This document shows, piece after piece, positions 1-64,000 of a stretch of 64,000 nucleotides of DNA; within the stretch, counting starts at the first letter, position 1, and every line of letters begins with the position of its first letter. The position numbers and the translations under genes are program-made. Under the pieces are notes generated by a model. The model ran no database searches and was not told the origin of the DNA. It saw nothing but the letters and a program-made list of their open reading frames with translations. Source of the stretch: Sulfolobales archaeon (GTDB lineage: Archaea; Thermoproteota; Thermoprotei_A; Sulfolobales; NBVN01); NCBI GenBank assembly GCA_025058345.1, contig JANXEN010000001.1, positions 134,481 to 198,480 on the forward strand, given 5' to 3'.

Positions 1-2180
1 AGGCAAAGATAAAGTATCACGATAACTACATCTTCGACCTTGGGTTAATACCGGGTATGATGTATTCGATACATGAAGTTAAGATACAGCAGGTTAGGCT
101 AGACCTTAGTGACGAACTCCTTAATAACGTAAGCAAGTACTTTAAGGATGAAGGCCCTGATGTGCTTAGACTTGCACATCTCATGATGCCTATCTATGAG
201 TTAAGACCTCCTAAGATTAGAAGGTTAGCCATAGATATTGAGGTATTCACACCATACAGGAGTAGGGTACCGAACCCTGAAGAACCCTCGTACCCAATAA
301 TAAGTATTGCATTAGTCTCTAATGATGGCCTCCAGAAAGTGCTGGTTCTATGGAGACCGAACGTAGAATTAGGCAGCAAGCATGACCTGCCGGACGACGC
401 GGTAGTTGAATTATTCGACTCCGAGGAAGCTATGATTAAAGAGCTATTTAGAGTGGTTAATGATTATCCATTAATAGTGACGTTCAACGGAGATAACTTC
501 GACCTATACTACTTAATGAATAGAGCTTTACTGCTAGGTATTGATGCTGATTTCATTCCGTTTGAAATGGTGAGAGACTTCATAGGTGTGAGACACGGCT
601 TCCATGTAGACCTATATAAGTTCTTCAGCATTGAGGCTATTCAGAACTACGCCTTCGAAGGCAGATATAAGGAGAAGACCTTAGATGCTGTGGCTGGAGC
701 GTTAATAGGTGTTTCTAAAGTTGAGGTTGACACCTTCGTAAGCGACTTACCACTTACAAAGCTGGTGGAGTATAACTTCAGGGATGCGTGGCTGACGCTC
801 AACTTAACGATGTTTGACGATGAACTGGTGTGGAAGTTAATAATTCTAATATCACGTCTAGCTAAAATGAGTATAGAGGACGTTACTCGGAGGAAGGTTT
901 CTGCGTGGATCAAGAACCTAATGTTTTGGGAGCATAGGCAGAGAGGCTATCTAATACCTAATCAGGAGGATTTACTAAGTGTTAAGGGTAAAGTAGTTAC
1001 AGCAGCTAAGATAGGGGGGAAGAGATATGCCGGTGCTATAGTTATTGACCCGGTACCTGGGGTGTACTTCAACGTAGTTGTGGCGGACTTCGCATCACTG
1101 TACCCCAGTATAATAAAGAAGTGGAACATAAGTTACGAAACTATAGATCCGTTAGAGAAGCGCTGCACTAAACTCTACGATATAAAGGATGAGAAAGGCG
1201 ATACAATACATAAAGTATGTGTTGATGTCGCTGGAATAACTTCACAGATTGTGGGTTTGCTTCGGGACTTCAGGGTTAAGATCTATAAGAAGTTATCTAA
1301 ATCCCCACAAATCAGACAGGAACTTAAGAGTTGGTATGAAGTTGTCCAAAGAGCTATGAAGGTTTACATAAACGCCAGTTATGGTGTCTTCGGACACGCT
1401 AAGTTTCCCTTCTATACACCCTCAGCTGCTGAGTCTGTAACGGCAATAGGTAGATACGTTATATCCTCAACGATAGCTAAGGCTAAGGAGTTAGGTCTTA
1501 AAGTTCTATATGGGGATACTGACTCACTATTCCTTTGGAATCCTAGTGAGGACTCACTGCAGAAGTTAAGGGATTGGGTTGTAAGTAACTTTGGCTTAGA
1601 CCTCGAGTTAGATAAGACTTATAAATTCGTAGCCTTCGCATTGAAGAAGAATTATCTAGGTCTTCAGGACGGGGGAGGCATCGACGTTAAGGGTTTAATG
1701 GGTAAGAAGAGGAACGTCCCTAAAATACTGCAGGAGACCTTCATAGAGGTCGTTAACGCATTATCTAAACTTAATAACACTCCTGAAAGCATGGAGGACG
1801 TTAAGGAGTTCCTAAGACTTAAAGTACATGATCTATACGTAAAACTTAAAGACAGGTCATTCACCCTCGACGAAGTTGCATATAGAACAACCTTAAATAA
1901 AGATCCTTCAGAGTATGTGAAGACAACACCTCAACATGTGAAGGCAGCTAATCAGCTAATCAACAACGGGGTAAACATAACTAGAGGAGATGTCATACTT
2001 TACGTAAAGGTAAGGTCGAAGGATAAGGTTAGAGCTATACAGCTCGCTAAGGTTGATGACGTTGATGTGGAGTCCTACCTAGACTACGTTAAATCCATAC
2101 TTGAGCAAGTCTTAATACCTTTCAGCATCACCTGGGATGACATTGCCGGTACAGTAAAGCTTGAGACTTTTATGAGGTAG
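1..2180 (+). CDS. polB: DNA polymerase family B, 5' truncated by window edge
   Basis: Replicative family-B DNA polymerase with 3'-5' exonuclease. The reading frame is open from base 3, before the first ATG at 57, so the N-terminal domain (roughly 100 residues in family members) lies outside the window. Numbering from that ATG, Exo I is DIE at residues 60-62, followed by Exo II (NGDNFD) and an Exo III region ending YNFRDAW. Polymerase motif A is DFASLYPSII, motif B is KVYINASYGVFG, and motif C is YGDTDS at bases 1509-1526. Exonuclease and polymerase carboxylates are all present, so it should be active. The extreme C-terminus (VKLETFMR) could be a weak PCNA-binding motif; that is inference. The gene ends just before a convergent tRNA-Lys. 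Confidence 0.96.
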   Translation, partial: AKIKYHDNYIFDLGLIPGMMYSIHEVKIQQVRLDLSDELLNNVSKYFKDEGPDVLRLAHLMMPIYELRPPKIRRLAIDIEVFTPYRSRVPNPEEPSYPIISIALVSNDGLQKVLVLWRPNVELGSKHDLPDDAVVELFDSEEAMIKELFRVVNDYPLIVTFNGDNFDLYYLMNRALLLGIDADFIPFEMVRDFIGVRHGFHVDLYKFFSIEAIQNYAFEGRYKEKTLDAVAGALIGVSKVEVDTFVSDLPLTKLVEYNFRDAWLTLNLTMFDDELVWKLIILISRLAKMSIEDVTRRKVSAWIKNLMFWEHRQRGYLIPNQEDLLSVKGKVVTAAKIGGKRYAGAIVIDPVPGVYFNVVVADFASLYPSIIKKWNISYETIDPLEKRCTKLYDIKDEKGDTIHKVCVDVAGITSQIVGLLRDFRVKIYKKLSKSPQIRQELKSWYEVVQRAMKVYINASYGVFGHAKFPFYTPSAAESVTAIGRYVISSTIAKAKELGLKVLYGDTDSLFLWNPSEDSLQKLRDWVVSNFGLDLELDKTYKFVAFALKKNYLGLQDGGGIDVKGLMGKKRNVPKILQETFIEVVNALSKLNNTPESMEDVKEFLRLKVHDLYVKLKDRSFTLDEVAYRTTLNKDPSEYVKTTPQHVKAANQLINNGVNITRGDVILYVKVRSKDKVRAIQLAKVDDVDVESYLDYVKSILEQVLIPFSITWDDIAGTVKLETFMR

Positions 2181-2193
2181 TTTTGTTGTGTGG

Positions 2194-2282
<89 letters not shown>

Positions 2283-2336
2283 TACGCACTACAAATATTA
2301 AGTTACTGAGTTAATTTAAATTTATTTCGTACGAAA

Positions 2337-2386
2337 TCAGTACATCATCCCATCATCACCGCATTAGGCTACGTCGGCGTCATCAT
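2337..2386 (-). ncRNA. C/D box methylation-guide sRNA upstream of tRNA-Lys
   Basis: Read on the minus strand: box C ATGATGA (2380-2386), a 12-nt guide, D' CTAA (2364-2367), a 4-nt spacer, C' GTGATGA (2353-2359), a 12-nt guide, and D CTGA (2337-2340). Two 12-nt guides with a short D'-C' spacer is the standard archaeal double-guide layout bound by L7Ae, Nop5 and fibrillarin. The guides predict 2'-O-methylation within GCUACGUCGGCG and UACAUCAUCCCA; I could not place either target from memory. An AT-rich TATA-like element lies about 25 nt upstream of box C. The gene lies 54 nt before tRNA-Lys on the same strand, so joint transcription is possible. Confidence 0.85.
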
Positions 2387-2425
2387 CTCGACATCAAAAT
2401 ATTTAACGCTAATAAAAATTTAAAG

Positions 2426-2773
2426 TTAAATTAGGAATTCAGGAAATTCGGCAAGGTCTACGATAGGAATTGATATATACGTAGGTTTAATCCCTTTACT
2501 AACCTCCACTTTCTCACCGGTTTCATCACTTCTAATCAACATATAGTTCCCTTCAATACCTCCGTGTTCATCGATGTAGTAATATAGTAACGGAATCCCA
2601 TGTAAATTGAAGTAATCCCTAAAGACAGCCAGTAAACCGTATATGACCTTCCCACCATCCTTAATCCTAATTATATACGTTGGTTGACCTATGGCGATTA
2701 CTGAAGCAGCCATCCTCGCAAGGTCGTTTAGAGACTTAACCCTCAACTTAATCACTTTCCTTAGCTCGCTCAT
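2426..2773 (-). CDS. conserved hypothetical protein, 115 aa
   Basis: I do not recognise a named family, although proteins of this look occur in Thermoproteota. The start is ATG with a GGTG core 5 nt upstream. The protein is soluble, with a basic N-terminus (SELRKVIKLRVKS), no membrane segment, no cysteine pairs and no clear catalytic motif. It alternates predicted strands and helices and has a tyrosine-rich middle (LLYYYIDEHGG). It is transcribed divergently from the por operon across a 78-nt AT-rich spacer that carries TATA-like sequences for both directions. No function is proposed. Confidence 0.75.
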   Translation of the reverse strand: MSELRKVIKLRVKSLNDLARMAASVIAIGQPTYIIRIKDGGKVIYGLLAVFRDYFNLHGIPLLYYYIDEHGGIEGNYMLIRSDETGEKVEVSKGIKPTYISIPIVDLAEFPEFLI

Positions 2774-2851
2774 CGAAACACCTATACCATATTAGAAAAA
2801 CCATTAATATTTAAAATAGCTATCTAAAGATTTAAACTTGGTGTGTAAATT

Positions 2852-3412
2852 TTGAGCAGGTTTGAAATTAGGTGGCACGGGAGAGGAGGACAGGGTATTG
2901 TGACAGCCGCTGACCTAACTGCCACGGCAGCCATTAAATCCGGCTTCTACGCTCAGTCAATACCGACGTTCGGTACTGAGAGAAGAGGGTCCCCAGTTAT
3001 AGCTTATAATAGAATTGACCGTCAACAGATCTTTGAGAGGTCACCTGTAGTTGAACCCGATGCCGTAGTGGTGGCAGACCCACACCTACTTGTAAATCCG
3101 AAACCCCTTGGTGCTGGACTTAAGAGTGGTGGTTATCTAATAGTCAACACTGCTAAGTCAGCTGGTGAGGTTAGGGAGATATTTAAGAGGAGCGACATTA
3201 AAATAGCAGTCGTCAATGCCACTAAGCTATCTATGGATATCCTCAAAGCACCTATAGTGAATACCGCTATGGTAGGCGCTTTAATAGCTGCTACACATAT
3301 ACTTACGTTAGAGTCTGTTGCTGAAGCTGTTAAGGATAGATTCCCATCTAGGTTAGTAGAGCCCAACGTACAGCTTATTAAGCAGGCATACGAGTTTGTG
3401 AAGGTGGAGTAA
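2852..3412 (+). CDS. porG: 2-oxoacid (pyruvate):ferredoxin oxidoreductase gamma subunit, copy 1
   Basis: Gamma subunit of the four-subunit 2-oxoacid:ferredoxin oxidoreductase, which turns pyruvate, CoA and oxidised ferredoxin into acetyl-CoA, CO2 and reduced ferredoxin in the cytoplasm. The family signature GRGGQGIVTAA stands near the N-terminus, followed by FGTERRGSPV, and 186 aa is normal. The start is TTG with a GGTG core 8 nt upstream and a TATA-like element about 20 nt further up. It is the first gene of porG-porD-porA-porB, with 1-nt, 0-nt and ATGA-overlap junctions. The exact 2-oxoacid cannot be read from sequence; pyruvate is the likeliest. A second copy lies at 32482-33015. Confidence 0.93.
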   Translation: MSRFEIRWHGRGGQGIVTAADLTATAAIKSGFYAQSIPTFGTERRGSPVIAYNRIDRQQIFERSPVVEPDAVVVADPHLLVNPKPLGAGLKSGGYLIVNTAKSAGEVREIFKRSDIKIAVVNATKLSMDILKAPIVNTAMVGALIAATHILTLESVAEAVKDRFPSRLVEPNVQLIKQAYEFVKVE

Positions 3413-3413
3413 G

Positions 3414-3728
3414 ATGAGTTTACCAGGCTGGAAGCAGCTACCTATAGGTGTAGTAATTCTAAACCCTGGCAACAGCGTTGAATATAAGACAGGTGAGTGG
3501 AGAACCCTAAGACCTGAAATAGATCAGGAGAAATGTATTAGATGCAGGACTTGCTGGACGTTCTGCCCGGAAGGCGCAATACTGGAGGTCAGTGAACCCT
3601 ACAAGACTAAGGCTGGAAGGGAATTCAAACTCACATATAAAGTCAACTATGAACACTGCAAAGGATGCGGTATATGCTCTAATGAATGTCCGGCTAAAGC
3701 TATAGCTATGGTTGAAGAGGTGATCTAG
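3414..3728 (+). CDS. porD: 2-oxoacid:ferredoxin oxidoreductase delta (2x[4Fe-4S] ferredoxin) subunit, copy 1
   Basis: Ferredoxin-like electron-transfer subunit of the oxidoreductase. Two four-cysteine motifs, CIRCRTCWTFCP and CKGCGICSNECP, each bind a [4Fe-4S] cluster and pass electrons from the beta-subunit active site towards soluble ferredoxin. An N-terminal extension of about 40 residues contains the WRTLRPEID stretch typical of PorD. The 104-aa length is normal. It starts 1 nt after porG and ends directly at the porA ATG, so translation is probably coupled. Confidence 0.95.
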   Translation: MSLPGWKQLPIGVVILNPGNSVEYKTGEWRTLRPEIDQEKCIRCRTCWTFCPEGAILEVSEPYKTKAGREFKLTYKVNYEHCKGCGICSNECPAKAIAMVEEVI

Positions 3729-4910
3729 ATGGGTAAAGTACTTCCATTAGGAGGAAATTATGCAGTAGCATACGCGGTTAAGGCATGTAAACCAGAGGTT
3801 ATTACTGCCTATCCGATATCACCGCAAACAACTATAGTTGAAAGGTTAAGTGAGTTCGTAGCCAACGGTGAATTAGATGCTGAGTTCCTACACGTAGAGT
3901 CTGAACACTCAGCACTGAGTGTTGCTATCGGAGCTGCAGCAGCTGGAGCTAGGAGCTACTCCGCTACATGTTCTCAAGGCCTAGCATTGATGAACGAATT
4001 ACTCTACATAATGGCATACGTCAGATTACCGATGGCGTTAACCATAGTTGCTAGAGCTTTATCAGCACCTATAAACATATGGAACGACCATAGTGACTTT
4101 ATGTCTGTAAACGACTCAGGTTGGATCATGATGATGTCATCATCTAACCAGGAGGCCTACGATGAAATACTCCTAGCATACAGAATTGCTGAAGACCCTA
4201 GAGTGTTATTGCCAGTCATCACAGCAATGGATGGATATATACAGAGCCACGTGGTAGAGCCTGTTGAGATAGTAGATGATGAAGAAGCCCTAAGTTTCGC
4301 ACCTAAGAGAAGATCTTGGGTGACGTTAAACCCTGACAAACCAGTAACCATGGGTCCTGTCGGAGATCCTAACTGGTACTTCGAATTTAAGCGTCAACTA
4401 TGGGAGGCTATGAAGGGATCTAGAGCAGTATTCGATGAAGCAGTTGCTGAATTCGCTAAGAAGTTCGGTAGGAGTTACTCAGCCATAGAGACTTACAGGC
4501 TAGATGATGCTGAAGTAGCTATAGTGGGTATGGGTAGTTTCATGGGAACCATTAAGGCTTACGTAGATAGGGCTAGAAAGGATGGCATTAAGGTAGGTGC
4601 GTTGAGAGTCAAGCTCTTCAGGCCGTTCCCAGCCGAAGACGTTGCTAAGGCATTAAGCAACGTTAAGTTAGTTGGTGTTATGGATAGGGCATTAGTTCCC
4701 GGCTCACCTACTGGAGGTTTCCTACACAGTGATGTTGCATGCTCCATTAAGCAGGCTGGATTAGATGTAAGGACTTTAGGATATATAGCTGGTTTAGGTG
4801 GGAGGCTACTAACCATGGATAACGTAAGGCAAATGGTTGATGTCCTACTTAAGTATAAGGATTCGAAGGAAGTTCCTAAGGAACCTATCTTTATCGGGGT
4901 GAGAGAATGA
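3729..4910 (+). CDS. porA: 2-oxoacid:ferredoxin oxidoreductase alpha subunit, copy 1
   Basis: Alpha subunit (393 aa), carrying the pyrimidine-binding half of the thiamine pyrophosphate site. The hallmark AYPISPQTTIVERL occurs near residue 30. It is followed by the VESEHSA segment and the ATCSQGL stretch, and a transketolase C-terminal-like domain (VAIVGMGSFMGT) begins near residue 260. The stop overlaps the porB start as ATGA. The second alpha subunit at 31035-32213 is nearly the same length (392 aa) and collinear, showing an operon-level duplication. Confidence 0.95.
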   Translation: MGKVLPLGGNYAVAYAVKACKPEVITAYPISPQTTIVERLSEFVANGELDAEFLHVESEHSALSVAIGAAAAGARSYSATCSQGLALMNELLYIMAYVRLPMALTIVARALSAPINIWNDHSDFMSVNDSGWIMMMSSSNQEAYDEILLAYRIAEDPRVLLPVITAMDGYIQSHVVEPVEIVDDEEALSFAPKRRSWVTLNPDKPVTMGPVGDPNWYFEFKRQLWEAMKGSRAVFDEAVAEFAKKFGRSYSAIETYRLDDAEVAIVGMGSFMGTIKAYVDRARKDGIKVGALRVKLFRPFPAEDVAKALSNVKLVGVMDRALVPGSPTGGFLHSDVACSIKQAGLDVRTLGYIAGLGGRLLTMDNVRQMVDVLLKYKDSKEVPKEPIFIGVRE

Positions 4911-5857
4911 GCAAACCCATAACAGTTTGGGATTTACCTAAAGAGGAATTCCTAGCGTCCGGACATAGGATGTGTCAGGGATGCGCAGCTGCCATAACTT
5001 TCAGACACGTACTCAAGGCTGCTGGCAAAGATACTATAGTATCGATGCCGACAAGCTGTGGTGAAATAACATCGACAGTATACCCACACAGTGCTTGGAG
5101 AATCCCGTGGATCCATGTAGCATTTGAGAACGCGGCTGCTGTCGCCTCAGGTATTTCTGCAGCTATCGAAGCCCTCAAGAGGAGGGGAGAGATACCTAAA
5201 GAGAAGGACATAAATGTCATCGCTATGGGTGGTGATGGCGGTACGTTCGACATCGGCTTCCAAGCACTTTCAGGCACTCTAGAAAGGGGGGACAACGTCC
5301 TCTACATATGTTATGATAACGAGGCCTACATGAATACCGGTATTCAGAGAAGTGGTGCAACCCCATTAGGTGCTTGGACTACTACCACACCAGTAGGTAA
5401 GGTATGGCGTGGTGAGTGGAGGCCTAAGAAGAGGAAGGATTTAATAGCGATCGCAGTAGCTCATAACGTACCCTACGCAGCAACAGCTACTCCAGCATTC
5501 CCAACGGACCTATACGCTAAGGTTAAGAAGGCATTATCCATTAAAGGACCTAAGTTAATGCACGTATTAAGCAGCTGTGTACCTGGATGGAGAATCGAAC
5601 CAGAAAAAGGTATAGAGGTATTAAAGCTAGCAGTACTAACTGGTATGTGGGTTAACTACGAATATGAGAACGGCACCTACAGAGTAACAACACCGGTACC
5701 CAAGAGGAAGCCAGTTAAGGAGTACTTAAGGCTCCAGGGAAGATTCAGACATCTAACTGATGAGGACATTAAGAAGATTCAAGAACTAGTTGATGCAGAG
5801 GTTGAAAAGATCAATAAACTAGTAGGTAAGCAAGTAATAGGTCCTGTCGAAGGTTAA
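4907..5857 (+). CDS. porB: 2-oxoacid:ferredoxin oxidoreductase beta subunit, copy 1
   Basis: Beta subunit (316 aa), which binds the diphosphate of TPP-Mg and the [4Fe-4S] cluster nearest the active site. Cluster cysteines are visible as HRMCQGC near residue 24, TSCGE, and SSCVPGW further on. The TPP motif is GGDGGTFDIG followed by YDNEAYMNTGIQRS. The C-terminus has KEYLRLQGRFR, also present in copy 2. It ends 2 nt before the stop of the convergent nitrilase-like gene. It has an insertion around WRGEWRPKKRKD that makes it 18 residues longer than copy 2. Confidence 0.95.
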   Translation: MSKPITVWDLPKEEFLASGHRMCQGCAAAITFRHVLKAAGKDTIVSMPTSCGEITSTVYPHSAWRIPWIHVAFENAAAVASGISAAIEALKRRGEIPKEKDINVIAMGGDGGTFDIGFQALSGTLERGDNVLYICYDNEAYMNTGIQRSGATPLGAWTTTTPVGKVWRGEWRPKKRKDLIAIAVAHNVPYAATATPAFPTDLYAKVKKALSIKGPKLMHVLSSCVPGWRIEPEKGIEVLKLAVLTGMWVNYEYENGTYRVTTPVPKRKPVKEYLRLQGRFRHLTDEDIKKIQELVDAEVEKINKLVGKQVIGPVEG

Positions 5858-5859
5858 AA

Positions 5860-6651
5860 CTAGACGATTAAAAACCTAATAACATTTTTTAAATACTTAA
5901 TTATAGTTTTATCAGATAATACGTTTCTCTTAGTAATCTCTACTACGAAAACGCTGGGTTCAAAATCGTTGCACATATCTATAATCTCACCACTACTGCT
6001 AACTAGTAGAGTTGGAATTAAGTTAATCCCGTCCTCAACATAACTGCCTATGTTGATAATAGGTATGGAGTTCTCAATAGCCCTAGTAATCAATATAGAT
6101 CTAAGAACTTCATCTCTATATGCTGATAATTTAGGTAATTGCACTGATAAAATTACGTCAGACCCTAAGTAATTACATAACCTAGCAACCTCTGGAATCT
6201 TGATGTCGGAACCTACCAGAGAGCAAAGCCTTACACCACCTACGTCTAAAACCTCAACCTCCTTACCGGGACTCACAACTACGTTTAAATTACCTTCACC
6301 AAAAACTTTTTTAACATTGTAGGTCTTCCCGTGGGGAGTTATAAGTGTTGTAGTGAGGTATTTCCTACTACCAGCCCTGTAGATAATAGGTGTTATTATT
6401 AAGTACATTAATGACTCATTACTAAGATCTAGGAGCTTGTTGATTAGCTCCGTCGTAGATGACTCATAAGTTGAAAACCTCTTAGACCCCTTTAATACAT
6501 CTATCAGTGGATGTAAAGGAGCGGGAAAAACGACTGCCTGAGCACCCTTACTCTTAGAATTAGCTATGAATTCCTTAACACACTTAACGAATTCCTTAAC
6601 ACCTATGTCGACGTTCATATGCAGAATTGCTAACATTAACCCGCTACTCAA
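5860..6651 (-). CDS. nitrilase-fold protein lacking catalytic residues
   Basis: 263 aa with the order of motifs of the carbon-nitrogen hydrolase (nitrilase) superfamily. The segments are VVFPAPLHP, a Y-x-x-K-K-x-F segment near residue 111, and GSDIKIPEVARL near residue 147, followed by LGSDVILSV. In active members these positions hold the Glu, Lys and Cys of the catalytic triad. Here the Glu site is Ala44, the Cys site aligns with Gly147, and the Lys appears shifted by one. I infer a non-catalytic, perhaps ligand-binding or regulatory, relative. Its ATG overlaps the end of reverse gyrase by 4 nt, so the two are co-transcribed and probably translationally coupled. Family assignment is by eye. 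Confidence 0.6.
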   Translation of the reverse strand: MSSGLMLAILHMNVDIGVKEFVKCVKEFIANSKSKGAQAVVFPAPLHPLIDVLKGSKRFSTYESSTTELINKLLDLSNESLMYLIITPIIYRAGSRKYLTTTLITPHGKTYNVKKVFGEGNLNVVVSPGKEVEVLDVGGVRLCSLVGSDIKIPEVARLCNYLGSDVILSVQLPKLSAYRDEVLRSILITRAIENSIPIINIGSYVEDGINLIPTLLVSSSGEIIDMCNDFEPSVFVVEITKRNVLSDKTIIKYLKNVIRFLIV

Positions 6652-9600
6652 GATAGCACCTTCACCAATTTATGACTAAATAGCTCATCATACAATTCGT
6701 TAAGTACGTCCATATAGCGTATACTACCTTCCTCAATCATATCCATCTTCTTCTCCAACTCTTTAGTCCTACCCTCTGAGACTAGAGAGCTGAAACGTTC
6801 CGTAAGGTAGTAATACACCCTAACACCTAGTTGTGTGGGTATTAAATAACCTCTTCTCCTACTTTCTATTACATAATTACGTTTAAATAAAGTTTCTAGA
6901 ATCTTAGCGTAGGTACTCGGTCTGCCGATTCCCTCCTTCTTCATCATACTTATTAAGCGGGCCTGAGTTAATAACTGCGTAGAACCCCTAACAACTAACC
7001 TAAAATTACCTTTTAAAACCTCGTAGACTCCCTCATGTATAAAGCTGCTTACCCTGAAGTACTTATAAAACCTTGCAAATCCGTCGAAAACGATATCTAC
7101 GGGGTTCTCTAACGCTATTGGTGAGTCGTTTACCTTTAAGACCGTGCCGTTATTAAGAACTAACGATATATTTAACTGCAGTTTTTGCTTCCTAATAACT
7201 GCAGGTTTTGACTGACTTGCTATGAATCTGCTGAAGATTAAATTATAAAGACTTAGATGCTTCTTACTCAACCTAGTAGCGGGTTCTAAAATACCTTCAC
7301 TAACTAATTTGAGGACAGTCTCTAAGTCTGCAGGTCTAGTGGGTCTTATACATTCATGAGCTCCCTCATGACCCCAAACCCTAGGGGCGAAGTACTTATC
7401 GGAGTTACTACCTAGAAATGTGTTTAAATATTCTCTTGCTATAGATATACCAACATCTGAAACCCTAGTACTGTCAGTCCTGTGATATGTTATAAAACCC
7501 GTCTCAAACAAATCCTGCAATAACTTCATCGCCTGAGGTGCCGGTATCTGAAGCAGTAATGCTGCATCAGATAATAAGGTGTCAGTAGTGTAGGGAGGTA
7601 GGGGAGCTAATTCCTCCTCAAGCAATTCGCTGCTGACTACTTCAACCAGTACCTTAAGCACATCACTATCTCCTATGGATTCTAAGTCCTTAGGCAATGG
7701 TATCTCGATATGGGAGTTACTTAGATTGATTATTAGGAACTTCCTCTTACTGTTTATGTAGTCCTCATAGTGTTTTACAACCCACCCAAGTACGGGTGTC
7801 TGTACTCGACCAGCACTTAAGTTTCTGTTGAAGCCGTTACCACATCGAGGGTCGGAGGACAGCCTTAAATTCTCTCTACAATAGTTTTTCCAGAAATCAG
7901 TCTGAAGAAGGTATGAGAGGGAGAACCCCAACCACCTATCCTCAACTCTACGAACGACCTGAGCCTTGACTAAATCTAAATTAACGTCTCTAGGCATGTT
8001 AAGAGCTTGAAGTATCGCCTTCCTAGTAACTTCATGAAACTCAACCCTCCTTACGCTCCTAGCATATGGTTTTAGTAGGACGTATAAGTCGTAACTTATT
8101 TTCTCACCCTCAGTGTCTGGGTCAGTACCTATGAAGACTTCGTCTACCTCATATGCTACATCCCTCATGGACTTCACTACCGACTCTGAATCCCTAACTA
8201 CTTTAGAACCGCATATGGGGCACTCATCAATCATGTCTGTGAATTGGTAACCGCACTTAAGGCACTTTTTTATCGGGGCATACAGTGGTATGAATTTAAA
8301 ACCATCGCCGATGGCCTTATAAGCTACTCCATAAATACTTTCTATACTAGATAACCTACCCACTAAATCGTATATATGGCCTCCGCTAGCAGTTATTAAT
8401 AACGTATACTTACCTAAACTCACTTCGTAAACCTTCAGACCACTATAGTCGCGTAAACTTGGCTTACCGAAAAACCTCGCTATCGTTCTAGCCTTGTTAG
8501 GGGATTCAACGATAAGTAAAACGGTTATAGGTGATGAGAATTCTTTGTAGGTTTTGCTGATTTCGAACTGGTTTATAGAACCTTCCCTTACGGATTTTAT
8601 TAACTTCCTATCAAGGTCTATCTCATTGATTAATTCATCCAAATCTAAATCCGCTACATTCCTAAAACGGAAGTTATCTATTAACCACCTAGCCTTCGAC
8701 TCCAGTCCTTTAAGGAGCCTTAAATCATCCACAATGACTAACGAGAGTCCTCTACTAATACCTCCTGCAAATAATCTTGATGTCCTTCCACTAGCCTGTA
8801 CGTATGTAGCGACATCGGGAAGTAATACGTATAAGTTACCTTCTTCCTCAACCACAGCAACTTCGGTATGCCTCTTAAGTTCGTCGATGATGTCAGGCTT
8901 AGATAAATACTCCTGAAGCTTGACATAAGCCCTAATTAAGTCCTTCTCTAAAGCTGTTTCAGCCTCTCTAACACCGCTTAACACCTCCTTAGCCCTGATT
9001 AAAGCTTCTCGGTAAGCACGGGTTAGCCGCCTTCGCAGCAAAAGTATTAACCTATCCAGCTCGTTCTTCTCACCGCCTTCCTTAACCACACTCCTCATTA
9101 TTGTGAGCAACCTTAAAACATCACGGGGACCTAATGCAGTAGTCCTCAATGGGATTTTATGACGTGGAACACCTACAAAAACAGCATATCTTATGATTTC
9201 AGGTAGGTCTATACCTCTAACTAGTACGCCGTAGTATGTAGCAACACCTACTAAGGATGATATCTTTCCTTCTAAAAACTCGTTTACTACCTTAACATTT
9301 CTGCTGTGGAGGGCTTTACTGTGAATTCCATGTTTATTAAGTACCTCAGCTAAATATTCAGCATAATCTATACCTTTATCAACAGGTACGTAGATCAGTC
9401 CACCGCTACCTAATTTCTTCACAATCTCGACGACGTATTCCTCAATACTTCGGTCATTATTAGGTATTAAGAAGGTGTCGTAAACATTCCTTAAAAACTC
9501 CGGTCTTGCCCCAACATCAAACCCTAGTAGCTCCCTAAATAGTTTCACCCTAATACCTTTCGGGTTCCCTGTAGCGCTTGCAACTACAACGACTCTATCG

Positions 9601-10439
9601 TTTTTAGCTCTCTTAATTCTCAACATCTCCTCCAACCTAGATATCTCTTCATCAGCACCTAAGCTCCTTCTAAGCCTCAAAACCTTTAACGCAGCCTCTA
9701 TGTCTGAATCATCATACCCAGCTAACTTTATTACCAGATCCACCGCCTTAGAACCCCTCAGAACGGCATCAACATCGTCAACAAATATGAACTTAAATCC
9801 GTGTCTGAGGATTCTGCTGAAGTTCTTTAAGAGATATCTGGACGTAGTTACTAGGATGTGAAAACCGTCATCACGTTCTAATCTTTCCTCCCTTAGAAGA
9901 CGTTCCTTCCTAGGAATCTTCGAATGAATCACTAAGTAATTAACGTAACTACCAGACTTAGCTATGTAGTCTTCAAACCTCTTCTCAATTTGCATGGCGA
10001 GCATAGTGGTAGGCACAACAATGTACGACTTAAGCCCCTTAGTTGCGTAATACATCGACAACACGATCCCGAATGTTGTTTTACCGACCCCTGTAGGGGC
10101 TATCATCGCGAATGATGCCCCCCTTACCAATCTACGTAGCCACATAACCTGAAGGTTCCATGGTTTACTCCCAACACACTTCTCAAAGAAGGCTATCATT
10201 TCCTTAACTTCTTCATCAGCGGTGTACAGCTTTCTAAACTCCTTAGTGGTTCCTAGGCTATCCATCAACTTAATAATCTCTCCGAAGCTACTCCCACTCT
10301 TTACATCAGGAATACAGCTCGTACAGGGCAATGAATTTGTTAATCTACTATCGCTTATAGCACCATAGCAGTTAGGGCAACCCCCAAGATATATCCCTAT
10401 ATCGGCATGCTCTATCTCATTGTTCGCGATAACCACCAT
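6648..10439 (-). CDS. rgy: reverse gyrase
   Basis: ATP-dependent positive supercoiling enzyme, the marker of hyperthermophiles (1263 aa, usual size). Domain order: an N-terminal zinc finger (Cys21, Cys24, Cys39, Cys42); an SF2 helicase-like module with Walker A APTGVGKTT and DEAD-box-type VDDVD; helicase motif VI region QASGRTSR; then a type IA topoisomerase from about residue 640. That half has a TOPRIM (LLIVESPNKARTIARFFG), a second zinc finger (CLKCGYQF...CPICG), the acidic TDPDTEGE and the active-site tyrosine in FITYHRTDS. All catalytic elements are intact. It is the first gene of a two-gene unit with the nitrilase-fold gene. The divergent gap upstream holds two sRNAs. Confidence 0.97.
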   Translation of the reverse strand: MVVIANNEIEHADIGIYLGGCPNCYGAISDSRLTNSLPCTSCIPDVKSGSSFGEIIKLMDSLGTTKEFRKLYTADEEVKEMIAFFEKCVGSKPWNLQVMWLRRLVRGASFAMIAPTGVGKTTFGIVLSMYYATKGLKSYIVVPTTMLAMQIEKRFEDYIAKSGSYVNYLVIHSKIPRKERLLREERLERDDGFHILVTTSRYLLKNFSRILRHGFKFIFVDDVDAVLRGSKAVDLVIKLAGYDDSDIEAALKVLRLRRSLGADEEISRLEEMLRIKRAKNDRVVVVASATGNPKGIRVKLFRELLGFDVGARPEFLRNVYDTFLIPNNDRSIEEYVVEIVKKLGSGGLIYVPVDKGIDYAEYLAEVLNKHGIHSKALHSRNVKVVNEFLEGKISSLVGVATYYGVLVRGIDLPEIIRYAVFVGVPRHKIPLRTTALGPRDVLRLLTIMRSVVKEGGEKNELDRLILLLRRRLTRAYREALIRAKEVLSGVREAETALEKDLIRAYVKLQEYLSKPDIIDELKRHTEVAVVEEEGNLYVLLPDVATYVQASGRTSRLFAGGISRGLSLVIVDDLRLLKGLESKARWLIDNFRFRNVADLDLDELINEIDLDRKLIKSVREGSINQFEISKTYKEFSSPITVLLIVESPNKARTIARFFGKPSLRDYSGLKVYEVSLGKYTLLITASGGHIYDLVGRLSSIESIYGVAYKAIGDGFKFIPLYAPIKKCLKCGYQFTDMIDECPICGSKVVRDSESVVKSMRDVAYEVDEVFIGTDPDTEGEKISYDLYVLLKPYARSVRRVEFHEVTRKAILQALNMPRDVNLDLVKAQVVRRVEDRWLGFSLSYLLQTDFWKNYCRENLRLSSDPRCGNGFNRNLSAGRVQTPVLGWVVKHYEDYINSKRKFLIINLSNSHIEIPLPKDLESIGDSDVLKVLVEVVSSELLEEELAPLPPYTTDTLLSDAALLLQIPAPQAMKLLQDLFETGFITYHRTDSTRVSDVGISIAREYLNTFLGSNSDKYFAPRVWGHEGAHECIRPTRPADLETVLKLVSEGILEPATRLSKKHLSLYNLIFSRFIASQSKPAVIRKQKLQLNISLVLNNGTVLKVNDSPIALENPVDIVFDGFARFYKYFRVSSFIHEGVYEVLKGNFRLVVRGSTQLLTQARLISMMKKEGIGRPSTYAKILETLFKRNYVIESRRRGYLIPTQLGVRVYYYLTERFSSLVSEGRTKELEKKMDMIEEGSIRYMDVLNELYDELFSHKLVKVLS

Positions 10440-10556
10440 CCTAAGTTAATTTTAAATTAACTTTAATATTAACATTGTTTAAAGCTGACTCACTTACCCC
10501 ATAGTTGAATATGTAGACTATTACTAGGAAATGACTGAAATGATTGGATAAACACA

Positions 10557-10608
10557 TCAGTGAAGAGAAGATTCCTCACTAATCAGGAGACCGTCGTCAC
10601 ATCATCAC
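10557..10608 (-). ncRNA. C/D box methylation-guide sRNA
   Basis: Read on the minus strand: box C GTGATGA (10602-10608), a 15-nt interval, D' CTGA (10583-10586), a 3-nt spacer, C' GTGAGGA (10573-10579), a 12-nt guide ATCTTCTCTTCA, and D CTGA (10557-10560). All four boxes are consensus or one base off. The D' guide would address RNA containing GAGACCGUCGU and the D guide UGAAGAGAAGAU. Targets are not confirmed. It lies divergently to the next sRNA in the same gap. Confidence 0.82.
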
Positions 10609-10685
10609 TTACAGCTATATTAGATAAGTAATAAGTTTATGGAAATACGTTAGTTTTTAAGTCGTGGAAGCCGAATATATATGAT

Positions 10686-10732
10686 GTGATGAGCGTAGAA
10701 AAATGATCGGTGATTACACCTGTCTCAGCTGA
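10686..10732 (+). ncRNA. C/D box sRNA with predicted 23S rRNA target
   Basis: Box C GTGATGA (10686-10692), a 10-nt guide, degenerate D' ATGA (10703-10706), a 3-nt spacer, C' GTGATTA (10710-10716), a 12-nt guide CACCTGTCTCAG (10717-10728), and D CTGA (10729-10732). Ten bases of the D guide (ACCTGTCTCA) are complementary to UGAGACAGGU. From memory this lies in the conserved CGUCGUGAGACAGG segment of large-subunit rRNA just after the sarcin-ricin region. The D+5 rule points to the G after UGA. A TATA-like GTTTTTAAG lies about 28 nt upstream of box C. The D' guide target is unknown. Confidence 0.85.
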
Positions 10733-10830
10733 TGCCTTAGTGGTTAAAACTTAATTCAGCTTCAGCGCTTTTATCATAACTAACCGTAAATTTTTATATC
10801 TTTAAGTGTTTTTACTTGGTGGGTAATTCC

Positions 10831-12660
10831 TTGAGTAGCTATACAGGTCGTATACTAGATATAAACTTAAGTAATGATAAGATTAGCTTCCACAAAATTG
10901 ATGAGAAAGTGCTTAAATTATTCATTGGTGGGAAGGGTTTAGGTGCTAAGCTACTTATAGACCATTTAGAGGGTGGTTTAGGTCCGATAAGTCCAGAAAA
11001 CCTACTCATACTTGCTACAGGACCGCTCACAGGTACTGGGGCACCGACATCTGGTAGATTCGTAGTTGTTACGAAATCACCGTCAACTGGCTTATTTACG
11101 GACTCTCACGTAGGCGGCTCTGCAGGTCCTGAAATTAAGAGGGCCGGCTACGATGCCATAATTATTAGGGGTAAGGCGTCACATCCCGTATATGTGTGGG
11201 TGAATGATGACTCAGTTGAAATTAGAGATGCGTCGAAGATATGGGGTTTAACCGTAAGTAAGGCCGTAGATGCTGTGAGGGAGTTAACGGATCCGAAAGC
11301 TCATGTGGGTGTCATAGGCCCTGCCGGCGAGAAGTTAGTTAAGTATGCGTGCATAGTTTTCGATAAGGAAGAGGAGAGGAACGGAATAGCAGCTAGGGGA
11401 GGACCTGGAGCGGTAATGGGGTCTAAGAATTTAAAGGCTATAGCTATTAAGGGTTCACATAAGGTAGAGGTAGCTAATCCTGAAGGCTTCCAAAAAGCTG
11501 TTTTAGATGCTGTTAAATCGATAAATGAGAACCCCTTCATACCGCTAAGGAGGAGGTTCGGCACAGCGTATTGGGTGAAACCCATGAATGAGCATGCAAT
11601 AATTCCATCACTTAACTTCCAGAGAGGTTCTCTAGAGGGGTCTGAGAAACTATATGCCGACTATATGCGGAGTACATGCGTCGTAAGAGATATGACATGT
11701 TTTAACTGTATGATAGCCTGCAGTAAATTAAGTAAGGTCACTACAGAGGATGGGGAGTTATATATTAGGGGACCTGAATATGAGACGATAGCACTATTAG
11801 GCACTAATAACGGCATCAAGGACATACATGAAGTTGCTAGGGCTGTCTACCTATGTAATGAACTAGGCTTAGATGCTATTTCAACAGGTAACGTTATTGG
11901 TTGGGTTATGGAATGCTGTGAAAGAGGTATTTTAACCCCAAGTGATTGTGATGGACTTGACATCAAATTTGGTGAACCGAAGATTCAGAGAGAATTAATT
12001 AGGAGAATCGCCTTTAGGGATGGGTGGTTAGGTAACTTACTCGCTGAAGGTGTTGCCCGGGCATCTAAGATAGTTGGTAAAGGTTCTGAAAGATTTGCAA
12101 TGCATGTTAAAGGATTAGAGATACCTGGCTACGACCCAAGAAGCTCTAACGGGATGGCACTAGCTTACGCTACATCAGATAGGGGGGCATGCCACCAAAG
12201 AGCTTGGACTACTAGGGCTGAAATCGAAGGCAGAATTCCTAGATTCTCAATCAAAGGTAAGGCGAAATTCGTGAAGGAGGTGCAGGATGAGAGGGCAGCC
12301 GCGTTCTCATTAGTTATCTGTGACTTTGCGCCAATACCGGTTGTTGAAATGCTGAACAACGCTACTGGATACGACTACACGGTTGAGGAATATCTGAAGT
12401 GTGGGGAGAGGATTTGGAACTTAATTAGAGTATTTAACTGTAGGGAGGGAATAAGTAGGAAGGACGATACGTTACCACCTAGGGTTTTTGAAGACCCTCT
12501 ACCGGACCCTGCTGCTAGGGGTGCTGTAGTTACTAGGGATCAGTTTAATGAGATGTTAGATGAGTACTACATTCTTAGGGGCTGGGACAGTAACGGAATT
12601 CCAACTAAGGAAAAGTTGCATGAGTTAGGGCTAGATGATTTAATCCGCTACGTACGGTGA
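10831..12660 (+). CDS. aor: aldehyde:ferredoxin oxidoreductase (tungsten-pterin family)
   Basis: Cytoplasmic AOR-family enzyme (609 aa) that oxidises aldehydes to acids with reduction of ferredoxin, using a tungsten bis-pterin and one [4Fe-4S] cluster. The N-terminal domain begins TGRILDINLS with FIGGKGLGAKLL, then the TGPLTGTGAPTSGRF pterin-binding stretch. Cluster cysteines are in MTCFNCMIAC near residue 295, with a fourth Cys in FNCREG near the C-terminus. I chose the TTG at 10831 because GGTGGG ends 7 nt upstream; a longer frame begins at TTG 10816. Substrate class within the family cannot be decided. Both por operons supply the same electron carrier and could generate aldehydes as side products. 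Confidence 0.93.
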   Translation: MSSYTGRILDINLSNDKISFHKIDEKVLKLFIGGKGLGAKLLIDHLEGGLGPISPENLLILATGPLTGTGAPTSGRFVVVTKSPSTGLFTDSHVGGSAGPEIKRAGYDAIIIRGKASHPVYVWVNDDSVEIRDASKIWGLTVSKAVDAVRELTDPKAHVGVIGPAGEKLVKYACIVFDKEEERNGIAARGGPGAVMGSKNLKAIAIKGSHKVEVANPEGFQKAVLDAVKSINENPFIPLRRRFGTAYWVKPMNEHAIIPSLNFQRGSLEGSEKLYADYMRSTCVVRDMTCFNCMIACSKLSKVTTEDGELYIRGPEYETIALLGTNNGIKDIHEVARAVYLCNELGLDAISTGNVIGWVMECCERGILTPSDCDGLDIKFGEPKIQRELIRRIAFRDGWLGNLLAEGVARASKIVGKGSERFAMHVKGLEIPGYDPRSSNGMALAYATSDRGACHQRAWTTRAEIEGRIPRFSIKGKAKFVKEVQDERAAAFSLVICDFAPIPVVEMLNNATGYDYTVEEYLKCGERIWNLIRVFNCREGISRKDDTLPPRVFEDPLPDPAARGAVVTRDQFNEMLDEYYILRGWDSNGIPTKEKLHELGLDDLIRYVR

Positions 12661-12715
12661 GACACCCATCTAAAGTTATAAGGTTTTAAAAAGTACTGTA
12701 TTGATGGGTTTAACA

Positions 12716-13453
12716 ATGTCTTTATGTAGGCTTGTACATCCTAATGCAAGGACCTTCATGACATTGCTTTATATATTAGGTAACGTAGCTGATGAAGCTG
12801 AGTTAACGATGAGCATAGATAACGCCATCATAAGGGCTTTAGATCCTGCGAGGATATCGATGGTGGAGATCACCATACCTTCATCATCATTTATAGAGTA
12901 TAATGTATCTAAAGAATTGTCAGTAGGTTTAAACCTCACTAGTTTAGTAAAAAGTATCCCTAAACCTAAGAAGAGTGAGAGAGTTACAGTAGCAGCTGAT
13001 GAGGAATTCTACGAATTTATCTTAGAGGGTGATATAGTTAAGAGATATAGGTTTAGGTCTATTGAGGTTTCTCCAACTAATGTACCTGAATTAAACTTAG
13101 ACTTCCAAGTAAGGGCATTAACATTATCATCAGCATTAAGAGATGTCATTAAAGAGTTGGAGGGCAGTGATAGCATTGAATTCATAGCTGAGTCTGCGGA
13201 GTCCATAGTTCTTAAAGCTTCAGACCTAAACGCTCAGGCAAAGCTCTCTAAGTCTGGGGGGTCTTTAATAGAGTTAGAACTTAAGGAACCTGCCAAAAGT
13301 GTATACGATTCTGACTATCTAATGAAGATTGCTGACTTACTAAGTATCTCCGACGTTATTGAACTGAAGTATGGTAGTGAGCTACCGTTGTCAATAAGTT
13401 TTAAGTTAGCTGATGAGACGTTAATCAAATATTTATTGGCTCCGAAAGCGTGA
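12716..13453 (+). CDS. pcn: DNA polymerase sliding clamp (PCNA)
   Basis: PCNA-family processivity clamp (245 aa from ATG 12716). The N-terminal alignment with other clamps (MSLCRLVHPNARTF, then LLYILGNVADEAELTM) supports this start, and a TATA-like TTTTAAAA about 25-30 nt upstream suggests a nearly leaderless mRNA. ATG 12704 and TTG 12701 are in-frame alternatives. The domain repeat is visible, with the interdomain region near residue 120 and a C-terminal LSISFKLADETLIKYLLAPKA. Thermoproteota often have three PCNA paralogues forming a heterotrimer; only one is seen here. Confidence 0.9.
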   Translation: MSLCRLVHPNARTFMTLLYILGNVADEAELTMSIDNAIIRALDPARISMVEITIPSSSFIEYNVSKELSVGLNLTSLVKSIPKPKKSERVTVAADEEFYEFILEGDIVKRYRFRSIEVSPTNVPELNLDFQVRALTLSSALRDVIKELEGSDSIEFIAESAESIVLKASDLNAQAKLSKSGGSLIELELKEPAKSVYDSDYLMKIADLLSISDVIELKYGSELPLSISFKLADETLIKYLLAPKA

Positions 13454-13500
13454 AATAATAAATTTTTAAAGTTTTAAATACAGTATTTGATGGAGTGATT

Positions 13501-13959
13501 ATGTCCATAGTAGATGAATTAGACCCCATCGATAAGGAATTGCTTAAGATCCTGCAGGATAACGCAGACCTCACCTATGCAGATATAGGTAAGTTGTTGA
13601 ATTTAAGCCCATCAACGGTATATATGAGGATTAGAAGGCTTAAGGACAGAGGTTTAATAAGGAAGATAGTGGCTGAGGTAGATCCTGCGAAGTTGGGCTA
13701 TAGATTGAGGGCATTGATATTTCTTGATATAGATATTAAAAAGTATTCTAAGGTTGTTGACTTGGTGAAAGAACTACAGCAAGTTAAGGCAATATATGAC
13801 GTAACTGGTGAGTGGGCGTTGATTCTAGAAGTTCTTGTAAAGGACCATAAAGAACTCTCAGACTTACTTGATATGATAGGTAATGTAGAGGGGGTTTACT
13901 CCACATCAACTATGGTTGTGTTAAGGACTATTAAGGAAGAGCGTAAAGTATCCCTATGA
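13501..13959 (+). CDS. Lrp/AsnC-family transcriptional regulator
   Basis: 152-aa regulator with an N-terminal helix-turn-helix (DLTYADIGKLLNLSPSTVYMRIRRLKDRGLI, quoted in part as LSPSTVYMRI) and a C-terminal RAM ligand-binding domain (KAIYDVTGEWALILEVLV). The GGAG at 13492 favours ATG 13501 over the GTG six bases upstream. The stop overlaps the next start as ATGA. Family members bind amino acids and form dimers or octamers. The target genes are not evident; it sits after pcn with its own TATA-like sequence. Confidence 0.92.
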   Translation: MSIVDELDPIDKELLKILQDNADLTYADIGKLLNLSPSTVYMRIRRLKDRGLIRKIVAEVDPAKLGYRLRALIFLDIDIKKYSKVVDLVKELQQVKAIYDVTGEWALILEVLVKDHKELSDLLDMIGNVEGVYSTSTMVVLRTIKEERKVSL

Positions 13960-14480
13960 ATTCATCGGTAAGACCTATATACGGTCAAGGAACTTTTGTA
14001 GTATGTGAGAATGGTGACATCATACAGGAAGTTATTTTTGATTATGTTGATGACGGATTATACTATTGGGGATTATTAAGTAATGAGGAAGAACTCGATA
14101 AGGAATTAAGTAAAGTCGTAAATAACATGCAATCATTTATAGATGATGAGGTTGTAAAAATTAACGGAAGGAGGGTATTTCCTAGGGTTATCGGTGTAGA
14201 CATCGGTTTTAGGGGCTTTAAAAGTAGGCCCTACATAACGTTTTACATAAATTTTAAAGGAGATTTGCGGAGCGGTGTAAACGTCTATGAAGATACTTAC
14301 GAATCTGAATATGTCGACTACGACTACACAGTTACGTGGGTATTTACTGGAAGCCTTAAGGTTTTGAAGGCGTATCTGGGGGTGGAGTACGACGTGCTGG
14401 CTGGTGGGAAGATATTAATCTTCTCCATAAGTAAAGGATTTAATACCCCCGGATATGAGAGGATAGAGTTTAAGCTGTAG
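13956..14480 (+). CDS. conserved hypothetical protein, 174 aa
   Basis: I do not recognise the family. The protein is acidic and beta-rich, with no transmembrane segment and no metal motif. Notable stretches are FDYVDDGLYYWGLL, a central VFPRVIGVDIGFRGF and a Tyr/Asp-rich YESEYVDYDYTVTW. It is translationally coupled to the Lrp regulator (ATGA overlap) and its last 11 bases overlap the convergent priL gene. Sitting among pcn, lrp and priL it could be linked to replication or to the regulator, but that is only context. Confidence 0.75.
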   Translation: MNSSVRPIYGQGTFVVCENGDIIQEVIFDYVDDGLYYWGLLSNEEELDKELSKVVNNMQSFIDDEVVKINGRRVFPRVIGVDIGFRGFKSRPYITFYINFKGDLRSGVNVYEDTYESEYVDYDYTVTWVFTGSLKVLKAYLGVEYDVLAGGKILIFSISKGFNTPGYERIEFKL

Positions 14481-15615
14481 GTTCTTTACGGTCATTCCTA
14501 CTTAAATCCCTCAACAACCTTTTATAGTATGTGAGAGGGTTCTTAACTCCACATTCAGCGACACACATACCTAAACTTTTCATCTTATCGCAGCTGTACA
14601 TGGAATACCTTCTTTTGGAACCCTTTAAACCAGCTAGATGTTCTACCTGATATCTAGTCATCTTCTCATTGAAGTCTGGGGCATGTCTAAATAGGTCTAC
14701 TACCTGCTCTACGTCTGCACCAATGTTTATAAAGTACGTTGCTAATGCGAATCTCTGATGATGTGCTAAGTTTTCATTCCTCTGCAATGCTAAGATCATG
14801 CTCCTAATGCATGGTGGATGCGCCGCTTCAACAATCTGATCACCTACCTTCAATGACTGTTTGTAAGACTCGCTAGAATCTGAAGTCTGTATAGGTACTT
14901 CCTCTCTTAACTTAATTATGGCTTCGTTTATGCTGCCCTCCAACCGTATACCGCTTAGGTCAGGTATTAAATTCAACAACCTATGCTTAATGAATTCCTG
15001 AAGAAGCCTCGAAACCTCCTTCTTACTTAGGTAGACGTAACCTTCTTTAATGTATTGATTGACTAACTTCCACTTACGTTCGGTAGTCAGTTTAGAAATG
15101 CCGGTGAGGTATGTAGTTATAGGCATCCTGAACTGGAAGCAATGCACTTTAGGTTTAGATGTTAAATTATCGTAACCTATTATAACTCGTTCCCCACAAA
15201 CATCGCGGGGGCTACCTAAAAACTCTAAATCAATTCCAAAACTCTTAGCTACCTTAACGATAACGTCTTCAGAATCACCTAATAAGTATTCATAAGATCT
15301 TCTAGACTCAACGTCAACGTATTTATAGAGATACCACCTACCTAAAATGGATGAAATCGTTAACCCAATATAAAAGGATGAAAGCTCAACATCTTCGGAG
15401 TTAGTCGGCTCGTACCTCAGGTTTTTCAAAGCTGACCTTACTCTAATAACAGCCCGCTCTATATCTCTCTGATTACCGTACTCCAATATATAAGTAAGTG
15501 GTATATCACTACCATAAAGTCTTCTAAGATGATCATGAAGAGATACTATGAAGGGATACTTAATATACGGCGATAACCTCCGTACCGAACTTACTCCTCT
15601 CATAACTCCTCTCAT
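14470..15615 (-). CDS. priL: DNA primase large subunit
   Basis: Non-catalytic large subunit of the archaeal-eukaryotic primase (381 aa), which binds PriS and carries a [4Fe-4S] domain at the C-terminus. Candidate cluster cysteines are in HPPCIRSMI near residue 269, SCDKMKSLGMC near 340-350, and AECG a few residues later. The surrounding NLAHHQRFALATYFINIGAD and PDFNEKMTRYQVEHL patterns are typical of PriL. The catalytic subunit is not in the window. Codons 1 and 5 are both plausible starts. It converges with the hypothetical gene upstream in coordinate order. Confidence 0.92.
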   Translation of the reverse strand: MRGVMRGVSSVRRLSPYIKYPFIVSLHDHLRRLYGSDIPLTYILEYGNQRDIERAVIRVRSALKNLRYEPTNSEDVELSSFYIGLTISSILGRWYLYKYVDVESRRSYEYLLGDSEDVIVKVAKSFGIDLEFLGSPRDVCGERVIIGYDNLTSKPKVHCFQFRMPITTYLTGISKLTTERKWKLVNQYIKEGYVYLSKKEVSRLLQEFIKHRLLNLIPDLSGIRLEGSINEAIIKLREEVPIQTSDSSESYKQSLKVGDQIVEAAHPPCIRSMILALQRNENLAHHQRFALATYFINIGADVEQVVDLFRHAPDFNEKMTRYQVEHLAGLKGSKRRYSMYSCDKMKSLGMCVAECGVKNPLTYYKRLLRDLSRNDRKEPTA

Positions 15616-15670
15616 AGACTCCTTAAAATAATTTATTAATGGAATATATAAACAACATTAGGTGTTTTAA

Positions 15671-17392
15671 TTGCGCTTCAATAAGTGGGTAGTGACGTCG
15701 GCATGGCCATACATCAATACTGTACCGCATTTAGGTAACATGATCGGCAGCGTTCTTTCAGCTGATGTGTTTGCTAGGTATTTAAGGTTACGTGGCTGTG
15801 ATGTAGTATTAGTTAGCGGTAGTGATGAGCATGGGACGGTTATTGAAGTAGAGGCTAGGAGGAAGGGTATAGAGCCTCAGAAACTTACGGATGATGCGCA
15901 TGAATACGTAAGCAAGTTATTCCGTGCATGGGGTATATCTTACGATAACTACACAAGAACTGAGAGTGAGGTGCATAAGGAATTCGTCAGTGATTTAATG
16001 CTGAAGATATATGAGAGAGGTTTCATAGATATTAGGGAGCAGATAATACCTTTCTGCGATTTCGATAGAATATACCTACCTGATAGATTCGTTGTTGGTA
16101 CATGCCCTCACTGCGGGTATGAGGATGCTAGGGGCGATCAATGCGATAGTTGCGGTAGTTTGTTAAACCCTGAAGAGTTAATATCACCTAAGTGCGTTTT
16201 CTGCCATAATAAACCCGTCTTCAAAACAACCAAGCATTGGTTCTTCAGATTGGATAAAATTGAGGACTTAGTTAAGGATTGGCTAGAGAAGCATGAATAT
16301 TTAGATGGTAACGTAAGGAGTTATGCCACCTCATGGATTAAGATGGGGTTAAAACCTAGATCTATAACTAGAGACAATAAGTGGGGAATTAAAGCACCAT
16401 TCCCTGGCGCTGATGAGAAAACTATTTACGTATGGTTTGAGGCTTTATTGGGTTATGTCTCAGCAACTATAGAGTTATTTAAAATGAGGGGTCTTGAAGA
16501 TAAGTGGCATGAGTATTGGTTTAACAAGGAGTCAGGGACCGCCTACTTCATCGGTAAAGATAACATACCTTTCCACGCCATCATTTTGCCGGCAATGCTG
16601 TTGGCAAGTGGTGAAGGATATAACCTACCTACACTCATATCGTCAACCGAGTACTTGATGTTTGAGGGTCAGAAATTCAGTAAAAGTAGGAGGGTCGGGA
16701 TTTGGATTGACGAGGCCTTAGAGATATTACCAGATCCTGATTATTGGCGCTTCACGTTGATTAGGATGAGGCCCGAAGAGAGGGACACTAACTTCTCATG
16801 GGCTGAGTTTATGAGGGTAGTAAACAGCGAATTAAACGATGATATAGGGAACTATATACACAGAGTTCTGACATTCATTAACAGATTCTATAATGGAGTT
16901 GTACCTACCGCGTCAAAGTACTCCACCATAGATTATGAATTCAGAGATAAGATCGCTTCATCACTACGTAGTTACTGCCAACACATGGATTTTGCTAAGA
17001 TGAAAGCAGCATCTGACGTAATCCTAGAACTAGCTAGGGCAGGAAATCAATACCTCAACACAAAGGAACCATGGACTAAGGTAAAGACAGATAAAGAAGA
17101 TGCATCCACGACCCTGTACTTAGGGTTCATTAGCGTTTATGCTTTAGGTTTAATGTTATTTCCAATAATACCTAATACCGCGATGAGAATATTTAGGGTA
17201 TTAAACCAAGATGTTAATGGAATTAAACTTAATTGCGATGAATCATTACTTAATATACCGCCATGTAAGGTAGGTAAACCTGAACCGCTCTTCAAGAAGC
17301 TCGATACAAACTTCTTACAGAACGTAGACGCTATAATCGCTGAGGCGAGACGTAAAGCGCAGTCAAAAAGACCTGACGTACTTAAGTGGTAG
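15671..17392 (+). CDS. metG: methionyl-tRNA synthetase
   Basis: Class I synthetase charging tRNA-Met (573 aa). HIGH-type signature PHLGNMIGS lies near residue 20, and the KMSKS loop is KFSKSRR. The zinc-binding insertion has CPHCGYEDARGDQCDSCG and a second half with CVFCHNKP. The TTG start has GGTG 6 nt upstream. The sequence stops after the anticodon-binding helical domain and lacks the EMAP-like C-terminal tRNA-binding domain, which many archaea encode separately. Confidence 0.96.
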   Translation: MRFNKWVVTSAWPYINTVPHLGNMIGSVLSADVFARYLRLRGCDVVLVSGSDEHGTVIEVEARRKGIEPQKLTDDAHEYVSKLFRAWGISYDNYTRTESEVHKEFVSDLMLKIYERGFIDIREQIIPFCDFDRIYLPDRFVVGTCPHCGYEDARGDQCDSCGSLLNPEELISPKCVFCHNKPVFKTTKHWFFRLDKIEDLVKDWLEKHEYLDGNVRSYATSWIKMGLKPRSITRDNKWGIKAPFPGADEKTIYVWFEALLGYVSATIELFKMRGLEDKWHEYWFNKESGTAYFIGKDNIPFHAIILPAMLLASGEGYNLPTLISSTEYLMFEGQKFSKSRRVGIWIDEALEILPDPDYWRFTLIRMRPEERDTNFSWAEFMRVVNSELNDDIGNYIHRVLTFINRFYNGVVPTASKYSTIDYEFRDKIASSLRSYCQHMDFAKMKAASDVILELARAGNQYLNTKEPWTKVKTDKEDASTTLYLGFISVYALGLMLFPIIPNTAMRIFRVLNQDVNGIKLNCDESLLNIPPCKVGKPEPLFKKLDTNFLQNVDAIIAEARRKAQSKRPDVLKW

Positions 17393-17393
17393 C

Positions 17394-17466
17394 TGTTGTG
17401 CCCTGCCCGGCTAACCACCATCACCTAATCCATTATGGATGATCTGGTGGTGTGTGGGGGCAGGGC
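17394..17466 (-). ncRNA. candidate H/ACA guide RNA
   Basis: Minus-strand hairpin directly after metG. The outer stem GCCCTGCCC/GGGCAGGGC (9 bp) encloses an open pocket (5' side CCACACA, 3' side TTAGCC). Above it is an inner stem built on CCACC/GGTGG with further pairing and a small apical hairpin ATCCA-TAA-TGGAT. ACAACA follows the outer stem. The first ACA lies 15 nt from the base of the inner stem, the spacing expected of a pseudouridylation guide. The pocket would address RNA of the form GGCUAA-UN-UGUGUGG. A clear k-turn is not certain. A transcription-terminating hairpin for metG is the main alternative, but no U-run follows on the plus strand. Confidence 0.5.
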
Positions 17467-17524
17467 CTATTTATGAGTGGCTAGAAACGTAAAAAATTGA
17501 TCGTTCAATGAATAAGAATATGTT

Positions 17525-17959
17525 TTATCCCCTAATCTCTGAGGTTGAGATAAAGTACTGAATTAAAGTACCTACTTTCCTCCTTAACTCAGAAAGGTGG
17601 GGAGGGTAGAGGTAGAGTTCATTGTTTGTGCGCTCAATGCCAAGAATCTTTGATATGACTGAGACTGCATACTTCTCCCTCACCAACGCAGTAGTTACAT
17701 CCATATCAACCCGTAATTCAAGAATTATGGGTAAAGCTAAGTTATTTAACTCCTCATCACTTACATACTTAAGGAGTGTGTTAAGCTCATCCTTTCTAAA
17801 CATATGGATGCTACCGTCGGAACATACTACGTGTGGATGTTCCTCTATGAGAAGCTCACGTAATTTCTTCCTCTTCATAGGTAAATATCTATTAACAATT
17901 CTTAACTCATAGGTCAGGTATTTTTCTAGGTAATCATCGAAATTAAAGTTGAGTGACAT
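17525..17959 (-). CDS. UPF0216 (DUF61) family protein
   Basis: 144-aa member of the archaeal DUF61/UPF0216 family of unknown role. The family pattern is visible: YLPMKRKKLRELL, then the DGSIHMFRKDEL motif, then LALPIILELRVDMD. The start overlaps the end of the ATPase subunit D gene by 17 nt, making this the last gene of the ATP synthase transcript. Such coupling may be positional rather than functional. No membrane segment or metal motif is seen. Confidence 0.85.
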   Translation of the reverse strand: MSLNFNFDDYLEKYLTYELRIVNRYLPMKRKKLRELLIEEHPHVVCSDGSIHMFRKDELNTLLKYVSDEELNNLALPIILELRVDMDVTTALVREKYAVSVISKILGIERTNNELYLYPPHLSELRRKVGTLIQYFISTSEIRG

Positions 17960-18593
17960 ACGAAGCCCTCGCTTCTAAAATTTCCTTAATTTTCTTCATC
18001 CTAGCCTTATTCTCCCTCTCCCTTTCCTCAAACTTCGCCCTCAAATATTTTATAGTATTTAAAATTCGAGGTATTAAGAAGTGTTCAAGTGCGTTAGCTC
18101 TTCTCTTAGTTCGTGATACCTCATTACCAACTAACTTTATGCTTTCCTCAATCTCTGCTAGCCGCGTAATTAGCTTAAGTGCCTCTTCATAACACCTTAT
18201 AGATTGCTCAATAGATAGAGGTGCGTCAAAATAACTGATTGGAACTTTTTCCCCAACATCGACTTCATAGAAAGGTAGTTTAACGCCCGCATAAATCCTC
18301 GAGCCGACGATTAATGACTTAACGGAAATCCTCCTAGAGATGTATGATTCGGTAGCGCTTATCGGATATGTTAAATATCCTCTCATCGCTAATTCTTGGC
18401 ACTCACATAACTTTCTATGTAGTTCCTCACGCACGCTGATTGCCTCCTTAATTAATGAGATCAATTCCTGCGACAGAATCACCAATCTATCCTTCAATAT
18501 CTTATGTAGTCTCCTAGCAATGGCTAATCTACGCCTAAGCCTTATTAACTCCATCTTGGTGGGTCTAGTTATCTTAAGTGTTTGCTGAGACAT
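17943..18593 (-). CDS. atpD: A-type ATP synthase subunit D
   Basis: Central-stalk rotor subunit of the A1 domain, a long antiparallel coiled coil. It begins LKITRPTKMELIRLRRRLAIA and has a second heptad-rich helix near the C-terminus (RRANALEHFLIPRILNTIKYL region, partly quoted). The length of 216 aa is normal. The ATG at 18593 lies 5 nt after a GGTG core, and I prefer it to an in-frame GTG 6 nt upstream. It follows atpB with a 15-nt gap. Confidence 0.94.
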   Translation of the reverse strand: MSQQTLKITRPTKMELIRLRRRLAIARRLHKILKDRLVILSQELISLIKEAISVREELHRKLCECQELAMRGYLTYPISATESYISRRISVKSLIVGSRIYAGVKLPFYEVDVGEKVPISYFDAPLSIEQSIRCYEEALKLITRLAEIEESIKLVGNEVSRTKRRANALEHFLIPRILNTIKYLRAKFEERERENKARMKKIKEILEARASYVTQL

Positions 18594-18608
18594 CAACACA
18601 CCTAAGAG

Positions 18609-20003
18609 TTATGACCTATATTTTGGATGGTACTTCCGTATATAATCTACACCTATAAGTTTTAACTCATCTTCGGGAAGAGTGGCCAGTAGGTCCCAAC
18701 CTACGTTAAGGGTCTCTTCTATAGACCTCCTCTCAAACTCACCCTGATTTATAAATCTTCTCTCAAATAGGTCTGCGAAGTTTAAATATTTCCTATCCCT
18801 ATCGCTTAAGGACTCACTACCAACGATGGCTGTGAGTTCTCTTAAGTATTGACCCTCAGCATAAGCAGATACTAACTGCATAAATACCTGGTAATGGTCC
18901 TCCCTAGTCTTCCCAGTACCTATCCCATCCTTCATTAACCTAGATAGTGAGAGGAGGACATCTACTGGTGGGTAAACACCTTTTCTAAATAAATCCCTTG
19001 AGAGGACTATCTGACCCTCCGTTATATATCCGGTGAGGTCAGGTATTGGATGCGTTATGTCATCATCAGGCATAGTCAGTATAGGCATCTGAGTTATTGA
19101 ACCTTTCTTACCGTTTATTCTACCGGCCCTTTCGTAAATTGTAGCAAGGTCTGTATACATGTATCCGGGATAACCACGCCTCCCTGGAACCTCCTCACGC
19201 GCAGCGCTTAATTCACGTAAGGCTTCACAGTAATTCGTGATATCAACCATTAAGACAAGGACGTGGGTATCATACCTCCATGCAAGGAATTCTGCGACAG
19301 TCAACGCAACCCTAGGAGTAGCTATCCTCTCTATAGTGGGTGCTGAGGCAGTATTGATTATGGAGACCACGTTCTCAATCGTTGATGCAGTCCTTAACGA
19401 ATTCATGAAGTAGTATGCATCCTCATAAGTAACACCTATAGCTGCAAATACAACCGCGAAACGTTCTTCGGAACCCCTAACCCTTGCCTGTCTAACTATC
19501 TGCGTAGCTATCCGGTTATGGGGCAATCCAGACCCGCTAAATATAGGTAACTTCTGCCCCCTAACTATAGAGAGCAAACCGTCAATTGATGATACTCCAG
19601 TCTCTATAAATTCTGAAGGCGGTAACCTACTCGCTGGGTTTATAGGTACGCCGTTGATATCTAGAAAATCCTCGGGAATTATATTAGGGCCTCCATCTAT
19701 GGGTCTCCCAAGACCATCCATTACCCGCCCAAACATATCGGAAGATACTGGTATCCTAAGGGACTCACCCTTAAATCTAACCTTAGATGTTTTGACGTTA
19801 ACCTCACTGACACCTCCGAAGACCTGAATTACTGTTGCATCTCTAGATACGTCGATCACTTGACCTAATCTCGACTCACCGCTCTCTAAAACAACTTCAA
19901 CTATTTCACTATACCTTACACCGGGGATGGATTTTATGAAGAGTAATGACCCCTTAGCGCTTAAAACACTTCTCAATTCCTTAATGGATAGTGTGTAGTT
20001 CAA
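18609..20003 (-). CDS. atpB: A-type ATP synthase subunit B
   Basis: Non-catalytic regulatory subunit of the A3B3 head (464 aa). It has the family features [17 protein letters not shown] and [15 protein letters not shown], the latter in place of a P-loop as usual for B subunits. [24 protein letters not shown] and the C-terminal YHPKY are also present. The TTG start overlaps the atpA stop (TTGA), so its synthesis is coupled to the catalytic subunit. Confidence 0.97.
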
Positions 20004-21772
20004 CCCACTACCCCCTTAACCAAGTTGTTAAACGACTCCTCAATCTCGTTGACGATGTTTACGTAGAACTTACTGAACTCATTTGGACTGACCTCCTTCA
20101 TTCTCGAGATCTTAGCTCTAATAGGTAATTCCTTAATACTAACTAACGGTACACCCTGAAGGAGTACATCATATGCCTTCTTATAGTACTTGAGTATTAT
20201 ATCCATCATCATTAAGGTCTTTTCAGGAGGTGAATACGAATCTATGGGGTGGTAAGCACTTTGTTGTAGGAAATCCTCTCTAATCATCTTAGAAACCTCA
20301 AGTATGAGCTTATCCTGATCAGGCAATGCATCAGGACCTACTAGTCGAACTATCTCCATTAACTCAGCCTCCTTCTGGAGTAGTCTGAGGAACTCCCTCC
20401 TCAACTCACTCCAAGACGTATTAAACTTAGACCACCATGCACTGACGTTATCGACGTAGAGCGAGTAACTTAATAACCAACTAACTGATGGGAAATGCCT
20501 CCTATTAGCTAGTGAAACGTCTAAAGATATTAAAGTACCTATATATCTAAGCGTATTCTGCGTAACTGGTTCACTGAAGTCAGCTCCTGGGGGTGATACA
20601 GCTCCAAATATGGTTAAGGAACCACTCCTGCTGGGATTTCCTACACATTCCACTCGCCCAGATCTTTCGTAGAAGCTAGCGAGTCTAGAACCTAAATACG
20701 CTGGAAAACCTTCCTCCCCAGGCATTTCCTCCATCCTCGCACTTATCTCACGCATCGCCTCAGCCCATCTAGAAGTCGAGTCAGCAACTAGGAGGACGTC
20801 ATACCCCATATCCCTAAAGTACTCCCCCAAGGTTGCTCCTAAGAAGACGCTTGTCTCCCTAGCCGCTACCGGCATGTTTGAAGTATTGGCAATGAATATA
20901 GCTTTTTCATACAGTGGCCTTCCAGATGATGGATCAACTAACTTCTTAAAGCTATGTAGCGCATCAGCCATCTCATTACCTCTCTCACCACAACCGACGT
21001 AGATGTTTATATGGGTTCTACTCCACTTAGTTAGTGTTTGAAGCAATACTGTTTTACCGCTTCCGAAACCCCCTGGAACAGCTGCCTTACCTCCTACCGC
21101 CACTGGAAATAACGCGTCAAGAACCCTTGTCCCAGTAATTAAAAGCTCTGTAGGTTCTAACCTCCTCACGTAGGGCCTTGACTTCCTGATAGGCCACTCC
21201 TGATACATCTTGATGTTGAAGACTTTACCGCCGCTCTCAACCCTAGCTATGACTTCATCAACTCTATAGTCACCATCACCTACTACTTCCTTCAAATAAC
21301 CTGATACACCATGTGGAACCATTATCTTATGAGTCATTATGGGTGTTTCCTCAACATACCCTATTATGTCGTTGGGTCCAACCTTAGAGCCTATCTCTAA
21401 CCCCTTCTCTCTTCTGAAAAACCACTTAACGTCTTTAGGTAACGATGATGCCTTAACACCTCTTTTAACGAAGGGACCTATCAACACCTCCAACTCTGAT
21501 AACGGTCTTTGAAGACCGTCGAAGACCTTACCTATTAAGCCAGGACCTAACTCAGCTGAAAGTAATTTTCCACTGCCTTCAACCGGCTCTCCAACGCTTA
21601 CGCCGGAGGTATCTTCGTAAACTTGAATGAACGCTTTATCACCTTGAATACCTATGATCTCACCTATCAATGCGTCATTCCCTATATAGACCACTTCATA
21701 GATCATAGAACCACTCATGTTCTCAGCAATCACTAGAGGTCCTGAAACTCTCCATACCTTACCGATAACCAC
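20000..21772 (-). CDS. atpA: A-type ATP synthase subunit A (catalytic)
   Basis: Catalytic nucleotide-binding subunit (590 aa). The P-loop is [12 protein letters not shown], preceded by the family-typical [12 protein letters not shown], with Walker B and arginine-finger regions in [20 protein letters not shown]. The A-specific insertion is present near residues 110-200. A GTG start lies 8 nt after GGAGGTG, the strongest ribosome-binding site in the operon, which fits a subunit needed in three copies. Confidence 0.97.
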
Positions 21773-21777
21773 TATAT

Positions 21778-22131
21778 CTACACCTCCAACGATATGCCTA
21801 TATAATACCTAAGTAGCTGAAGATAATAATCCTTAACATTAAATTTATCTGAAGTTCTTATATCGGGCAGATATATTACTTTCGGTGCCTGAACTGAGTT
21901 GAAAACTTCGTTAAAGACCTCCCTAAGCGTATCCTGCACTAGAACTAAACCTATACCTTCATTGAGTAGCATCTCAAGAAATTCCTTAATGGTTTCCCTC
22001 ACCATATCTACACCCGCATTTAAATCAATAATTAAGATCTTACTCAGACCTAACAGCTTGATACTGCGTATATATAGTTCATCACCTATGGCTGCTATAC
22101 CTACCTTCTTAACGTGAGCTGCCATACACAT
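21778..22131 (-). CDS. atpF: A-type ATP synthase subunit F
   Basis: Small regulatory rotor subunit (117 aa). After the start comes KKVGIAAIGDELYIRSIKLLG, then a Rossmann-like GIGLVLVQDTLREV and PKVIYLPDI. The start overlaps the end of atpC by 23 nt; an internal ATG two codons later is also possible. The order C-F-A-B-D matches other archaeal operons. Confidence 0.9.
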   Translation of the reverse strand: MCMAAHVKKVGIAAIGDELYIRSIKLLGLSKILIIDLNAGVDMVRETIKEFLEMLLNEGIGLVLVQDTLREVFNEVFNSVQAPKVIYLPDIRTSDKFNVKDYYLQLLRYYIGISLEV

Positions 22132-23077
22132 CGACCAAAGCCTTTATAGAATTCTTTACATAAGTTTGTCCTAAGTTATTCGTAAAACTATAGATTATGT
22201 AGGACATGGTAATGGCTTCCCAATCCTTAATCAGCAAGTAATGTAATAGAACATCATAGCTTAGTGGGCTGTATTTCAGGGAGGAGGTTGTGAGTATATA
22301 CTTAAACACATTGCTTACGTAATCGTATAGGTTTATATTTAAGTTACTTACTACAAATCTGTATATAGAGTAGTCGTACTTCCTTAGTAATTCGTCAGTG
22401 TCCTCCCCTCTTAGTAATTTTCTCTTAAACGAGGTATCGAATATATGGAAATCCCTTAAAGTAAGCAACACATGCCGCAACTTTATAGAATCTACTAACT
22501 TACTGCAATCTGAAATTAGGTTATTCCAGTAATGATCATTAAATTCCATCTCCAATCTACCTAAATCTATCCCATCTAACTTATGGTTGATGTAGCTGTA
22601 TAGAACTTCAGTTAATATTGAGTTGTTAAACTCTTTACAATTCCTTAATACTTCTATTACATCACTCACATCATCTGTATTTAGTAACTCATTCAAACAT
22701 TTGAATACAGACCTAGGCTTCTCAAAACCTCCGACCTGTAGGTATTTAATGGAATCAACTAATGTATATATCGCGTATTTAGTTAGGTACGTTTTTACGA
22801 ACTTAATTAGGTCTGCTGAAGCGTTACCGACGATGCTTAATAATTCGTTAATCCAACACTTACATAATTCAGCGTATATGGTATTTACGCTTAGCCTCTC
22901 ATCAAGCTTAATGTAATCATATAAGCATTTTACAACATCGTATCCGTTGATGATTGTTAGAACGTCGTTGAGTGTCGCTATCTCCGACTCAATGACTTTC
23001 TTAACATCCCTGATGTTAAGGACTTTTAGGCTTCTAAGCCTTAACTCACATAGTGCTGAGAAGTCATTAACTCTCAA
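22109..23077 (-). CDS. atpC: A-type ATP synthase subunit C (divergent)
   Basis: 322-aa helical protein in the place of subunit C, which links the central stalk to the membrane c-ring. Sequence similarity is weak by eye. Supporting features are the all-helical make-up, the V-ATPase d/C-like repeats (LLNTDDVSDVIEVLRNCKEF and similar), the length, and its position between E and F with an ATGA overlap to atpE. It is lysine- and asparagine-rich and clearly faster-evolving than its neighbours. Confidence 0.8.
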   Translation of the reverse strand: MRVNDFSALCELRLRSLKVLNIRDVKKVIESEIATLNDVLTIINGYDVVKCLYDYIKLDERLSVNTIYAELCKCWINELLSIVGNASADLIKFVKTYLTKYAIYTLVDSIKYLQVGGFEKPRSVFKCLNELLNTDDVSDVIEVLRNCKEFNNSILTEVLYSYINHKLDGIDLGRLEMEFNDHYWNNLISDCSKLVDSIKLRHVLLTLRDFHIFDTSFKRKLLRGEDTDELLRKYDYSIYRFVVSNLNINLYDYVSNVFKYILTTSSLKYSPLSYDVLLHYLLIKDWEAITMSYIIYSFTNNLGQTYVKNSIKALVDVYGSSR

Positions 23078-23682
23078 GTACGTACCTCCTTAAAAACTGT
23101 TGATAGAAGCTTACCTATAATTACGTTTAAACCTCTCTCAAGCCTGGTGAGGTAGGTGTTATCTACCAATAGTGAGTCATCACTGCTTCCAAGCATAAGG
23201 CCTCCAAGATACATATCATCTAATGTTTTAACTTCCACGAAATCCTTCAGACCTTCCTCAACCAGTACTTCATTGATTAATTCTAAGTCGGATTTAACGA
23301 CGTAGACCTTAAACCTATTGAAACCCTTAAACACCTCATTATTTAATGACTCCTTAAGGAGATTCCTTAGGGAATGAAGCCGTGTGTTACGGTCTATAGA
23401 TTTCAGTCTATTGATTAAGTTTGTTCTGACGTCTCTTAAGATCTCGTTCTTCAGTGTTAGTAACTCTATATTCAACTTAAATAACTCGTTGCTGTACATC
23501 CTCTCATAATTACTTCTTAACTCCCTATATCGCCGCTCGCTCTCCTCCTTAACCCTCTCCTCATAGACCTTCAAACTACTGGCGACTAATTCCTTAGCTT
23601 TAATTTCCGCGTTCTTTATGATTTCCTCTGCTCTTTCTCTAGCCTTCGATAGAATCCCATCTCTTAAGGACTCTATACTCAT
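23074..23682 (-). CDS. atpE: A-type ATP synthase subunit E
   Basis: Peripheral-stalk subunit (202 aa). A long charged N-terminal coiled coil (GILSKARERAEEIIKNAEIK) is followed by a globular C-terminal domain with GGLMLGSSDDSLLVDNTYLTRL. It normally pairs with subunit H, which is not encoded here and must lie elsewhere. It starts 10 nt after atpK. Confidence 0.92.
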   Translation of the reverse strand: MSIESLRDGILSKARERAEEIIKNAEIKAKELVASSLKVYEERVKEESERRYRELRSNYERMYSNELFKLNIELLTLKNEILRDVRTNLINRLKSIDRNTRLHSLRNLLKESLNNEVFKGFNRFKVYVVKSDLELINEVLVEEGLKDFVEVKTLDDMYLGGLMLGSSDDSLLVDNTYLTRLERGLNVIIGKLLSTVFKEVRT

Positions 23683-23692
23683 TAAGGGACAC

Positions 23693-24166
23693 CTAGATAG
23701 GTAGGCCGGAAGTCATTAACACTAATATCAACCCGAATACCATTCCTAGTATTCCAAATAATTCTTCATATGCTGCAAGGATTAGTGAAGACGTTAATAT
23801 CTTACCTTTAGTCTTAGGCAGCTCTAAAATGCCTTGCATACATACAACCCCTTGGAAATATGCTGAGAAGGCTTCAGCTATAAATACCATTAAACCAACT
23901 CCGACAATAGCTAATGACTTAAACTGCGTTAATTGTGTCGCTGGAAGAACGATCATTAACGTGTAGAAAGTAAATATAAAGCCGTAGAATGTCTGAGTCA
24001 TCGGTAGAGTAGAAAGCAGTAGAACGTACTTAAACTGCTCAGGTTCTTCAGCAAGTACTGAAAGTCCCGCAGGAGCTGCCCTACTAATACCTGCTGCAGA
24101 TCCGAGGACACCGCCAGCAATACCTAACGTAGCGCCAAACGATGCCAGTGCTATTAAGGCATCCAT
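23693..24166 (-). CDS. atpK: A-type ATP synthase subunit K (rotor-ring proteolipid)
   Basis: Membrane rotor subunit of 157 aa with four transmembrane helices made of two fused hairpins. The ion-binding carboxylate is present in hairpin 2 (AAYEELFGILG), but hairpin 1 has LPMTQTFYGF with Gln at the corresponding place. This gives one ion site per four helices, as in V-type rings. The ATG at 24166 is 5 nt after GGTG. It is the first gene of the operon, with a TATA-like GGTTTTAAATTT about 25-40 nt upstream. Confidence 0.93.
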   Translation of the reverse strand: MDALIALASFGATLGIAGGVLGSAAGISRAAPAGLSVLAEEPEQFKYVLLLSTLPMTQTFYGFIFTFYTLMIVLPATQLTQFKSLAIVGVGLMVFIAEAFSAYFQGVVCMQGILELPKTKGKILTSSLILAAYEELFGILGMVFGLILVLMTSGLPI

Positions 24167-24264
24167 CAAATCACCAGCTAATTAGTTAAGTGGAAATTTA
24201 AAACCTTAAGGGCCGATAACCACGAGATTAAGTATTGAAGCCTCCATTAACGGAACACTAGCTC

Positions 24265-24459
24265 TTAGGTTTGCAGTCTAGACTGAAGCTCCTTCCTAAA
24301 CATCTCTAAATCCATGCTGTCTCTATACCTAGATAGCTCAATCAACATTACCTTGCCCCTATATATGCACCTTAAGACCTCTTTATCTTTATATCTGTAA
24401 ATATCAATCACCTTCAAACCTAGTTTTTGGGCTTCCACTGAATACCTGCTTAGTTTCAC
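24265..24459 (-). CDS. small hypothetical protein, 64 aa
   Basis: A short basic, soluble protein of unknown family. The GTG start has a GGTG core 8 nt upstream, the same signal used by its neighbours, which is the main argument that it is real. It contains alternating strands and a helix (RYRDSMDLEMFRKELQSRL). It lies between tRNA-His and the ATP synthase operon on the same strand, about 100 nt before atpK, which has its own TATA-like element. Confidence 0.5.
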   Translation of the reverse strand: MKLSRYSVEAQKLGLKVIDIYRYKDKEVLRCIYRGKVMLIELSRYRDSMDLEMFRKELQSRLQT

Positions 24460-24517
24460 AGCTTCTACACCACAACTTAGCTTTATTGAGGGGTAAAATC
24501 TTTTTCCATTTATGTGG

Positions 24518-24609
24518 GGCCGCGGCCGGGATTTGAACCCGGGACCTCGGGATCTCCACCCCTTTAGGAGCCCACAGTCCCGCGCTCTTCCAGACTGAGC
24601 TACCGCGGC
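24518..24609 (-). tRNA. tRNA-His(GTG) with an 18-nt intron at 37/38
   Basis: Minus-strand cloverleaf. Acceptor GCCGCGG/CCGCGGC, discriminator C73 and an encoded G at -1 (24610) are the archaeal identity elements for histidine. CCA is encoded at 24515-24517. The anticodon stem CGGGA/TCCCG encloses loop CTGTGG-A, anticodon GTG, interrupted after position 37 by an intron at 24554-24571. This is the canonical archaeal intron site with a bulge-helix-bulge fold. Confidence 0.96.
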
Positions 24610-24742
24610 CGCAATCTACACTACATATTTATGTACAGTTCTTAAAACTTTTTACCTACTATAGACTTACGTAATTCTAATGAGTTATTTAAAACTATAT
24701 ATGCATCATTGCGACTACTTAACTTAGATAGTGGTGTAGCAG

Positions 24743-26284
24743 ATGAGTAATGTTAAGATCGTTGGTGAGGAGGTATATGTGCCGGACTCTACAGTAATTG
24801 TTAACGGAGTGCTACGTAAGTTGTTGAGTGATGGGAAGCTTTCGGGTAGATTAGTTATTTCCCGCGAACTTATAGAGTATTTCGAAGGTCTAGCTAATGA
24901 AGGAAGGAGTCTTGGGTTTATAGGACTTGAAGAACTACGTATGATTAGAGCATTAAGTAATAAACATGATGTTACGGTTGACCATCTAGCTATTAATAAG
25001 AGGTTCGAAAACGTTGATACAGCTATTTTAGAATTCACCTACGATTTAGGGGGCACTTTAATAACTTCGAGTAAGGTGCAGGCATTAGCTGCTGACGTAT
25101 TAGGAATTAAGGTGTACTATATAGCTTCAACTAATGATGCTAGCTTAGTTCTCGATAAATTCTTCGATAAGGATACGATGAGTGTGCATTTAAAGGAGGG
25201 TGTTAAACCCTTAGCTAAGAAGGGGCGGCCTGGTAAATGGTATTTAGTTGAATTAGACTCCAACTCGTTGACAAGAGATGATGTGGAGTTAATTGCTAAT
25301 GAGGTTATGGAACTCGCTAGAAATAGCTTAGAAAGTATAATTGAGGTCGATAGGTTGGGGTCAACTATAGTTCAATTAGGTGATTATAGGGTAATCATAA
25401 CTAGACCTCCAATGAGTGATGGGTGGGAGATCACCGCAGTAAGGCCATTAGTTAGACCTAGGCTTGAGGACTACAAGCTGCCTGAAAAACTCCTTAAGAG
25501 ATTTGAGGAAAGGGCTGAGGGTATATTAATTGCAGGTGCTCCAGGTATGGGTAAAACGACCTTCGCTCAAGCACTTACTGAATACTACTTAAGGAGTAGG
25601 AAGGTGGTGAAGACCATTGAATCACCTAGAGATATGAAGTTACCGCCGCAGGTAACTCAGTACTCTAAAGTATACGCATCATCTGACGAGCTACATGACG
25701 TACTACTACTTAGTAGGCCTGATTATACAGTTTTTGATGAGATGAGGACTGATGAGGACTTCAAACTATACGTAGATTTACGTCTAGCTGGGATCGGTAT
25801 GGTAGGGGTAGTTCATGCGACAACACCTATAGATGCGCTGCAAAGGTTCATAAGGAGAGTTGACTTAGGTATGATACCTAGCATAATAGATACTGTTGTG
25901 TTCATAGATAGGGGTGAGGTCAGTAAGGTTTACGTTGTTGGTATGACTGTTAAACTACCTACAGGCCTTAAGGAGGCTGATCTAGCTCGTCCGGTAGTTG
26001 AGGTTAGGGACTTCCTAACGGACGAGTTAGAGTACGAGATATACACCTTCGGTGAGCAGACTGTAGTGGTTCCTATTAGGGGGTTAATGAAGACGGGCCT
26101 TGAACGTAGGCTGAAGAACATCATAGCGAGGGATATACCTTCAGCTGACGTTAAGATTAACGGTAAATCCGTAACTGTGTACGTAACTAAGGATGAGTTA
26201 AAGCATTTGAGGAAAGCCGCTAAGAAACTTAAGAGGTTAGAGCAGGAGTATGGAGTTGAGGTAGACGTTAAGGTAATTGAATGA
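24743..26284 (+). CDS. pina: PIN-domain / PilT-type ATPase (PINA-like)
   Basis: 513-aa protein with three modules. The first is an N-terminal PIN nuclease-like domain (VPDSTVIVNGVL, LEELRMIRAL, TSSKVQALAADVLGI). The second is a PilT/VirB11-like ATPase with Walker A GAPGMGKTTFA near residue 265 and Walker B region YTVFDEMRTDED. The third is a C-terminal KH-like domain rich in lysine. This matches archaeal PINA, a hexameric ATPase reported to act on Holliday junctions with Hjc and Hjm. The ATG lies 6 nt after GGTG. It overlaps the SWIM-protein gene as ATGA, suggesting a joint role in recombination. Confidence 0.9.
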   Translation: MSNVKIVGEEVYVPDSTVIVNGVLRKLLSDGKLSGRLVISRELIEYFEGLANEGRSLGFIGLEELRMIRALSNKHDVTVDHLAINKRFENVDTAILEFTYDLGGTLITSSKVQALAADVLGIKVYYIASTNDASLVLDKFFDKDTMSVHLKEGVKPLAKKGRPGKWYLVELDSNSLTRDDVELIANEVMELARNSLESIIEVDRLGSTIVQLGDYRVIITRPPMSDGWEITAVRPLVRPRLEDYKLPEKLLKRFEERAEGILIAGAPGMGKTTFAQALTEYYLRSRKVVKTIESPRDMKLPPQVTQYSKVYASSDELHDVLLLSRPDYTVFDEMRTDEDFKLYVDLRLAGIGMVGVVHATTPIDALQRFIRRVDLGMIPSIIDTVVFIDRGEVSKVYVVGMTVKLPTGLKEADLARPVVEVRDFLTDELEYEIYTFGEQTVVVPIRGLMKTGLERRLKNIIARDIPSADVKINGKSVTVYVTKDELKHLRKAAKKLKRLEQEYGVEVDVKVIE

Positions 26285-26676
26285 CCGTAAACTATAGGTC
26301 TGTTAAGGAGTCTTTGGAGCGTGTTAGAGACTTAAGCAACTTAAGTGATAGAGTTAAAGAATCACTATATGAGAAGAGAGTTTTAAGGTTAGTATGTGGC
26401 GATACATATTTATGGATTTTCAATAGTAGGGATAGAGACTACCTAATTATTCCAAGAATGTATTGTAGTTGTATGGATTTCGAGCTGAACGTAGTTATTA
26501 GGAAGACAAAAAAGTATTGCTACCACTTAATAACTCAGCACATTGCTGAAGGGAGAGCGTTATTTAAGGAACTACATGTCAGTAAGGAATCACTCAATGA
26601 TATATTGGTTGAGGTTTTATACATCGGTAGGAGCAGCACCTTAAGGAAATTATTAGCATATGGTGGAAACAGTTAA
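26281..26676 (+). CDS. SWIM-type zinc-finger protein
   Basis: 131-aa protein whose centre reads CSCMDF...KKYCYHLI, the CxC-xn-CxH pattern of SWIM zinc fingers. An N-terminal helical region precedes it and LGRSSTLRKLLAY-like sequence ends it. SWIM domains occur in DNA-associated proteins, including the Shu2/SWS1 recombination factors with archaeal relatives. Coupling to the PINA-like gene by ATGA overlap supports a recombination link, which is inference. Confidence 0.75.
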   Translation: MTVNYRSVKESLERVRDLSNLSDRVKESLYEKRVLRLVCGDTYLWIFNSRDRDYLIIPRMYCSCMDFELNVVIRKTKKYCYHLITQHIAEGRALFKELHVSKESLNDILVEVLYIGRSSTLRKLLAYGGNS

Positions 26677-26709
26677 ATAAACCTTAAACACTGGAAATAC
26701 GGTGTGTTA

Positions 26710-27009
26710 ATGGGAAGGAGGAGTAGGAAGAGGTATAAGAAGGTAGGGGCAGCTTTAAGGAGAGCTCCCAGCAGATTCCAATGTCCGACATGTGGATTAA
26801 TGACTTTAACTGTTAGTATAGATAGGGACGTGGGTAGTGCTGTAGTTTCCTGCAGTAATCAGAAGTGCGGTTTAAGAGCCACATTGGCAAATGTACCTAA
26901 AATATATCAAGAGGTTGATATCTACGCTAAGTTCCTTGATAAATTTACCGAAGGTAGTATAGAGGTTGTCTATAGTCGAGGTGTTGAGGGGGATGAGGTG
27001 GAGGGGTAA
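26710..27009 (+). CDS. elf1: Elf1-type transcription elongation factor
   Basis: 99-aa zinc-ribbon protein. A very basic N-terminus (GRRSRKRYKKVG) is followed by CPTCG and CSNQKCG zinc ligands and an acidic tail, the make-up of archaeal and eukaryotic Elf1. That factor binds RNA polymerase near the DNA entry channel. I start at ATG 26710, 5 nt after GGTG (26701-26704). The end overlaps the GGGP synthase gene by 17 nt. Confidence 0.88.
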   Translation: MGRRSRKRYKKVGAALRRAPSRFQCPTCGLMTLTVSIDRDVGSAVVSCSNQKCGLRATLANVPKIYQEVDIYAKFLDKFTEGSIEVVYSRGVEGDEVEG

Positions 27010-27748
27010 AGTAAACGAATACATAGAGAGTAAGTTGAGAGTCGGTGAGTTAATACATCTCTCACTCATAGATCCGGCTAAAGTTCATGATTTAAGGACC
27101 CTATCTGAGATAGGTAGGAGGTTATCTGCTGCTGGGACTGACGCCTTTCTAGTTGGGGGCAGTATAGGTGTTTCAGAATCTGATGTTGATTCGGTAGTCA
27201 CAACGCTTGAAGAATTTAATAAACCGGTAATCCTCTTCCCTGGCAACGTTAATGGCCTCTCACGAATGGCTGATGCGGTATTGTTTATGAGCCTGCTAAA
27301 CTCCGACGACCCGTACTTTATCATAGGTGCACAGATAATTGGTGCACCCATAATTAAGAAATACGGTTTAGAGCCGCTACCTACTGCATACATAGTAGTA
27401 GGTTATGGAGGGACTGCAGGATTTATAGGTAAGGCTAGGCCCTTACCATTAGAAAAACCTGAAATAGGGATTGCATATGCATTAGCTGCGGAGTATCTAG
27501 GTATGAAGTATATATATTTGGAGGGAGGTTCTGGAAGCCCAGAACCGATAACCCCTCAATACGTAAAGTACGTAAGGTCTAGTACTAGTAAATCATACAT
27601 AATGGTTGGTGGAGGCATAAGAAGAGCTGAAGATGTCACTAAAATAGCTGATGCGGGGGCGCATATAATAGTCACCGGAAACATAATCGAGAGTGACTTA
27701 GGAAGAGCTGAGGAACTGGTAAAGACAGTTAAGAGGTCAAAACTTTAG
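26993..27748 (+). CDS. geranylgeranylglyceryl phosphate synthase
   Basis: TIM-barrel prenyltransferase (about 251 aa) joining geranylgeranyl diphosphate to sn-glycerol-1-phosphate, the first committed step of archaeal ether lipids. Phosphate- and substrate-binding stretches are LSLIDPAKV, FLVGGSIGVS, YLEGGSGSPEPI and MVGGGIRRAED. The ATG at 26993 follows GAGGTG by about 9 nt; an in-frame start at 26966 would add nine poorly conserved residues. Probably co-transcribed with elf1. Confidence 0.93.
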   Translation: MRWRGKVNEYIESKLRVGELIHLSLIDPAKVHDLRTLSEIGRRLSAAGTDAFLVGGSIGVSESDVDSVVTTLEEFNKPVILFPGNVNGLSRMADAVLFMSLLNSDDPYFIIGAQIIGAPIIKKYGLEPLPTAYIVVGYGGTAGFIGKARPLPLEKPEIGIAYALAAEYLGMKYIYLEGGSGSPEPITPQYVKYVRSSTSKSYIMVGGGIRRAEDVTKIADAGAHIIVTGNIIESDLGRAEELVKTVKRSKL

Positions 27749-27836
27749 ACCTTAATAAAATTTTCTGACATAACACCGAAAAACAATGTCAGGACGAATT
27801 AAGTAACTCATTGCTTGAATAATAATTAGATGATAA

Positions 27837-28256
27837 ATGATATTACTAAATAAAGGCTTAACTAAGGTAACAGCTTGTCTAGCACTACTCATAGTTTTGA
27901 TCGGTGCCTTACTAATTGCGTGGTCACTCATAGTGGCTGCAGGAGAAGGACAGCAGACAACACGCCTAAATACCCTAAAGATAGAGTCAGTGACGTATAA
28001 CAGTGAAAGTAGGGAACTAACCCTTAATATTAGAGCACCTAAAGTGAACTTCCAATACAACATAATATTACTCAGAGACAATAACAGATTCACCTATCAG
28101 GTTCCGATATCGTTAGTTAAGGACATAGTTATCAACTTAAGTGACATGAGTTTAATTATAATTACCCTGAAATTAGATGAAGAGTTAACGAACGGTAATT
28201 ATCTTTTAAGGTTTATCACTCAAAGTAAGCTACTGGAGTATAAGTTTAACCTTTAG
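27837..28256 (+). CDS. type IV pilin-like secreted protein
   Basis: 139 aa. The N-terminus NKGLTKV fits the archaeal prepilin-peptidase motif (basic residue, Gly, cut, hydrophobic residue, Ser/Thr). It is followed by an unbroken hydrophobic helix (about residues 9-35) and a beta-rich C-terminal domain. This is the make-up of archaeal type IV pilins and related surface proteins. No assembly ATPase or platform protein is adjacent, so it may use a pilus machine elsewhere or simply be a membrane-anchored protein. Family membership is inferred from the signal only. Confidence 0.6.
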   Translation: MILLNKGLTKVTACLALLIVLIGALLIAWSLIVAAGEGQQTTRLNTLKIESVTYNSESRELTLNIRAPKVNFQYNIILLRDNNRFTYQVPISLVKDIVINLSDMSLIIITLKLDEELTNGNYLLRFITQSKLLEYKFNL

Positions 28257-28302
28257 AAATAAATAACTAATTAAAGGTACAAAAACATAATGTAATTTTT
28301 AC

Positions 28303-28440
28303 TTAGAATGAGTCAGCGTTGTAGGGGTCTCCTCTTAATGGAAGGATCTTAGCAACTTTCAAACCTATTATAACAACATTTACTAATATCGGAAGTGCGG
28401 GTGACGTTAGTAACCTTAATTTTAATTCGGAACTCTTCAA
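28303..28440 (-). CDS. very small hydrophobic protein, 45 aa
   Basis: A short frame with a TTG start exactly 6 nt after a GGTG core (28447-28450). It encodes SSELKLRLL, a hydrophobic stretch (PALPILVNVVIIGLKVA), and a polar tail ending LRGDPYNADSF. Codon use is natural and the hydrophobic-then-polar layout is protein-like. It could be a small membrane peptide. It is divergent from the two-HTH regulator that follows, with AT-rich promoter sequence between. Family unknown. Confidence 0.5.
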   Translation of the reverse strand: MKSSELKLRLLTSPALPILVNVVIIGLKVAKILPLRGDPYNADSF

Positions 28441-28549
28441 TACTACCACCAAATTTTACTTTACTAAATATCTTGTTCAGATTTTCTGAAATTATACACA
28501 CTTCATATGTAGAAATTTTAATAAGATTTCGTGTTTAATAACTAGATTG

Positions 28550-29614
28550 ATGTCTACACCTAAGAAAGACTTCACTGAGGAGATGAAAAAATTTGCAGAT
28601 AATTTCTACAGGAATTTAGATTTCTCATTAGCTAATTTGATAGAACATATACTTTCCTATGATTACTTACCAATGAAGTCAGATATAGCTAGGGATTTAG
28701 GTATACCTTCATATACTCTATCTAGAAAGTTAGGGCTTCTTAGGAAATTAGGAGTAGCCTTCAGCATTAACATAGATTTTCTCTCCATAGGGTTAAATAG
28801 ATTAGTTATAATAGTTAACGATTACCTAGATTTAAATACAGTTCAGGAATATGATGTCATTGGTAGGTTCTTATGTTTCTACTCACCAATATTGTTACCG
28901 TTTCAAGGTACGCTAGTTGTTTACTACCTACCCAACATGATTAACGTTAAGGACGTCATCTCGAAATTCAAGAATTTAGTGGCATTTGATGTCGTTAATA
29001 AATCTCTGTACTCGAAGGCTAAGTTAACTCAGCACTATGACTTCACAAGTAAATCATTTAAAATCGATTGGGATAGATTGTACAAGCTTTCATATACGAG
29101 TAACACGCCTTATAGGAATATTGATTTAAGTATGTACGGCAGTATTAAGTTCGACCTACTAGACTTACTCATAATTAAGGAATTAGAGAAGGATCCATTT
29201 AATCATGCCATGAACATCAGTAAAGAATTAGGTGTAAATTATCCTAAAGTTTTAAGGCATTACAACACACATGTAAGTAAGATCGTTAAAGGGTTTAGAT
29301 TAAGGCTTGTTCCACTTCCGCCTGAAAACTCTCTATATGTATTTATACGAGTGGAAGGTGATTACAGCCTTCTATGCAGGATAGCTAATGCTCTTTCAGA
29401 GCTAATTTTCATAGCAGGTATTCACCTATCATTTAAAGGAGTTATGCACATCATCAGTGTCTTAGATTCTGAGACACTTAATCGTCTACTTAAGTATTTG
29501 AGAGACTTTAAAGTTGATTTCAACATCTACTTACTAGACAGATATCGCAGAGTTGTCTACACGATCCCATACACTGAATATTCGAAGTTTCTAAGGGGTT
29601 GGACCACTCAATGA
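28550..29614 (+). CDS. two-HTH transcriptional regulator (Lrp-like layout)
   Basis: 354-aa protein with two similar halves. Each half has a helix-turn-helix (DIARDLGIPSYTLSRKLGLL near residue 45; ISKELGVNYPKVLRHYN near 225) followed by an alpha-beta domain. Thermoproteota have large regulators of this duplicated Lrp/winged-helix type. ATG 28550 is preferred to the TTG just before it. It is divergent to the 45-aa gene and convergent with mazG, so its target is not indicated by an operon. The exact family is not recognised. Confidence 0.75.
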   Translation: MSTPKKDFTEEMKKFADNFYRNLDFSLANLIEHILSYDYLPMKSDIARDLGIPSYTLSRKLGLLRKLGVAFSINIDFLSIGLNRLVIIVNDYLDLNTVQEYDVIGRFLCFYSPILLPFQGTLVVYYLPNMINVKDVISKFKNLVAFDVVNKSLYSKAKLTQHYDFTSKSFKIDWDRLYKLSYTSNTPYRNIDLSMYGSIKFDLLDLLIIKELEKDPFNHAMNISKELGVNYPKVLRHYNTHVSKIVKGFRLRLVPLPPENSLYVFIRVEGDYSLLCRIANALSELIFIAGIHLSFKGVMHIISVLDSETLNRLLKYLRDFKVDFNIYLLDRYRRVVYTIPYTEYSKFLRGWTTQ

Positions 29615-29641
29615 GTGAGGTTGCGAGATCTAGGTATTTAG

Positions 29642-29902
29642 CTACTTTTGATTTTCGAGGTACTTCCTTTTAAAACACTCTTCGACATTGATGTCCAGTA
29701 GATTTGCTATCGATATAAGCCACGCTAACACATCTGCTATCTCCTCTTCAATTTTTACCCTATCGTTTAAAAGTAGAGCCTCTGCCAACTCACCAACCTC
29801 TTCAACAAACCATGTGAAGGTCGCGTGTAGCCCTCTAGAACTATCTTTCTCTAAGTAGTGCCTCCTTATATGTTCCTGAAGCATCTCTATCGTTAGACTC
29901 AT
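29642..29902 (-). CDS. MazG-like nucleotide pyrophosphohydrolase
   Basis: Single-domain MazG-fold protein (86 aa from ATG 29902). The metal-binding pattern EEVGELAEAL...EEEIADVLAW supplies the E-x2-E and E-x2-D carboxylates that hold magnesium for hydrolysis of nucleoside triphosphates to monophosphates. A longer form from TTG 29911 adds three residues. Likely housecleaning of non-canonical nucleotides. Single gene between a regulator and Sec61-beta. Confidence 0.9.
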   Translation of the reverse strand: MSLTIEMLQEHIRRHYLEKDSSRGLHATFTWFVEEVGELAEALLLNDRVKIEEEIADVLAWLISIANLLDINVEECFKRKYLENQK

Positions 29903-29988
29903 AATTATCAAGCCCTTTAATTACAACTCAATCGGAAATTATTTAAAACATTTAAATCGCTGTAGACGATATCTCAGTAGGTGCTAAA

Positions 29989-30153
29989 GTGTCTAGTAAG
30001 AAGAAGAGGACTTCAGGACCGCAAACTGCTGCAGGTTTGGTTAGGTTTTTTGAGGATGTTGAGTCCAAGTTCACGATATCTCCTGTGATTTTGTTAGTGA
30101 TAGCTACGGTGTTTGTGTCGATAGTTGTTGCTATGAATCTATTAATTAAGTAA
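29989..30153 (+). CDS. secG: preprotein translocase subunit Sec61-beta (SecG-like)
   Basis: 54-aa tail-anchored translocon subunit. A basic, polar N-terminus (SSKKKRTSGPQTAAGLVRF) is followed by FEDVESKFTISP and a single C-terminal membrane helix (residues about 32-52). This is the standard layout of archaeal Sec61-beta, including the Gly-Pro and Ala-Gly-Leu-x-R-F/Y signature. The GTG start is 5 nt after GGTG, with a TATA-like TTTAAAAC further up. Its last 8 bases overlap the end of the convergent porB copy 2. Shorter than common gene-finding cut-offs. Confidence 0.93.
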   Translation: MSSKKKRTSGPQTAAGLVRFFEDVESKFTISPVILLVIATVFVSIVVAMNLLIK

Positions 30154-31042
30154 ACTTAAGGATTAACTTCCATGAATCGTCAACGAGTTCCTGAAGCATT
30201 TTTATATCCTCATCAGTTAGATTTCTAAATCTTCCTTGAAGGTTTAAGTACTCCTTAAGAGGTTTTCTTTTGTTTTTATCTACGTAAGTGTCGCTTGGGG
30301 GTGTTAGCTTAACTTTAGATTCCTCTGCCTCGAATAATATCCACGCACCTACCTCAACGGCTAATTTAGCTATATATACAGTTTTAGAGGGGTCGAATCT
30401 CCACCCTGTTGGACATGGTGCATGTAGGTGTATATACTTAAATCCTTTAATTGTGGACGCCTTCCGTAGCTTATTAATGAAGTCTAGAGGGTATGCTATG
30501 CTCGCAGTAGCTACATAGGGCACCTTATGGAGTAGAATTAATAAAGGCATTTCTTTCTTACCCTCCCTCTTCCCTGTTACTGTAGTGGATGTCCATGCTC
30601 CATAGGGAGTTAACGAACTCCTCTGAATTCCGGTATTCATATAGGCTTCATTATCTACGCAGATGTATATTATGTCATCGTTTCTTTCAGCACTACCAGA
30701 TAGTGAGGCGAAGCCTATATCTGCTGTAGCTCCGTCACCAGCCCAAACTACAGGTATCCCACTAATCTTTAACGACTCTTTAACATTAGCTATTCCTGAC
30801 GCTACCGCCGCTGACGATGCAAAAGGTACATTAATAACTCTCATAGCTAAACTGGATTTAGGCATTGTGCCTTGGATTATTGAGGAGCAACCAGCAGGTA
30901 TAATTAAGATCGAATCCTCCTCTAGTGCCATACCGACGTATCTTAATCCAAGTGTTTCAGGGCATCCTGGACATGCTGAATGTCCAGGGAGGACATATTT
31001 ATCCTTACTTAAGTCTTGAATCCTTATAACTATCTTACCCAC
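30146..31042 (-). CDS. porB: 2-oxoacid:ferredoxin oxidoreductase beta subunit, copy 2
   Basis: 298-aa TPP- and [4Fe-4S]-binding subunit, paralogue of 4907-5857. Cluster cysteines are GHSACPGC, AGCSS and APCPTGW. The TPP motif is WAGDGATADIGF with DNEAYMNTGIQRS, and the C-terminal KEYLNLQGRFRNLTDEDI matches copy 1. It lacks the tryptophan-rich insertion of copy 1. The GTG start overlaps the porA copy 2 stop. Last gene of the second por operon; it converges with secG. Confidence 0.94.
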   Translation of the reverse strand: MGKIVIRIQDLSKDKYVLPGHSACPGCPETLGLRYVGMALEEDSILIIPAGCSSIIQGTMPKSSLAMRVINVPFASSAAVASGIANVKESLKISGIPVVWAGDGATADIGFASLSGSAERNDDIIYICVDNEAYMNTGIQRSSLTPYGAWTSTTVTGKREGKKEMPLLILLHKVPYVATASIAYPLDFINKLRKASTIKGFKYIHLHAPCPTGWRFDPSKTVYIAKLAVEVGAWILFEAEESKVKLTPPSDTYVDKNKRKPLKEYLNLQGRFRNLTDEDIKMLQELVDDSWKLILKFT

Positions 31043-32213
31043 CTCCTAAGACCCACTCTGAAATATTGTCGATCTGGCCGTCTTCATCAACATCCTTAAC
31101 GAATCTCATGAAAATCTCTCTAACTTCTTTAGGACCTACATCAACTCCTCCTAGACCAGTGATTACACCCTTAACGATAACTTTATTGCTTAACATGTAA
31201 GCCCTGGCTAATACTTCAGCATGTATGTGTCCTAAGGAGCCTAATGAAGCAGACCTATCGAAGACTAAAATCCCTTTCACACCGGAAATAGCCCTTACCA
31301 AGTCTTCATGGGGAAACGGTCTGAAGAACCTGATTTTAAGTACCCCTACATCATATCCCTCATCCCTTAGCTCATCACATACATCCTTCATTGTCCCAAC
31401 CCAACCGCCCATTGCGATGATTAAGTACTTACTATCATTACACCTATAGCATTCTGCTAAACCACCGTAGCTACGTCCTGTTAACTTCCTATATTCCTCA
31501 TCAACTTCATTGATCACGTTTTTAGCGGCCTCTATGGATTTATGGATATCATACCTCATCATCATAGCTTCCTCAGCCATAGGTAGATTACCCATAGTTA
31601 ACACATCATCTGAACACATGTTGTATGGCTGTGACCTAGGTTTGATGAAATCCTTAAGTACATCTTCATCAGGTATATCTACTGGTTCTGATGCATGGCT
31701 TAGTAGGAAACCATCTAGGCCTAGAATTCCAGGCAGGTAGACCGCCTCATCTTCTGTGATCCTGTATAGTTGAATTATGGTATCTAGGATTTCTTGGTTA
31801 TTCTCAGCAAATGCCATTAACCAACCGCAGTCCCTCTGACCCATGAAATCCGTATGTTCATTCCATATATTCCAAGGAGGCCCTAACGCCCTAGTAACTA
31901 CAGCTAAGACCATAGGGACTCTGCTACCAGCAACCCACCAAAGCATTTCATGCATGAAGAGTAGCCCATGCGAAGAGGTAGCTGTAAAAGCCCTAGCCCC
32001 ACATGATGCTGCCCCATAAGCGGCAGCCAAGGCGCTGAACTCCGATTCAACCCTCACCAACCTTGCTTTAATCAAACCTCCCTCAACTAACTCACTTAAC
32101 CTTTCAACTATAGTTGTTTGAGGTGTTATGGGATAGGCCGTGATTAAGTCCACATTGGATAGCCTAACAGCTTCCGCCACAGTATAATTACCGGTCAAGA
32201 CTTTAATGACCAT
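31035..32213 (-). CDS. porA: 2-oxoacid:ferredoxin oxidoreductase alpha subunit, copy 2
   Basis: 392-aa alpha subunit with TAYPITPQTTIVERLSE near residue 25, the VESEFSA segment and a C-terminal domain (IIAMGGWVGTMKDV). Collinear with copy 1 but clearly diverged, so the two enzymes probably differ in 2-oxoacid preference or conditions of use. GGTG stands 8 nt before the ATG. Confidence 0.94.
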   Translation of the reverse strand: MVIKVLTGNYTVAEAVRLSNVDLITAYPITPQTTIVERLSELVEGGLIKARLVRVESEFSALAAAYGAASCGARAFTATSSHGLLFMHEMLWWVAGSRVPMVLAVVTRALGPPWNIWNEHTDFMGQRDCGWLMAFAENNQEILDTIIQLYRITEDEAVYLPGILGLDGFLLSHASEPVDIPDEDVLKDFIKPRSQPYNMCSDDVLTMGNLPMAEEAMMMRYDIHKSIEAAKNVINEVDEEYRKLTGRSYGGLAECYRCNDSKYLIIAMGGWVGTMKDVCDELRDEGYDVGVLKIRFFRPFPHEDLVRAISGVKGILVFDRSASLGSLGHIHAEVLARAYMLSNKVIVKGVITGLGGVDVGPKEVREIFMRFVKDVDEDGQIDNISEWVLGGG

Positions 32214-32225
32214 TATCTCAACACC

Positions 32226-32489
32226 TCATTCCTCAGTCATTGTTATTGCCTTAACTGGACATACGTTGGAGCATATACCACAACCCTTACAGTAATTATA
32301 ATCGACCTCAACGTATTTGCTAGGATCACCTAAGATATTAATTGATGAGTCTGGGCAGTAGAGCCAGCATATACCGCATTTAATACATTTTACATAGTTT
32401 ACCTCAGGCCTCTTAAGCCTCCAATAACCTGTTTTACCGACAACCCCAATAGCAGGTCTTGAAATCGGTAGTTTATGTGTGCTACTCAT
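32226..32489 (-). CDS. porD: 2-oxoacid:ferredoxin oxidoreductase delta subunit, copy 2
   Basis: Two-cluster ferredoxin subunit with CIKCGICWLYCP and CKGCGICSNVCP. I start at ATG 32489 (87 aa), 8 nt after GAGGT; in-frame ATGs at 32495 and 32504 are possible. Shorter than copy 1, which has more sequence between the two cluster motifs. The start overlaps the end of porG copy 2. Confidence 0.92.
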   Translation of the reverse strand: MSSTHKLPISRPAIGVVGKTGYWRLKRPEVNYVKCIKCGICWLYCPDSSINILGDPSKYVEVDYNYCKGCGICSNVCPVKAITMTEE

Positions 32490-33015
32490 CTTCATATACC
32501 TCATTATAAGCTAGCTTAACCGCCTCAACGTTAAGTTCAGCTAATTCACCATGTATGTACTCCCTAACACTCTGAATTACGTGCTCTAACCCAACTAAAC
32601 CGGTGACTTTCGAAAACGCCCCTAACATTGGCATGTTGACTAACGACCATCCAGCAAAGAATAGTCCAAGCTTCCTTGCTATCTCATTAGCGTTTATGTA
32701 AAAAACTTTATGTTTGTAGCTCTTAACAACCTTAAATGGTGTGTTGATGATTACTATACCACCTTCCTTAACGCTTTGGTAGATGTTTACGGGGTTGTAT
32801 AACTTATGGTCTAGAACTATAGCTACATCCGGCTGTATGTATATGTATTTAGACCTTATTCTATCTTTCGAAATCCTCACAGAGGCTGAGACTGGTGCAC
32901 CTCTCCTCTCAGCCCCGAAGAACGGGTATGTCTGACTCCATAAACCAGCTAGGCATGCAGCCCTAGCTAAGATGTTCGCAGCTGTCACTACTCCCTGGCC
33001 ACCCCTACCATACAA
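32482..33015 (-). CDS. porG: 2-oxoacid:ferredoxin oxidoreductase gamma subunit, copy 2; start unclear
   Basis: Gamma subunit with YGRGGQGVVTAANIL and FFGAERRGAPV. The first usual start codon is TTG at 33013-33015, immediately before YGRGGQG, which would remove the first beta-strand that family members have. The frame stays open upstream and encodes VNIHKEVNVRL, which looks like that missing strand, but holds no ATG, GTG or TTG before an in-frame stop near 33105. Either a rare start codon (ATT or ATC) is used or the sequence has a small error. First gene of the second por operon. Confidence 0.88.
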   Translation of the reverse strand: MYGRGGQGVVTAANILARAACLAGLWSQTYPFFGAERRGAPVSASVRISKDRIRSKYIYIQPDVAIVLDHKLYNPVNIYQSVKEGGIVIINTPFKVVKSYKHKVFYINANEIARKLGLFFAGWSLVNMPMLGAFSKVTGLVGLEHVIQSVREYIHGELAELNVEAVKLAYNEVYEDE

Positions 33016-33184
33016 CCTTACGTTAACTTCCTTATGGATATTAACTGCTACAAATGTATGAACACCAACTACTACTACGTTTGCGGAATAATAAGCAATG
33101 ATTTACTTAAACATTATTTATATATATAAGCACATTAGTAAGGTTTAAACTTAAGCTTATTAATTGGTATATGAGTGTAAGTAG

Positions 33185-33745
33185 ATGTCTGTGATACCTT
33201 CCTCAGATGAAATTAAGAGGATGAGATTAGCGGTTGGATTAACTCAGAAGGAATTAGCTAAACTAGCCGGTGTAAGTCAATCACTAATAGCTAGAATAGA
33301 GAAAGGAAGTGTAAACCCCAGAATGAATACTTTAAGGAAAATATTAGATGCGATTAATAAAATGTCAAAAACTAACGAAACAGTTGAGAAAATCATGACT
33401 ACACCTGTAATTTATGTATACGTCAACACACCATTATCGCAAGTAATAGATATAATGGATACTAAAGGCATATCGCAAGTCCCAGTACTAGATATAAACA
33501 ACAGAATTGTTGGAATGATATATGAATCAACTTTAGTTAAGATTCTTAAATCAAAAAAAGATCTAAAGAAACTAATAGCGCTTGATGTACTAGAACCTCC
33601 ACCACCACAAATACCTAAGGAAACTCCAATATCATTAGTTGAGTCATTACTGCTTAACTACCCAGCAATACTTATTGTTGATAAGGAGGGGGTTAAAGGA
33701 ATTACTACGAAAATAGACTTGATAAAATACTACATTAAATCGTGA
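33185..33745 (+). CDS. HTH-CBS transcriptional regulator
   Basis: 186-aa protein with an N-terminal Xre-type helix-turn-helix (LTQKELAKLAGVSQSLIARI, residues 20-39) and two CBS domains from about residue 65 (MTTPVIYVYVNTPLSQVIDI; then a degenerate second repeat ending KIDLIKYYI). CBS pairs bind adenosyl ligands such as AMP, ATP or S-adenosylmethionine, so it probably senses energy state. It is divergent from por copy 2 across a 169-bp spacer with TATA-like sequences on both strands, making that operon its likeliest target. That is inference. Confidence 0.9.
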   Translation: MSVIPSSDEIKRMRLAVGLTQKELAKLAGVSQSLIARIEKGSVNPRMNTLRKILDAINKMSKTNETVEKIMTTPVIYVYVNTPLSQVIDIMDTKGISQVPVLDINNRIVGMIYESTLVKILKSKKDLKKLIALDVLEPPPPQIPKETPISLVESLLLNYPAILIVDKEGVKGITTKIDLIKYYIKS

Positions 33746-34223
33746 GGAATTAGCGTTACAAATAACAGTTAACGTATTGTGGGACTAAAAACCCACTCCA
33801 AAGGAAATAAAGGGGTTAAACAACATTTGAATAGTGATGTAGGATAATTATCTTAATTAGCGTTAATGAATTATGAGGTACACCCCCTAGTTTCCTCTGG
33901 AGCAATATACGAAAACGTTATGCATTATATTAATATTTTATAAATACTATTTAGAGATAATTATGCAAACTATTCTATATGAAAGGTGATTCTAATTCGT
34001 AATTAAGTTTTCACTACACACACTTCCATATGAAGTTGAGGGGTCTAGCCTTTAATCATGATAAGCATCTTACTTAGTTAAATAGTGGGATTGTGGTGGG
34101 ATGCATATGAATTTAAGGGGTATTTATGATGTAGTTTAAGGTTAATGTTATGCATTTCTTAAAATATGTTTAATGATTTTAAGAAGGTATGTATAACTAG
34201 TGTAAGTTATCCTTAAGTACCTC
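33746..34223. other. 478-bp AT-rich gap without a recognised gene
   Basis: No frame here has both a good start signal and protein-like sequence. A short hairpin, GTGGG (33779-33783) with CCCAC (33792-33796) around an A-rich loop, follows the regulator gene and may help end its transcript. Otherwise I see only AT-rich sequence. No C/D or H/ACA pattern was found on either strand. Confidence 0.5.
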
Positions 34224-35555
34224 TTACTGAATCCAATCGTTTATTGGTTTTATAAAATTACATTGTTTTTCCTTCCCATACCTACATTGAGGTTTTGTGA
34301 GGTGTTTCATAGTACCTACTTTTGTGATGAATGTCTTGTTCACATTCTCAACGATGTTTGCAACCTCTTTAACTACTTCCTTACTTTTAAAACCGCATTT
34401 ACCGCATTTAAATCCTTTATTAAGTCCGGCTGACTTCATTCTTCTTCCACATTTTGGGCATTTAGGATTATATACGTATGTTCTTACCTTTCTATTTATA
34501 TGGATTTTCTCGACGTTAATAACATTAGTTAAATCGCTCCACTGCTTTACGGACCCACATATTATCAATTCATCCCGCATATCTAATTTCCTAGCTATTG
34601 ATGATAGTGATGTCTCATTATAGAATACTGCATATATTGGTGGGTTGTCTTCAATTTTTATGATAACATCACCACCTCTTAACTGTAGGGGTTTAGACTT
34701 TAATGCTACTTCAACGCAGCACGTCCTATATGGACGAAGCTCACTTAAGTCTCTTTTGATTAGATGTGAGTCTGTTCCCTGATTAGTTCTGAAGATTATA
34801 TATCCGCTATATGTTTCACATATATTTAGTTCTCTGAAGTACTTCACTACTATTTCAGGATCTTCTCCCCTAATACCGAGTAGTACTGGATTACCTCCAT
34901 GCGGTGTTATCAACATTTTACCATCTTCATGGTCGTAGTTATTGAATACGTAGTCCCTATACTTTATATCAGCCTCCCTAACAGAATTTACATCTACACA
35001 CCTACCTCCATCATTGTTTATGGAGCGATACGCAATTAATTCGTAGGTGCAGTCTTCCCCTTGAATCCATCCAATAGCTGCTAGAGCTCCAATAACACCT
35101 CTAGTAATCCCTAGAGGAAGCTTCAAATCACGTACTTCACTTATGACATTCCTCAAGTAGTCCACATGTACGTAATCCGTTAACGCCTTCAAGTACAGTT
35201 TATTTAATGCTTCCGGAACATTACCTTTCAATACAGCGATACCAGGTTCGGATCCGCCCTTATCATCAAGATCTGACGTATAATCCTCCAACATATCAAC
35301 TATTATCTTAATTACTTTCTCCACATCATCATAGGGGACCTCAAATCTCAAAGCTACTGCAGCATTACCTCTTGTTTTGAAAGGTATGGAGGGGTTTAAT
35401 CTAACTAAGTTTGGATAATCAATAAACTCTAAACAATCTATATGTCTAAATAGTTCCTTAACTACTGCATAGGTGAAATGCGTCGTACATCCACTTATTT
35501 GCGAGTCTACATCATCAAGACCTACATGGAGTACTACCCTAGAATCAGTAATCAT
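34224..35555 (-). CDS. tiaS: tRNA(Ile2) agmatidine synthase
   Basis: TiaS (443 aa) attaches agmatine to C34 of the AUA-reading tRNA-Ile, using ATP. The N-terminus has GLDDVDSQISGCTTHFT, followed by KTRGNAAVAL and DKGGSEPGIAVL. ITRGVIGALAAIGW and an OB-fold-like part come next. A C-terminal zinc ribbon (CPKCGRRM and CGKCGF) completes the family layout. Stands next to other RNA-maturation genes. Confidence 0.95.
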   Translation of the reverse strand: MITDSRVVLHVGLDDVDSQISGCTTHFTYAVVKELFRHIDCLEFIDYPNLVRLNPSIPFKTRGNAAVALRFEVPYDDVEKVIKIIVDMLEDYTSDLDDKGGSEPGIAVLKGNVPEALNKLYLKALTDYVHVDYLRNVISEVRDLKLPLGITRGVIGALAAIGWIQGEDCTYELIAYRSINNDGGRCVDVNSVREADIKYRDYVFNNYDHEDGKMLITPHGGNPVLLGIRGEDPEIVVKYFRELNICETYSGYIIFRTNQGTDSHLIKRDLSELRPYRTCCVEVALKSKPLQLRGGDVIIKIEDNPPIYAVFYNETSLSSIARKLDMRDELIICGSVKQWSDLTNVINVEKIHINRKVRTYVYNPKCPKCGRRMKSAGLNKGFKCGKCGFKSKEVVKEVANIVENVNKTFITKVGTMKHLTKPQCRYGKEKQCNFIKPINDWIQ

Positions 35556-35571
35556 TTAATATCATCTAAAA

Positions 35572-35817
35572 CTACTTACGGGTCCTACCCTCAACAACGA
35601 TCATAGTGAGTGTGGACCTAACCTTAGGCAATTTCCTTATCCTACTTGAAATTATATCTTTAAGTTCTTCCGTCGTAGGGGCACTTACCTTAATGACTAG
35701 ATCGTACACACCGTAAACGACGTACGCCTCAGTCACACCATCTATGGTTGACAATAAGTTGAGGACTTCCTCCTCTGAACCTATATCTGTGTTTACAAGA
35801 ACTATAGCTTCAGGCAT
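35572..35817 (-). CDS. stand-alone RAM (Lrp ligand-binding) domain protein
   Basis: 81 aa from ATG 35817. It consists only of an Lrp/AsnC effector (RAM) domain (PEAIVLVNTDIGSEEEVLNLL, partly; GVYDLVIKVSA; STLTMIVVEGRTRK) without a DNA-binding part. Such proteins may sense amino acids or modulate full-length Lrp proteins. A GTG 30 nt upstream is in frame, but the TATA box at 35847 places the transcript start only a few bases before ATG 35817. Confidence 0.88.
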   Translation of the reverse strand: MPEAIVLVNTDIGSEEEVLNLLSTIDGVTEAYVVYGVYDLVIKVSAPTTEELKDIISSRIRKLPKVRSTLTMIVVEGRTRK

Positions 35818-35846
35818 TAAATCCCTATATAAATACTTCCTATGCA

Positions 35847-35854
35847 CTTATAAG
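35847..35854. promoter_or_regulatory. palindromic TATA box shared by RAM gene and tsr3
   Basis: The perfect palindrome CTTATAAG sits 30-37 nt from the RAM start on the minus strand and 22-29 nt from the tsr3 ATG on the plus strand. Both distances fit an archaeal TATA box serving leaderless or very short-leader transcripts. One element may therefore drive both genes, or TFB orientation may be set by flanking BRE sequence. Confidence 0.6.
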
Positions 35855-35875
35855 TTTTTTAATAAGTAAAAAGAG

Positions 35876-36400
35876 ATGGTTAAAATATTCGTTATTAGCT
35901 ACGGCCATGATGACCCGAGGAAATGTTCGGCCTTGAAGATGGTTAAGCTCGGCTACGCAACTAGGGTGAATAGCATTCACGTCCTACCTAAGAATTGCTT
36001 AATTCTAAACCCATACTCCGATAGTATATTAACACCACTCGACAAGGACTTAATAAGTAATTACGGACTCGCAGTTATAGATGTTTCTTGGAAAGGTGAT
36101 TTAGGTATCCTTAAGAAGTTAATTAACTATAAAAGACCTCAGAGAGTGCTGCCTCTATTGTTTGCTGGTAATCCAGTAAATTACGCTATTGCAACTAAAT
36201 TAAGTAGTGTAGAAGCTGTGGCAGCAGCTTTATACATAACTGGATTTAAAGACCTTTCACTGAAGGTACTGTCAATATTTAAGTGGGGACATACATTCTA
36301 CGATCTAAATAGAGAAATATTAGAGTTATATTCGCGATGCACTTCAAAGGATGAAGTAATTAAAATACAGGACGACATCCTTAAAAAACTTAATAAATAA
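35876..36400 (+). CDS. tsr3: rRNA aminocarboxypropyltransferase Tsr3
   Basis: SPOUT-class enzyme (174 aa) that transfers the aminocarboxypropyl group of S-adenosylmethionine to a hypermodified uridine of 16S rRNA late in small-subunit maturation. Family segments are DPRKCSALKM, VIDVSWKG, LPLLFAGNPVNYA, KLSSVEAVAAALYITGF and FKWGHTFYDLN. Followed after 30 nt by RNase P RNA on the same strand. Confidence 0.94.
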   Translation: MVKIFVISYGHDDPRKCSALKMVKLGYATRVNSIHVLPKNCLILNPYSDSILTPLDKDLISNYGLAVIDVSWKGDLGILKKLINYKRPQRVLPLLFAGNPVNYAIATKLSSVEAVAAALYITGFKDLSLKVLSIFKWGHTFYDLNREILELYSRCTSKDEVIKIQDDILKKLNK

Positions 36401-36430
36401 GTTTATCAGCCTTAATACAACTAAGAAAGT

Positions 36431-36756
36431 AGGTCCGGAGCCGGCTGGTGGTTACGGGGTAAACCTGAGGAAACTCCGCCCTCCTCACGGCACTGGGACC
36501 TCGTAAGAGGTGCGGGGAGACCCGCGGCAACGGCACAGAAACGACACGTCCCACACCAGATGTCTATGATGCGGTGAGGGTTAGGTAGTAATACTTAACC
36601 AGTAACCCGCTTAGCATGGTGTGGGGAGCGTTGAAACGGCCGACCCCCAGGGAGTAAGGCCAAGCAGTACCGATGAACGCCGTGCGAGGTACGGGTAGGC
36701 CGCTAAGCCCAATACCACCGAAGTACGGAAGGCGGGTTATAGCCGGCACCGGGCCT
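36431..36756 (+). ncRNA. rnpB: RNase P RNA
   Basis: RNA subunit of the tRNA 5'-processing ribozyme, about 326 nt. The ends pair as helix P1 (AGGTCCGG at 36431 with CCGGGCCT ending 36756). The conserved 5' core GAGGAAACTCCGCC lies at 36467-36480, and its CTCCGCC can pair at long range with GGCGGG near 36731, as in helix P4. The specificity-side stretch AGTAAGGCCAAGCAG is also present. G+C content is much higher than in the surrounding genes, as expected for structural RNA of a thermophile. Looks like the archaeal A type. Confidence 0.93.
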
Positions 36757-36765
36757 TAGTAAACA

Positions 36766-36999
36766 CTATTTAATGATCGCATTACTCCCCACAACATTAA
36801 TAGAGCCCTCAAACACCTCACAGACAAACATCATTGTTCCACTTACATGTGATTTAACTATAGTAACTCCAGATACAACCTTCATTATCTCCAAGTACTT
36901 AATGCCTTTAAGCTCTGTATGGTTTATCAACTTACCATAGGCGTCATAGATGTTTAGCTCAACAATATCGTTCTTTACGAACACTATGCAGGTAGGCAT
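36766..36999 (-). CDS. hypothetical protein, 77 aa
   Basis: Small, beta-rich soluble protein of unknown family, converging on rnpB with a 9-nt gap. ATG start; a TATA-like TTATATATG lies about 43 nt upstream, implying a short leader, but there is no GGTG core. Contains two cysteines (Cys4 and one near residue 59) that do not form a metal motif. Probably real because of promoter and codon use. Confidence 0.5.
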   Translation of the reverse strand: MPTCIVFVKNDIVELNIYDAYGKLINHTELKGIKYLEIMKVVSGVTIVKSHVSGTMMFVCEVFEGSINVVGSNAIIK

Positions 37000-37166
37000 A
37001 GTGTGAGGGACCTAATTCTATCTAGACCATCAACATATATAAGCTCACTACCAATTTAATCTAGGTGCATGAGAGTAGTGAATGTATTCATGAACTGCGG
37101 GTGTACGTATGAGCAAACAAAAAAGAGGCCTAACCATATCATATAGTTATCGTTTAATGCGGTGAT

Positions 37167-37454
37167 ATGTTGACCAAATACAGAAACTATAGAAACGTAT
37201 ACAACGTTGACGTAAAACGTTTCAGTATTTATAACAATAATAACGTCAATAAAGGGGAAGTAAACGTAGGTGATGAAATAGACGTAGTTGTAAGGGAAAT
37301 CGATGAAAACGGTAGGGGCGTAGGATTTTATAGAGGTTATAAGGTCTTAATACCTAAAGGATTCATAAATGAGAGGGTAAGAGTTAGGATCGTTAAGATA
37401 GCTAATGAGGGACTTCAAGGTGTTATAGTTCATAGATATGATTCCACCACTTAA
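37167..37454 (+). CDS. TRAM-domain protein
   Basis: 95-aa protein whose C-terminal two thirds is a TRAM RNA-binding beta-barrel (VGDEIDVVVREIDENGRG, YKVLIPKGFINERVRVRI). The N-terminal 30 residues are basic and asparagine-rich. Archaeal TRAM proteins act as cold-shock-like RNA chaperones or accompany tRNA-modifying enzymes. GGTG ends 2 nt before the ATG and 5 nt before the TTG codon that follows it, so TTG 37170 may be the true start. Confidence 0.85.
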   Translation: MLTKYRNYRNVYNVDVKRFSIYNNNNVNKGEVNVGDEIDVVVREIDENGRGVGFYRGYKVLIPKGFINERVRVRIVKIANEGLQGVIVHRYDSTT

Positions 37455-37605
37455 TTGATATCCTGCAATAATCAAGGATTTCTAGAAAGTGAGTAAATTT
37501 ATTCTAAACATTTCTTAGTTCACATCCTTTAAACAACAATATATTAATATGGAATCAGCCCTTAAAAATAAGTTTTAAGGAGTATCATTATATAGGTATA
37601 AGTAA

Positions 37606-38604
37606 ATGTCTACTCAAACACTAGTGGATTTATTATGGGTTGAGAAATATAGGCCTAGGACGCTCTCCGAAATCGTTAATCATGAGGACGTTATTAGAAG
37701 ATTACAGCAGTTTATCAAAGAGAAGAACATGCCGCACCTACTTTTTGCAGGTCCTCCTGGAACGGGGAAGACTACTGCAGCGCACGCGCTTGCCCACGAT
37801 CTTTACGGCCCTGACTACAGGATGTATATGTTGGAGCTAAACGCTTCTGATGAAAGAGGTATAGATGTTATTAGAGGTAAGGTTAAGGAGTTCTCCAGAA
37901 GTAAACTACCTACTAACATACCTTTCAAGATAGTACTCCTTGATGAGTCAGATAATATGACTGCTGATGCGCAGCAGGCACTTAGGAGGCTTATGGAGAT
38001 GTATGTAGACGTCACTCGCTTCATCCTAATCGCAAACTACCCAAGCAAGATCATAGAGCCGATCCAATCTAGATGCGCTGTATTTAGATTCATTCCTCTT
38101 AGGAAGGAGGATGTGGTTAGGAGGTTAAAATGGATTTGTTCGAGTGAGGGTATTAAATGCGATGAGGAGGGTTTAGAAGTCATTCACGAAATCTCCGAAG
38201 GTGATATGAGAAAAGCAATAAACATCTTACAGGCGTCAGCCAGTATAGGGGATGTTAACGTATCGAATGTACTTAAAGTCGTAGGTTTAGCGCATCCAAG
38301 AGAAGTGAGGGAGATGATACAGTTGGCTTTCGATGGTAAATTCATCGATGCTAGAGATAAGTTACGTGAACTTATGATCTCCTACGGGGTTTCAGGAACT
38401 GACATAGTTAAACAGATACATAGGGAGATATTCGGAACGGAGTTAGCTATACCTGAGCCCTTAAAGGTTGAAATCACTGATTACTTAGGGGAAATACAGT
38501 TTAGGTTAGTTGAAGGTGCTGATGAGGAAATTCAGCTAAGTGCATTAATTGCTAAGCTATCCTTATTGGGACGGGCTGCTAAGGCAGTAAAGCAGGTTAA
38601 GTAA
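37606..38604 (+). CDS. rfcS: replication factor C small subunit
   Basis: AAA+ clamp-loader subunit (332 aa) that opens PCNA. Walker A GPPGTGKTTAA, Walker B LLDESDNM, sensor 1 region RFILIANYPSKI with the SRC arginine finger (IQSRC), and sensor 2 GDMRKAIN. Followed after 13 nt by rfcL on the same strand, so the full archaeal clamp loader (four small, one large subunit) is encoded here. Confidence 0.97.
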   Translation: MSTQTLVDLLWVEKYRPRTLSEIVNHEDVIRRLQQFIKEKNMPHLLFAGPPGTGKTTAAHALAHDLYGPDYRMYMLELNASDERGIDVIRGKVKEFSRSKLPTNIPFKIVLLDESDNMTADAQQALRRLMEMYVDVTRFILIANYPSKIIEPIQSRCAVFRFIPLRKEDVVRRLKWICSSEGIKCDEEGLEVIHEISEGDMRKAINILQASASIGDVNVSNVLKVVGLAHPREVREMIQLAFDGKFIDARDKLRELMISYGVSGTDIVKQIHREIFGTELAIPEPLKVEITDYLGEIQFRLVEGADEEIQLSALIAKLSLLGRAAKAVKQVK

Positions 38605-38617
38605 TGGGGTCAAAATT

Positions 38618-40015
38618 TTGAGGAAATTACCTTGGGTAATAAAGTATAGACCTAAGAAATTAGGTGATGTAGTTAATCAAGAAAAAGCTAAGGAAGAACT
38701 TTCCACTTGGATCGAGTTGTGGCTTAAGGAAGTACCTAAAGAACGTGCGGTACTTCTTTACGGCCCGCCAGGATGTGGTAAGACAAGCATGTCGGAAGCT
38801 CTAGCAAATGAGTATGGATTAGACTTCATTGAGATGAATGCTAGTGATTATAGAAGGAAGGTTGACCTCGATAGAATTGCTCGGACTGCAGCACTTCAAA
38901 GAAGCATTAGCGGTAGAACGAAGTTAATATTATTGGATGAAGTTGATGGGATTTCCGGCACTGCAGACGTAGGGGCTTTAGAAACGATATTGGAAATAAT
39001 TAAAATCACTGTAAATCCTATCATAATGACAGCAAACAACCCATGGGACCCTAAGTTAAGGCCTTTAAGAGATGCTGTGAAGCTAATTGAGTTCAGAAAG
39101 CTTACTAAGACGGATGTGAGGAAGGTACTTATACGGATATGTGGTGAGGAGAGGTTATCATGCGATGATGACGCTATAGACTTCATTGCTGAGAGATGTG
39201 AGGGTGATTTAAGATCAGCGATCAACGACCTAGAAGCTGTGGCTGAGGGGTATGGCAAAGTAACTCTAGAACTTGTTAAGAACTTACTGAGACAGAGAGA
39301 TAGGGAGTACGAACCATTCGAAGTTGTTAGGAGGATTTTCATCTCTAAGTACGCATGGCAGGCTAAGCAAGCAACCCAACAAACAGACCTAACCCCTGAC
39401 GAACTTATTCAATGGATTAACGAGAACTTACCAAGGCAGATCTCAGACCCCGAAGACCTATGGCGTGCGTATGACTACCTTTCAAAAGCTGATGTCTTCA
39501 TGGGTAGGATAATCAGGACAGGCAATTGGGATCTACTTACATATGCTGTCGAATTAATGTCTGCTGGAGTCTCACTCTCAATAATTAACGATGTGAAGGG
39601 GAAATATAGGTGGGTTAAATACAGTTTTCCTCAGAAGGTGTTGATGACTGCTAGGACAAAGGAGGTCAGACAGATAAGAGATGATCTAGCTGAAATATTG
39701 GCTAAACATCTAAACGTATCTAAGTCTGTAGTTAAATCTGACGTAATTCCATATATGAGGGTGATTTTTAACAACAACATCGAAGTTGCTGGTGGACTAG
39801 CTCTAAGTCTAAACCTGTCAGAAAGTATGATTAGGTACTTATCATATCAGAACTCACATAAAATAGTTGAATTAATGAATAAACTTAAAGTAGAGTCTAG
39901 CAGGAAGGTAGATAAGTTGAAGGCGGATAAAGTTGGTGGAAAGAGAAAAGACGTTAAAGGGAGGGCAGGGACCCTGAACGGATACTTTACGAACAAACCT
40001 CACTCAAATCAATAA
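38618..40015 (+). CDS. rfcL: replication factor C large subunit
   Basis: Large clamp-loader subunit (465 aa). Walker A is GPPGCGKTS and Walker B LLDEVDGI. The usual SRC motif is replaced, as is normal for the large subunit. A long C-terminal helical domain ends in a lysine-rich tail with GTLNGYF, a probable PCNA-interacting (PIP) motif. TTG start 13 nt after rfcS; the GGGGT upstream is a weak ribosome-binding site. Confidence 0.96.
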   Translation: MRKLPWVIKYRPKKLGDVVNQEKAKEELSTWIELWLKEVPKERAVLLYGPPGCGKTSMSEALANEYGLDFIEMNASDYRRKVDLDRIARTAALQRSISGRTKLILLDEVDGISGTADVGALETILEIIKITVNPIIMTANNPWDPKLRPLRDAVKLIEFRKLTKTDVRKVLIRICGEERLSCDDDAIDFIAERCEGDLRSAINDLEAVAEGYGKVTLELVKNLLRQRDREYEPFEVVRRIFISKYAWQAKQATQQTDLTPDELIQWINENLPRQISDPEDLWRAYDYLSKADVFMGRIIRTGNWDLLTYAVELMSAGVSLSIINDVKGKYRWVKYSFPQKVLMTARTKEVRQIRDDLAEILAKHLNVSKSVVKSDVIPYMRVIFNNNIEVAGGLALSLNLSESMIRYLSYQNSHKIVELMNKLKVESSRKVDKLKADKVGGKRKDVKGRAGTLNGYFTNKPHSNQ

Positions 40016-40067
40016 ATTACATTCAACTTATATGTAGGCCCTAGAGCGGAGTCCTACTTCAAGCGAG

Positions 40068-40331
40068 TTATCTCCCTTCTAAAGTTCTCAACATCTCATC
40101 TATGTACCTTACACGCGGATTAATCCAATTAGGTCTGTAGATCCTAACCCTACCTAAGGCAATTTCTTCAATAATCTCACATGATTTTAAGTAATTAATG
40201 TGCTTGATAACTAAAGTGTAGTTAAGTCCAGTTTCTTTAACTATAGATGTTAAGTTAACTTCGCCATGGAGTAGAATAGTTTTAAGGACTTTAACCCTAC
40301 CCTTACTTGAGAATATGTCTTCAAAACTCAT
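40068..40331 (-). CDS. winged-helix DNA-binding protein downstream of cdc6
   Basis: 87-aa winged-helix protein: FSSKGRVKVLKTILLHGEV, then TSIVKETGLNYTLVIKHI as recognition helix region, then a wing with GRVRIYRPNW. The ATG shares one base with the cdc6 stop codon, so it is made with the initiator protein. It may repress the cdc6 operon or act at the origin; both are inference. Confidence 0.85.
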   Translation of the reverse strand: MSFEDIFSSKGRVKVLKTILLHGEVNLTSIVKETGLNYTLVIKHINYLKSCEIIEEIALGRVRIYRPNWINPRVRYIDEMLRTLEGR

Positions 40332-41584
40332 TAATTGCCACTACCTTCATGTATTACCTTAACCTTAAGTAACTCATCAACTTTAGACTTAATAACATCT
40401 AATGGCATTAAGCTTATCGATATGTAGGTACTTCTACCCTTCCTCCCCTTCAGAGATGTTGAAGATATTAAAATTCCTAACTTCCTTAAATTAACTATAT
40501 ATTCATAGAGTTTTGTATGCTTTCTAGGTTCAATACCGTACTCTTCACATAACCTACTATAAACTTCTTCAACAACTCCAGTATTTACGTACGGCTCACC
40601 ACTCTCTGCTAAGGCAGTCGCTATAGCCTTCAAAGTAAGTAATTCATGAAAACTTAAGTACGGTAGAGTATCATTCAACATCACCGCGTTAGGTTCAACT
40701 ATTGAACAAGCCTTCCTAACATGATCTAATGATATGTTCATAAGACCTTCCCTCTCAGCTATCTCACCAGCTATTAAGAGTATCTCAAGGGCAGCCCTAG
40801 CATTTCCGGGACCACCCTTATCACTGCCAACAGCATCTGAAATATATTTTAAGACGTCATCGGAAACCGCGCCCTCGAATATCGATTCCTCAGCCCTAAG
40901 CCTCAGTATGTCATACAACTCATGTGATCTATAAGGATTAAACATTATTAGGTTTTTCATTAAGTATGACTCAGTCGTTGGGTCCAGCATAGATAGTGAA
41001 GTAGCGGACTTACTTATGAACATGAAGTTTAATCTCTTAACCTTATCTGGGAACTCATCATATACCCTAATCAGGAAGTAGACAGCATCGCTACCAGCTA
41101 CGTTGATGAAGTAGTCAAACTCGTCTAACGCCACGATCACATATAAGTTTTCACCATCTATCAGATCTAACATATAGTTGAGGACTTCCCTCACTGACAG
41201 ACCTCTCTGAGGTACTGGAAGCCGTAGCTGCCTCACAACCTCGTTTACAACCTCAAATAATGTACGATCTCTATGGCAATTCACATGAACGTAACTAGTG
41301 TTCAAACCTCTCTTCTTAGCTATCTGAGTGAATTCCTTACCGAACATCCTCGCGGTGACAGTTTTACCTGTACCAATGCCCCCTACAATCATTGCTTTAT
41401 GACTTATAGTCCCAGGTGTTAGAAGCATAGGTTTGAATATATTCGTCAATATCTTTAACTCATTTTCCCTATGAGGGAGTGAGCTAGGTAAATACTCCGG
41501 ATATAGCTTCTCCTTACTTTTAAATAACGACACTCTATTTAATTCACTTTCAATTATGTTACGGATATTACTCAATAGTTTCAC
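40331..41584 (-). CDS. cdc6: Cdc6/Orc1 replication initiator
   Basis: 417-aa origin-binding AAA+ protein. N-terminal LPHRENELKIL, Walker A VGGIGTGKTVTARM, Walker B VALDEFDYF, sensor 1 LNFMFISKSA and sensor 2 GGPGNARAALEIL are present, followed by a winged-helix domain. Archaeal initiators often lie beside an origin. The 140-bp AT-rich spacer upstream (41585-41723) has a small GGTTT...AAACC palindrome but no clear ORB element, so I do not call an origin. Confidence 0.94.
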   Translation of the reverse strand: MKLLSNIRNIIESELNRVSLFKSKEKLYPEYLPSSLPHRENELKILTNIFKPMLLTPGTISHKAMIVGGIGTGKTVTARMFGKEFTQIAKKRGLNTSYVHVNCHRDRTLFEVVNEVVRQLRLPVPQRGLSVREVLNYMLDLIDGENLYVIVALDEFDYFINVAGSDAVYFLIRVYDEFPDKVKRLNFMFISKSATSLSMLDPTTESYLMKNLIMFNPYRSHELYDILRLRAEESIFEGAVSDDVLKYISDAVGSDKGGPGNARAALEILLIAGEIAEREGLMNISLDHVRKACSIVEPNAVMLNDTLPYLSFHELLTLKAIATALAESGEPYVNTGVVEEVYSRLCEEYGIEPRKHTKLYEYIVNLRKLGILISSTSLKGRKGRSTYISISLMPLDVIKSKVDELLKVKVIHEGSGN

Positions 41585-41723
41585 CTAACTCAACTACTAT
41601 ATCAATCTTCTGCAGTAATACTATATTAATTTTACATAAGTCATTGTTGAATTAATTGGTTTAGAAAAACCTGAATTAAGATGAAGTTTCAATAAGTAGA
41701 AATGTAAGTTATGTGAAGGAAGC

Positions 41724-42935
41724 TTACTTCCTCCTAGGTCTCTGACCCCTAGTTTTCTCAACCTTAGTTGGTTTCGGCGGGGGCTTAGCGTACATGGTCT
41801 TAATTTCATTAATTCTCTCATCGAGATCAGCCCTCAATTTATCTGCAATGAACCTACCTGTAAAGTAGTCAGCTTTAATAGCTATTGCTAACTTAGTGGC
41901 TAAGGACCTCGCTATCTTACCTCTCTGCCATCTAGGCGCTTTATGAATCTCAGGGTATTGGAAGATAACGCCGTGTTTAGGAGGTTTACCACCCGTTCTT
42001 AAAGCTCTGAATAACGCCTTCTCAGCACCTAATACCTGTATCGTACTGGCTGGTAGTTTAGCTAAGGTTTCTAAACTTCCAGTCAAACTTAGTAATCTAG
42101 CACCTAGTAGAGGTCCTACTAATTCCGTAGTATTAGGTGCGACTTCCTTCATAACGGAACTTAGATATGATGTTAACTCATCGCGCAGTCTATCAAGTTC
42201 TAGCATGATATTCGCTAAGGTCTTTATAGGCTCTATGTCGTGGTTTGATAGCTCAGCCCCCATACTTTTTTCGGAGATACTTACTATACGTTTTATCCTT
42301 CCTTCACCAAACCCTAACTTCTTCAAACTCTTCTCATTAACGTAGTCTCGACTGCCTAACTCTGCCACTATCTTAGCGTAATCGATGTGTTCCTTAACTA
42401 AGTCGTCAAGTTCAGGGAAATGTATACTATACCATTCCCTAAGCCTCGATGCGAATAGGTTAAATACCTTATCTATATCGTCTATTGCTCTAATAGCTTG
42501 AACTGCTAGTAAATCCCTCTTCTGCGCCACCTTTCTCAACTTACTCCTCGTCACAGCCAATGATAAAGTATGCATGAAGTCATGATACTCGTCCTCAGAC
42601 CTTATGAAACCTAATTCTACCGCTTGCTTAGGTAATTCACTCTTAAATTTTAATAAGACATCGTTGTCTGGCTCAAAGAAAACTTCTAACTTTAAATCAC
42701 TTAAATGCTTAACATAACCTTCAATATCTACAACAACTTCTAACTCCCTACCGTAATTAGTTATTAATTCATTCACTAACTTTAAGAACTCCTCAGTAGG
42801 TTGATCGCCCTCAATTTTAAGCACCCTCTCAACTAACCTATTGATATCGTTAGGTGCAACGACCTTATGTATGACTTTGCCATCAGCATCTATGGCAAAT
42901 GCACCTATTACAGCATCGGTGAGAAACACCCTCAT
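41724..42935 (-). CDS. nop5: Nop5 (NOP56/58-like) C/D sRNP core protein
   Basis: Scaffold of the C/D methylation complex, binding L7Ae-sRNA and fibrillarin. About 403 aa from ATG 42935, which lies 7 nt after GGTG; an in-frame frame extends 21 codons further but is not family-like. The central coiled coil and Nop domain contain GPLLGARLLSLTGSLETLAKLPASTIQVLGAEKAL (in part) and APRWQRGKIARSLATKLAIA. A basic tail KTRGQRPRRK closes it. Fibrillarin, usually adjacent, is absent here. The four C/D sRNAs in the window are its expected clients. Confidence 0.95.
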   Translation of the reverse strand: MRVFLTDAVIGAFAIDADGKVIHKVVAPNDINRLVERVLKIEGDQPTEEFLKLVNELITNYGRELEVVVDIEGYVKHLSDLKLEVFFEPDNDVLLKFKSELPKQAVELGFIRSEDEYHDFMHTLSLAVTRSKLRKVAQKRDLLAVQAIRAIDDIDKVFNLFASRLREWYSIHFPELDDLVKEHIDYAKIVAELGSRDYVNEKSLKKLGFGEGRIKRIVSISEKSMGAELSNHDIEPIKTLANIMLELDRLRDELTSYLSSVMKEVAPNTTELVGPLLGARLLSLTGSLETLAKLPASTIQVLGAEKALFRALRTGGKPPKHGVIFQYPEIHKAPRWQRGKIARSLATKLAIAIKADYFTGRFIADKLRADLDERINEIKTMYAKPPPKPTKVEKTRGQRPRRK

Positions 42936-43099
42936 CATATGACACCTTTGATTAACTACGCTAAGGAATTTAAAAACATATTTTAAGTTATCCATCAAAT
43001 AATGCTAAGGGCTATATCAAAGTCCATTGTCTAAGTATTTACTTGGTGGGAGTCATTAAGTTTTATATATCTACATACTATCATAACGTAGGTGTCTAG

Positions 43100-43294
43100 A
43101 TGCCAACACACGGATCTATGACTAAAGCTGGTAAGGTGAGGAGCGCAACACCTAAAATACCGCCTAAGCCTAGGAGGAATTTAGTTCCTAGAATAAGGAA
43201 TAGGAGAGAGTTCTGGATTAGGAAGAGGAAAGAGTCAGGGTTACCTGTACCTACAGTAGTTCCACCATCATCGGTGCCTAGAAAAAGTAAGTAG
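43100..43294 (+). CDS. rps30e: ribosomal protein eS30
   Basis: 64-aa small-subunit protein with the family-typical [20 protein letters not shown] and a strongly basic [17 protein letters not shown] is 5 nt after GGTG, with a TATA-like TTTTATATAT about 40 nt upstream. Single gene before gatD. Confidence 0.95.
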
Positions 43295-43337
43295 TTAATA
43301 ACATTCCGTTTTTAAAGGTGGTATTACGGTTGTAGAT

Positions 43338-44648
43338 TTGAAGCCTGGAGATTTAATTAGGATTGTTAAGGATGGTCATGTAGTTGAAGGAGTTTTAATG
43401 CCTTTAACAGAGTTGAGTTCTAAGAATGATATAGTTGTTGTGAAACTTGCAAATGGATATAACGTAGGGGTATCACTGACTAATGCGTATGTAGAAGTTG
43501 TGAAGGAAGGTTATATCGAGATGGGTGTCTCCGAAAGGAGAAGTGCGTCAACATATGTTACAGGTCAGACCGGTAAGCTGATCTCAGTAGTTAGTACAGG
43601 GGGTACCATAGTTAGTAAAGTTGAGTATGAGACTGGTGCGGTTAAACCCGCACTCACCGCTGATGACTTAATAGATTTCGTCCCAGAGCTTAAGGAGATG
43701 GGTAGTATTGAAGTAATCGATCTTTACAGAATATTAAGCGAGAATATGACACCCGACCATTGGGCTTCGATATCTAGGGTGGTTGGGGAGAAAATAGTTA
43801 GCGGTGTTGACGGAATTATAGTTGCTCATGGTACCGACACATTATCTTATACTTCATCGGCTTTAGCCTTCGCCCTTATGAATTTACCGCAACCTATAGT
43901 ATTAGTTGGCTCTCAGAGAAGTAGCGATAGACCTAGCTCCGACTCAGCGTTAAACTTACTTGCCTCAATTGTTGTCGCTCTTAACGCACCGTTTGGTGAA
44001 GTAGTTGCAGCGATGCATGGAAGTGTTTCAGATAACTACATCCTAGTACACCGCGGTGTTAAGGTTAGGAAGATGCATTCAAGTAGGAGGGATGCGTTTC
44101 AAACAGTGAACGATGTTCCCTTAGCTAAGGTTGTTTTCCCAGACAAGAGATTAGTAATGATTAGTACTAAGTACTTATGTAGGAATAAGAAGGAGAACCT
44201 AATAATAATGCCTAATTTCGAGAAGAAGGTAGCAATAGTCAAGGCATATCCAGGACTGAGTTCAGAAATCATAGACTTCCTAGTTGATAAGAAGTTTAAG
44301 GGGATAGTTATAGAAGGTACAGGTTTAGGACACGTTAATGATTTATGTATTCCCTCCATTAGAAGGGCTGCTGAGGAAGGTGTGGTCGTCGCTATGGCAA
44401 CACAGACAATTTTCGGGAGGGTTAACATGAACGTCTACACCACAGGTAGGAGGTTATTGATGGCTGGAGTTATACCAGCTGCTGATATGTTAGCTGAAAC
44501 TACATACGTTAAGCTTTCATGGCTATTAGCTAATTTTAACGATCTATCTGATGTGAAGAAATTACTTACTAGGAACTTAGTTCATGAAATAAATGATGCA
44601 CATGAGGAATACCTATATCCTAGGTGGTACCATGGGGATAGATTATAA
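43338..44648 (+). CDS. gatD: Glu-tRNA(Gln) amidotransferase subunit D
   Basis: Asparaginase-like subunit (436 aa) that releases ammonia from glutamine or asparagine for GatE. An N-terminal Tudor-like region precedes SVVSTGGTIVSKV and AHGTDTLSYTSSALAFAL, which hold the catalytic threonines; LVGSQRSSDRPSSDS and KMHSSRRDAFQ follow. TTG 43338 is the first usual start in frame, though GGTG is 17 nt away, so the start is not certain. Overlaps gatE by 17 nt. Confidence 0.95.
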   Translation: MKPGDLIRIVKDGHVVEGVLMPLTELSSKNDIVVVKLANGYNVGVSLTNAYVEVVKEGYIEMGVSERRSASTYVTGQTGKLISVVSTGGTIVSKVEYETGAVKPALTADDLIDFVPELKEMGSIEVIDLYRILSENMTPDHWASISRVVGEKIVSGVDGIIVAHGTDTLSYTSSALAFALMNLPQPIVLVGSQRSSDRPSSDSALNLLASIVVALNAPFGEVVAAMHGSVSDNYILVHRGVKVRKMHSSRRDAFQTVNDVPLAKVVFPDKRLVMISTKYLCRNKKENLIIMPNFEKKVAIVKAYPGLSSEIIDFLVDKKFKGIVIEGTGLGHVNDLCIPSIRRAAEEGVVVAMATQTIFGRVNMNVYTTGRRLLMAGVIPAADMLAETTYVKLSWLLANFNDLSDVKKLLTRNLVHEINDAHEEYLYPRWYHGDRL

Positions 44649-46545
44649 TGATGTAGGTCTTCAAGTAGGTTTAGAGATCCACCAACAGTTAGACACTAGC
44701 AGTAAGTTATTCTGTAGCTGCCCTACGAAACTTTTTGAAGGTCCTGATGAAGAATTAGCTAAGGTAGAGAGGTACTTACGTATAGGTAGAAGTGAGACTG
44801 GTGAGGTAGACCCGGCAGCTCTTTACGAATATATGAAAGGTAAGAAGATAATTTACTTAGCACCTAAGGGCCATGTATGTACCGTTGAACTTGATGAGGA
44901 ACCCCCACACGAGTTAAATAAAGAGGCGCTGAGCGTAGCATTAGGTATTTCCCTAGGGTTTAAATCCAAAATAGTTGATGAAGTCTACGTTATGAGGAAA
45001 ATCGTAGTGGATGGTTCCAACACTACAGGATTTCAAAGAACTGCAATCATAGCTTTAGGTGGTGAGTTGTTTGATGAAGAAGGTACCGTAAGAATACAAA
45101 CTATATGTTTAGAGGAGGACGCTGCAAGGAGGGTGAGGGACTTAGACGGCTCTGCAGTCTATAACTTAGACCGACTAGGTATACCACTCATTGAGATTTC
45201 TACAGCTCCAGACATCAGGAGTCCTGAACAGACACTTAGGGTAGCTTCCAGGATAGGTTTAATGCTTAGACTTACCGGTAAGGTTAAGAGGGGGATAGGA
45301 ACTATCAGGCAGGACATAAACGTATCCATTAAAGGAGGTTCTAAGGTAGAGATTAAAGGGGTTCAGAACCTTGAAATAATTGATAAAGTCGTTGAGTATG
45401 AAGTCATGCGGCAGTTAACGCTTCTCAGATTGAGGGATGAAATCCTTTCTAGAGGTATTAGTAGAGATGATATAGAGGATAAATTTCTTGACGTCACGGA
45501 GGTCTTCAAAGAATCTAAAAGTAGGTTAATAGTGAATAATTTAAGAGAGGGTAATAAGGTATATGCATGCGTTTTGAAAGGGTTTAAGGGACTTCTTAAA
45601 GTTGAGGTGCAGCCTGGTAGACGGTTCGGTACGGAGTTAGCGGACTACGCCCGGGAATGGGGTGGTGTTTCAGGGATCATCCACACCGATGAATTACCTG
45701 GATACGGCATAAGTGTTGATGAAGTTAAAAGACTCTATAGTCTTCTAGGGGCTGACGAAGGTAGAGATGCAGTAGTTATGGTTATAGGTCCTGAAGGCAA
45801 ATGCACTAGGTCTTTAAACGCTGTAGTAAGTAGAGTTAAAGAAGCATTTATTGGGGTTCCTAAGGAGACTAGGGTGGCTAATGATGACGGAACTACTAGG
45901 TATATGAGGCCGCAGCCAGGTGCCGCTAGGATGTATCCGGAGACCGACATACCGCCGGTAAGGATTGATGAGAACTTGATTAGGGAGGCTATGAAGTACG
46001 TCCCGAGAGACCCAAACGCGGTTTACGAAGAGTTGCTTACTAAGTACTCCCTAAGCCATGAATTAAGTAAACAGCTACTGAGAAGTCCATACATGCTATA
46101 TTTCTTCGACCTCGTTAAGGAGTTTTCAGATGATGTGGTAACCCCTCAATATATCGCATCATTACTAACTATCCATCTTAAAGGTCTTAAGAGCGAAGGG
46201 ATCCCTATAGAGAACATAACTTTCGACGTCATCAAATATGTTCTAAGCATGTTAAGAAGTGGGAGTCTATCGAAGGATGGGGTAATCGAAGTTTTACGTG
46301 AATATGCATCAGACCCTAAGAAGTCTATAAATGATTTAGCAAAGAGATATGTGAAGAAAGATTTAGACGAAGTTACTAGGGTAATATCTAAGATCGTAGA
46401 GTCTAACCGTGATGAGTTAATTAAGAAGAAAGATAGGGCCTTCAACATCGTTATGGGCCTCGCGATGAAGGACCTACGAGGTAAGGTTGACGGTAAGGTT
46501 GTTGCTGACTTAGTTAGGAAGTTACTTGATGAACTACTTAGGTGA
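44632..46545 (+). CDS. gatE: Glu-tRNA(Gln) amidotransferase subunit E
   Basis: Kinase/amidotransferase subunit (637 aa) that activates Glu-tRNA(Gln) and converts it to Gln-tRNA(Gln), the archaeal route in the absence of GlnRS. GLQVGLEIHQQLDTSSKLFC opens it; the GatB-like cradle has EEDAARRV and LIEISTAPDI. An AspRS-like insertion (residues about 280-400) marks it as GatE rather than GatB. ATG 44632 follows GGTG by 5 nt, inside the gatD end. Confidence 0.96.
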   Translation: MGIDYNDVGLQVGLEIHQQLDTSSKLFCSCPTKLFEGPDEELAKVERYLRIGRSETGEVDPAALYEYMKGKKIIYLAPKGHVCTVELDEEPPHELNKEALSVALGISLGFKSKIVDEVYVMRKIVVDGSNTTGFQRTAIIALGGELFDEEGTVRIQTICLEEDAARRVRDLDGSAVYNLDRLGIPLIEISTAPDIRSPEQTLRVASRIGLMLRLTGKVKRGIGTIRQDINVSIKGGSKVEIKGVQNLEIIDKVVEYEVMRQLTLLRLRDEILSRGISRDDIEDKFLDVTEVFKESKSRLIVNNLREGNKVYACVLKGFKGLLKVEVQPGRRFGTELADYAREWGGVSGIIHTDELPGYGISVDEVKRLYSLLGADEGRDAVVMVIGPEGKCTRSLNAVVSRVKEAFIGVPKETRVANDDGTTRYMRPQPGAARMYPETDIPPVRIDENLIREAMKYVPRDPNAVYEELLTKYSLSHELSKQLLRSPYMLYFFDLVKEFSDDVVTPQYIASLLTIHLKGLKSEGIPIENITFDVIKYVLSMLRSGSLSKDGVIEVLREYASDPKKSINDLAKRYVKKDLDEVTRVISKIVESNRDELIKKKDRAFNIVMGLAMKDLRGKVDGKVVADLVRKLLDELLR

Positions 46546-46610
46546 GTTGGAGGTAGCGTTTATTTTAAGGAAGCGGTGGTGCGATTCCTCCCGGTTTAAA
46601 AATAGTTAAT

Positions 46611-46949
46611 TTATTCTGAAGCTTCTATAAATATTATATTTTCTGATGGGATACCAAACTCGTTTATCAATATATTCCTTACCTTAACCCTATGATCTCC
46701 CTGAAGTTCGACATGACCATCCTTCACCGTCCCTCCAGTAGCTAACTTACTTTTAAGATGTGACGCCACCTTCCACAAATCAAATACTGTTTGATCTAAT
46801 CCCTCAATGACCGTAACTTCCTTACCGAACTTCCTTTTCTCAACCTTGATTTTCACAACCTGCTGCTCAGCACCTAATTGAACACATAACTCAGGGGGTA
46901 AACCACCGCATAAAGCTTCTATATCAACCTTACTGTTTCTTCCTTTCAT
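46611..46949 (-). CDS. translation initiation factor aIF1 (SUI1)
   Basis: 112-aa SUI1-fold factor that promotes scanning and start-codon fidelity on the 30S subunit. An N-terminal [12 protein letters not shown] is followed by the SUI1 core [24 protein letters not shown] (in part) and [23 protein letters not shown] with GGTG 4 nt upstream. Follows rpoP on the same strand. Confidence 0.93.
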
Positions 46950-47019
46950 CTCACACCCTTACAATATGGAACTTTAACATTGACGTTAATAAACTTTTTC
47001 AAATAAACTAACGGATAAT

Positions 47020-47175
47020 TCACTCAGCCTTCACTCTCTTCCAAACATCCTTCCTAATCTTAACTATAACCCTAGATGAGCAGTAAGGACAGCTAATCCT
47101 CTCAATTAATTCTATCTCTTTATTCGAGAATGACCTCCCACACATCCAACACTTATACAGGATCTCCCCACTCAT
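47020..47175 (-). CDS. rpoP: RNA polymerase subunit P (Rpb12-like)
   Basis: 51-aa zinc-ribbon subunit of RNA polymerase. YKCWMCGRSF and ISCPYCSSRVI provide the four cysteines; the tail KIRKDVWKRVKAE is basic, as in the family. ATG start with AGGT just upstream. It precedes the aIF1 gene with a 70-nt spacer on the same strand. Short enough to be missed by length-filtered gene finding. Confidence 0.93.
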   Translation of the reverse strand: MSGEILYKCWMCGRSFSNKEIELIERISCPYCSSRVIVKIRKDVWKRVKAE

Positions 47176-47335
47176 ACCTATCTCACTACTGATATAGGAA
47201 GGATTAAAACACTTAAAAACCTATCAACCTGCAACGGCAATAAGTCTCTAAAAGCAAGGTACATCCTTTAAAATCGGAGTCCCCCATATTAAAGCTTTAA
47301 AATCCTAATACTTTAATTTAAATAAGGAGTCCAGC

Positions 47336-47409
47336 GCCGGGGTAGCTCAGCCTGGTAGAGCGCCGGGCTGTTAACCCGGTGGTCGGAGGTTCGAGTCCTC
47401 CCCCCGGCG
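47336..47409 (+). tRNA. tRNA-Asn(GTT)
   Basis: Complete cloverleaf without intron: acceptor GCCGGGG/CCCCGGC, D-stem GCTC/GAGC, anticodon loop CTGTTAA (anticodon GTT), T-arm GGAGG-TTCGAGT-CCTCC, discriminator G, CCA encoded at 47410-47412. TATA-like TTTAATTTAAATAA about 20 nt upstream. Confidence 0.97.
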
Positions 47410-47693
47410 CCAACACCTATAACAGTGACACCTCTACGAAGCAATAACTGCCAAGCACTTTAAAACGCGTAATTCGAATTTAGGATCATAACATTCATTA
47501 TTAGTACACGGGCTTTCCTACTTATATTACTTCACAACGATTTAGTCACCTGTAAGAGATCTAATTAAAGCGTGAGGTAGTTTTTGTAAATCCCCAAACA
47601 ATTTAAACAGTTATATGGGAAAAATAGGTTTTGCAGACAAACCGATAATTCTAGTAATGTCTTTTATTAACGATGCTAATTCATCTAGAATTG

Positions 47694-49280
47694 TTAGGAC
47701 TGAGACTTAATAATTGAGTACGAAAGTACAGGTATTACATCTTTATAGCGGTCTATGTCGAAGGGATGTTTTACCCCAATCGTGTTTTTCGCGAAAATTA
47801 CTATTGAGTGTAAGTCATTTGTGCTGGGTATCCAGTTAAACTCTATGCAGAACATATTACCCTTAATTTCCCACCACGTAGCCTTAATGGTCTTTATGCC
47901 TAGGTAGAACATGTTAGAATTTGGTGGTACAACACCCGCTACGGGGGTCCCGAGTGAGTAGCTTCTACAAGTGTCCTTTACAACAACGCATGAATTCCCT
48001 ACAGTTCCGACTTCTGGCTTTGGTTCGTATCTATATACTATTACACTCTCTATTTGTGAATTATTTAGTGTGAGATACCCACAGGCTTTAAATGTTCCCG
48101 TATTCTCATTGTAGGTTGGAGGGACAGTCCAATTAACCCACACCTTTAACATATGAATAGTTAAAATTAACATCCCTTTCTTCCATGTAACCCCTACATC
48201 AACGTAATTATTTGTCGGGTCAAGTAACGAATCTCTATGACCCCAATTACTTGCAGCATCGTTATAGACCATATTATTAACATGGTCTATTGAGTAGTTT
48301 AATGCATCTTGCACACTTATATCAGCTGGATTAGTAGCAGAAACGTAACCCCTACATAATGTAGTAAGGCCTACGTTCTCCTCAACATAATGCTGACCGC
48401 CTAACCTCGTATACCAGTAATTAGGGATCATCCCTCGAAGATCGCAGTGACCGAAATAATTATTATAGACCATATCATCAGCCCTAAACTGTGCAATACC
48501 GAGATTAAGCAACTGTAGAGACGGTAAATCATATCTTCTCCTAATAGTGTTCAACTCATTAAGCGCTGCACGCTTTATGTTATCAACTGTTAAATTAGTT
48601 GTTGGGGTGGATGTTATTTTGGTAGTTGTTGATGTACTTACCGTCTGTGTTGGTGATGAAATTTTATGGTAGATAGTGTTGAGTGATTCATACAGCCTTG
48701 CTAATGTAGTTGAAATTGGTTGAGGATCTAAGACGATTTCTAAAGTTATTAGCAGACATATTACAAATGCCGTAACTGCTATCACCCTCTTCTTAGTTTT
48801 TCCATCTTTTCTTTCCTTTTCCTTCCCTCCAGTATGTTCGGAAATGTATACAGGAATGTATTGCACTGGTTCAGATTTTACCTTAGCGGCTTCAAGCTCA
48901 TTGTGAGATTGCCTTATAGGGATTAAGTATTTTGTTGATGGTGGTAGTTCTCTAAGAAATGTGGTTAAAACGTTTAGGTAAGGTCTCAATGACTTATGTC
49001 TAGGGTCTGAAGTTATGATCCTCTCTACATCTAAAGCATAGCCTGCCAATGGTTTTAAAACTTCTATTACCTCAGGGTATGTAAGGACTTTCCTAAAGAG
49101 TTCCTCAGGATTATAGCCGAAGGTTTTGGCGAAGTCTTCAATCTCAAACACTAGGGAATTCAACTTCACAAGGAATCCATCAACACTTCTAACGAGTTTA
49201 GTGTCAGAGACAAATCTATACATAATATGATCTAAAAATAATTTATCTAGGTCGTGAGGGGAGTCACCAGAACAAGACAC
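47694..49280 (-). CDS. membrane-anchored CAP-domain (SCP-like) protein
   Basis: 528 aa. A cytoplasmic N-terminal helical region (1-165) is followed by one membrane helix (166-185) and a Ser/Thr-rich stalk (208-230, TQTVSTSTTTKITST). An extracellular CAP domain spans about 236-380, and a further beta-rich cysteine-containing domain lies at the C-terminus. CAP cavity residues appear as His278 (FGHCD), Glu300/301 (VEENVG) and His348 (NWGHRDSLLDP). CAP proteins are secreted with varied roles. The cytoplasmic domain on an archaeal member suggests sensing or anchoring, which is inference. Single gene; GTG start, no clear ribosome-binding site. Confidence 0.8.
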   Translation of the reverse strand: MSCSGDSPHDLDKLFLDHIMYRFVSDTKLVRSVDGFLVKLNSLVFEIEDFAKTFGYNPEELFRKVLTYPEVIEVLKPLAGYALDVERIITSDPRHKSLRPYLNVLTTFLRELPPSTKYLIPIRQSHNELEAAKVKSEPVQYIPVYISEHTGGKEKERKDGKTKKRVIAVTAFVICLLITLEIVLDPQPISTTLARLYESLNTIYHKISSPTQTVSTSTTTKITSTPTTNLTVDNIKRAALNELNTIRRRYDLPSLQLLNLGIAQFRADDMVYNNYFGHCDLRGMIPNYWYTRLGGQHYVEENVGLTTLCRGYVSATNPADISVQDALNYSIDHVNNMVYNDAASNWGHRDSLLDPTNNYVDVGVTWKKGMLILTIHMLKVWVNWTVPPTYNENTGTFKACGYLTLNNSQIESVIVYRYEPKPEVGTVGNSCVVVKDTCRSYSLGTPVAGVVPPNSNMFYLGIKTIKATWWEIKGNMFCIEFNWIPSTNDLHSIVIFAKNTIGVKHPFDIDRYKDVIPVLSYSIIKSQS

Positions 49281-49809
49281 TAAAGGTATACCCCTTAATT
49301 TCTTTTTATGTACCTTTTTATTTTTGTTATTAAAAATACTTAATTTTTATGTGTAAAACTTAAGAAAGATATATATCGTAAAGTTAATTTAATGTACAGC
49401 TATTAATATCCTATGTATATGTTGAGTAAAGCTGGACCGCCATTCAGGATTTTAACAAAGGTTATAAGGATGGTGTGGTCTAACTATGTCAATACTTTTA
49501 TCCCTAGGTACAGTTTCGAAGGAACTTATTCTAGCATTGATAAAAATAGGTGGAAATGGCATAGCTAATGACATGCGTAACTTCTAATGCTCTATGATTA
49601 TTTAGAGCATTACCTGGCTAGACTTACAGAAATTTCACTAGTAGGTGGTTCTCACACCAAATGTGAGGGAAAAGGTTACTTTACTATTGGTAGATTCTTT
49701 GCCTTCATTATATGTAGGGCCTAAAAGTTTTATTTAACATATGTCGAAAGTTGTCTTAAGTTTCTTGACGTTCCTCCTAATATTAGTTTCATTTAACCTT
49801 AGATAGGAC
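49281..49809. other. gene-poor interval with inverted repeats
   Basis: No confident gene. Short plus-strand frames exist (49413-49568, 51 aa, and an overlapping 33-codon frame from 49486) but lack ribosome-binding sites. Two hairpins are visible: the 10-bp one listed separately, and CTCACA (49651-49656)/TGTGAG (49662-49667). Together with the decayed transposase that follows, this looks like a scar of mobile DNA. Confidence 0.45.
49585..49612. repeat. 10-bp perfect inverted repeat
   Basis: TAATGCTCTA at 49585-49594 and TAGAGCATTA at 49603-49612, separated by 8 bases. It could be an RNA hairpin, a protein-binding palindrome or the relic of an element end. It lies in the gene-poor stretch between the CAP protein and the transposase remnant. 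Confidence 0.7.
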
Positions 49810-50091
49810 TTATGAAGCCTTAACAATATTTATTGATGGTATGCTTAAGCGGTCTAGGACTTTAGCGCCCGCATCAAAAATTAAATGCAATCTATTCCAA
49901 CCTTTTCATCTACTCCTGTCTTATCTATACCATAAGTTCCCATATATAGAGTTCGTAATGAATGTGTTTTTACCGTTTATTCGGCACTGGAAGTACTGCA
50001 ACATGAACACCATTAGGATAAAGTTAAGGTATTCGCTCCACATACAGATTGCAGATAGCTTAGTATTTGGTGGTTTGAATTCTTTCGCCTT
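49810..50091 (-). pseudogene. decayed DDE-type transposase fragment
   Basis: One minus-strand frame of 94 codons with two internal stops. It reads ...NSIYGNLWYR, stop, DRSR, stop, KGWNRLHLIFDAGAKVLDRL... The order WYR followed by a basic KGW and then LHL-x-x-D-A resembles the catalytic core of IS5-like and ISH-type transposases, where a conserved W-x-K-L-H-x-x-V-D follows a basic stretch. Start and C-terminal parts are missing. A further frame-shifted piece may continue to about 49732. No terminal repeats were found. The family call is by eye and moderate. Confidence 0.5.
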
Positions 50092-50182
50092 TTACAATGT
50101 TTAGAATAGTTATTGAATGTTATGTTCTCTTTGTTTGTTGTGGTTTGTGTGTAGCTGTTACTCTTTATGTAGTTGGTGGCTC

Positions 50183-52201
50183 CTAGTTCTGGGTGTTGAG
50201 CAGGTATTTGACGACGTCTTTTGAGAAGTTTCCTAAGTAATTGATTTTGCTTAACCTCTTTAGGTAATCATTCCATGAGATCCCTAATTTCTGCCGCCAT
50301 ACCTCATACCAATGTTTAAGGTTCTTATAAGCTGTTAAGTGGGGTTCACATAGTTGGATATCGTCGATGGTGTCGTAGCCGCTTCTTTCGCATATTACAC
50401 ATTTAACACCTTTATTAATGCCTATAATTTTAAGTATTTCCTGATCGCTTTCCTTACTGATTCTCTCTTTGAAGTTATCTAATTTACCTTTGAGTAATTG
50501 TTTTGCTTCAGAGATAATGGCTGCTCTCGTGGTACTGCCCTTAATGATGTTGCTTAGTAATTCCTCAAACTTCCTTGTTAAATCAATACCTGTTAGGTCG
50601 TTGAAGAAATTACCTAGAACTTTAACGACCTGAAACCCTAGGTCTGTTACCTCAACGTATTTCGATGAGGTCTTTAAGTATTCTCTTTTGAAGAGATTTT
50701 CTATGATTTCCGCCCTAGTTGCTTCAGTACCTATACCTACGGATTCCATCCACTTGAGTATGGATGTTTTTGTGTAACCGTGTGGTGGGCGACTGTAGGT
50801 AGTTAGAGTCCTGACCTCAGCGACTTCAGCAAATTCTCCAACCTTAAGTGCAGGTACATCCCTACTTACATACCTTAAGTAAGGGTAGTACTTTAGCCAT
50901 CCGTTACTCACTACTTTATAGCCGCTTAATGAGAATCTATATGTTTCAAAGGAGATGATGTTTTTAGTTCTCTTTAAATGGATCGGTTCGGCGAAAGAGG
51001 CTAAATACCTCCTTACTATTAAATCGTAGACTCGGAAAGCATCACCACTCAGTTCTTTCGATGGTAAGTACCCTGTCGGATATATCGCTGGATGTGCGGG
51101 GTCTTCCTTCTCCCCCTCAGTTGGGATTAACTTATCTTTAGTTAGTAATTCCTTAGCTAGCGAAGTATATTTCCGCATCTTAACTAAATTTGAGATTATC
51201 TCTCTATTGTTTAAGTTCTTTGGAAGTTTCTGACTATTGGTTCTCGGATAACTAATTAAAGAGTCTAGGTATAGTTCCTCAGCTATTGATAGGGTTCTAG
51301 AGGGTGAGTATCCATAAATTCTCGAAACTTCGTATTGAAGGTCAGGTAAATTAAATGGTGGAGGTGCGCGGACGTAAACGTCCCTGACTTCAGATTCGCT
51401 GACTATTAATTTTTTCCTTTCCCTTATACGTTGCGCTAAGGATTTAACTAAGTTCAGGTCGTCAAAGTGGTCGAAGAGGTTTTCAAGTACGAAATTACTA
51501 CCGTTGATACTTACCTTAACTCGCAGCGAAAACTTAACATCAGGTATGAATGTATTAATGTGTAGGAAATTATTAGCAACCTCAACAAGTGTTGGGGATT
51601 GAACCCGCCCAGCACTTAATACATACCTCTTCTTGTAAACCCTCCCGAATACATCTGATAAAGCTCTACTGACATTGATACCCCATAACCAATCGAGTTC
51701 ATGTCTACATAAACCAGCTTCAATCATATCCCAATCAATAGGGTTTAAATTACTGTACGCCCGTCTTAACTCATCTAGTGTTAAGCTTGAAAACTTCATC
51801 CTCTTTGCCCGCTTAGGGTCTCCGAAGTTAGAAATGATCATATAACCTATTACTGAGCCTTCAATATCATAATCGCATGCGTTGACGTATTCTGAAGCTC
51901 CTTTAAAGAGCTTACTCATTAATTTAAAGTAATTAACTAAGAACTTAGAGTCACTGTCCTCTACCCACCTAGGAACCCACTTATAATTAAATACCGGATA
52001 GCCGACATCATTACTTGATAGGGTGAAGAGGTGGCCTGCAGCACCTACTACAACCACTGACTTATCTCCAACCTTCCCAACCCAGTAAGGCACTCCATAC
52101 TCTCTGTACCTCTTCTTCAGACCTAGAGCAATTGCTATCTTAGCTGCAGCTCTGGGTTTTTCAGCAACTATTATGGTATGTCCCTTAATATCTGAATCCA
52201 T
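50183..52201 (-). CDS. topA: DNA topoisomerase type IA
   Basis: 672-aa topoisomerase I/III-like enzyme that relaxes negative supercoils. TOPRIM begins IIVAEKPRAAAKIAIALG, with the acidic motif NACDYDIEGSVIGY (usually TDPDxEGE). The active tyrosine is in LDSLISYPRTNSQ, and MESVGIGTEATRAEIIENLF is the C-terminal family block. One short cysteine/histidine motif (CVICERSG...LCEPH) lies near the end. Unlike reverse gyrase it has no helicase part. Last gene of rpoK-M50-topA, 10 nt after the protease gene. Confidence 0.94.
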   Translation of the reverse strand: MDSDIKGHTIIVAEKPRAAAKIAIALGLKKRYREYGVPYWVGKVGDKSVVVVGAAGHLFTLSSNDVGYPVFNYKWVPRWVEDSDSKFLVNYFKLMSKLFKGASEYVNACDYDIEGSVIGYMIISNFGDPKRAKRMKFSSLTLDELRRAYSNLNPIDWDMIEAGLCRHELDWLWGINVSRALSDVFGRVYKKRYVLSAGRVQSPTLVEVANNFLHINTFIPDVKFSLRVKVSINGSNFVLENLFDHFDDLNLVKSLAQRIRERKKLIVSESEVRDVYVRAPPPFNLPDLQYEVSRIYGYSPSRTLSIAEELYLDSLISYPRTNSQKLPKNLNNREIISNLVKMRKYTSLAKELLTKDKLIPTEGEKEDPAHPAIYPTGYLPSKELSGDAFRVYDLIVRRYLASFAEPIHLKRTKNIISFETYRFSLSGYKVVSNGWLKYYPYLRYVSRDVPALKVGEFAEVAEVRTLTTYSRPPHGYTKTSILKWMESVGIGTEATRAEIIENLFKREYLKTSSKYVEVTDLGFQVVKVLGNFFNDLTGIDLTRKFEELLSNIIKGSTTRAAIISEAKQLLKGKLDNFKERISKESDQEILKIIGINKGVKCVICERSGYDTIDDIQLCEPHLTAYKNLKHWYEVWRQKLGISWNDYLKRLSKINYLGNFSKDVVKYLLNTQN

Positions 52202-52211
52202 GGTAGTAGAC

Positions 52212-53387
52212 CTATATAAGAGGTAGCGGAGCTGAGAGAATCAATAACAATAAGTAAGTGGTGGTAACTCCGAACTTCATATTCATCGGTACGGAGGTTT
52301 CAAGCATGTTAGCTACCCCTATATGTGGTTTAAACCCTGATAAGAATAGCGCTAAAATCGAGAAAATACCTAACCAAATGAGGGCACCGCTGAAAAACAT
52401 TATGGATGTTAAGGAGAAGATAACCATGAGTAATGCGGTAATGATGCTTATCATTGAATGAGTTTTAACTGATGTAACGCCCCTAATCACATGACCGCCA
52501 TCTAACTGCCCTATCGGCAGTAAATTAATGAAATGTATTAATATCATTATTAGTGATGCGTAGGCTGCTGGATTAAGTATTGTTACGAATTCACTAGTGG
52601 ATAAAGATCTGATTAAACCCATTATGAAGTATGCAGATATCGGAACTACCTCTACATACCTTAAAAGACCCTCGCTTAAAGCTGCCTCGACAACCCCCAT
52701 TGGTAGTTTAGGTGACAACAAGTAGTTTATTGAAAACATGATTAGTGAAGTTATGAATCCAAGAAGAGGTCCGGAAATCCCTAATTTCAGCAGTAATGTG
52801 AGATTCTTCGGCAAAAACTCCATCCTAACTATAGCGCCGAAAGTACCTAGTGGTGAGATGAGTGGGGCTGGGATGAAGATAGGATAAGATGCTGGGATAT
52901 GTGATTTCCTGACTACTAGTATGTGACCGATTTCATGCATCATTAGAGGAATTAGTACGCTTAATGTGAATAGGCTCATCTCATAGATTATTCTACCTTG
53001 AACGACCTTACTTCCAACTATTGAACCTAAGTTATTGAAGAAACTAACTGATATGAAGTACCCAGTTATCAATACCGAAATAACGGTTAGCCCGAAGAGA
53101 ATGGAAGAAAGTTTATACGTGTTGAGGCGGGATTTACCACCGTCTATAACCCTTAGGACGGTGATGTTTCCAGCATTATATAGTATTGGGTAGTAATTCA
53201 TTGCAACCAACTCATCATATAGTTCATTAAAGGACTTACTTACATCTTCCTTACTTGAAATGATAACATATTCCGTGAAAGCATTATTCCTGAAACTCTC
53301 AATAACTTTGAAGAACTTGCTTATAATTGATAAGGGTTCTTCTAAGGTTTTACCTTCTCCATTTTGATTCAAGATCGGATCCACCAA
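52212..53387 (-). CDS. M50-family (site-2) intramembrane metalloprotease
   Basis: 391-aa polytopic membrane protein. Zinc ligands are HEIGH at residues 151-155 and the C-terminal LPIGQLDGGH. About six or seven membrane helices follow a soluble N-terminal part of some 90 residues. Such enzymes release factors from membranes by cutting within helices. The substrate is unknown. Start uncertain among TTG 53387, GTG 53384 and TTG 53372. Sits 17 nt after rpoK and 10 nt before topA. Confidence 0.93.
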   Translation of the reverse strand: MVDPILNQNGEGKTLEEPLSIISKFFKVIESFRNNAFTEYVIISSKEDVSKSFNELYDELVAMNYYPILYNAGNITVLRVIDGGKSRLNTYKLSSILFGLTVISVLITGYFISVSFFNNLGSIVGSKVVQGRIIYEMSLFTLSVLIPLMMHEIGHILVVRKSHIPASYPIFIPAPLISPLGTFGAIVRMEFLPKNLTLLLKLGISGPLLGFITSLIMFSINYLLSPKLPMGVVEAALSEGLLRYVEVVPISAYFIMGLIRSLSTSEFVTILNPAAYASLIMILIHFINLLPIGQLDGGHVIRGVTSVKTHSMISIITALLMVIFSLTSIMFFSGALIWLGIFSILALFLSGFKPHIGVANMLETSVPMNMKFGVTTTYLLLLILSAPLPLI

Positions 53388-53404
53388 TTTCTGTATTCGT
53401 GGTT

Positions 53405-53710
53405 TTAACCCTCCCCCGTCCTATAAAATTTTTCTTCAAGTTCTAAAAGTCTCCTAGCAGGTATTAGTTCTTTCTCACCATTAGGCTTAACTCTAATTAT
53501 GGTTATTGGCAACACACCTTTCTTAAGCTCTTCAATAGCAATTATCACGTTATCTTTGGGAAGCTTACTTATATCGATCAGGGGTGGGGCTCCCAATGAT
53601 AGTTGAAGGGCTCTTGCACTAATTATGCGTGCCTTCTCATACTTCGTAAGTTTAGGCGGTCCTATCTTAATTCCTGTAAGTTCCCGCAACCTTTCTGAAA
53701 CTGTCTGCAT
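53405..53710 (-). CDS. rpoK: RNA polymerase subunit K (Rpb6-like)
   Basis: 101-aa assembly subunit of RNA polymerase. The core [23 protein letters not shown] and [16 protein letters not shown] is diagnostic. An N-terminal extension of about 20 residues is longer than in many archaea. First gene of the unit rpoK-M50 protease-topA. Confidence 0.95.
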
Positions 53711-53801
53711 ATATCTAACACCGCAAATAGAGAATTACATTTAAAGATAAAAAATATTTGTTACTTAAGATGTTAAGTCAATACCTAACTAAACGTTGAC
53801 G

Positions 53802-55499
53802 CTATTCAAAATCGAATTTACCTCTCTCTTCCTCACCGCCTTCTCCTGCCTTTCCGCCCTTACCTTCTCCTGCCTTCATAGGTGATGCAGCTATTATATC
53901 ATCTACCTTTAGTACGGCTGCAGCGGCTTCCGTCGATGCCTTAATTATTTGCTTCTTAACTATGACTGGCTCAGCTACATTTATGGAGAGTATGTTTTCG
54001 ATGACTTTACCATTCATTACGTCAATACCTGCATATAGCTTGCCCTCGGTATGTAACTTCCTTAACTCCATGAGCGTATCCAGCGTATCCATACCCGATG
54101 TCGAGGCTAATACAACAGCTATTTCCTCTAAGGCATCTGCGAATGATTGAATGGCTAACTGCTCTTTACCACCAACGCTTTCAGCATATTTCTTCAGCCT
54201 TAAAGCTATTTCGATTTCCGGTGCTGCCCCGCCAGGAATTAACTTAGGATCTCTTAAAACGTTCCTCATAGCGTGAAGTGCGTCATTTAAACTCCTTTCA
54301 GCCTCATCTATTATCATGTCGTTCGCGCCCCTCACTAATATCGTTACTGCCTTTGGATTCTTACACCCCTCTATGAAGACCATTTTATCGTTACCGATCT
54401 TCCTCTCCTCCACTAGCTCGGCGTATCCTAAGTCCTTCTCAGTAAGGTCTCTTATACTGGTTACTATTCTTCCTCCAGTCGCTCTCTCTAGTTTCTCCAT
54501 ATCGGATCTCTTAACCCTCCTTACGGCGAGTATTCCCTTCTTTGCTAGGAAGTGTTGTGCGACGTCATCGATGCCTTTCTGGCAGACAACTACGTTAGCC
54601 CCAACAGCAACTATCTTGTCAACCATGTCTTTAAGCATCTTTGCCTCCTCATCTAAGAATGACCTAATCTGCTCTGGGGAGGTTATGTTAATCTTAGCCG
54701 TTATTTCGGGTTTTTCGATCTCTAGGGGTGCGTCAATTAGTGCGATTTTAGCTTTCTCAACTCTCTTAGGCATACCTGGGTGTACTACTTCCTTATCTAG
54801 GACTACACCATAAACTAACTGCGAATCAGTCATTGAAGCGCCTTTCTTCTTCTCAATCTTAACGTTATCTAACCGAACTTCATAGGTACCGTCACCTCTC
54901 CTCTCAGAAGCTACTACAGCCGCTGAAATCACCATATCTATCAATCTATCTATTATGTCTGGAGTTGCTAGGTACTTACTAGCTAGGGTTGTGTAAAGAA
55001 CCTTAACTAATTCAGGCCTGACCTTAGCCAAGCCCTCCGGGGTTTCAATCCCGCCTACATCTAACTTAGTAGCTATCTCATCAAGAATCTCTAACGATTT
55101 AGCAGCAGCTTTCTTATAGCCTTCAATAATTATGGTTGGGTGTATGTTCTGGTCCAGTAAGGCTTCGGCCTTACCTAATAACGAACCTGCCAGAACAACG
55201 GCTGAGGTTGTACCGTCGCCTACCTCAGCATCTACGGCCTTAGCTGTCTCAACTAACAGTTTTGCTGCAGGGTGCTGGACCTCCATCTCCTTAACTATAG
55301 ATGCACCGTCATTAGTAACGGTTATATCGCCGAAGCTATCAACAAGCATCTTATCTAAGCCTTTAGGCCCTAAACTCGTCTTTAGTACTTCCGCTAAAGC
55401 TCTAGCAGCTATTATGTTATTCCTTAATGCATCCCTACCCTGAGTCCTTGAAGTACCTTCCTTCAATATCACAACAGGTATTCCATATAGTGCAGTCAT
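53802..55499 (-). CDS. ths: thermosome subunit (group II chaperonin)
   Basis: 565-aa ATP-driven folding chaperonin. [41 protein letters not shown] and the [11 protein letters not shown]-type block (here [12 protein letters not shown]) are intact. The C-terminus is Gly/Glu/Lys-rich ([13 protein letters not shown]) and ends FDFE rather than with GGM repeats. A TATA-like CTTATATAG lies about 35 nt upstream. Paralogues are likely elsewhere in the genome. Confidence 0.97.
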
Positions 55500-55695
55500 A
55501 CTCTAATCCCTTGAATTCTATTTCAGTGACTTCTATATAAGCTTTAATGAACATTCAAACATCCAAGAAATCAGCAGTGCTAACTACCTCAAATTTAGAT
55601 GTAGACATGTAGCTATAGATTAAGTTAACGGGCTGCTATGGTAATGCATCTTAAATAACTTATTAGTAATAAAGTTAAATTTTATGGGGTGCGGT

Positions 55696-56022
55696 ATGAG
55701 GTTAGACCTAGAAATGGTTATGAAGATCTATGAAGAACATATAGATATTGGAGATGTGGATAAAGCTAACCTTTTCGTTGCATTCATTGTTGGCTTTTTA
55801 GCATTCATTAAATATCATAAGGGTGTTGATGAAGGTCTTATTTCGGACTTCGCTGGAAGTTTAAGACGTGGTCTTGTTGAAGGTCCTGATTACCTAAATC
55901 CCTACATTATGGAGTTGCTTGGAATACTTGAGGAGGAGATTAGTGAGGTCACCTTTAACGAATTAATCACTAAGCTGAGGGGTTTGCTTAGGGAGGAACG
56001 TCTTGACAAACTCGAGGTATGA
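55696..56022 (+). CDS. hypothetical helical protein, 108 aa
   Basis: Unknown family. Mostly helical, acidic, with AFIVGFLAFIKYHKG as a hydrophobic helix that is probably buried rather than membrane-spanning. ATG 55696 follows GGTG by 4 nt; ATG 55684 is also in frame. The end overlaps the next gene by 20 nt, so the two are coupled. Confidence 0.7.
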   Translation: MRLDLEMVMKIYEEHIDIGDVDKANLFVAFIVGFLAFIKYHKGVDEGLISDFAGSLRRGLVEGPDYLNPYIMELLGILEEEISEVTFNELITKLRGLLREERLDKLEV

Positions 56023-56827
56023 ATTAGGGCATATATGTACGTCGTGCCGTAGGAGGAGAGCTGTTTATCTGAGGAGGACGTCAGGGGAGAAGTTATGTAG
56101 CTCATGCTACGAAAAATCATTAATTAAGGTCATTAAGAGAGCTTTAAGGGACGTTAATGAATTACGGCCTGGTGCAACCATAGCGTCTATTATAATACTG
56201 GAGAGACTTATTCCAAGCCTTACACTATTGTATTGTTTAAATAGGGTTGAGCAGAGATATGGCTGTAGTGTCTTAGCGTTAGCATTTTATATGAAGGGTT
56301 ATGAGAAGGTTATTGAGGACGTTATTAACTCAGTCCTTATAAGTAAGTTCAACTTCAATAAGAATTTAGTGAAGGTATTAGAGGTTGAGGAAGGGTTAAG
56401 GTACACACCTAATGAGATGCTGGATTACTACTTATCAGTGACCTCCAATAAACTAAGCATGTACAGTAACATTGCAGTATTTCCCTTCACCTTAAATGAT
56501 GTAAGTGAAGCAGCCATAAATTCCTTACTATATGGCGACTTAAAATCCATTGCTCTGCCGCAGTCCTTTAAGGTTGGAGATACTAGGTATGTTATGCCGT
56601 TCTATAATATCCCCAATTACGATATCTATGTATTCTCATATGTGAAGGGATTTTACGACCATGTATTAGATGATTTAATACCTAGTTTTAATAAATGTTT
56701 GGAACCCCCATATAAACACTACATAGTGATTAAGGAATTGATTAAGGACCTTAGCTACAATAATCCAGAATTGACTCAAACATTGGTGAAGTCAGTCAAT
56801 AAATTATTTAAGGCGGCTAATCCTTAA
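56003..56827 (+). CDS. Ncs6/TtuA-like protein lacking the PP-loop
   Basis: 274 aa. The N-terminus CTSCRRRRAVYLRRTSGEKLC followed by SSC (Cys12, 15, 32, 35) matches the first zinc site of the TtcA/Ncs6/TtuA tRNA-thiolation enzymes. The order of later elements also fits, with PFYNIPNYDIYVFSYVKG at the place of their KPL...E..Y-A block. The ATP-binding PP-loop (SGGKDS) is absent: residues 62-72 read SIIILERLIPS. The second CxxC and active cysteines are missing too. I infer a non-catalytic paralogue, perhaps a partner of the true enzyme. TTG start with GGAGG upstream; converges with the thioredoxin-fold gene. Confidence 0.55.
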   Translation: MTNSRYELGHICTSCRRRRAVYLRRTSGEKLCSSCYEKSLIKVIKRALRDVNELRPGATIASIIILERLIPSLTLLYCLNRVEQRYGCSVLALAFYMKGYEKVIEDVINSVLISKFNFNKNLVKVLEVEEGLRYTPNEMLDYYLSVTSNKLSMYSNIAVFPFTLNDVSEAAINSLLYGDLKSIALPQSFKVGDTRYVMPFYNIPNYDIYVFSYVKGFYDHVLDDLIPSFNKCLEPPYKHYIVIKELIKDLSYNNPELTQTLVKSVNKLFKAANP

Positions 56828-57218
56828 GTCCGAGACGTAAGGTTAACTTAATGCCGTATTGCTGTAAGGTATTCCTCATACTAAGCTTTAAGACGTAGTA
56901 GTCTGTTTGCATATCTTTAAAGCAGTCCTCCTGCTCCAACACGTTCTTACCTTTAAGGTATAGTCTAATTAGAGGTAACGTGTTTATACCCTCATCCTCC
57001 TTAAATGTAGTGTTTGATGGTAGATTATCGATGTCGAATAATGCAAAGTTCACTAAATGCCCAACTCTTGATTCTAGTTTTTGGAAAAGATTAATCATGT
57101 ATCTCTTTGTAGCGTAGTCACGGCCAATAAAACCTACTAGAACTATCTCGTTGATCGAAACTAACTTTCTGAACTCTTCAACGTTGCTGAGCACCTTCAA
57201 GACTTGCTTCATCCCCAC
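56817..57218 (-). CDS. thioredoxin-fold protein without CxxC
   Basis: 133 aa. The strand-helix order of thioredoxin is visible: EIVLVGFIGRDYATKRYMI at the active-site position, FALFDIDN, and a cis-proline segment INTLPLIRLYLKGKNV. The CxxC is replaced by RDYATK-like residues, so it cannot be a disulfide reductase. It may be a binding module. Start within the end of the zinc-protein gene (41-nt overlap); ATG 57212 is an alternative. Confidence 0.6.
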   Translation of the reverse strand: MGMKQVLKVLSNVEEFRKLVSINEIVLVGFIGRDYATKRYMINLFQKLESRVGHLVNFALFDIDNLPSNTTFKEDEGINTLPLIRLYLKGKNVLEQEDCFKDMQTDYYVLKLSMRNTLQQYGIKLTLRLGLKD

Positions 57219-58044
57219 ATGATTCTCTGTAAGCGTTCCTAATTAACGTTTTATCATCACTACCTAACAGTACTTCAATGTCTATCATCCCATCTCTGAA
57301 GTCCTTCGGATGTTTAATGCCATTTCCATTAATTAATATGTAGTCATATTTCGTCAGTTGTTTTAATTCATCGCAAGTCAGTGAACGTACGTAATTCATA
57401 AGCATTTCATCAAATCCTAATGACTCCTTCAACTGCTTATCACTGATCACACTTCCACACACAAGGCAGTACATATCCTTAGTCAACGAGTTAAATAGAC
57501 ATATAGGGCATTCAGCAGGTAGTGTTTTGGAGCGTTGCTCAAGCCATGAAACCCTCCAAAACCTTCTAAGAAGTGGTAACGTATCCTCACGACCTAACTG
57601 TTTTACTTCCCTGTAAATCCTGGGGGCAACGCCTAAAACTGCTTTACCTATATTACCTACTACGAAGTCAATGTGTTCAGGTCTTAATCGTTCTCTGAGA
57701 TTCAGTAAAGCTAAAGCTATGAGGGGATTTACGTTCTCAGCAAATCTCCTGAATCTCTTAGCCATTGTCTGAGCGTCAGGTCTTGAAGTCGAAGATCCGT
57801 AAAGTAATTCTACCGGAGCCTTAAGTACTTCTATGTATTCCTCCCTGCTAAGGTTGAGGAAATCTAACCCTAAGGAATTCACTAACTCTTCAACGTTCTT
57901 CTCCAGCCAGGAATCGATATCTACCTCCTTTCTAACTTTCACGGCACTCCTTTCTCCCACATTGACATCTTTCTTAGCAACCTCTCTAGAGCTGCTACTA
58001 CCTCCTTTATCTTTCTCTACCTTTTCTAACTTCTTCTTAGGCAA
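57178..58044 (-). CDS. hypothetical zinc-motif protein, 288 aa
   Basis: Unknown family. A highly charged, Lys/Ser-rich N-terminal 40 residues (probably disordered) precede a helical domain with SRPDAQTMAKRFRRFAEN. A four-cysteine zinc motif CPICLFNSLTKDMYCLVCG lies near residue 190, and a C-terminal alpha-beta part follows. It overlaps the thioredoxin-fold gene, so both are made together. Nothing in it suggests catalysis. The zinc motif and basic tail would suit nucleic-acid or ribosome binding, which is inference. Confidence 0.7.
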   Translation of the reverse strand: MPKKKLEKVEKDKGGSSSSREVAKKDVNVGERSAVKVRKEVDIDSWLEKNVEELVNSLGLDFLNLSREEYIEVLKAPVELLYGSSTSRPDAQTMAKRFRRFAENVNPLIALALLNLRERLRPEHIDFVVGNIGKAVLGVAPRIYREVKQLGREDTLPLLRRFWRVSWLEQRSKTLPAECPICLFNSLTKDMYCLVCGSVISDKQLKESLGFDEMLMNYVRSLTCDELKQLTKYDYILINGNGIKHPKDFRDGMIDIEVLLGSDDKTLIRNAYRESCGDEASLEGAQQR

Positions 58045-58106
58045 AATCCCCCTCCGAAAAAAATATAACCTACCCTTTCTCTACTTTTTTCCACGTTTAT
58101 TTATCA

Positions 58107-58162
58107 TCAGTAAACCGACCCATCATCACCCCATCTACTTCAGACCCGGTTTCAAACATCAT
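58107..58162 (-). ncRNA. C/D box sRNA in the 3' region of the AdoMet synthetase gene
   Basis: Minus strand: box C ATGATGT (58156-58162, one base off), 12-nt guide TTGAAACCGGGT, D' CTGA (58140-58143), 10-nt spacer, C' GTGATGA (58123-58129), 12-nt guide TGGGTCGGTTTA, D CTGA (58107-58110). The D guide is complementary to UAAACCGACCCA. From memory this resembles the conserved AAACCGAC-CAGGU segment of 23S rRNA (near E. coli position 1610). D+5 would methylate the first C after UAAA. Box C begins 5 nt after the synthetase stop codon on the same strand, so it may be processed from that mRNA. Confidence 0.82.
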
Positions 58163-58167
58163 CCACT

Positions 58168-59391
58168 TTAAAATATGTTGACTTGCCCCTCTATTATCAG
58201 GTCGGTAAGCTTAGTTATATTGTTTAATTCGTCCTTAACTAATTCCTCAACATCGGATTTAACTGTCTGGAAATTCGAATTTTCGTCAACCACTAACTTA
58301 ACGACCGCTACTAGCGGCTCGTTAATTGGCTTACCGATCTGACTTAAGATCTCCATATAAACTTCCTTAACCTTAGGCACTTCATTAACCACTTTATCAC
58401 ATATGTATCTAGCTAAAACGTTATATAGCTTGCCGACGTGGCTTACAGGGTTCTTTCCAGCAGTTGCTTCAAGGCTCATAGGCCTCAAGGGTGTTATTAA
58501 GCCGTTAACTCTGTTCCCTCTTCCAGTAGCTCCGTCATCACCGTGCTCAGCAGATGTACCGGTTACTGATAAGTATATTACGCCACGGTCAGGTTTATCA
58601 GCAGTATTGACGTACACTTCAACATCGCAACCTCCAGCTATCTTAGATGCTAAATCAGCTACCTTATTAACTACATCCTCTTTCACTGAGATGTAGTGGC
58701 TTAAGTCCGGTATTAGGCTTGATATCATAGCTGCAGCCACTGTCAACTTAATCTTATTGTTGACGCGTAGGCCCATAACCTTTATATCCTCACCTACCTC
58801 AGGTAGTTCTTTCTTAGCAGCACTGCTGTTTAAGTATCTCTCAACGCTATATACTAGTCTCTCAAGAGTTGAGAGCGGTGCATAGCTAACCCCGAAACTA
58901 GTATCGTTAGAGAGAGGTATTGACCTAAGACCAAGTCTATAGGTCTGCACTAGATCTGCGCTACCAGTCCTAATCTTATAGTCAACTACTACATGCCTCT
59001 CCGGATCTAAGAATCGGAAGTTCTTCTTAATCCAGTCCTTAACCGCCTCAACTACTATTGTCCCCATAGGTACGTACTCTAATGAGTTGTTACTGTTAAT
59101 TATAACCTCAGTCCCTCTACCTGCAACTATTATGTATATTGGGTGTAGAACTTCACCACCACCAAATTTAGGAGCTGATTGCCCACCTACTAGAAGTACT
59201 TTATCTAGATTGTGGTGTAGTATAGTTCCGTACTTTCCGAGATAGTACTTAGACAAAGCAACACTTGAGGCTTCAGCTACCGCATCCGCTATATAGTCAG
59301 GATGCCCTAACCCTTTTCTCTCCACTAACTCAACGTTCTGCTCCTCCACTGGAACAAATCTTAATCTCTCTACCACTATGTTTGCCTGCAT
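58168..59391 (-). CDS. mat: S-adenosylmethionine synthetase, archaeal type
   Basis: Archaeal MAT (407 aa) making AdoMet from methionine and ATP, unlike bacterial MetK in sequence. Features are VERKGLGHPDYIADAVAE, HHNLDKVLLVGGQSAPKFGGG, DTSFGVSYAPL, and the GDDGATGRGNRVNGLI and PMSLEATAGKNPVSHVGK blocks. ATG 59391 is chosen; GTG 59403 in frame would add four residues. Supplies methyl donor for the guide-directed rRNA methylation and Tsr3 chemistry encoded nearby. Confidence 0.96.
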   Translation of the reverse strand: MQANIVVERLRFVPVEEQNVELVERKGLGHPDYIADAVAEASSVALSKYYLGKYGTILHHNLDKVLLVGGQSAPKFGGGEVLHPIYIIVAGRGTEVIINSNNSLEYVPMGTIVVEAVKDWIKKNFRFLDPERHVVVDYKIRTGSADLVQTYRLGLRSIPLSNDTSFGVSYAPLSTLERLVYSVERYLNSSAAKKELPEVGEDIKVMGLRVNNKIKLTVAAAMISSLIPDLSHYISVKEDVVNKVADLASKIAGGCDVEVYVNTADKPDRGVIYLSVTGTSAEHGDDGATGRGNRVNGLITPLRPMSLEATAGKNPVSHVGKLYNVLARYICDKVVNEVPKVKEVYMEILSQIGKPINEPLVAVVKLVVDENSNFQTVKSDVEELVKDELNNITKLTDLIIEGQVNIF

Positions 59392-59506
59392 CTGCCTTAC
59401 CACTTAAATTGGTGGTATGTGGCATTATTAAATTTAATAAATAGTTAACGTAATTTATATTACTCTCAGTAATATTGTTTAGTTACAAGCAATAGTTAAA
59501 TGGGAA

Positions 59507-59758
59507 TTATCCGCCGCTGTAATCAATCGCTATGTAAAGTATTTGACTACCTCTTATGAAGACTGTACCGTATTTAGCTATGGGTGACTTCCCATCATCA
59601 GAGAACTCCATGCATTCATTTAGAACTACGTTCATGGTTAAATCAACCATTACTAACTTACCTACGTATTCATAGCCATCCTTAACCTTCACCAACACAT
59701 TCTTATTCATAGCGGTCTTCAAAGTTCTGAAGGGGTTATCCACTTTAGTGATACCCAT
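59507..59758 (-). CDS. Sm-like archaeal protein (SmAP)
   Basis: 83-aa Sm-fold protein forming RNA-binding rings. Sm1 motif: NKNVLVKVKDGYEYVGKLVMVD with NVVLNEC; Sm2 motif: GTVFIRGSQILYIAI. Length and motif spacing are normal. Single gene with AT-rich promoter sequence upstream. Confidence 0.95.
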   Translation of the reverse strand: MGITKVDNPFRTLKTAMNKNVLVKVKDGYEYVGKLVMVDLTMNVVLNECMEFSDDGKSPIAKYGTVFIRGSQILYIAIDYSGG

Positions 59759-59939
59759 TAATCTTTTACCCTCAAGAACTAGCTTCTTGCGTTTTTAAAT
59801 TTATAAGTTCCCCCAAATCACATAAACACAGGTATGAAATACGTCGATAGTTGCGGTTATCACGTTCTATATAAGTTATTAACTACGTATAACATAATTG
59901 AGATGGGTTAAGTAGCTGGACTTATTGGGGTAATTAGAG

Positions 59940-61958
59940 GTGAGCGATCGGTCTGAAGTGATAGTTGGTATTGATGTTGTTGCGTCTAGCTCAAAGTTAA
60001 GTAATTATTTATATGCATTAGCCGTCTTAAAGGATGGTGAGTTAACACTTCATGAAGACGTAAGTCTTAGTAGGCTCATAAGATTTCTTTGGGAACTTAA
60101 GCCTAAATTAATAGCTCTAGATAACATTATGGAGTTAGGTGGGAGTAAAAGAAATCTCGTTAAGATTCTTAAATTACTCCCTCCAGAAAGTAAGATAGTG
60201 CAAGTAACCTTAAATAATAACGAATTAGTTGATTTACGTAAACTCGCTATTAAAGCAGGCATTCAATTAGAGCAAGGTAAGTTATCACCTCAAAAGACTG
60301 CCGAAGTATTAGCAGTCCTTTGCAGTAAGGGATTTGGTACAGTATTGAAACTCTTCGAAGATAAGGTTAAAGTAATAGTGGGTAGGGGAAGGGTACCTGG
60401 GTCTGGGGGTTCAAGCTCTGAGAGATTTAAGAGGAGTTTAAGGGCCTCAGTTCTAAGCACTGCTAAGAGACTTAAAGAAGAGTTGGAGAGGAGGGGTTTA
60501 GATTACGATTTAACCTTTAGAAAGAGTGAAGGAGGTATAGATAGTGCATTATTCATCATTTACGCACCAAGACATGAACTCAGCGGCATCATAAAGTCTA
60601 TGAGGGGTTACGACGTTACCATAAAGGTTAAACCGGTAATTAGGAAGAAATTAATCAGCACGATCTTCAACGTATCTATAGATAGGTACCTCATAATAGG
60701 CGTTGACCCCGGAATTGAGACAGGATTAGCTATAGTTGATCTAGAACTTAAGCCATTGATTGTTACTAGTAGCAAGAACCTTGATAGGGAGGAAATCATA
60801 CAGACTGTGCTTAAGTATGGGACTCCGGTTTTAGTCGCTACTGACAAGAACCCACCTCCAGAAATGGTTGAGAAGATTGCCGCGAACCTAAACGCTTTAC
60901 TGTACTACCCCTCGAAAAGCTTAAGCAGTATTGAGAAAGAAACCCTGATATATGATTACGTATCCATCCATGGATTAAATTTAAAGACCACTCATGAGAG
61001 GGATTCCCTAGCATCCTGCATAAAGGCGTATAAAGAATTCGAAGATAAGTTCAGGCAATTAGTCATCAAACTTAACGAGATAGGATTACCGATATCGAAG
61101 CTTCAAAAGTTTAAGGCAGAGATAATTAGAGGTAAAAGCATTGCAGAGGTTATTGAGGAAGTTATAAGTAGTTACATCAGTAAGGAGAGCACTTATGGTA
61201 GGGACAACCTAGTGCGAGTTATTAGGATGTTAGCTAATGAAGAAATCAGTAAGAAAGATAAGGAACTTCTCAATCAACTTGAAAAAATTTCTAAAGAACG
61301 GGATATGTTACGTGGACGTATTAAGGAGTTAGAAAGGCGTCTCTCCGAGTTGGAGACAGAGCTAACTTTAAGGTCTATGGAGTTCGATGTGGAGGTAGCT
61401 AAAGATAGAGAAGTCTCTGAGCTGAAACATAGGTTGAGGAAACTCAGCGACTACGTGAAGAAGTTGGAAGAGCAGATGTTAAACGCTTCAAAACTTTTAG
61501 ACCTCTATAGAAGTGTGCTTCAGTCAATCTACAGTGGGAGGTATGTACTAGTCAAATATATACGTAGGTTATCTCCAGATGAATTAACTAAGGAAATTCA
61601 GGGATTAGGCACTTTACGTGAGGGTGAGGTGATATTCGTGAGAGAGTTCCATGAATCAGTTGAAGAAGCTTTTAATATACTTAAGGATTTAAGGGTTAAG
61701 ATAGTGGTCCCGAAGTTTGTAGAAATACCGCCACACATCCTTGATAGATTCGAGTCAGCAGTAAAACAATGCGATGATTTTATAGAGGTTAGTGATAATT
61801 TAGTAGCGCTCCCTTCTTCAGTGATTTTAGAGTTATCGAGGATTGAGAAGGAGATGCAAGAAAAAAGTAAAAGGAAATTAGAAGTAGATCATGAAAAGCT
61901 TCTAAATATATTAATGGAGTATCGAAGCGAGAGGACCGCTAACGTAGATAAGAGTTAA
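59940..61958 (+). CDS. DUF460 (COG2433) RNase H-like protein with coiled coil
   Basis: 672-aa archaeal protein of unknown role. The N-terminal half holds two RNase H/RuvC-like elements (VIVGIDVVASS at the start; IIGVDPGIETGLAIVD near residue 255). The second resembles an active-site aspartate strand, with HERDSLASCIKAYKEF further on. A long coiled coil runs from about 430 to 525, and a C-terminal alpha-beta domain follows. Likely nucleic-acid related. GTG 59940 start, with TTGGGG upstream. Confidence 0.88.
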   Translation: MSDRSEVIVGIDVVASSSKLSNYLYALAVLKDGELTLHEDVSLSRLIRFLWELKPKLIALDNIMELGGSKRNLVKILKLLPPESKIVQVTLNNNELVDLRKLAIKAGIQLEQGKLSPQKTAEVLAVLCSKGFGTVLKLFEDKVKVIVGRGRVPGSGGSSSERFKRSLRASVLSTAKRLKEELERRGLDYDLTFRKSEGGIDSALFIIYAPRHELSGIIKSMRGYDVTIKVKPVIRKKLISTIFNVSIDRYLIIGVDPGIETGLAIVDLELKPLIVTSSKNLDREEIIQTVLKYGTPVLVATDKNPPPEMVEKIAANLNALLYYPSKSLSSIEKETLIYDYVSIHGLNLKTTHERDSLASCIKAYKEFEDKFRQLVIKLNEIGLPISKLQKFKAEIIRGKSIAEVIEEVISSYISKESTYGRDNLVRVIRMLANEEISKKDKELLNQLEKISKERDMLRGRIKELERRLSELETELTLRSMEFDVEVAKDREVSELKHRLRKLSDYVKKLEEQMLNASKLLDLYRSVLQSIYSGRYVLVKYIRRLSPDELTKEIQGLGTLREGEVIFVREFHESVEEAFNILKDLRVKIVVPKFVEIPPHILDRFESAVKQCDDFIEVSDNLVALPSSVILELSRIEKEMQEKSKRKLEVDHEKLLNILMEYRSERTANVDKS

Positions 61959-62097
61959 TTCCCTAAGTGAGTGGTTTGATTAGTTCAGTACAATCATTAC
62001 TTAAATCATCAGATGCTGTTTTAGGTTAGTGATTTAACTAGGGAGTTAATTAAACTTATGTATAGTTATAAGTAGCTGGAACATATTATGCAAGGAG

Positions 62098-62550
62098 TTA
62101 ATGCTGTGATAGTAACCTACGCGTTAAGAGGGATAGATAACCTACTATGGGAATCTTAACTGGGTAGTCGTTCACCTCTAACACCTTCCCAACAATCCTT
62201 GAGGCAGGTACACCAACTACTTCGAATTCTTGATAATCAGGTAATGCGTTATTATCTCCCTTAGTCACGTAATATTGTTCGCCCCTAATAATATATACAT
62301 CAATAACTCTATGAATTATGAATCCATCTCCAACCTTCTTCTTATATATTATTATGTCCCCAACACCTATTTCTGCAGATTTAACTATTATAACTAAGTC
62401 ACCTGTCTGGAAGAGTGGCTCCATGCTAGGGCCTTCAACAGTCCCTAATATAATGACTCCAGAGACGTTAAGCAATACAACCACAAATAATAGTATCGCG
62501 ATGGCATTGCCTAATATCGGCAGTAACTTCCACCTCATATGTTGAGTCAC
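62098..62550 (-). CDS. signal peptidase I (SEC11-like, S26B)
   Basis: 150-aa membrane protease removing signal peptides of Sec substrates. One N-terminal membrane helix (about 10-37) precedes the active Ser42 in VEGPSMEP. His80 in FIIHRV replaces the bacterial Lys, as in ER and archaeal enzymes. Asp99 stands in KGDNN. ATG overlaps the upstream zinc-ribbon gene by 4 nt. Complements Sec61-beta in the window. Confidence 0.95.
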   Translation of the reverse strand: MTQHMRWKLLPILGNAIAILLFVVVLLNVSGVIILGTVEGPSMEPLFQTGDLVIIVKSAEIGVGDIIIYKKKVGDGFIIHRVIDVYIIRGEQYYVTKGDNNALPDYQEFEVVGVPASRIVGKVLEVNDYPVKIPIVGYLSLLTRRLLSQH

Positions 62551-62840
62551 TCTTCTTCCAAATCACTTAAATCTACTTCTATTATCTGCCCTACACGCCT
62601 CTCCTTCTCCGGCTTACTACCCTTAAGAACCTTCTTAGAAGCGCCGCCTTCAACTTCCACATCATCACCACCTGTTTTAATCTTACTTACAACACCCCTC
62701 CACCTATACCCGCAGTTACTGCAGTTAAATGATCCCATAATAGTTATGGTTATCCTACCTTCCGAATCAGGTAGAGGTGATATTAACTGCCAAGTCTTTT
62801 CAGGCTTTATTTCTGAGTTACATTTAGGGCACTTAACCAC
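62547..62840 (-). CDS. zinc-ribbon protein, 97 aa
   Basis: Small protein with KCPKCNSEIKP and NCSNCGYRWRG, a four-cysteine zinc ribbon reminiscent of transcription factor S and RNA polymerase ribbons. A charged, acidic C-terminal tail ends DLSDLEEE. Not assigned to a named family. Coupled by ATGA to the signal peptidase gene. Confidence 0.8.
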   Translation of the reverse strand: MVKCPKCNSEIKPEKTWQLISPLPDSEGRITITIMGSFNCSNCGYRWRGVVSKIKTGGDDVEVEGGASKKVLKGSKPEKERRVGQIIEVDLSDLEEE

Positions 62841-62983
62841 TGACTAACACCTGTAAAAAGGTAAACTTTAAAAATTTAAATAATTACTACTAATTTATAC
62901 ATCAAGTCCAGCAACTAGGTAAGGTTTATTTCCCTCAACATAGGTTACTGATCACTTACAGGCAGATCTAGGATAAACTCGGA

Positions 62984-63538
62984 CTACTTAAAAATAAGTT
63001 CCTTAGTAACAGTACTTAAATGTAGGTCAATTATAGCTAGGCTTCGTTCATCAGTATCGAGGAAAGCCAAAGTCGGCGATTCAGTTAAATAGCCTGAGAA
63101 TGCACCTGGATTAAGTACGACGGTGCCATCTATTCTATCAATTCTCGGTGTATGTGTATGCCCATATATTATTAGGTCGTAATACCTACTTAAAGCTAAT
63201 GAATTAACAAACCTATCAGTTAGGTCCTTAGGTCCAAATCCATGTAAAACTAGAACTTTCAAGTAATCTATGTCGGCCTCAGCAGGAGGTTCGAACAGTT
63301 TACCTGAATTACCGAGAGTCTTCAACATCAATACTTTATCACCATCATTATTGCCGAATATGCCTAAGAAATCAACATTGCTTTTCTCTAAAATACTAAG
63401 TAGTTTCCTCAACGTAAATGGAGATACGTAATCACCTAAATGAAATAGGGTTTCGATCCTTAGTCTAGTTATGTACGTATCCAATTTATCAAGAAGTGAA
63501 ATGTTGTCATGCGTATCTGAAATAATTATAACCCTCAA
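62984..63538 (-). CDS. YfcE/MJ0936-type metallophosphoesterase
   Basis: 184-aa phosphodiesterase with the metallophosphoesterase ligand set: SDTHDN, GDYVSPF, GNNDGD, LHGFG and GHTHTPR. The two-metal site is intact. Members hydrolyse phosphodiesters in vitro; the cellular substrate is unknown. Single gene. Confidence 0.92.
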   Translation of the reverse strand: MRVIIISDTHDNISLLDKLDTYITRLRIETLFHLGDYVSPFTLRKLLSILEKSNVDFLGIFGNNDGDKVLMLKTLGNSGKLFEPPAEADIDYLKVLVLHGFGPKDLTDRFVNSLALSRYYDLIIYGHTHTPRIDRIDGTVVLNPGAFSGYLTESPTLAFLDTDERSLAIIDLHLSTVTKELIFK

Positions 63539-63626
63539 TTTAAACCCCTACATAGTGATGTTACGCAGCATTATGAAATAAAAATAGTGTATTATTTTTA
63601 CAGCTGATTGAGGGTTATTCGATACC

Positions 63627-63809
63627 TTAGGCTGGGTAGTCGTCTGGAACCTTAGCTCTGAAATATTTGCCTGACTCCGGGCTCTTGAAGAGACCTATCT
63701 TAACTCCTTTTCTACCCTTAGGTGCTAAAGTCCATACCTTCTCAGGTGCTAGCTGAACTTCTTTACCTGTTGTAGGGTCCTTTACCTTTATAGGCGCCTT
63801 CTTTGACAT
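63627..63809 (-). CDS. creN7: chromatin protein Cren7
   Basis: 60-aa DNA-bending chromatin protein, specific to Thermoproteota. The core [20 protein letters not shown] and [14 protein letters not shown] match the family closely, including the residues that intercalate in the DNA minor groove. The near-invariant sequence makes this a strong lineage marker. GGTG lies 9 nt upstream of the ATG. Confidence 0.97.
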
Positions 63810-64000
63810 AGCCTACATCACCATGATACTAATAAGTAGCCATTGTTTAAAAGTTACGTCGAACCTTTAAAATATGATAATTATCACAAATAAAATTTTA
63901 CATAAGAATATTTGAAGGAATGCTTTAATAATCCCTTTATGGAATATCTATTAGGTCATTTAGCTATAATCAAAGTTTTAACTGTATGATTAAAATGCTC

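Follow-up and report, generated by a model that had tools for sequence, protein, structure and literature searches.

A degenerate TtuA/NcsA paralogue and its gene neighbourhood in Sulfolobales, and its co-occurrence with the active enzyme NcsA-1

Archaeal U34 thiolation is held to need a single NcsA, while eukaryotes use two proteins (PMC10067955). Ctu2, which is required with Ctu1 in vivo, is devoid of the cluster cysteines and retains its zinc-finger sites, its supposed task being the orientation of the tRNA (PMC10067955); for Sulfolobus, no data tie Urm1 to tRNA thiolation (PMC12645042). Within a window of 64,000 nucleotides (the whole stretch of DNA analysed here), taken from an incomplete (82.6%) genome of the order Sulfolobales, we studied a group of four genes at 55696-58044, in which A and B on the forward strand converge on C and D on the reverse strand (Table 1), and in which B partly resembles each of these two types of thiolase component.

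With the NcsA/TtuA enzymes (6scy, 5mko and 3vrh) protein B shares a profile match over its whole length and the N-terminal zinc finger, the C-terminal finger being kept by B in some families and lost in that of the window (f1; the designations f1 to f11 are anonymous labels). It differs from them in having no PP-loop, cluster cysteines or HNLDDE motif, and in possessing conserved residues of its own. With Ncs2/Ctu2 it shares the condition of a non-catalytic paralogue of the same fold, which keeps zinc-finger sites and occurs alongside an active paralogue; unlike Ncs2/Ctu2, it has been found here in one archaeal order only and is not matched by PF10288, and its origin is probably independent. 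The CTU2 profile PF10288 exceeded its cut-off in 0/60 genomes and matched at no B locus, and CTU2 was absent from the best 25 of the 38 families in a profile search of B members; as this profile misses B, any likeness to Ctu2 would be convergent. No literature was retrieved on a crenarchaeal PP-loop protein that had been inactivated, or on the essential genes of S. islandicus.

The four genes and the degenerate thiolase B

The gene calls of the initial annotation, with two gene pairs meeting near 56.82 kb, stood as they were. The stop of A overlaps the start of B (20 nt), D runs into C (overlap of about 40 nt), and the convergent B and C overlap by 11 nt. As each of the four has relatives in many genomes and their order is conserved (usually beside the genes for a thermosome subunit, RpoK and an M50 protease), we regard A to D as real genes. 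The literature, searched by locus tags from around thermosome alpha of S. acidocaldarius, yielded no paper that deals with the genes next to it.

Table 1. Features of the gene group and of its surroundings in the window
Feature	Position	Strand	Remarks
A	55696-56022	+	108 aa; 112 aa from in-frame ATG at 55684
B	56003-56827	+	TTG start; 274 aa; catalytically dead TtuA/NcsA paralogue
N-terminal zinc finger of B	56036-56110	+	C12, C15, C32, C35; RRxSGExLC
Degenerate PP-loop position of B	56186-56221	+	IIILERLIPS versus AISGGKDS, from alignment with 30 active enzymes
C	56817-57218	-	GTG start, 133 aa; 131 aa from ATG 57212; thioredoxin fold without CxxC
D	57178-58044	-	288 aa; zinc-ribbon protein, new family
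Thermosome subunit	53802-55499	-	Conserved neighbour on the A/B side
RpoK	53405-53710		Beyond the thermosome gene
M50 protease	52212-53387		Beyond the thermosome gene, with RpoK
S-adenosylmethionine synthetase	58168-59403	-	Inconstant neighbour, upstream of D in the lineage of the window

The affiliation of B with the TtuA/NcsA family, proposed at first by eye, was confirmed by a profile of 31 relatives searched against the PDB, which matched 6scy (E 1.2e-15) and 5mko (E 1.3e-11) over positions 4-254; furthermore, PF22082 (TtuA_LIM_N) matched 24 of these 31 members at E<=1. In an alignment of 58 relatives with 30 active enzymes (all from Sulfolobales), the PP-loop SGGKDS and the PCxxC/CPY [4Fe-4S] cysteines were absent from the B of the window and from 58/58 relatives, and the PP-loop was likewise missing from the B members found after these first 58. 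All 30 active enzymes, on the other side of the comparison, carry SGGKDS, PCTxCG, HNLDDE or HTLDDE and the second cysteine. The segment LERLIPS, which had been read as what the PP-loop has become, does lie at the PP-loop position; it proved to be part of a segment that is degenerate across the family (with a 2-residue insertion) rather than a conserved new motif.

The catalytic columns of B are randomised, and its conservation peaks instead in the N-terminal zinc finger and in the basic K/R helix that follows. The four cysteines of the finger (C12, C15, C32 and C35) are nearly invariant, and nowhere is conservation across the family higher than in this finger; Y22, R24, S27, G28, E29 and the K/R-rich stretch 42-46 are conserved as well, together with P161 and E256-L257, where the active enzymes have A and G-T. 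In a tree of 119 proteins (with long branches and no known root), B formed one clade (SH-aLRT 100), apart from both Sulfolobales paralogues and from the NcsA proteins of other Thermoproteota. Homology to TtuA/NcsA, the uniform loss of catalytic residues and signature residues of its own show long selection as a non-enzyme: judged from its sequence, B is under selection, though not for the thiolation reaction. That B might be a pseudogene or a chance open reading frame was considered and rejected, given its conservation over the order and its own signature. The B gene of genome G289 is split over two overlapping frames (L324:5109-5615 and 5549-5926, both on the reverse strand), as in a frameshift or a decaying gene.

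Since B is without thiolation chemistry but keeps the zinc finger of a tRNA-modifying family, a non-enzymatic RNA-binding role would be its natural reading. Such a role could be exerted outside any catalytic complex, with B acting as a regulator that binds RNA through its zinc finger and uses the thiolase body only as a platform, for example in sensing thiolated tRNA or in controlling the amount of NcsA-1. Strong conservation in B is limited to the finger, and in family f6 the protein has shrunk to about 184 aa, of which mainly the finger and a C-terminal motif are left. Most B members, however, have a full-length body and a C-terminal P-E-L motif under strong constraint, neither of which a mere platform would need, and we consider a regulatory function decidedly unlikely.

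The partner proteins, their distribution and their neighbours

Searches of all four proteins against Pfam and NCBIfam gave sub-threshold matches only. For A, which is recognisable by the motif EGPxYLNPYVxEL and a C-terminal LDRLEV, neither these databases nor the PDB yielded a convincing match, and a similarity to an AMPK helix (PDB, E 0.027) was rejected as chance. The thioredoxin fold without CxxC assigned to C was upheld by profile comparison (best E 2.7e-5), by the AlphaFold2 model (pLDDT 91.5) and by Foldseek matches to thioredoxin folds (E down to 7.8e-8, probability 1.00); CxxC was absent from 38 aligned members, the most conserved residues of which are G86, Q92 and D102. Thioredoxin folds that lack CxxC are known to serve functions other than redox chemistry, and such a fold alone makes no tie to sulfur transfer. 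Proteins of the Dim1/Dib1 type share with C this fold, the absence of CxxC and a weak profile and Foldseek similarity; a close sequence relation is lacking, and the likeness observed is one of fold.

Protein D, described at first as a zinc-motif protein of no recognised family, still answers to that description: its cysteines 179, 182, 193 and 196 are invariant, and no Pfam or NCBIfam family scored above cut-off. The model (45 sequences, mean pLDDT 90.5) consists of a disordered Lys-rich N-terminus, an all-helical domain of seven helices (43-170), the zinc ribbon (176-197), a short beta hairpin and a long C-terminal helix, and found no solved fold in a Foldseek search against the PDB (best E 1.4). 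Its likeness to the zinc ribbons of eS27 and TFIIB is confined to the four-Cys ribbon and is at chance level, the helical domain being without a solved match. By scan, relatives of D were found in records of Zestosphaera, Desulfurococcaceae, Ignisphaera, Pyrodictiaceae and Acidilobaceae. At the level of sequence, A and D define two uncharacterised protein families.

The conserved gene order expected of a genuine system was found in most of Sulfolobales. D is present in all sampled genomes of the order except three of f8; outside Sulfolobales, a 299-genome sample of the phylum gave only 5 weak partial D matches, limited to the zinc ribbon, and a distribution general to Thermoproteota was therefore rejected. 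The system is, at the sensitivity used, specific to Sulfolobales (the active NcsA matches elsewhere having been read in part). Within the order, C is missing in f4, f5, f8 and f11 (bar weak thioredoxin-like matches), and in f6 it is not next to D. A, which either precedes B or adjoins C, occurs in f1, f3, f6, f10 and part of f9. The families without B are f7 and f9, where the locus consists of D, C and the thermosome gene, and where the number of TtuA/NcsA-family matches per genome equals that of the active enzymes. B thus occurs without D or C in f8 and with D but without C in f4, f5 and f11, and D and C occur without B in f7 and f9.

Genomes of the Ignisphaera type have D, C and B on one strand together with the thermosome gene. 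In much of f1, D-C and A-B are far apart or on separate contigs, and there D-C is preceded in many genera by a gene for a TGS-domain DRG-type GTPase (gap -4 to 71 nt), and in another genus by that for ThrRS (gap 159-421 nt); these neighbours point to translation or RNA. Further proteins to which no family was assigned were observed next to D: in f11 the gene immediately upstream (gap of about -4 to 40 nt) encodes a small conserved Cys-rich protein of about 110 aa (L227:6003-6467, reverse strand; relatives at L115, L119, L122, L222-L226 and L228), and a charged protein of 105 aa is conserved upstream in f3, f7, f9 and f10 (L113:3433-3750, forward strand; relatives at L093-L097, L100, L101, L103, L114, L118 and L120). 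One ribonucleotide reductase beside D (L106:1753-5580, reverse strand) carries an intein-like insert after ITATNPC and measures 1276 aa, as against about 875 in a relative.

One reading of these observations is that B, D, C and A constitute a non-enzymatic RNA-binding module (on tRNA or the ribosome) outside thiolation, in which B would provide a tRNA-binding surface derived from a thiolase, D a scaffold and C a docking domain. It is favoured by the adjacency D-C-B-A or D-B, which is kept over most families, by the frequent grouping of D-C with translation genes in what looks like an operon and by the Lys-rich tail and zinc ribbon of D. It sits poorly with the phyletic patterns of B, C and D, which disagree (f8; f7 and f9; f4, f5 and f11), and with the separation of D-C from A-B in much of f1, and we hold it to be a doubtful, if serious, candidate. 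Of the module proposed in the initial annotation, derived from thiolation machinery and devoid of enzymatic activity, the descent of B, its lost chemistry and its retained zinc finger stood, and a loss of chemistry in B and C as one joint event was not supported.

Co-occurrence of B with NcsA-1 and a proposed role

The active enzymes were searched for with the NcsA of the window's genome (L062), and the best matches fell into two classes: NcsA-1 (E down from about 1e-60, that is <= ~1e-60, with 43-73% identity) and a second class (1e-43 to 1e-55, 31-38%). The NcsA-1 state of each genome was read from these bimodal match scores, except in f6, the enzymes of which were placed in the NcsA-1 clade by a first NcsA tree (used only for this, its strict motif filter having dropped many second paralogues). 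All genomes of f7 and f9 fell into the lower-identity class and all complete B-bearing genomes into the NcsA-1 class. Counted in this manner, and leaving out G016, G021, G030 and G052 (four genomes with B that are incomplete and yielded no NcsA-1), 67 genomes have both B and NcsA-1, 20 have neither, and one (G332) has NcsA-1 without a B at its D locus. Both also seem to be absent from genus g5 of f1 (three genomes with a completeness of 59-76%), which may represent a further case. Moreover, the NcsA-1 clade (e.g. L062:1348-2295) has invariant residues of its own and has lost an Asp (reference position 90 in the alignment) to which the outgroup NcsA and the enzymes of f7 and f9 hold invariantly. 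In genome G273 three tandem NcsA-1 pieces (C8:191344-194135; about 330, 495 and 936 nt) suggest partial duplications.

At the level of lineages, B agreed with NcsA-1 in 12/12 (Fisher p 0.015; the association rests on 2-3 independent losses), and its agreement with C, D and A amounted to 6, 9 and 5/11, respectively. The lineages are not independent; on a tree of D plus thermosome, all three pairs available for comparison agreed (sign test p 0.25). Over families, the presence of B did not follow that of C (p 0.52), A (p 1.0) or D (p 1.0), since four of the families with B are devoid of C, whereas both that lost B have it; an obligate complex of the four proteins is not supported by these patterns. 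As B follows NcsA-1 and not A, C or D, the data favour the active NcsA as its probable partner over a joint four-protein complex. The two genes are not neighbours in the window's genome (B at C11:190483 and NcsA at C11:207396), where B adjoins D.

Shared ancestry might also account for the match between B and NcsA-1, through two related losses (f7 and f9) and no functional link, with the clustering of B with D and the thermosome gene as inherited order; the independent events are indeed few, and other genes could be carried along as passengers in the thermosome-RpoK arrangement, which is an old one. The losses in f7 and f9, however, spared C and D, and two further cases went the way expected of a functional link. 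The first is nested: a Pyrodictium-like MAG (G337) has B in its usual place together with NcsA-1 (46% identity), and three relatives (G338-G340) are without both. The second concerns f6, which has NcsA-1 and seemingly had no B, so that the association predicted a missed one; an unfiltered whole-genome scan found, in G035, an open frame of 184 aa without a PP-loop that matches B at E 3.6e-9 and keeps an SGEYLC finger and a C-terminal YSSxK motif. In a second f6 genome a relative of this protein (2.9e-30 to the B of G035) stands immediately behind A, which is also the arrangement of the window, and a loss of B in f6 was rejected. We judge shared ancestry to be the least probable of the readings.

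We propose, at about an even chance, that B and NcsA-1 are partners in tRNA 2-thiolation, B taking in these archaea the non-catalytic part that Ncs2/Ctu2 has in eukaryotes. An ancestral thiolase of the NcsA type (a homodimer elsewhere in archaea) would have gained a paralogue in the ancestor of Sulfolobales; this paralogue would be B, in which ATP-binding and Fe-S chemistry are lost and the N-terminal zinc finger and the basic helix are kept. On the strength of their co-occurrence and of the Ctu1/Ctu2 model, B may pair with NcsA-1 as a heterodimer, in which B would position the tRNA and NcsA-1 would carry out adenylation and sulfur transfer. D, with C and A where present, would belong to a module of its own, possibly with an auxiliary function on RNA or ribosomes; its link to B is one of gene adjacency, and this part of the proposal is the less certain. 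A fuller version, in which the NcsA-1/B heterodimer forms a multi-subunit thiolase with D as RNA adaptor and, where present, C as docking domain, seems to us unlikely; if true, it would mean that prokaryotes arrived independently at the pairing seen in Ncs6/Ncs2.

Of the two families A and D, one is present in nearly the whole of an order that contains the genetically tractable Sulfolobus. The replacement of a homomer by a heteromer has, to our knowledge, so far been described as a eukaryotic habit, and the pair of B and NcsA-1 would show this step in a prokaryote. Moreover, the Ctu1/Ctu2 complex, the recombinant production of which has failed, would gain a hyperthermophilic model in a conserved dead NcsA paralogue that tracks the active one across the order.
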